DNA from: Deinococcales bacterium
GTDB taxonomy: Bacteria; Deinococcota; Deinococci; Deinococcales; Deinococcaceae
NCBI GenBank assembly: GCA_014378225.1
Contig: JACMOA010000097.1
Coordinates: forward strand, 1 to 11,778
Direction: 5' to 3'
DNA: 11,778 nucleotides
Under the pieces are notes generated by a model. That model was not told the origin of the DNA. It did not search any database and saw only the letters and a list, made by a program, of their open reading frames with translations. A program made the translations under genes and the position numbers. Position 1 is the first letter of the stretch; each line of letters begins with the position of its first letter. Of this stretch, positions 1 to 11,778 are shown piece by piece.

Positions 1-1513
1 AGCCCGCGAAGCGCCGGGAATGTGTTACCGCCTGTGGAGCGAACGGACTCACGGGCTGTTGGCACAGCGCCGCTTGCCAGAGATTCTCGAGGCGGACCTC
101 GCGCCGCTGTGTTTGGAGCTGGCCGGATGGGGCGTAAAACCGGACGCGCTCGAGTGGGTGGATTCGCCGCCTGCCCGTGCAGTGGCAACGGCTCAGGATT
201 TGCTGGAAAAACTGGCGGCGCTCGAGAATGGAAAAATCACGCCCAGAGGCCGCAAAATGCTCGAGCTGCCCACCCATCCCCGGATTTCCCATCTGCTGCT
301 CGAGGGTGTCAGTGCAGGTCTGGGAGCGCTGGCCTGCGATGTGGCGGCGCTGCTCGAGGAGCGTGACCCGCTAGAACGGGGGTCTGGTGCAGATTTGACT
401 GCTCGAGTGGATGCATTGCGAAACTACCGTTTGGGGCGCACCAAAACAAATCTCGAGCGCATTGAGCGGCTTTCCAAACAGTGGCGCAAAACTTTGCGGG
501 TGGAGTTGGAAAATTCCCTGCTCGAGTCCGAGTCTGTGGGTCGTCTGGTGGCGCTGGCCTACCCGGAAAGGGTAGCGCAGCGGCGTGGTAACGACCTCTA
601 CCGCTATAAACTCGCGTCGGGTAAAGGCGTGAAATTGCAGGGGGACGATTCACTGGCTGGAAACGAGTTTCTGGCGGTGGCCCACCTGGATTACGGCGCG
701 GACGAGGGGCGCATTTTTCTGGCCGCTCCGCTTGAGAAGTTTGTGCTCGAGAAATCTGCGCTCGAGGCCCAGTGGGTCGAGGTTTTGAGGTGGGATAAGG
801 CAACTGGAACTTTGAACGCTCGAGAAGACCTTAAATACCTCGAGCTGGTTCTCGAGAGTCGCCCATTGCGTTCAACGTCGCCAGAATCCCGCGCTCGAGT
901 CCTGCTGGACGCGGTGTGCCAGGAGGGTCTGGGGCTGTTCAACTGGACCGATTCTGCACAGGAGTTACGCGCTCGAGTGGGAAGTTTGCACTTGTGGCGG
1001 CCCGAGGATGGCTTTCCAGATTGGTCTGATTCAGGACTTCTAACTACGCTCGAGGAGTGGTTGGGTCCGGCGCTCGAAGGGGTCCGCAAGCGCGAGGATT
1101 TTGCCAAGCTAGATTTGTTTGCCCTGCTCAAGAATCGCTTGCCCTGGAATATGTCCTCCAAGCTCGAGGATTTGGCTCCCACGCATCTTCTCGTTCCTAG
1201 TGGACATAAAGTGCGGCTCGAGTATTCAACGGACGGGGGCGCTCCAGTGTTGGCGGTCAAGCTTCAGGAGATGTTTGGGCAGGCCGAAACGCCCACGGTT
1301 AACGGTGGGCGCACCAAGGTGGTGCTGCATCTGCTTTCTCCAGCGCGGCGGCCCGTGCAGGTGACGCAGGACCTGGGGAGCTTCTGGAACAGCGGATACC
1401 TTCAAATTCGTAAGGAGTTGCGCGGAGATTACCCGCGTCATCCCTGGCCCGAAGACCCCTGGAACGCACCGCCCACTCGAGCGACCACAAGGGGCATGAA
1501 ACGCTCGAGCTGA
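1..1513 (+). CDS. hrpB: ATP-dependent helicase HrpB, C-terminal part (5' truncated by window edge)
   Basis: Open from the left edge (first full codon at base 2) to TGA at 1511-1513, about 503 codons. The true start lies outside the window; the ATG at base 20 is internal. The first visible residues, REAPGMCYRLWSE, match the segment just after helicase motif VI in HrpA/HrpB-type DEAH helicases (family knowledge). Next come the winged-helix and helical-bundle (HA2) region (LELAGWG, then LPTHPRISHLLLEG) and a long HrpB-specific C-terminal region. That region ends in the family signature VQVTQDLGSFWNSGYLQIRK followed by YPRHPWPEDPWNAPPTRA. HrpB proteins are usually around 800-850 residues, so the missing N-terminus should hold the Walker A and DEAH motifs. 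The family is an NTP-dependent helicase of uncertain cellular role. The 161-bp gap downstream suggests it is not in an operon with the next gene. CTCGAG sites are very dense here, about 21 in 1.5 kb. Confidence 0.93.
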   Translation, partial: AREAPGMCYRLWSERTHGLLAQRRLPEILEADLAPLCLELAGWGVKPDALEWVDSPPARAVATAQDLLEKLAALENGKITPRGRKMLELPTHPRISHLLLEGVSAGLGALACDVAALLEERDPLERGSGADLTARVDALRNYRLGRTKTNLERIERLSKQWRKTLRVELENSLLESESVGRLVALAYPERVAQRRGNDLYRYKLASGKGVKLQGDDSLAGNEFLAVAHLDYGADEGRIFLAAPLEKFVLEKSALEAQWVEVLRWDKATGTLNAREDLKYLELVLESRPLRSTSPESRARVLLDAVCQEGLGLFNWTDSAQELRARVGSLHLWRPEDGFPDWSDSGLLTTLEEWLGPALEGVRKREDFAKLDLFALLKNRLPWNMSSKLEDLAPTHLLVPSGHKVRLEYSTDGGAPVLAVKLQEMFGQAETPTVNGGRTKVVLHLLSPARRPVQVTQDLGSFWNSGYLQIRKELRGDYPRHPWPEDPWNAPPTRATTRGMKRSS

Positions 1514-1525
1514 TAAATAGAAGTC

Positions 1526-1542
1526 AGCGATTAGCGATTAGC
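1526..1542. repeat. Heptamer tandem repeat AGCGATT x2 plus AGC after the hrpB stop
   Basis: AGCGATT occurs twice in tandem, followed by a partial third unit, beginning 12 bases after the hrpB stop codon. The 7-bp period resembles the short tandemly repeated repetitive sequences known from intergenic regions of some bacteria. The rest of the 1514-1674 gap holds two CTCGAG sites, a short TTTTCTTAAAA inverted repeat without a GC stem, and the presumed promoter of the next gene. I see no convincing terminator. Confidence 0.5.
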
Positions 1543-1661
1543 CGTTTTCTTAAAAGTGTGATTCATCTAAAGGCTCGAGATTAAACATGAGTAGTTCAGT
1601 CAGAATTTCAAAGGTGCCTGTTACCATATTCAGCGTTCAGCCCGCACTCAACTGGATTCCC

Positions 1662-1667
1662 TACACT
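1662..1667 (+). promoter_or_regulatory. Candidate -10 box (TACACT) for a leaderless vanW-family transcript
   Basis: TACACT fits the TANNNT -10 pattern and ends 7 nt before the ATG at 1675, so transcription could begin at or next to the start codon. No Shine-Dalgarno sequence precedes that ATG, and leaderless translation would explain this. I see no good -35 box at 16-18 bp. The last two bases of the box belong to a CTCGAG at 1666-1671, which lies between the box and the start codon. Confidence 0.35.
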
Positions 1668-1674
1668 CGAGCCG

Positions 1675-2925
1675 ATGAAACACGCTCTTCTCATTTCTAT
1701 CTTATTATCGGCTTCCGTTTTTGCGGTGGCTCAGACTTCTCCCTCGAGCGCCAAGAATGAAAAACCTAACTCGAGCAAACCGGACAAACCCAAAGATTTG
1801 CCCAAAAAGTCCGCGAAACCCCAGGTTTTGAAACTCAAACTGGTCACGTCCGAGCAAAGAATCAAGGGTGGAAAGCTCGAGACCCTGACCCTGGCGGGAA
1901 GTTATCCGTTGCCTAAAAACGCGCTCGAGCGCAGCCGCAAATATGGCAAGATTTCCAGCACCCTGAACCCCGAACTCGAGAAGTTGTTTGCCCGACTGAG
2001 CGCAAGGCAGCCGCGCAGTGCGTACTTTTCTAACGTGGGGGGAAACTGGATTGCACGTCAGCAAACCGGGTGGAAGGTAAACGCCCAAAAAACCCGAGAA
2101 AATCTGCTCGAGGCGCTCAAAAATGGGGAGGGTGAGGCCAGAATCGTGCTCGAGCTTACGCCGCCCCAGCGCAGCGTGAAAGACTTTTTTGAGCGCGGAA
2201 TCCGCTTTCACTTTGGCGGCGACCAGTCCAGCTTTGGCGGAAGCCCCACCTTTCGGGTCAAGAACATTCTGGTGGGCGCAAACAAGATTGACCAGCGTTA
2301 TGTAGAAGCCGGAGAAGAGTTCGATTTTGGCGCTTACGTGGGCGATATTGATAAGAAAAACGGCTTCGTGAAGGGCTTCATCATCAGCGGTGGAACCCTC
2401 TCGCTCGAGGACGGCGGTGGCATCTGTCAGGTCAGCACCACCATTTTCCGCGCCGCCTACGCGGCTGGACTGCCCATCACCGAGCGCCACCAGCACTCGC
2501 ATGTGGTGCATTACTATGACCCAGTGGGACTCGAGGCCACGGTGTACACGCCGGAAAAGAACTTCAAATTCAAAAACGACACCGCCAAGGCGCTGTTTAT
2601 TCAGGCCGATTACAACGTGGGGAATCAGACCCTACGCTTCGATTTGTTCGGGGTCAAGCCAGACCGCCAGGTGACGGTTTCCAAGCCCGCGCTGAGCAAC
2701 TACAAAGCCGCTGCCAAACCCAGTTACAGCCCTGACCCCAAGATGGCTCTGGGCCGCTCGAGGCAGATTGACGTGGCCGAGCGCGGCGTGACCGCCGTCA
2801 TCAGCCGCCGGGTGAAGTTGGCGGATGGCAAGATTCGCAAGGACAGCACCAGGTCGGTTTATAAGCCCTGGGGCGCGGTTTATGCGGTGAATCCGGGGGA
2901 CGCTCGAGTGAAGGGTAATGAGTGA
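1675..2925 (+). CDS. Secreted VanW-family protein
   Basis: 416 residues. Residues 1-19 form a signal peptide: MKH, then a hydrophobic core, then FAVA before Q20, a plausible signal peptidase I site. Residues 20-50 are a Lys/Pro/Ser-rich linker, typical of an exported protein that passes through or contacts the envelope. The region at about 165-330 is the VanW domain. Its hallmark GGGICQVSTT is at 247-256 (Cys251), followed by AAGLPITERHQHS at about 262-275 and the GLEATVY segment. VanW-family proteins were named from a vancomycin-resistance accessory gene. Their biochemical function is unknown, though a cell-envelope or peptidoglycan role is usually inferred. This gene alone does not indicate glycopeptide resistance; no vanHAX or vanRS-like genes are nearby. 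The ATG start is supported by the signal peptide. It lacks a Shine-Dalgarno and may be translated from a leaderless mRNA. It converges with the Hpt gene downstream, with 38 bp between stops. Confidence 0.88.
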   Translation: MKHALLISILLSASVFAVAQTSPSSAKNEKPNSSKPDKPKDLPKKSAKPQVLKLKLVTSEQRIKGGKLETLTLAGSYPLPKNALERSRKYGKISSTLNPELEKLFARLSARQPRSAYFSNVGGNWIARQQTGWKVNAQKTRENLLEALKNGEGEARIVLELTPPQRSVKDFFERGIRFHFGGDQSSFGGSPTFRVKNILVGANKIDQRYVEAGEEFDFGAYVGDIDKKNGFVKGFIISGGTLSLEDGGGICQVSTTIFRAAYAAGLPITERHQHSHVVHYYDPVGLEATVYTPEKNFKFKNDTAKALFIQADYNVGNQTLRFDLFGVKPDRQVTVSKPALSNYKAAAKPSYSPDPKMALGRSRQIDVAERGVTAVISRRVKLADGKIRKDSTRSVYKPWGAVYAVNPGDARVKGNE

Positions 2926-2943
2926 TGAGTAGTGAGTAATGAG
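2916..2943. repeat. Four tandem stop-codon heptamers (TRRTGAG) spanning the VanW stop
   Basis: Four contiguous 7-bp units read TAATGAG, TGATGAG, TAGTGAG, TAATGAG. Each begins with a different or repeated stop codon (TAA, TGA, TAG, TAA). Because 7 is not a multiple of 3, the array places stops in all three forward frames. The true stop of the VanW-family gene is the TGA at 2923-2925, so the last codons of the gene lie in the array. It sits between two convergent genes where no hairpin terminator is visible. Confidence 0.6.
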
Positions 2944-2963
2944 CTAAGACAGGGAAAGGGTTT

Positions 2964-3710
2964 TCAGGTTTGCTCGAGGGCCAACTCCTCCGTCCAGGGG
3001 CGCTTGATGAGGAGTTGAGCGTTTGGGGGAACTTCCGTCTGCTCGAGGGCCGTGACCCACAGATTTTTGAGGTCTGGGTAGCGCTCGAGCAAATTTTGTG
3101 GCCCTATTCCACCCGGTTCGTTGGGGCAGAGCACTCGAGCAAAAATAGTGTGCTCGAGCTGTTCCAGTGCTTCTGTAAGGGTGTCACACTCCAGCACTTC
3201 AAACCCCTGGCGCTCGAGCTGATTTTTGAGGGTCCAGCGGGCGGTATTGGACGGCTCGAGCAGTAAAACAGCGCTGGACTCGAGCGGTTGACTCGGAGAT
3301 TGCGTGGATTTTACTTCACGAGGTCCTGGCTTTTCTCGGGGCCACGCGGCTAAACGCTCGAGCAAGTCCTCGAGTTCAGGGGTGGGGTTTTTGAGTTGAA
3401 GTTCGCCCTCTATCAGACCCTGCAAAGCGTCCAGGGTTTCAAACAGCAGTGCAGTGGTGTACGGCTCGAGCGGCTCAACCCCGTCTCGCAACGCGCCTAG
3501 AACGTCCTCGAGCGCGTGGGTAAGCGCCTTGATGACGCCCAGTGAGAGCATACTGGCCCCGCCCTTGATGGTGTGTGCCGACAAAAACATCTGCCGCAGC
3601 ACGGCGGCGTCCATCCCTTCCCGCTCGAGTTTGAGCAGGCTACTGCCCAGTAAATCAAGGTGTTCACCCGCCTCGAGCTGAAATTCCTGCAAAAATTGGG
3701 TGATATCCAC
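2964..3710 (-). CDS. Hpt domain protein with a degenerate receiver-like domain
   Basis: 248 residues from a GTG start (complement of 3708-3710). Residues 1-105 are a histidine phosphotransfer domain like the P1 domain of CheA: FLQEFQLEAGEHLDLL near the start, then the phospho-site motif SAHTIKGGASML with His46. About 40 residues of charged, Pro/Ser-rich linker follow. Residues 146-245 have the length and strand pattern of a CheY-like receiver (AVLLLEPSNTAR, GFEVLECDTLTEALEQLE, then LWVTAL, then LLIKRPW). The paired acidic residues are replaced by Glu152-Pro153, and the phospho-acceptor position in VLCPNEPGG is Cys195. The conserved Thr (T220) and Lys (K236) positions are retained. It is therefore probably a pseudo-receiver used for protein contact. 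There are no kinase, dimerisation or CheW-like domains, so this is not CheA; it may act as a separate P1-like phosphate carrier. It is divergent from the cheW-cheR pair. Confidence 0.85.
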   Translation of the reverse strand: MDITQFLQEFQLEAGEHLDLLGSSLLKLEREGMDAAVLRQMFLSAHTIKGGASMLSLGVIKALTHALEDVLGALRDGVEPLEPYTTALLFETLDALQGLIEGELQLKNPTPELEDLLERLAAWPREKPGPREVKSTQSPSQPLESSAVLLLEPSNTARWTLKNQLERQGFEVLECDTLTEALEQLEHTIFARVLCPNEPGGIGPQNLLERYPDLKNLWVTALEQTEVPPNAQLLIKRPWTEELALEQT

Positions 3711-3714
3711 TTTG

Positions 3715-3721
3715 CCCCCTC
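3715..3721 (-). promoter_or_regulatory. Ribosome-binding site of the Hpt gene, merged with a CTCGAG site
   Basis: On the minus strand the sequence reads CTCGAGGGGGCAAAGTG. GAGGGGG is a strong Shine-Dalgarno element four bases before the GTG and supports that start. Its GAG is the second half of a CTCGAG palindrome at 3719-3724. A possible -10 box for this gene, TAAGAT on the minus strand (complement of 3736-3741), lies about 25 bp upstream of the GTG without a clear -35. Confidence 0.5.
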
Positions 3722-3761
3722 GAGCGCTTTCTCAAATCTTAATCAGGTCTTCATCCTAAGC

Positions 3762-3767
3762 TATAGT
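3762..3767 (+). promoter_or_regulatory. Candidate -10 box (TATAGT) for a leaderless cheW-cheR transcript
   Basis: TATAGT matches five of six bases of TATAAT and ends 9 nt before the cheW ATG at 3777. This spacing places the transcription start at or next to the A of the start codon, and there is no Shine-Dalgarno between. A weak -35 candidate TTAATC (3739-3744) lies 17 bp upstream and overlaps the possible -10 box of the divergent Hpt gene, so the two promoters may compete. Confidence 0.45.
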
Positions 3768-3776
3768 GGCATCCGA

Positions 3777-4226
3777 ATGGGCAACCCCGCACAGGCCAAC
3801 CCCGCACATTTTACCCAGGCGCTCAGAATTCTGCTGGGTGAGCGCCACTATGCCCTGCGCTCGAGCGAGGTGGGGAGGGTGCTGCCGATGTGCGCCTGGA
3901 CCCCACTTTATAGTCCTGAAGGGCCACTGGCGCTGCTCGAGGTGGCGGGAATCCTGCTTCCAGTGGTGGACCCCCGGCCCTGGCTGGGTCTGGCTGCTGC
4001 GGAGATTAAACCTGAGCAACACCTTTTGCTGGTTCAAACAACGCCCGCTTTTGTGTTGTGGGTGGACCAGGTGGAAGAGGTGTTTGAAGTCTCGAGCGAA
4101 CAGATTCAGCGGCTCGAGGTATTTGAGGGCAGCCCAGTGCGGTTTTTGGTGCGGCACCGGGCTGAAACCCTACCCCTGCTCGAGTGCGCCTACTTTTCGC
4201 CGGGAGAGTTCGTGCGCTCCGTATGA
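3777..4226 (+). CDS. cheW: CheW-like chemotaxis coupling protein
   Basis: 149 residues from the ATG at 3777, close to the usual CheW length of about 150-165. I chose this start over an upstream in-frame GTG at 3660 because the longer form would run through the divergent Hpt gene and its promoter, and the CheW fold is complete without it. The domain pattern is clear: ALRILLGERHYALRSSEVGRVLP at the start of the first sub-domain, then GILLPVVDPRPWLGL, then HLLLVQTTPAFVLWVDQVEEVFEV. CheW proteins are cytoplasmic SH3-like scaffolds that link chemoreceptors to the CheA kinase (family knowledge). Neither partner is in this window. The stop codon TGA overlaps the ATG of the CheR gene (ATGA), so the two are probably translationally coupled and transcribed together. 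Confidence 0.88.
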   Translation: MGNPAQANPAHFTQALRILLGERHYALRSSEVGRVLPMCAWTPLYSPEGPLALLEVAGILLPVVDPRPWLGLAAAEIKPEQHLLLVQTTPAFVLWVDQVEEVFEVSSEQIQRLEVFEGSPVRFLVRHRAETLPLLECAYFSPGEFVRSV

Positions 4227-5566
4227 GTTCTGCGTCCTGGCTTCCGGCGCTCCTGCGCCTGCTCGAGCGCCGCACGGGTTTGGTGCTCAGGGAGCGTAAC
4301 GCCACCTTGCTCGAGGGGGCCTTTGTGCGTCTGGCAGCAGAGCGTGGACAAGGGTTCGGCGAAGTATTGGACAATGCGGCACGTCTTGGCGAGAACGGCA
4401 CCTATCGGGCCTCGCCGCCTATCGGGCCTGTCCGCCTGCTCGAGTTCCTGAGGACCCATCCTCAAGATAAAAAATGGGCTGCACTGCTCGAGGCCGCTGT
4501 GGTGCCTGGAGCCCACTTTTACCGGGTTTTACCGCAAATGCTGGCCCTGCAAGCAAACATTTTGCCGGAATTGCTGAGCCGCACGGCTGGGCCACCCCGT
4601 TTGTGGTCGGCGGGCTGCTCGAGCGGTGAAGAAGTCTATACGCTGGCCTTCTTGCTCGAGGAGTGTGCTGTGCAACTTGGCTTAATGACTGGGGTCCAAA
4701 ACAGTTCGGTGCTGGGAACCGACCTCAGCCCACACGCGCTGGCGCTGGCCCGTGTGGGGCGCTACGGCACATGGTCTTTCCGGGGTACGCCGCTGGCGTG
4801 GCAAAGTCGCTATTTTCGGGCGCTCGAGGGAAATCCCATTACGGGGCCGCAGTGGGAAGTGCTGGGTCAGGTTCGCAATCAGGTTAAGTTCGAGCTTTAT
4901 AACCTGGTGGAGCCTCCCTCGGGCGCACTCCTCGAGCAAAAAGGCCAGTACGACCTCATCTTGTGCCGCAATGTGACGATTTACTTTCGCCCGGAAGTGG
5001 CCCAGGCGGTGTACCGACATCTGGCTTCGCGCTTGAGTCCGGGCGGGTATTTGATGCTGGGTCCGTCGGACCCTCCGCCCATCGCGCTGGAAGGACTCGA
5101 GCAGAAATCCGCACCCGGTGCGTTATACTGGCAAAAACCGCTCAAACCTTTAAAGCTCGAGCCTTTAAAGAAAGTTAAACCTCCCCTTCCCTTAACTCCG
5201 AAGGTGGTTAGCCCGATTCCTTTCCGCCCTTCTTTACCTCAACCCGAACGCACCTCACCACCTTCTTCCAAGGACGTTACCTCACCCCTCGAGCGGGGTC
5301 TGGAACGGCTGGAAAGGGGAGACGCTTCAGGCGCACTCGAGCCATTGCGTCAGGCGGCGTATCTGGACTCTCAGGACGCTTTTGTGCATTTTACGCTGGG
5401 CCGGGTATGGCTGGCCCTGGGCCGGGTGGCCCAGGCCAGAGCCGCCCTGCTTTACGCGCAGAGTTTGTTGGCCGTATTTCCCCCAGAAACTCCGCTGAAT
5501 TCTGCCCCAGAATTGACCGCCCTGGATTTGCGTCACGCCCTCGAGCGCCTGCTTCTGAAGGTTTAG
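4223..5566 (+). CDS. cheR: CheR-type receptor methyltransferase with C-terminal TPR-like region
   Basis: 447 residues from the ATG at 4223, which overlaps the cheW stop. A longer GTG start at 4184 would add 13 residues inside cheW and is less likely. Residues 1-90 are the helical CheR N-domain (LLERRTGLVLRERNATLLEG). Residues 95-300 are the SAM-dependent methyltransferase: GCSSGEEVYTLAFLLEE (131-147) for SAM binding, GTDLSPHALALARVGRY (165-181), and LCRNVTIYF (247-255) followed by LSPGGYLMLGPSD. Residues 305-350 are a Pro/Lys-rich linker, and 355-447 hold TPR-like helices (FVHFTLGRVWLALGRVAQAR). CheR methylates glutamates on chemoreceptors. Forms with a TPR tail are known in alternative chemosensory systems such as the Frz type. 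Where CheR usually has TxFFR, this protein reads AHFYR (97-101): the Arg is kept but the Thr appears to be Ala. Because CheB-CheR fusion gene 7 carries a second CheR, substrates may be divided. Confidence 0.9.
   Translation: MSSASWLPALLRLLERRTGLVLRERNATLLEGAFVRLAAERGQGFGEVLDNAARLGENGTYRASPPIGPVRLLEFLRTHPQDKKWAALLEAAVVPGAHFYRVLPQMLALQANILPELLSRTAGPPRLWSAGCSSGEEVYTLAFLLEECAVQLGLMTGVQNSSVLGTDLSPHALALARVGRYGTWSFRGTPLAWQSRYFRALEGNPITGPQWEVLGQVRNQVKFELYNLVEPPSGALLEQKGQYDLILCRNVTIYFRPEVAQAVYRHLASRLSPGGYLMLGPSDPPPIALEGLEQKSAPGALYWQKPLKPLKLEPLKKVKPPLPLTPKVVSPIPFRPSLPQPERTSPPSSKDVTSPLERGLERLERGDASGALEPLRQAAYLDSQDAFVHFTLGRVWLALGRVAQARAALLYAQSLLAVFPPETPLNSAPELTALDLRHALERLLLKV
4401..4429. repeat. 12-bp direct repeat inside the CheR N-domain
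   Basis: CCTATCGGGCCT occurs at 4401-4412 and again at 4418-4429 with a 5-bp spacer. The 17-bp offset is not a multiple of three, so the copies are read in different frames (within TYRASPPIGPV). It lies in a variable loop of the CheR N-domain. It could be a small duplication or chance. Confidence 0.4.
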
Positions 5567-5641
5567 CCCGCTCGAGTTTCTTACTGAATTAGGGTGCGTT
5601 TAGGCAACATGAAAGGAAATCTTCGAGCCATTCAACAAACA

Positions 5642-5689
5642 TCGGTCTCGCTAAACCGACCCGTTTAGGCTAGTCTGGAACCAGTTCCA
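5642..5689. promoter_or_regulatory. Overlapping inverted repeats upstream of the oxidoreductase: candidate operator
   Basis: Three short inverted repeats are packed in 48 bp: TCGGT/ACCGA (5642-5646, 5655-5659), CTAAAC/GTTTAG (5651-5656, 5663-5668) and TGGAAC-CA-GTTCCA (5676-5689). The 9-mer CGTTTAGGC at 5662-5670 also occurs in direct orientation at 5597-5605. The cluster lies 33-80 bp before the start codon, where a transcription factor site would be expected. The AAACCGACCCGTTT core looks loosely like LacI-family operators, but no regulator gene is adjacent. The rest of the 155-bp gap (5567-5721) holds two CTCGAG sites and no terminator hairpin that I can support. Confidence 0.4.
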
Positions 5690-5721
5690 AATATTCGCTT
5701 TACAGGCTCGAGGGTTTAAAC

Positions 5722-6771
5722 ATGTCCAATTCATCCACATCCACGTCTTCCCCCTTTCGCGCTGGTCTGGTCGGCGCAGGTGGCATTGCCACCACCCACT
5801 TTAAGGGTTACATCAAAGCGGGCGCTCTGGTGATGGGCTTTGCCGAACCGTTCGAGTCCACCCGCATCCTGCGTGAGAAAGAGTGGGGCGTCAAAGGGTA
5901 CAGCTCACTCGACGAGATGCTCGAGGCCCCTTCCCTTGAGAGCGGCCAGCTCGAGGCGGTTTCTATCTGTACGCCTAACGCCTTTCACTTTGAGAGTACC
6001 CTGAAAGCTGCCAGGGCCGGAAAGCACATTCTGTGCGAGAAACCACTCAGCATGTCGCTCGAGGAGTGCGCCGAGATGATTAGGGTGTGCCAGGAGTCTG
6101 GCGTAGTGCTGCAAACCAACCATCATTTGCGCTCTAATTTATTGGTCCAGGCCGCCAAAAAGTTGATTGATTCCGGGGCTATTGGCGATGTGAGCTTTGT
6201 GCGCTTGCGGCAGGCCCACGATTGGGGCGGCAGCAAAACGGTGCGCCCTTCGTTTGGGCTGTTCCAGAATTCTGGCGGGGGAACCCTGCTGGATAACGGC
6301 TGTCACATGATGGACTTGGCCCGCTACTTCTGCGGAGAGGTGGGCAGCTTGTACGCCCGCACGGCCAGTTTGCGCCCCGACATTGAGGTGGAGGATGTGG
6401 GCCTGGTTTCGCTCGAGTTCAAAAACGGGGCCATTGGCAGCGTGGAAGCGTCCTGGAACGCCACCGGCTGGGAAGAGGGGTTCTGGGTGTACGGCACGGA
6501 TGGAGCGCTCGAGTGTACCAATAGATTAGGCAAACGGGTCCTAAAGCACGTTCACCGCTCGAGCGGGGGCGGCTGGGAAGAGGTGGACGTGACTGTTCAC
6601 GACTTTAACGAAGAAGGCGGACACCCGCTGGCTGTTCAGAATTTTATTCGGAGTGTGCGTGAGGGAACGCCCGTAATCTGCACCGGGCAAGATGGCCTCG
6701 AGAGCGTGCGGCTGGTGTTGGCAGCCTATGAAAGTGCAAGAGAGAACAGGGCGCTCGAGATTACAACATGA
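5722..6771 (+). CDS. Gfo/Idh/MocA-family NAD(P)-dependent oxidoreductase
   Basis: 349 residues, a normal length for the family. The N-terminal Rossmann fold has the dinucleotide motif GLVGAGGIA (GxGxxA, residues 15-23) after a short Ser/Thr-rich leader. The family catalytic motif EKP is at 106-108 (HILCEKPLSMSLEEC). The C-terminal alpha/beta domain carries GGGTLLDNGCHMMDLARYF (185-203), in which Asp191 and His195 match the conserved D-x-x-x-H. Members oxidise or reduce sugars, inositols and related polyols, or act on glycosides; the substrate cannot be told from sequence alone. No transporter or sugar-catabolic gene is adjacent. The start is supported by GAGGG at 5710-5714, seven bases upstream, fused to a CTCGAG and followed by the palindrome GTTTAAAC. 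It sits between two chemosensory genes but has its own upstream region with inverted repeats, so it is probably a separate unit. Confidence 0.92.
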   Translation: MSNSSTSTSSPFRAGLVGAGGIATTHFKGYIKAGALVMGFAEPFESTRILREKEWGVKGYSSLDEMLEAPSLESGQLEAVSICTPNAFHFESTLKAARAGKHILCEKPLSMSLEECAEMIRVCQESGVVLQTNHHLRSNLLVQAAKKLIDSGAIGDVSFVRLRQAHDWGGSKTVRPSFGLFQNSGGGTLLDNGCHMMDLARYFCGEVGSLYARTASLRPDIEVEDVGLVSLEFKNGAIGSVEASWNATGWEEGFWVYGTDGALECTNRLGKRVLKHVHRSSGGGWEEVDVTVHDFNEEGGHPLAVQNFIRSVREGTPVICTGQDGLESVRLVLAAYESARENRALEITT

Positions 6772-6881
6772 AATGAATGTTGAAGAAATAAGGATTCAGC
6801 TCATAATCAGTCAAGAAGGGTGATTTGGGAGTATCTTCGGGTTATGTATTCATTAAAGCGGTGGAATGGTCAACTCCTCCT

Positions 6882-6886
6882 GAGGA
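6882..6886 (+). promoter_or_regulatory. Ribosome-binding site of the CheB/CheR fusion gene
   Basis: GAGGA lies nine bases before the ATG at 6896 and supports that start. Unlike those of the Hpt and oxidoreductase genes, it is not fused to a CTCGAG. The 124-bp gap upstream (6772-6895) is AT-rich, contains no CTCGAG, and probably carries the promoter, but I see no clear -35/-10 pair. Confidence 0.55.
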
Positions 6887-6895
6887 CTTAAAGCC

Positions 6896-9800
6896 ATGTC
6901 CACAGACGCGAACTTAGGTCCACTGGACCCTCAGGCGGATGTGCGCCCAGACAGCCACTTGGAAGCCAGCGGCGGCGCTCAAGTGGGTGAAAAACAATAC
7001 GAGAAGCACGGCTTTTTTCTGGTGGGTGTGGGTGCGTCTGCGGGTGGTGTAGCCGCCTGCAAAAGCTTTTTTGCAAACGTCAGGCCAGGTTCCGGCATGG
7101 CTTATGTGGTGGTGATGCACCTCTCCGAAGACCACGAAAGTCATCTGGCCGAGATTTTGCAAAACGTCACCGCCCTGCCGGTGCTTCAGGTGGGGGGAAC
7201 CGTGAGGGTTGAGCCTGACCACGTTTACGTGATTCCCCCCAGCAATTATCTGGTGATGGACGACGGACACATCCGCCTGACCGAACCCCAGCGGGTGCGG
7301 GGCCAGCGCCTACAGATTGACCTGTTTTTTCGCACCCTGGCCGAAGCCTACGGCCCCGAGGCGGTGGCGGTGGTGCTGTCCGGCAGCGGCAGCGACGGCA
7401 CCCTGGGAATGCAGCGGGTCAAGGAAAACGGCGGCTTTACGGTGGTGCAAGACCCCGCTGAGGCCGAGTACGACGCCATGCCGCGCAGCGCCCTCAAAAC
7501 TGGACTGATTGATTTGGTGCTGCCCGTGGCCCAGATTCCAGGCAAGCTCGAGCGGGTCCTGAAGCGGTCCTCACAGCTCGAGGAGATGGTGGTTCCAGAA
7601 AGCCTGGACACCCTGGAACCCTCAGAACCTGCCTGGGAGGAATTCCAATCTTATGATGCGGACGACGCCGAGCGCGGAGAAATGGGGTTGCTTCAGGTTT
7701 TGAAGCTGGTGCGGGAGCGCACCGGACACGATTTCAGCTTTTACAAACGCCCCACCCTGGGGCGGCGCATCGCCCGCCGCTTGCAGGTTCACGAACTACC
7801 GGACCTGCACGCCTACCTCGAGCTGCTCAGGTCTGACCCCGAGGAAATGAACCCGCTGTTGCAAGACCTGCTCATCACCGTCACCAACTTCTTCCGCGAC
7901 CTCGAAGCGTTTGCAATTCTCGAGAACGAGGTGATTCCAGAGCTTTTTGTCGGCAAAACGTCCGAGGACAGCGTGCGGGTGTGGGTGGCGGGCTGCGCCA
8001 GTGGCGAGGAAGCTTACTCGGTGGGAATGCTGCTGCTCGAGGCGGCGCAAAAGTTGCCCGACCCGCCCAAACTGCAAATTTTTGCCAGCGACATCAACGA
8101 AGCGGCCCTGAGATTTGCTCGAACAGGCCGCTACGACGAGGCAGCGCACATAGACGTGTCCCCAGAGCGCCTGGAGCGTTTTTTCGTGCGCGAGGGCAAC
8201 TCCTACCGGGTCAAAAAAGAGCTGCGCGATTTGGTGCTGTTTGTGCCACACAACCTGCTGCGCGACCCGCCGTTTTCCAAACTGAATCTGGTGACGTGCC
8301 GCAACCTGCTCATCTACCTGAACCGCCCCACCCAGGAACGGGTGCTCAAGCTGTTTCACTTTGCGCTGATGGACCAGAGTTTTTTGTTTCTCGGCTCGAG
8401 CGAATCTTCTGAGGGTAGCTTGGCACTGTTTAGCCCGCTCAGCAAAAAGTGGCGCATTCTACGCGCCCTGCCCGCCGCGTCCAGAGATATTTACAGCGCC
8501 CCCACCCTGCCGGAGTCGGGATTCTGGCGCAGAGGGGTCAACTCCACCCCTGCTCGGTCGAGCGAGGGTAGCCCCCCCATCCTGCGCCCAGAGCGCAACC
8601 GTCGGGCGCTTTTTGGCGAACTCCACTATCAACTGGTGGAACAGTTGGCTCCGCCGTCTATTTTAACCAATGAAAATTTCGAGATTTTGCACTCGAGCGA
8701 AAACGCGGTGCGCTTTCTGAGGGTTCCGGGCGGAGACCCCAGTTTGAGCCTGCTCAAGCTGGCCCTGCCCGGTCTGGCGCTGGATTTACGGGCGGCGCTC
8801 TCCAGCGCGGACCTGGAAAATCGTCCCACCGAGGCGCGGCATGTGAGTGTAGACCTCGAGGGCGGGGAGCGCTTCGTGAACCTGACCGTGCGCCCTACCC
8901 TGAGCGGGGGCAGCCGTTACTTTCTGGTGGTCTTCGGTGAAAAGCCGCTCGGGGGGGCTGCTTCGGGCAGCGAGTCGGGCGATGGCTCGAGTAATGGCTC
9001 GGGCGATGGCTCAAGTAATGGCTCAGGCAATGGCTCAGGCAATGGCTCGAGTAATGGCTCGAGTAATGGCTCAGGCGGTAGGCCGATAGAGATTCAGTCG
9101 GTGTCCGAAGCGCTGCGGGCGGACCGGGCCATCGAGAGTGTGGTGCAGCGGCTCGAGACCGAAAGCCAGGACGCCAGGGACCAACTGCACATACTTGAAG
9201 AGCAGTTTGAAGCCTCGAACGAGGAACTCAAAGTCTCCAACGAGGAACTGCAAGCGCTGGTAGAGGAGTTGCGCTCGGCCAGTGAAGAACTCGAGACCGG
9301 CAAAGAAGAGTCTCAGTCGCTCAACGAGGAACTCAGCACCGTTAACGGGGAACTCAAAGAAAAGATGGACGAAGCGGTGACGGTCAACAACGACCTGAAA
9401 AACCTGATGTCCTCCACTGACCTGAGCATCATCTTTCTGGACACTCAACTCAGAATCAAACGGTTCACCCCCAGGGCGCTGGACGTGTTCAAGCTTATTG
9501 AAGCCGACGTGGGCAGGCCGCTGGCCGACCTGAGCCACACCCTGGACTACGACGCACTGCTGGACGACGCGACCCAGGTGCTCAGCACCCGCCAGCCGCT
9601 CACCCGCGAGGTCAGCGCCCCCATTGCTGGAAGCGTGAGCGGCAACACGTATATGGCGCGGCTCACCCCTTACCGCACCCTGGATGGGGTGGTGGATGGG
9701 GTGGTGCTGTCTTTTATAGACATCAGCGAAACCAAAGCCACCGTGGCGCTGCATCAGTCCGAGGCGCACCTGCGGGCCATCATCGGTCAGGCCACGGCGG

Positions 9801-11341
9801 GCATCGCCCAGATGAATGAGGACGGCGTGTTCACGCTGGTCAACGCCCGCTACACCGATTTGACCGGGTTTAGTGAGGCCCAACTGTTGGGGCGCACCCT
9901 GCTCGGGCTGACCCACCCCGACGATGTGGAAGCGCTGCAAGGCCACCTGACGGGGCTGCTGGACGCTGGACCCCCCTTCACCATGGAACAGCGCTGTCTG
10001 CGCCCCGACGGCTCGAGCGTGTGGCTCAGCAACAGCGTGTCCCTGGTGTCAGACCCGGCTGGGGGAGGGCGCACCCTGGTGTCCATCTCGATTGACCTCA
10101 CCGAGCGCAAGCAAATCGAGGCGGCGCTGCTCGAGAGTGACCGCCGCAAAAACGAGTTTCTGGCTACGCTGTCGCACGAACTCCGCAATCCGCTCAACGC
10201 GCTGCGCTCCAATTTAGAGGTCATGCGCCGCCTGAATAGCGTGGAGGAGCTGCAAGCCGCCAGAGAGCAGGTGGAGCAGCCGCTCGAGATGATGCGCCGC
10301 CTGGTGGACGACCTGATGGACGTGACCCGCATCTCGCAGGGTAAACTGCGGCTGCAACTGGCTCCGCTCGAGCTTTCCAAGGTCCTGAACGCCTCAGTGG
10401 ACGCGCTGCGCTCGAAGTTTCAGGAACGTGACATTGAACTGAAGGTCCATCTGTTCGAGCCACCCAGCACCGGAAGGGACAGGGTTCAGGATGACAGGGT
10501 TCAGGGCGATATGGTACGGCTCGAGCAGGTGTTCATCAACTTGCTGAGCAACGCGGTCAAGTTCAGCACACCGGGAAGTCGGGTCTGGCTCTCGGCAGAG
10601 TGTACCGGAGCAGAGGTGCGGGTACGGGTGCGCGACGAAGGAATCGGCCTGTCCAAACTCGATGCGGGTCGGGTGTTTGAGCTGTTCGCCCAGGTTCCGG
10701 CCACCCCTGGTCAATCCCAGGAAGGCTTGGGCATCGGGCTTTATCTGGTGCGCCAGATTGTGGAACTGCACCGGGGCTGGGTAGAAGTGAGCAGCGCCGG
10801 ACCCGGCCAGGGCTGCGAATTCACGGTTTGCCTGCCGCTGATTGAAACCCCAGCTCTTGAAACCCCACTCCTTGAAACCCCACCCCTTGAAACCCTTCTG
10901 AAAGCGTCCCCCGTGTCAGCGTCCCCCGTGTCAGGGGCAAACTCTGGAGAGGTCCCGCTCGAGCCTGAAAAGGCGCACGCACGCATCTTGCTGGCCGACG
11001 ACTACGAACCCGCCCGCAAAGCCATTGCCAGACTTATTCGCTTCATGGGCTTCGAGGTGATGACGGCGGTGGACGGGGTAAACGCGCTCGAGGTGGCGGT
11101 GCAGTTCCAGCCCACTTTGATGCTCATTGACATCAACATGCCGCGCATGAACGGGTATGAAGTGGTCCGCGCCCTGAGGGCGATGCCCGAGTTTGCCCAC
11201 ACCAAACTGGTGGCGCTCACCGGCTACGGACAGCCCGAGGACGTTCGGCAATCTCTGGAGGCGGGCTTCGATTTGCACATTGTCAAACCCCTGAATGCGG
11301 ACACGCTCGAGCGCTTGTTGGCAGAGCAGAGGGTTTCCTGA
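6896..11341 (+). CDS. CheB-CheR-PAS-PAS-histidine kinase-receiver fusion protein
   Basis: 1481 residues, no signal peptide or membrane segment, so cytoplasmic. Domains in order: a 40-residue leader; CheB methylesterase at 41-215 with Ser48 (GVGASAGG), His75 (VVVMHLSEDH) and Asp167 (SGSGSDGTLG) as the likely catalytic triad; CheR methyltransferase at about 262-525 with TNFFRD (330-335), GCASGEEAYS (366-375) and CRNLLIYL (468-475); a possible PAS-like segment at 575-680; an Asn/Gly/Ser repeat linker at 690-728; a Glu-rich coiled coil at 735-838; PAS at 840-945; PAS at 953-1070; HisKA with phospho-His1094 (LSHELRNPL); HATPase_c with N-box NLLSNAVKFS (1215-1224), DEGIG (1247-1251) and GLGIGL (1277-1282); a short-repeat linker at 1316-1350; and a receiver at 1362-1478 with Asp1368/Asp1369, phospho-Asp1412, Thr1442 and Lys1464. 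All catalytic residues are present. CheB/CheR/PAS kinase fusions are a known architecture. There is no receiver before CheB, so its control must differ from that of ordinary CheB. CTCGAG density is less than half that of the rest of the window. Confidence 0.95.
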   Translation: MSTDANLGPLDPQADVRPDSHLEASGGAQVGEKQYEKHGFFLVGVGASAGGVAACKSFFANVRPGSGMAYVVVMHLSEDHESHLAEILQNVTALPVLQVGGTVRVEPDHVYVIPPSNYLVMDDGHIRLTEPQRVRGQRLQIDLFFRTLAEAYGPEAVAVVLSGSGSDGTLGMQRVKENGGFTVVQDPAEAEYDAMPRSALKTGLIDLVLPVAQIPGKLERVLKRSSQLEEMVVPESLDTLEPSEPAWEEFQSYDADDAERGEMGLLQVLKLVRERTGHDFSFYKRPTLGRRIARRLQVHELPDLHAYLELLRSDPEEMNPLLQDLLITVTNFFRDLEAFAILENEVIPELFVGKTSEDSVRVWVAGCASGEEAYSVGMLLLEAAQKLPDPPKLQIFASDINEAALRFARTGRYDEAAHIDVSPERLERFFVREGNSYRVKKELRDLVLFVPHNLLRDPPFSKLNLVTCRNLLIYLNRPTQERVLKLFHFALMDQSFLFLGSSESSEGSLALFSPLSKKWRILRALPAASRDIYSAPTLPESGFWRRGVNSTPARSSEGSPPILRPERNRRALFGELHYQLVEQLAPPSILTNENFEILHSSENAVRFLRVPGGDPSLSLLKLALPGLALDLRAALSSADLENRPTEARHVSVDLEGGERFVNLTVRPTLSGGSRYFLVVFGEKPLGGAASGSESGDGSSNGSGDGSSNGSGNGSGNGSSNGSSNGSGGRPIEIQSVSEALRADRAIESVVQRLETESQDARDQLHILEEQFEASNEELKVSNEELQALVEELRSASEELETGKEESQSLNEELSTVNGELKEKMDEAVTVNNDLKNLMSSTDLSIIFLDTQLRIKRFTPRALDVFKLIEADVGRPLADLSHTLDYDALLDDATQVLSTRQPLTREVSAPIAGSVSGNTYMARLTPYRTLDGVVDGVVLSFIDISETKATVALHQSEAHLRAIIGQATAGIAQMNEDGVFTLVNARYTDLTGFSEAQLLGRTLLGLTHPDDVEALQGHLTGLLDAGPPFTMEQRCLRPDGSSVWLSNSVSLVSDPAGGGRTLVSISIDLTERKQIEAALLESDRRKNEFLATLSHELRNPLNALRSNLEVMRRLNSVEELQAAREQVEQPLEMMRRLVDDLMDVTRISQGKLRLQLAPLELSKVLNASVDALRSKFQERDIELKVHLFEPPSTGRDRVQDDRVQGDMVRLEQVFINLLSNAVKFSTPGSRVWLSAECTGAEVRVRVRDEGIGLSKLDAGRVFELFAQVPATPGQSQEGLGIGLYLVRQIVELHRGWVEVSSAGPGQGCEFTVCLPLIETPALETPLLETPPLETLLKASPVSASPVSGANSGEVPLEPEKAHARILLADDYEPARKAIARLIRFMGFEVMTAVDGVNALEVAVQFQPTLMLIDINMPRMNGYEVVRALRAMPEFAHTKLVALTGYGQPEDVRQSLEAGFDLHIVKPLNADTLERLLAEQRVS
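8982..9077 (+). repeat. Eight tandem 12-bp units encoding an Asn/Asp-Gly-Ser linker
   Basis: Eight uninterrupted copies of ATGGCTCRRGYR. In frame they encode the tetrapeptide [D/N]-G-S-[S/G] at residues 696-727 of the fusion protein. Three units contain CTCGAG; the others carry CTCAAG, CTCGGG or CTCAGG at the same position. The array separates the CheB-CheR half from the coiled coil and kinase half. Whole-unit gain or loss would keep the reading frame and only change linker length. Confidence 0.9.
9682..9705 (+). repeat. Exact 12-bp tandem duplication (DGVVDGVV) in the first PAS domain
   Basis: GGATGGGGTGGT occurs twice in direct succession, encoding a duplicated Asp-Gly-Val-Val at residues 930-937. 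It precedes the last strand of the PAS domain (LSFIDIS). The copies are identical, which suggests a recent slippage event. Confidence 0.7.
10478..10507 (+). repeat. 15-bp tandem duplication before the kinase N-box
   Basis: GACAGGGTTCAGG followed by AT in the first copy and GC in the second, in tandem at 10478-10492 and 10493-10507. It encodes Asp-Arg-Val-Gln-Asp then Asp-Arg-Val-Gln-Gly (residues 1195-1204). It lengthens the loop that leads into the HATPase N-box helix. Confidence 0.65.
10841..10900 (+). repeat. Four 15-bp units encoding an ETP linker between kinase and receiver
   Basis: Units of YTTGAAACCCCANYY-like sequence, the last one diverged, encode IETPA, LETPL, LETPP and LETLL (residues 1316-1335). 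They start right after the last strand of the HATPase domain (VCLPL) and make up the first half of the linker to the receiver. Confidence 0.75.
10904..10933 (+). repeat. Exact 15-bp tandem duplication (ASPVS x2) in the kinase-receiver linker
   Basis: GCGTCCCCCGTGTCA occurs twice without any difference, encoding Ala-Ser-Pro-Val-Ser twice (residues 1337-1346). It follows the ETP repeats almost directly but is unrelated to them in sequence. Confidence 0.75.
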
Positions 11342-11390
11342 AGTGCTGCCCTTACGGACCACAAATCTCTAATTGCCCAACAACCCTAGA

Positions 11391-11778
11391 TTAACCCAGC
11401 TTCATGGTTCGCCTCAAGGCGATGCTGTGCAGTAAGCGCTGGAGGGTATGCTTTTGCTCCACCAGGGCGACCAGGGCTTCCTCGTTCGAAACCAGCCGCA
11501 GAGAAACGGCTGTTCCGGGAGGGAGAACCGCCACGCGAGGCAGGTCTACTGCCGCTATAATCAGCACTCGAGGGTAGCCCCCCACCGTTCCCGCGTCCTG
11601 AAGCAGCACGATGGGCTGTCCACCGGGGGGTAGTTGCACCACTCCAGGCAGCACCGCTCCAGAGCGCATCTGAAACGACCTGTTATGCTCGAGCGCCCCA
11701 CCGTCCAGACGCAGGCCCATACGGTTGGACTGCATGGAAACCCGGAAAACCATTTGCTCGAGGCTGAGCTGGGCGGCG
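11391..11778 (-). CDS. pxpC: PxpC/KipA-type biotin-dependent carboxyltransferase-like subunit, C-terminal part (5' truncated)
   Basis: The minus-strand frame is open from the right edge to TAA (complement of 11391-11393), about 128 codons. The ATG at 11751-11753 is not the true start: the frame continues upstream as AAQLSLEQ, and the next residues (VFRVSMQSNRMGLRL) are internal to the family. Diagnostic motifs are SNRMGLRLDGGALEH, then PGVVQLPPGGQPIVLLQDAG, then TVGGYPRVLIIAAVDLPR. These match the C-terminal half of the AHS2/carboxyltransferase domain found in KipA, PxpC (5-oxoprolinase subunit C) and urea carboxylase. In bacteria this gene is usually next to pxpB and pxpA, whose products together hydrolyse 5-oxoproline to glutamate with ATP; those genes would lie beyond the window. 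It converges with the fusion gene. The 49 bp between their stops contain no visible hairpin. KipA-like regulatory homologues cannot be excluded. Confidence 0.85.
   Translation of the reverse strand, partial: AAQLSLEQMVFRVSMQSNRMGLRLDGGALEHNRSFQMRSGAVLPGVVQLPPGGQPIVLLQDAGTVGGYPRVLIIAAVDLPRVAVLPPGTAVSLRLVSNEEALVALVEQKHTLQRLLHSIALRRTMKLG

Follow-up and report, generated by a model that had tools for sequence, protein, structure and literature searches.

A lineage-bound excess of the palindrome CTCGAG in Deinococcota, similar to the HIP words of cyanobacteria

The palindrome in the window and in its assembly

The window analyzed here, a stretch of 11,778 bp, is one entire contig (C349) of the Deinococcales assembly G000 (1.94 Mb, 58.9% complete, 396 contigs). 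Eight ORFs were examined (Table 1); the genes are ordinary, and no DNA methyltransferase is among them.

Table 1. Genes and CTCGAG sites of the window (frames given as 0/1/2)
Feature	Coordinates	Strand	Pfam	Remarks
CTCGAG palindrome, 101 copies	86..11762	.		mean spacing ~117 bp
HrpB-type helicase, C-terminal part	2..1513	+	PF08482	21 sites, frames 15/5/1
Intergenic CTCGAG pair (1574, 1666)	1574..1671	.		outside the examined ORFs
VanW-like protein	1675..2925	+	PF04294	11 sites, frames 7/1/3
Hpt-domain protein	2964..3710	-	PF01627	14 sites in 747 bp
CheW-like protein	3660..4226	+	PF01584	7 sites
CheR methyltransferase (acts on protein, not DNA)	4184..5566	+	PF01739	13 sites
Intergenic CTCGAG pair (5571, 5707)	5571..5712	.		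outside the examined ORFs
GFO/IDH/MocA oxidoreductase	5722..6771	+	PF01408, PF22725	8 sites
CheB-CheR-PAS-histidine kinase-receiver fusion	6896..11341	+	assigned by Pfam	21 sites
Carboxyltransferase-domain protein, end	11391..11777	-	PF02626	3 sites

Base composition predicts 3.7 copies of CTCGAG in the window and a first-order Markov model 4.0, against the 101 observed, the last of which occupies 11757-11762; in 200 Markov simulations the mean was 3.8 and the maximum 10. The 18 variants with one mismatch total 57 copies, each being present 0 to 7 times. All eight ORFs contain the word, from 4.7 per kb in the CheB-CheR-PAS-kinase-receiver ORF to 18.7 per kb in the Hpt-domain ORF, and four copies lie outside them. 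Among the 98 site-in-ORF counts, in which one site is counted twice where two ORFs overlap, 75 are in frame 0 (Leu-Glu) and 8 and 15 in the other two frames. The first-pass annotation had described about 100 iterations, far above base composition, in every gene, in three frames and in intergenic DNA; this description holds, with the addition that frame 0 dominates.

The whole G000 assembly harbors 14,690 CTCGAG, one per 132 bp, and just two copies of the reversed word GAGCTC. In a sample of 162,628 bp (31 of the 396 contigs, the window among them) 1280 copies were found, a 46-fold excess over the 27.7 expected from a first-order model with the word masked; a second-order model so masked gives 16.1. 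The 18 one-mismatch hexamers showed no enrichment as a group over the initial 62,142 bp of this sample (265 against 328 expected); of single words, CTCGTG was depleted (5 vs 17) and CTTGAG raised (33 vs 21). Base composition as a cause is ruled out by the window, sample and simulation counts. The first-pass annotation had named two outcomes that would reduce its observation to local composition or codon bias, a genome-wide frequency near the Markov expectation and an equal enrichment of one-mismatch relatives. Because of the Markov and one-mismatch counts neither applies, and the original observation is confirmed on a bigger scale than first stated. One-mismatch words close to expectation fit an equilibrium bias on the intact word, acting through selection or biased repair alike. 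Vsr-type conversion of a single precursor was rejected, since CTTGAG and CTCAAG together are not depleted (65 vs 42 in 62 kb of G000).

Many other palindromes are scarce in G000. Among 63 palindromic hexamers that could be tested, 33 reach no more than a quarter of their expected count, a level of scarcity shared by 70 of 4,032 non-palindromes, and CGATCG is depleted (1 vs 23.7 expected). Four-base gaps are found by lineage: GATC in G000 (20 vs 369), CCGG in G002 (7 vs 165) and GGCC in G004 (5 vs 845). The conventional interpretation of this depletion is that the genomes have been heavily exposed to restriction.

Relatives, coding and non-coding DNA, and flanks

The class-wide survey comprised 111 genomes and used raw counts per Mb, between genomes that vary in GC content. 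CTCGAG reaches 7,585 per Mb in G000 and 6,248 in G002 (genus g1, family f1) and 5,904-6,457 in the four genomes of family f2 (G004-G007), which corresponds to one copy per ~130-170 bp in these extreme genomes, while their GAGCTC counts are about 1-7 per Mb. The other f1 genomes have 3,566 (G001) and 297 (G003). Median values are 2,554 in g10 (n=2), 3,223 in g11 (n=2) and 2,127 in g12 (n=18; 1,387-3,072), which we take to be the Meiothermus group, and 825 in g13 (n=27), presumably Thermus, where the CTCGAG/GAGCTC ratio is 0.7-1.8. In family f5 (n=39) this ratio is 1.2-15.9, with a median of 2.0. Relative to the masked first-order expectation the excess is 46- to 90-fold in G000, G002, G004, G005 and G006, 25-fold in G007, 15-fold in G033 and 10-fold in G001. 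The excess is lineage-bound: extreme in g1 and f2, strong in g10-g12, lost in G003 and absent from g13. Acquisition of XhoI as the reason for lower CTCGAG counts in G012-G014 was dropped, since GAGCTC is also lower there.

The word is equally or more dense outside ORFs in eight of nine sampled genomes (ORFs called mechanically and greedily, largely non-overlapping, with a minimum of 90, 100 or 120 aa depending on the analysis). Densities per kb inside and outside ORFs are 7.85 and 8.00 in G000, 6.17 and 6.97 in f2, 2.95 and 3.42 in G033, and 1.58 and 2.21 in the plasmid pMESIL01; the exception is G001, which is sparser outside ORFs (1.58-1.62 vs 3.87 inside). Leu-Glu dipeptides are found at 2.51 times expectation in G000 and 2.18-2.95 times in G002 and G004-G007, against 1.10 in the motif-losing G003, whereas Glu-Leu is at 0.90 in G000 and 0.90-1.16 across the motif-rich genomes (G000, G002, G004-G007). 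CTC-GAG encodes 688 of the 835 Leu-Glu pairs of G000, and 149 of 333 CGA and 229 of 515 TCG codons of this genome lie within CTCGAG. The force thus acts on DNA, and the excess alters protein composition. If CTC-GAG were merely a favored codon pair, the predominance of frame 0 in the window would follow. However, such a bias would not account for the densities outside ORFs (G001 excepted), for Glu-Leu not being raised, for CGA and TCG codons so often placed inside the word, or for the near absence of GAGCTC from the G000 assembly, and we give this reading practically no credence. Codon or protein bias as the only cause is refuted by the ORF and non-ORF densities and the dipeptide ratios, in agreement with the initial claim that protein or codon selection is insufficient.

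Sites are conserved between genomes in alignments made of non-overlapping HSPs of at least 150 bp, the remainder being dropped. Between the congeners G004 and G005 (19.4 kb aligned, 76% identity) 75 of the 112 G004 sites are kept, the corresponding shares being 24% for other hexamers and 21% for hexamers matched in composition (Fisher p ~3e-22, with sites treated as independent). Across genera 12/22, 18/36, 32/51, 21/54 and 10/42 sites are kept, against a background of 11-17%, the weakest pair being G006-G007 (10/42 vs 17%). At changed sites of G004-G005 the partner is a one-mismatch word in 16 of 76 cases, against 42% for composition-matched words (p = 0.0002). This deficit is seen in three further genome pairs (3/25, 6/30 and 6/42), is slight in G006-G007 (18/65 vs 36%) and is absent in G005-G007 (17/52 vs 39%). 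In HIPs, one-base deviations are expected mainly at the two ends of the word; here differences at the outer positions make up 32 of 66 one-mismatch partners, where an even spread would give 22, the six pairs being non-independent because they share genomes.

The coefficient of variation (CV) of the spacing is near random in G000 (0.97 vs 0.97) and G004 (1.01), slightly regular in G006 (0.89 vs 0.97) and clustered in G001 (1.14 vs 0.98). Pairs less than 15 bp apart are fewer than expected in G000 (25 vs 99), G004 (32 vs 68) and G006 (18 vs 38), and no such deficit was found in G001. There was no strong signal of 10.5-bp phasing; a weak apparent component at ~20 bp was seen in G000 and G006. A role in chromosome architecture, with an abundant nucleoid or segregation protein binding CTCGAG, would agree with the spread of the word over the genome and with the few close pairs in G000, G004 and G006, as a footprint would give. 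The near-random spacing otherwise found in G000 and G004, the lack of a short-range deficit in G001 and an excess that extends to a phage lineage and a plasmid (see below) speak against this role, which we regard as improbable.

Different lineages prefer different flanks on the common CTCGAG core. In G000 GCTCGAGC is 118-fold and CCTCGAGG 3.6-fold over expectation, while in G001, from the same family, CCTCGAGG is 62-fold and GCTCGAGC 3.4-fold. In f2 three flanked forms are 48- to 53-fold and CCTCGAGG 18-fold over expectation, and in G033 CCTCGAGG is 30-fold and GCTCGAGC 21-fold. Outside ORFs, G is the left flank in 0.52 of 388 flanks of G000 against a background of 0.25, and f2 has almost no flank preference there. 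The preference in G000 is not a codon effect, since it is present in intergenic DNA. These flank dialects may reflect an evolving recognition protein. The view of G001 as a plain decaying relic was revised, since CCTCGAGG (185 vs 3.0 expected) holds most of its excess; a weakened maintenance in this genome is possible, given its low intergenic density.

Mobile DNA, candidate readers and mechanism

Meiothermus and Thermus phages differ in their CTCGAG content, in a comparison of one Meiothermus phage lineage with one related Thermus phage. The Meiothermus phages MMP17 and MMP7 carry 87 and 90 copies against ~9 (9-10 times expectation), and the word ranks first of 55 palindromes in both; they are counted as one lineage because they are 99.8% identical across 23 kb. 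An IMG/VR relative, with a major head protein 93% identical, has 44 copies vs 3.5. Riverbug, a Thermus phage with a terminase 66% identical to the MMP17 one, has 23 copies vs 16.2 expected (1.4 times). At 22 aligned MMP17 sites the word is present in Riverbug at two, with three extra sites found only in Riverbug. MMP17 has a Leu-Glu ratio of 1.63, compared with 1.07 for Riverbug. The Thermus phages P23-45 and phiFa (first 50 kb of each) have 6 and 17 copies vs ~19, and two more distant IMG/VR relatives of unassigned host have 4 vs 4.9 and 15 vs 10.1. The plasmid pMESIL01, named as an Allomeiothermus silvanus plasmid, shows the excess independently: it harbors 247 copies vs 47 in 150 kb and has CTCGAG as the first of 64 palindromes, while its eight transposase/integrase genes have none in 8,929 bp (5.7 kb when copies of one protein are counted once, p ~8e-5).

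These phage, plasmid and transposase contrasts show that the excess correlates with the host; it probably tracks residence time as well. Host background thus matters, and with the excess also present in a phage lineage, neither chromosome architecture nor DNA uptake suffices by itself; an architectural protein as the sole cause, among the candidates first listed, is disfavored. A Chi-like or DNA-uptake role, with a recombination nuclease or competence receptor as the reader of CTCGAG, is less probable still. Chi-type words can be favored in phages too, but PF12705, the AddAB/RecB nuclease domain, was unmatched in G004, G005 and G007, weak in G002 and G006 and good in G001 and G003, and the excess in phages does not fit DNA uptake. 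Chi with an AddAB/RecB nuclease was rejected on the non-detection of PF12705 in three of the four f2 genomes, and a DNA uptake sequence on the 9-10 times expectation in MMP17 and MMP7.

Profile searches were run over all 111 genomes with complete per-genome match counts; absence of a gene from G000, only 59% complete, says little. Matches were found in 29 genomes for PF00145 (C5), 81 for PF07669, 78 for PF01555, 49 for PF02086 (D12), 82 for PF02384, 4 for PF04555 and 106 for PF12705. No methyltransferase ortholog following CTCGAG was found with five Pfam families in the 111 genomes. Clustering included the PF01555 and PF02086 matches of G002 and G004-G007, most of PF00145, a minority of PF07669 and none of PF02384; among the enzymes so clustered, orthologous groups of at least 38% identity never extend to all four f2 genomes. 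With single linkage at 30%, joining across f2 is limited to the C5 superfamily taken whole, and one C5 group covers G002, G004 and G005. NCBIfam assigned no sequence specificity to nine proteins, and tblastn of the window's large signaling protein against plasmids gave nothing useful.

At the level of families, D12 adenine methyltransferases are the best correlate of the motif. They are present in G002, in 4/4 f2 and in 22/22 g10-g12 genomes and absent from G003, but also absent from G001 and present in 13 of 27 motif-poor g13 genomes (5 strongly), and the proteins split into unlike groups. C5 enzymes occur in G001, G002 and G004-G007, that is, in all six motif-rich f1 and f2 genomes whose completeness is good, and not in G003, but in only 11 of 22 g10-g12 genomes. 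Two enzymes are near-core in the Meiothermus group: A1 is strong in 14/18 g12 and 9/39 f5 genomes, and A2 in 21/22 g10-g12 genomes plus G046; in f1 and f2 both have distant matches or none. Different enzymes of equal specificity across lineages are possible. For the matching methyltransferase suggested in the first-pass annotation, the searches gave a family-level correlation and no ortholog that follows the motif. The XhoI-type endonuclease PF04555 was detected in four genomes (G012, G013, G014 and G108, the G108 copy with in-frame stops) and not in f1, f2 or g10-g12, with the incompleteness of G000 to be kept in mind.

If the model that Elhai proposed for cyanobacteria is applied here, an orphan methyltransferase would mark CTCGAG, and methylation-directed mismatch repair would create and preserve the sites. 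Alternate HIPs in cyanobacteria accompany matching methyltransferases, according to that work (PMC4390886). D12 matches in G002, f2 and g10-g12 and C5 matches in G001, G002 and G004-G007, with neither family in G003, agree with the model. Further agreement comes from MMP17, whose D12 gene adjoins an annotated very-short-patch-repair endonuclease gene, and from a G024 protein 49% identical to the methyltransferase adjoining the broken XhoI-type gene of G108. It is opposed by the lack of an f2-wide group at 38% or more among the enzymes clustered (not every match was), by the D12 pattern in G001 and g13, by C5 in just half of g10-g12 and by the unlike groups of D12 proteins. We hold it as a tentative model, more doubtful than probable; it is a special case of the explanation that we prefer.

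With slightly more confidence than doubt, we take CTCGAG as a HIP1-class palindrome favored by an activity that the host encodes and that acts in trans on a specific sequence; a bias of this sort is suggested by the phage contrast and by the flanks. The activity would recognize the intact word, with preferred flanks in some lineages, and would act on DNA retained by the cell, whether chromosome, plasmid or phage. Each CTCGAG would be slightly favored, so that new sites would be fixed and old ones retained above mutational drift, and, provided that the system is close to equilibrium, the log of the excess, 2.3 to 4.5, would give the scaled bias, by selection or fixation, that acts on each site. 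A single protein activity is presumably responsible, and the favor seems to be selection or biased fixation, not conversion of one precursor. Repair or fixation bias is a possible cause. As reader, a D12-class DNA adenine methyltransferase, or a protein of repair that works together with such an enzyme, is a candidate that we put forward with considerable reserve. Points against the explanation are the weak conservation in G006-G007, the low intergenic density of G001, a one-mismatch deficit that two of the six genome pairs lack or show only slightly, a phage contrast that sets a single Meiothermus lineage against a single related Thermus phage, and the reader protein, which was not found.

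A more daring version, which we think rather unlikely, sees CTCGAG as a reward tag, a restriction in reverse: the host would protect or favor DNA by its number of intact sites, so that chromosomes, plasmids and phages would load up in the host's flank dialect while most other GC-rich palindromes would be driven towards zero. A link between palindrome depletion and the CTCGAG excess is a premise of this version, not a result.

Comparison with known systems

XhoI and PaeR7I recognize CTCGAG. A restriction-modification system of this type shares the word with the genomes described here; a restriction site is expected to be avoided, whereas CTCGAG is enriched, and PF04555 was absent from f1, f2 and g10-g12 (G000 being 59% complete). 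The GATC of Escherichia coli is also a palindrome, found about once per 240 bp and read by Dam and repair proteins, and thus similar in density. However, it has four bases and is mildly enriched, while CTCGAG is 25- to 90-fold in excess and no Dam-like ortholog following it was found. Chi and DNA uptake sequences are likewise short words in excess throughout the genome; the known ones are not palindromic and are far less dense. CTCGAG differs further from Chi in the non-detection of the nuclease domain in three of four f2 genomes, and from uptake sequences in its excess in phages.

The closest parallel is HIP1 (GCGATCGC), which together with alternate HIPs is known from cyanobacteria (Elhai 2015, PMC4390886). 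Both words are short GC-rich palindromes that are spread over the genome, bound to lineages with sporadic loss or replacement, debated in their role and linked to candidate methyltransferases. CTCGAG has a different core and a host in Deinococcota, not the octamer GCGATCGC in a cyanobacterium, and where HIP1 is a fixed octamer, its six-base core has flanks that vary by lineage. The extreme genomes have one copy per ~130-170 bp, whereas Elhai's model reaches saturation at about one per 1000 (PMC4390886). In addition, no methyltransferase ortholog following it was found, and phages of a motif-rich genus share the excess. Over-representation of CTCGAG in this phylum was not found reported in the open-access literature searched, including passages of PMC4390886 and PMC8112702; nor was a Meiothermus methylome found there.

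What causes HIP1 and what it does are questions still under debate, and here a HIP-like word is several times denser in another phylum, a DNA signal of six bases whose strength is enough to double one dipeptide proteome-wide. Three natural experiments are at hand: relatives in which CTCGAG was retained, changed its flanks or disappeared; phages from one genus rich and one genus poor in the motif; and transposase genes without the word beside resident genes with it. Members of the Meiothermus group are cultivated, and therefore modification, binding proteins and phage fitness are directly measurable, which makes the long-standing HIP puzzle testable. The parallel drawn in the first-pass annotation stands for a short palindrome that is genome-wide, inside and outside genes, independent of codons, conserved and lineage-bound; methyltransferases are present in these genomes, none of those found following the motif by orthology. 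In appearance CTCGAG belongs with the HIPs, mechanistically it probably works like them, and it is a variant of the HIP kind in another phylum.

Palindromes avoided and in excess

Many palindromes other than CTCGAG are strongly avoided, both in the window and in the 162,628-bp sample of its assembly (G000). In that sample, 33 of the 63 testable palindromes occur at one quarter or less of expectation, and GATC was found 20 times against 369 expected. Word counts in the window (1-11778) gave zero for GAGCTC, GGGCCC, CGGCCG, CAGCTG, GCCGGC, CCCGGG and GATC. The four-base gaps are lineage-specific among the samples of G002, which shares its genus with G000, and of the f2 family genomes G004, G005 and G006. 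CCGG was observed 7 times in G002 (165 expected), and GGCC 5, 3 and 7 times in G004, G005 and G006 (845, 236 and 371 expected, respectively).

A second palindrome, AGCGCT, is mildly in excess in the samples of G000, G002, G004-G007 and G033, another genome of the class (123 copies in G000 against 38.9 expected; 118 in G004 against 46.7). Its extension GAGCGCTC is over-represented 8.3-fold in G000 and 4.2-fold in f2. Pairwise CTCGAG distances in the G000 and G006 samples have a weak candidate periodicity near 20-21 bp, about two helical turns.

Endonuclease and methyltransferase genes

The class genome G024 encodes a protein 49% identical to the methyltransferase next to the broken XhoI-type gene of G108, and the class-wide profile search gave no G024 match to PF04555, the XhoI-type endonuclease family, among the matches listed. 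The Meiothermus phage MMP7 has a DNA adenine methylase gene with a DUF559 gene next to it, and the two are ordered like the gene pair of the related phage MMP17.

Coordinates of the features discussed
Feature	Source	Position
XhoI-type endonuclease gene with in-frame stops, adjoining methyltransferase gene (L139, L140)	G108	C1, around 1094000-1096200
D12 adenine methyltransferase gene adjoining gene annotated very-short-patch-repair endonuclease	phage MMP17	L242:26062-27388
CheB-CheR-PAS-histidine kinase-receiver fusion, 1481 aa	window	6896-11341
37-bp element	G004	L024:10738-10774
Two PDDEXK_1 matches side by side	G001	C14:31063-35090

Other features of the window and related genomes

The large signalling fusion of the window contains a Gly/Ser/Asn-rich linker. 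The 37-bp element looks like a dispersed repeat and matches many places in G005-G007 at about 85-98% identity. PDDEXK_1 matches were absent from G004, G005 and G007 in the profile search. The genome carrying the PDDEXK_1 pair, G001 of family f1, is the one in which CTCGAG has the CCTCGAGG dialect of flanking bases, and the pair lies in long ORFs of 900 and 1202 aa, which we take to be AddAB-like.
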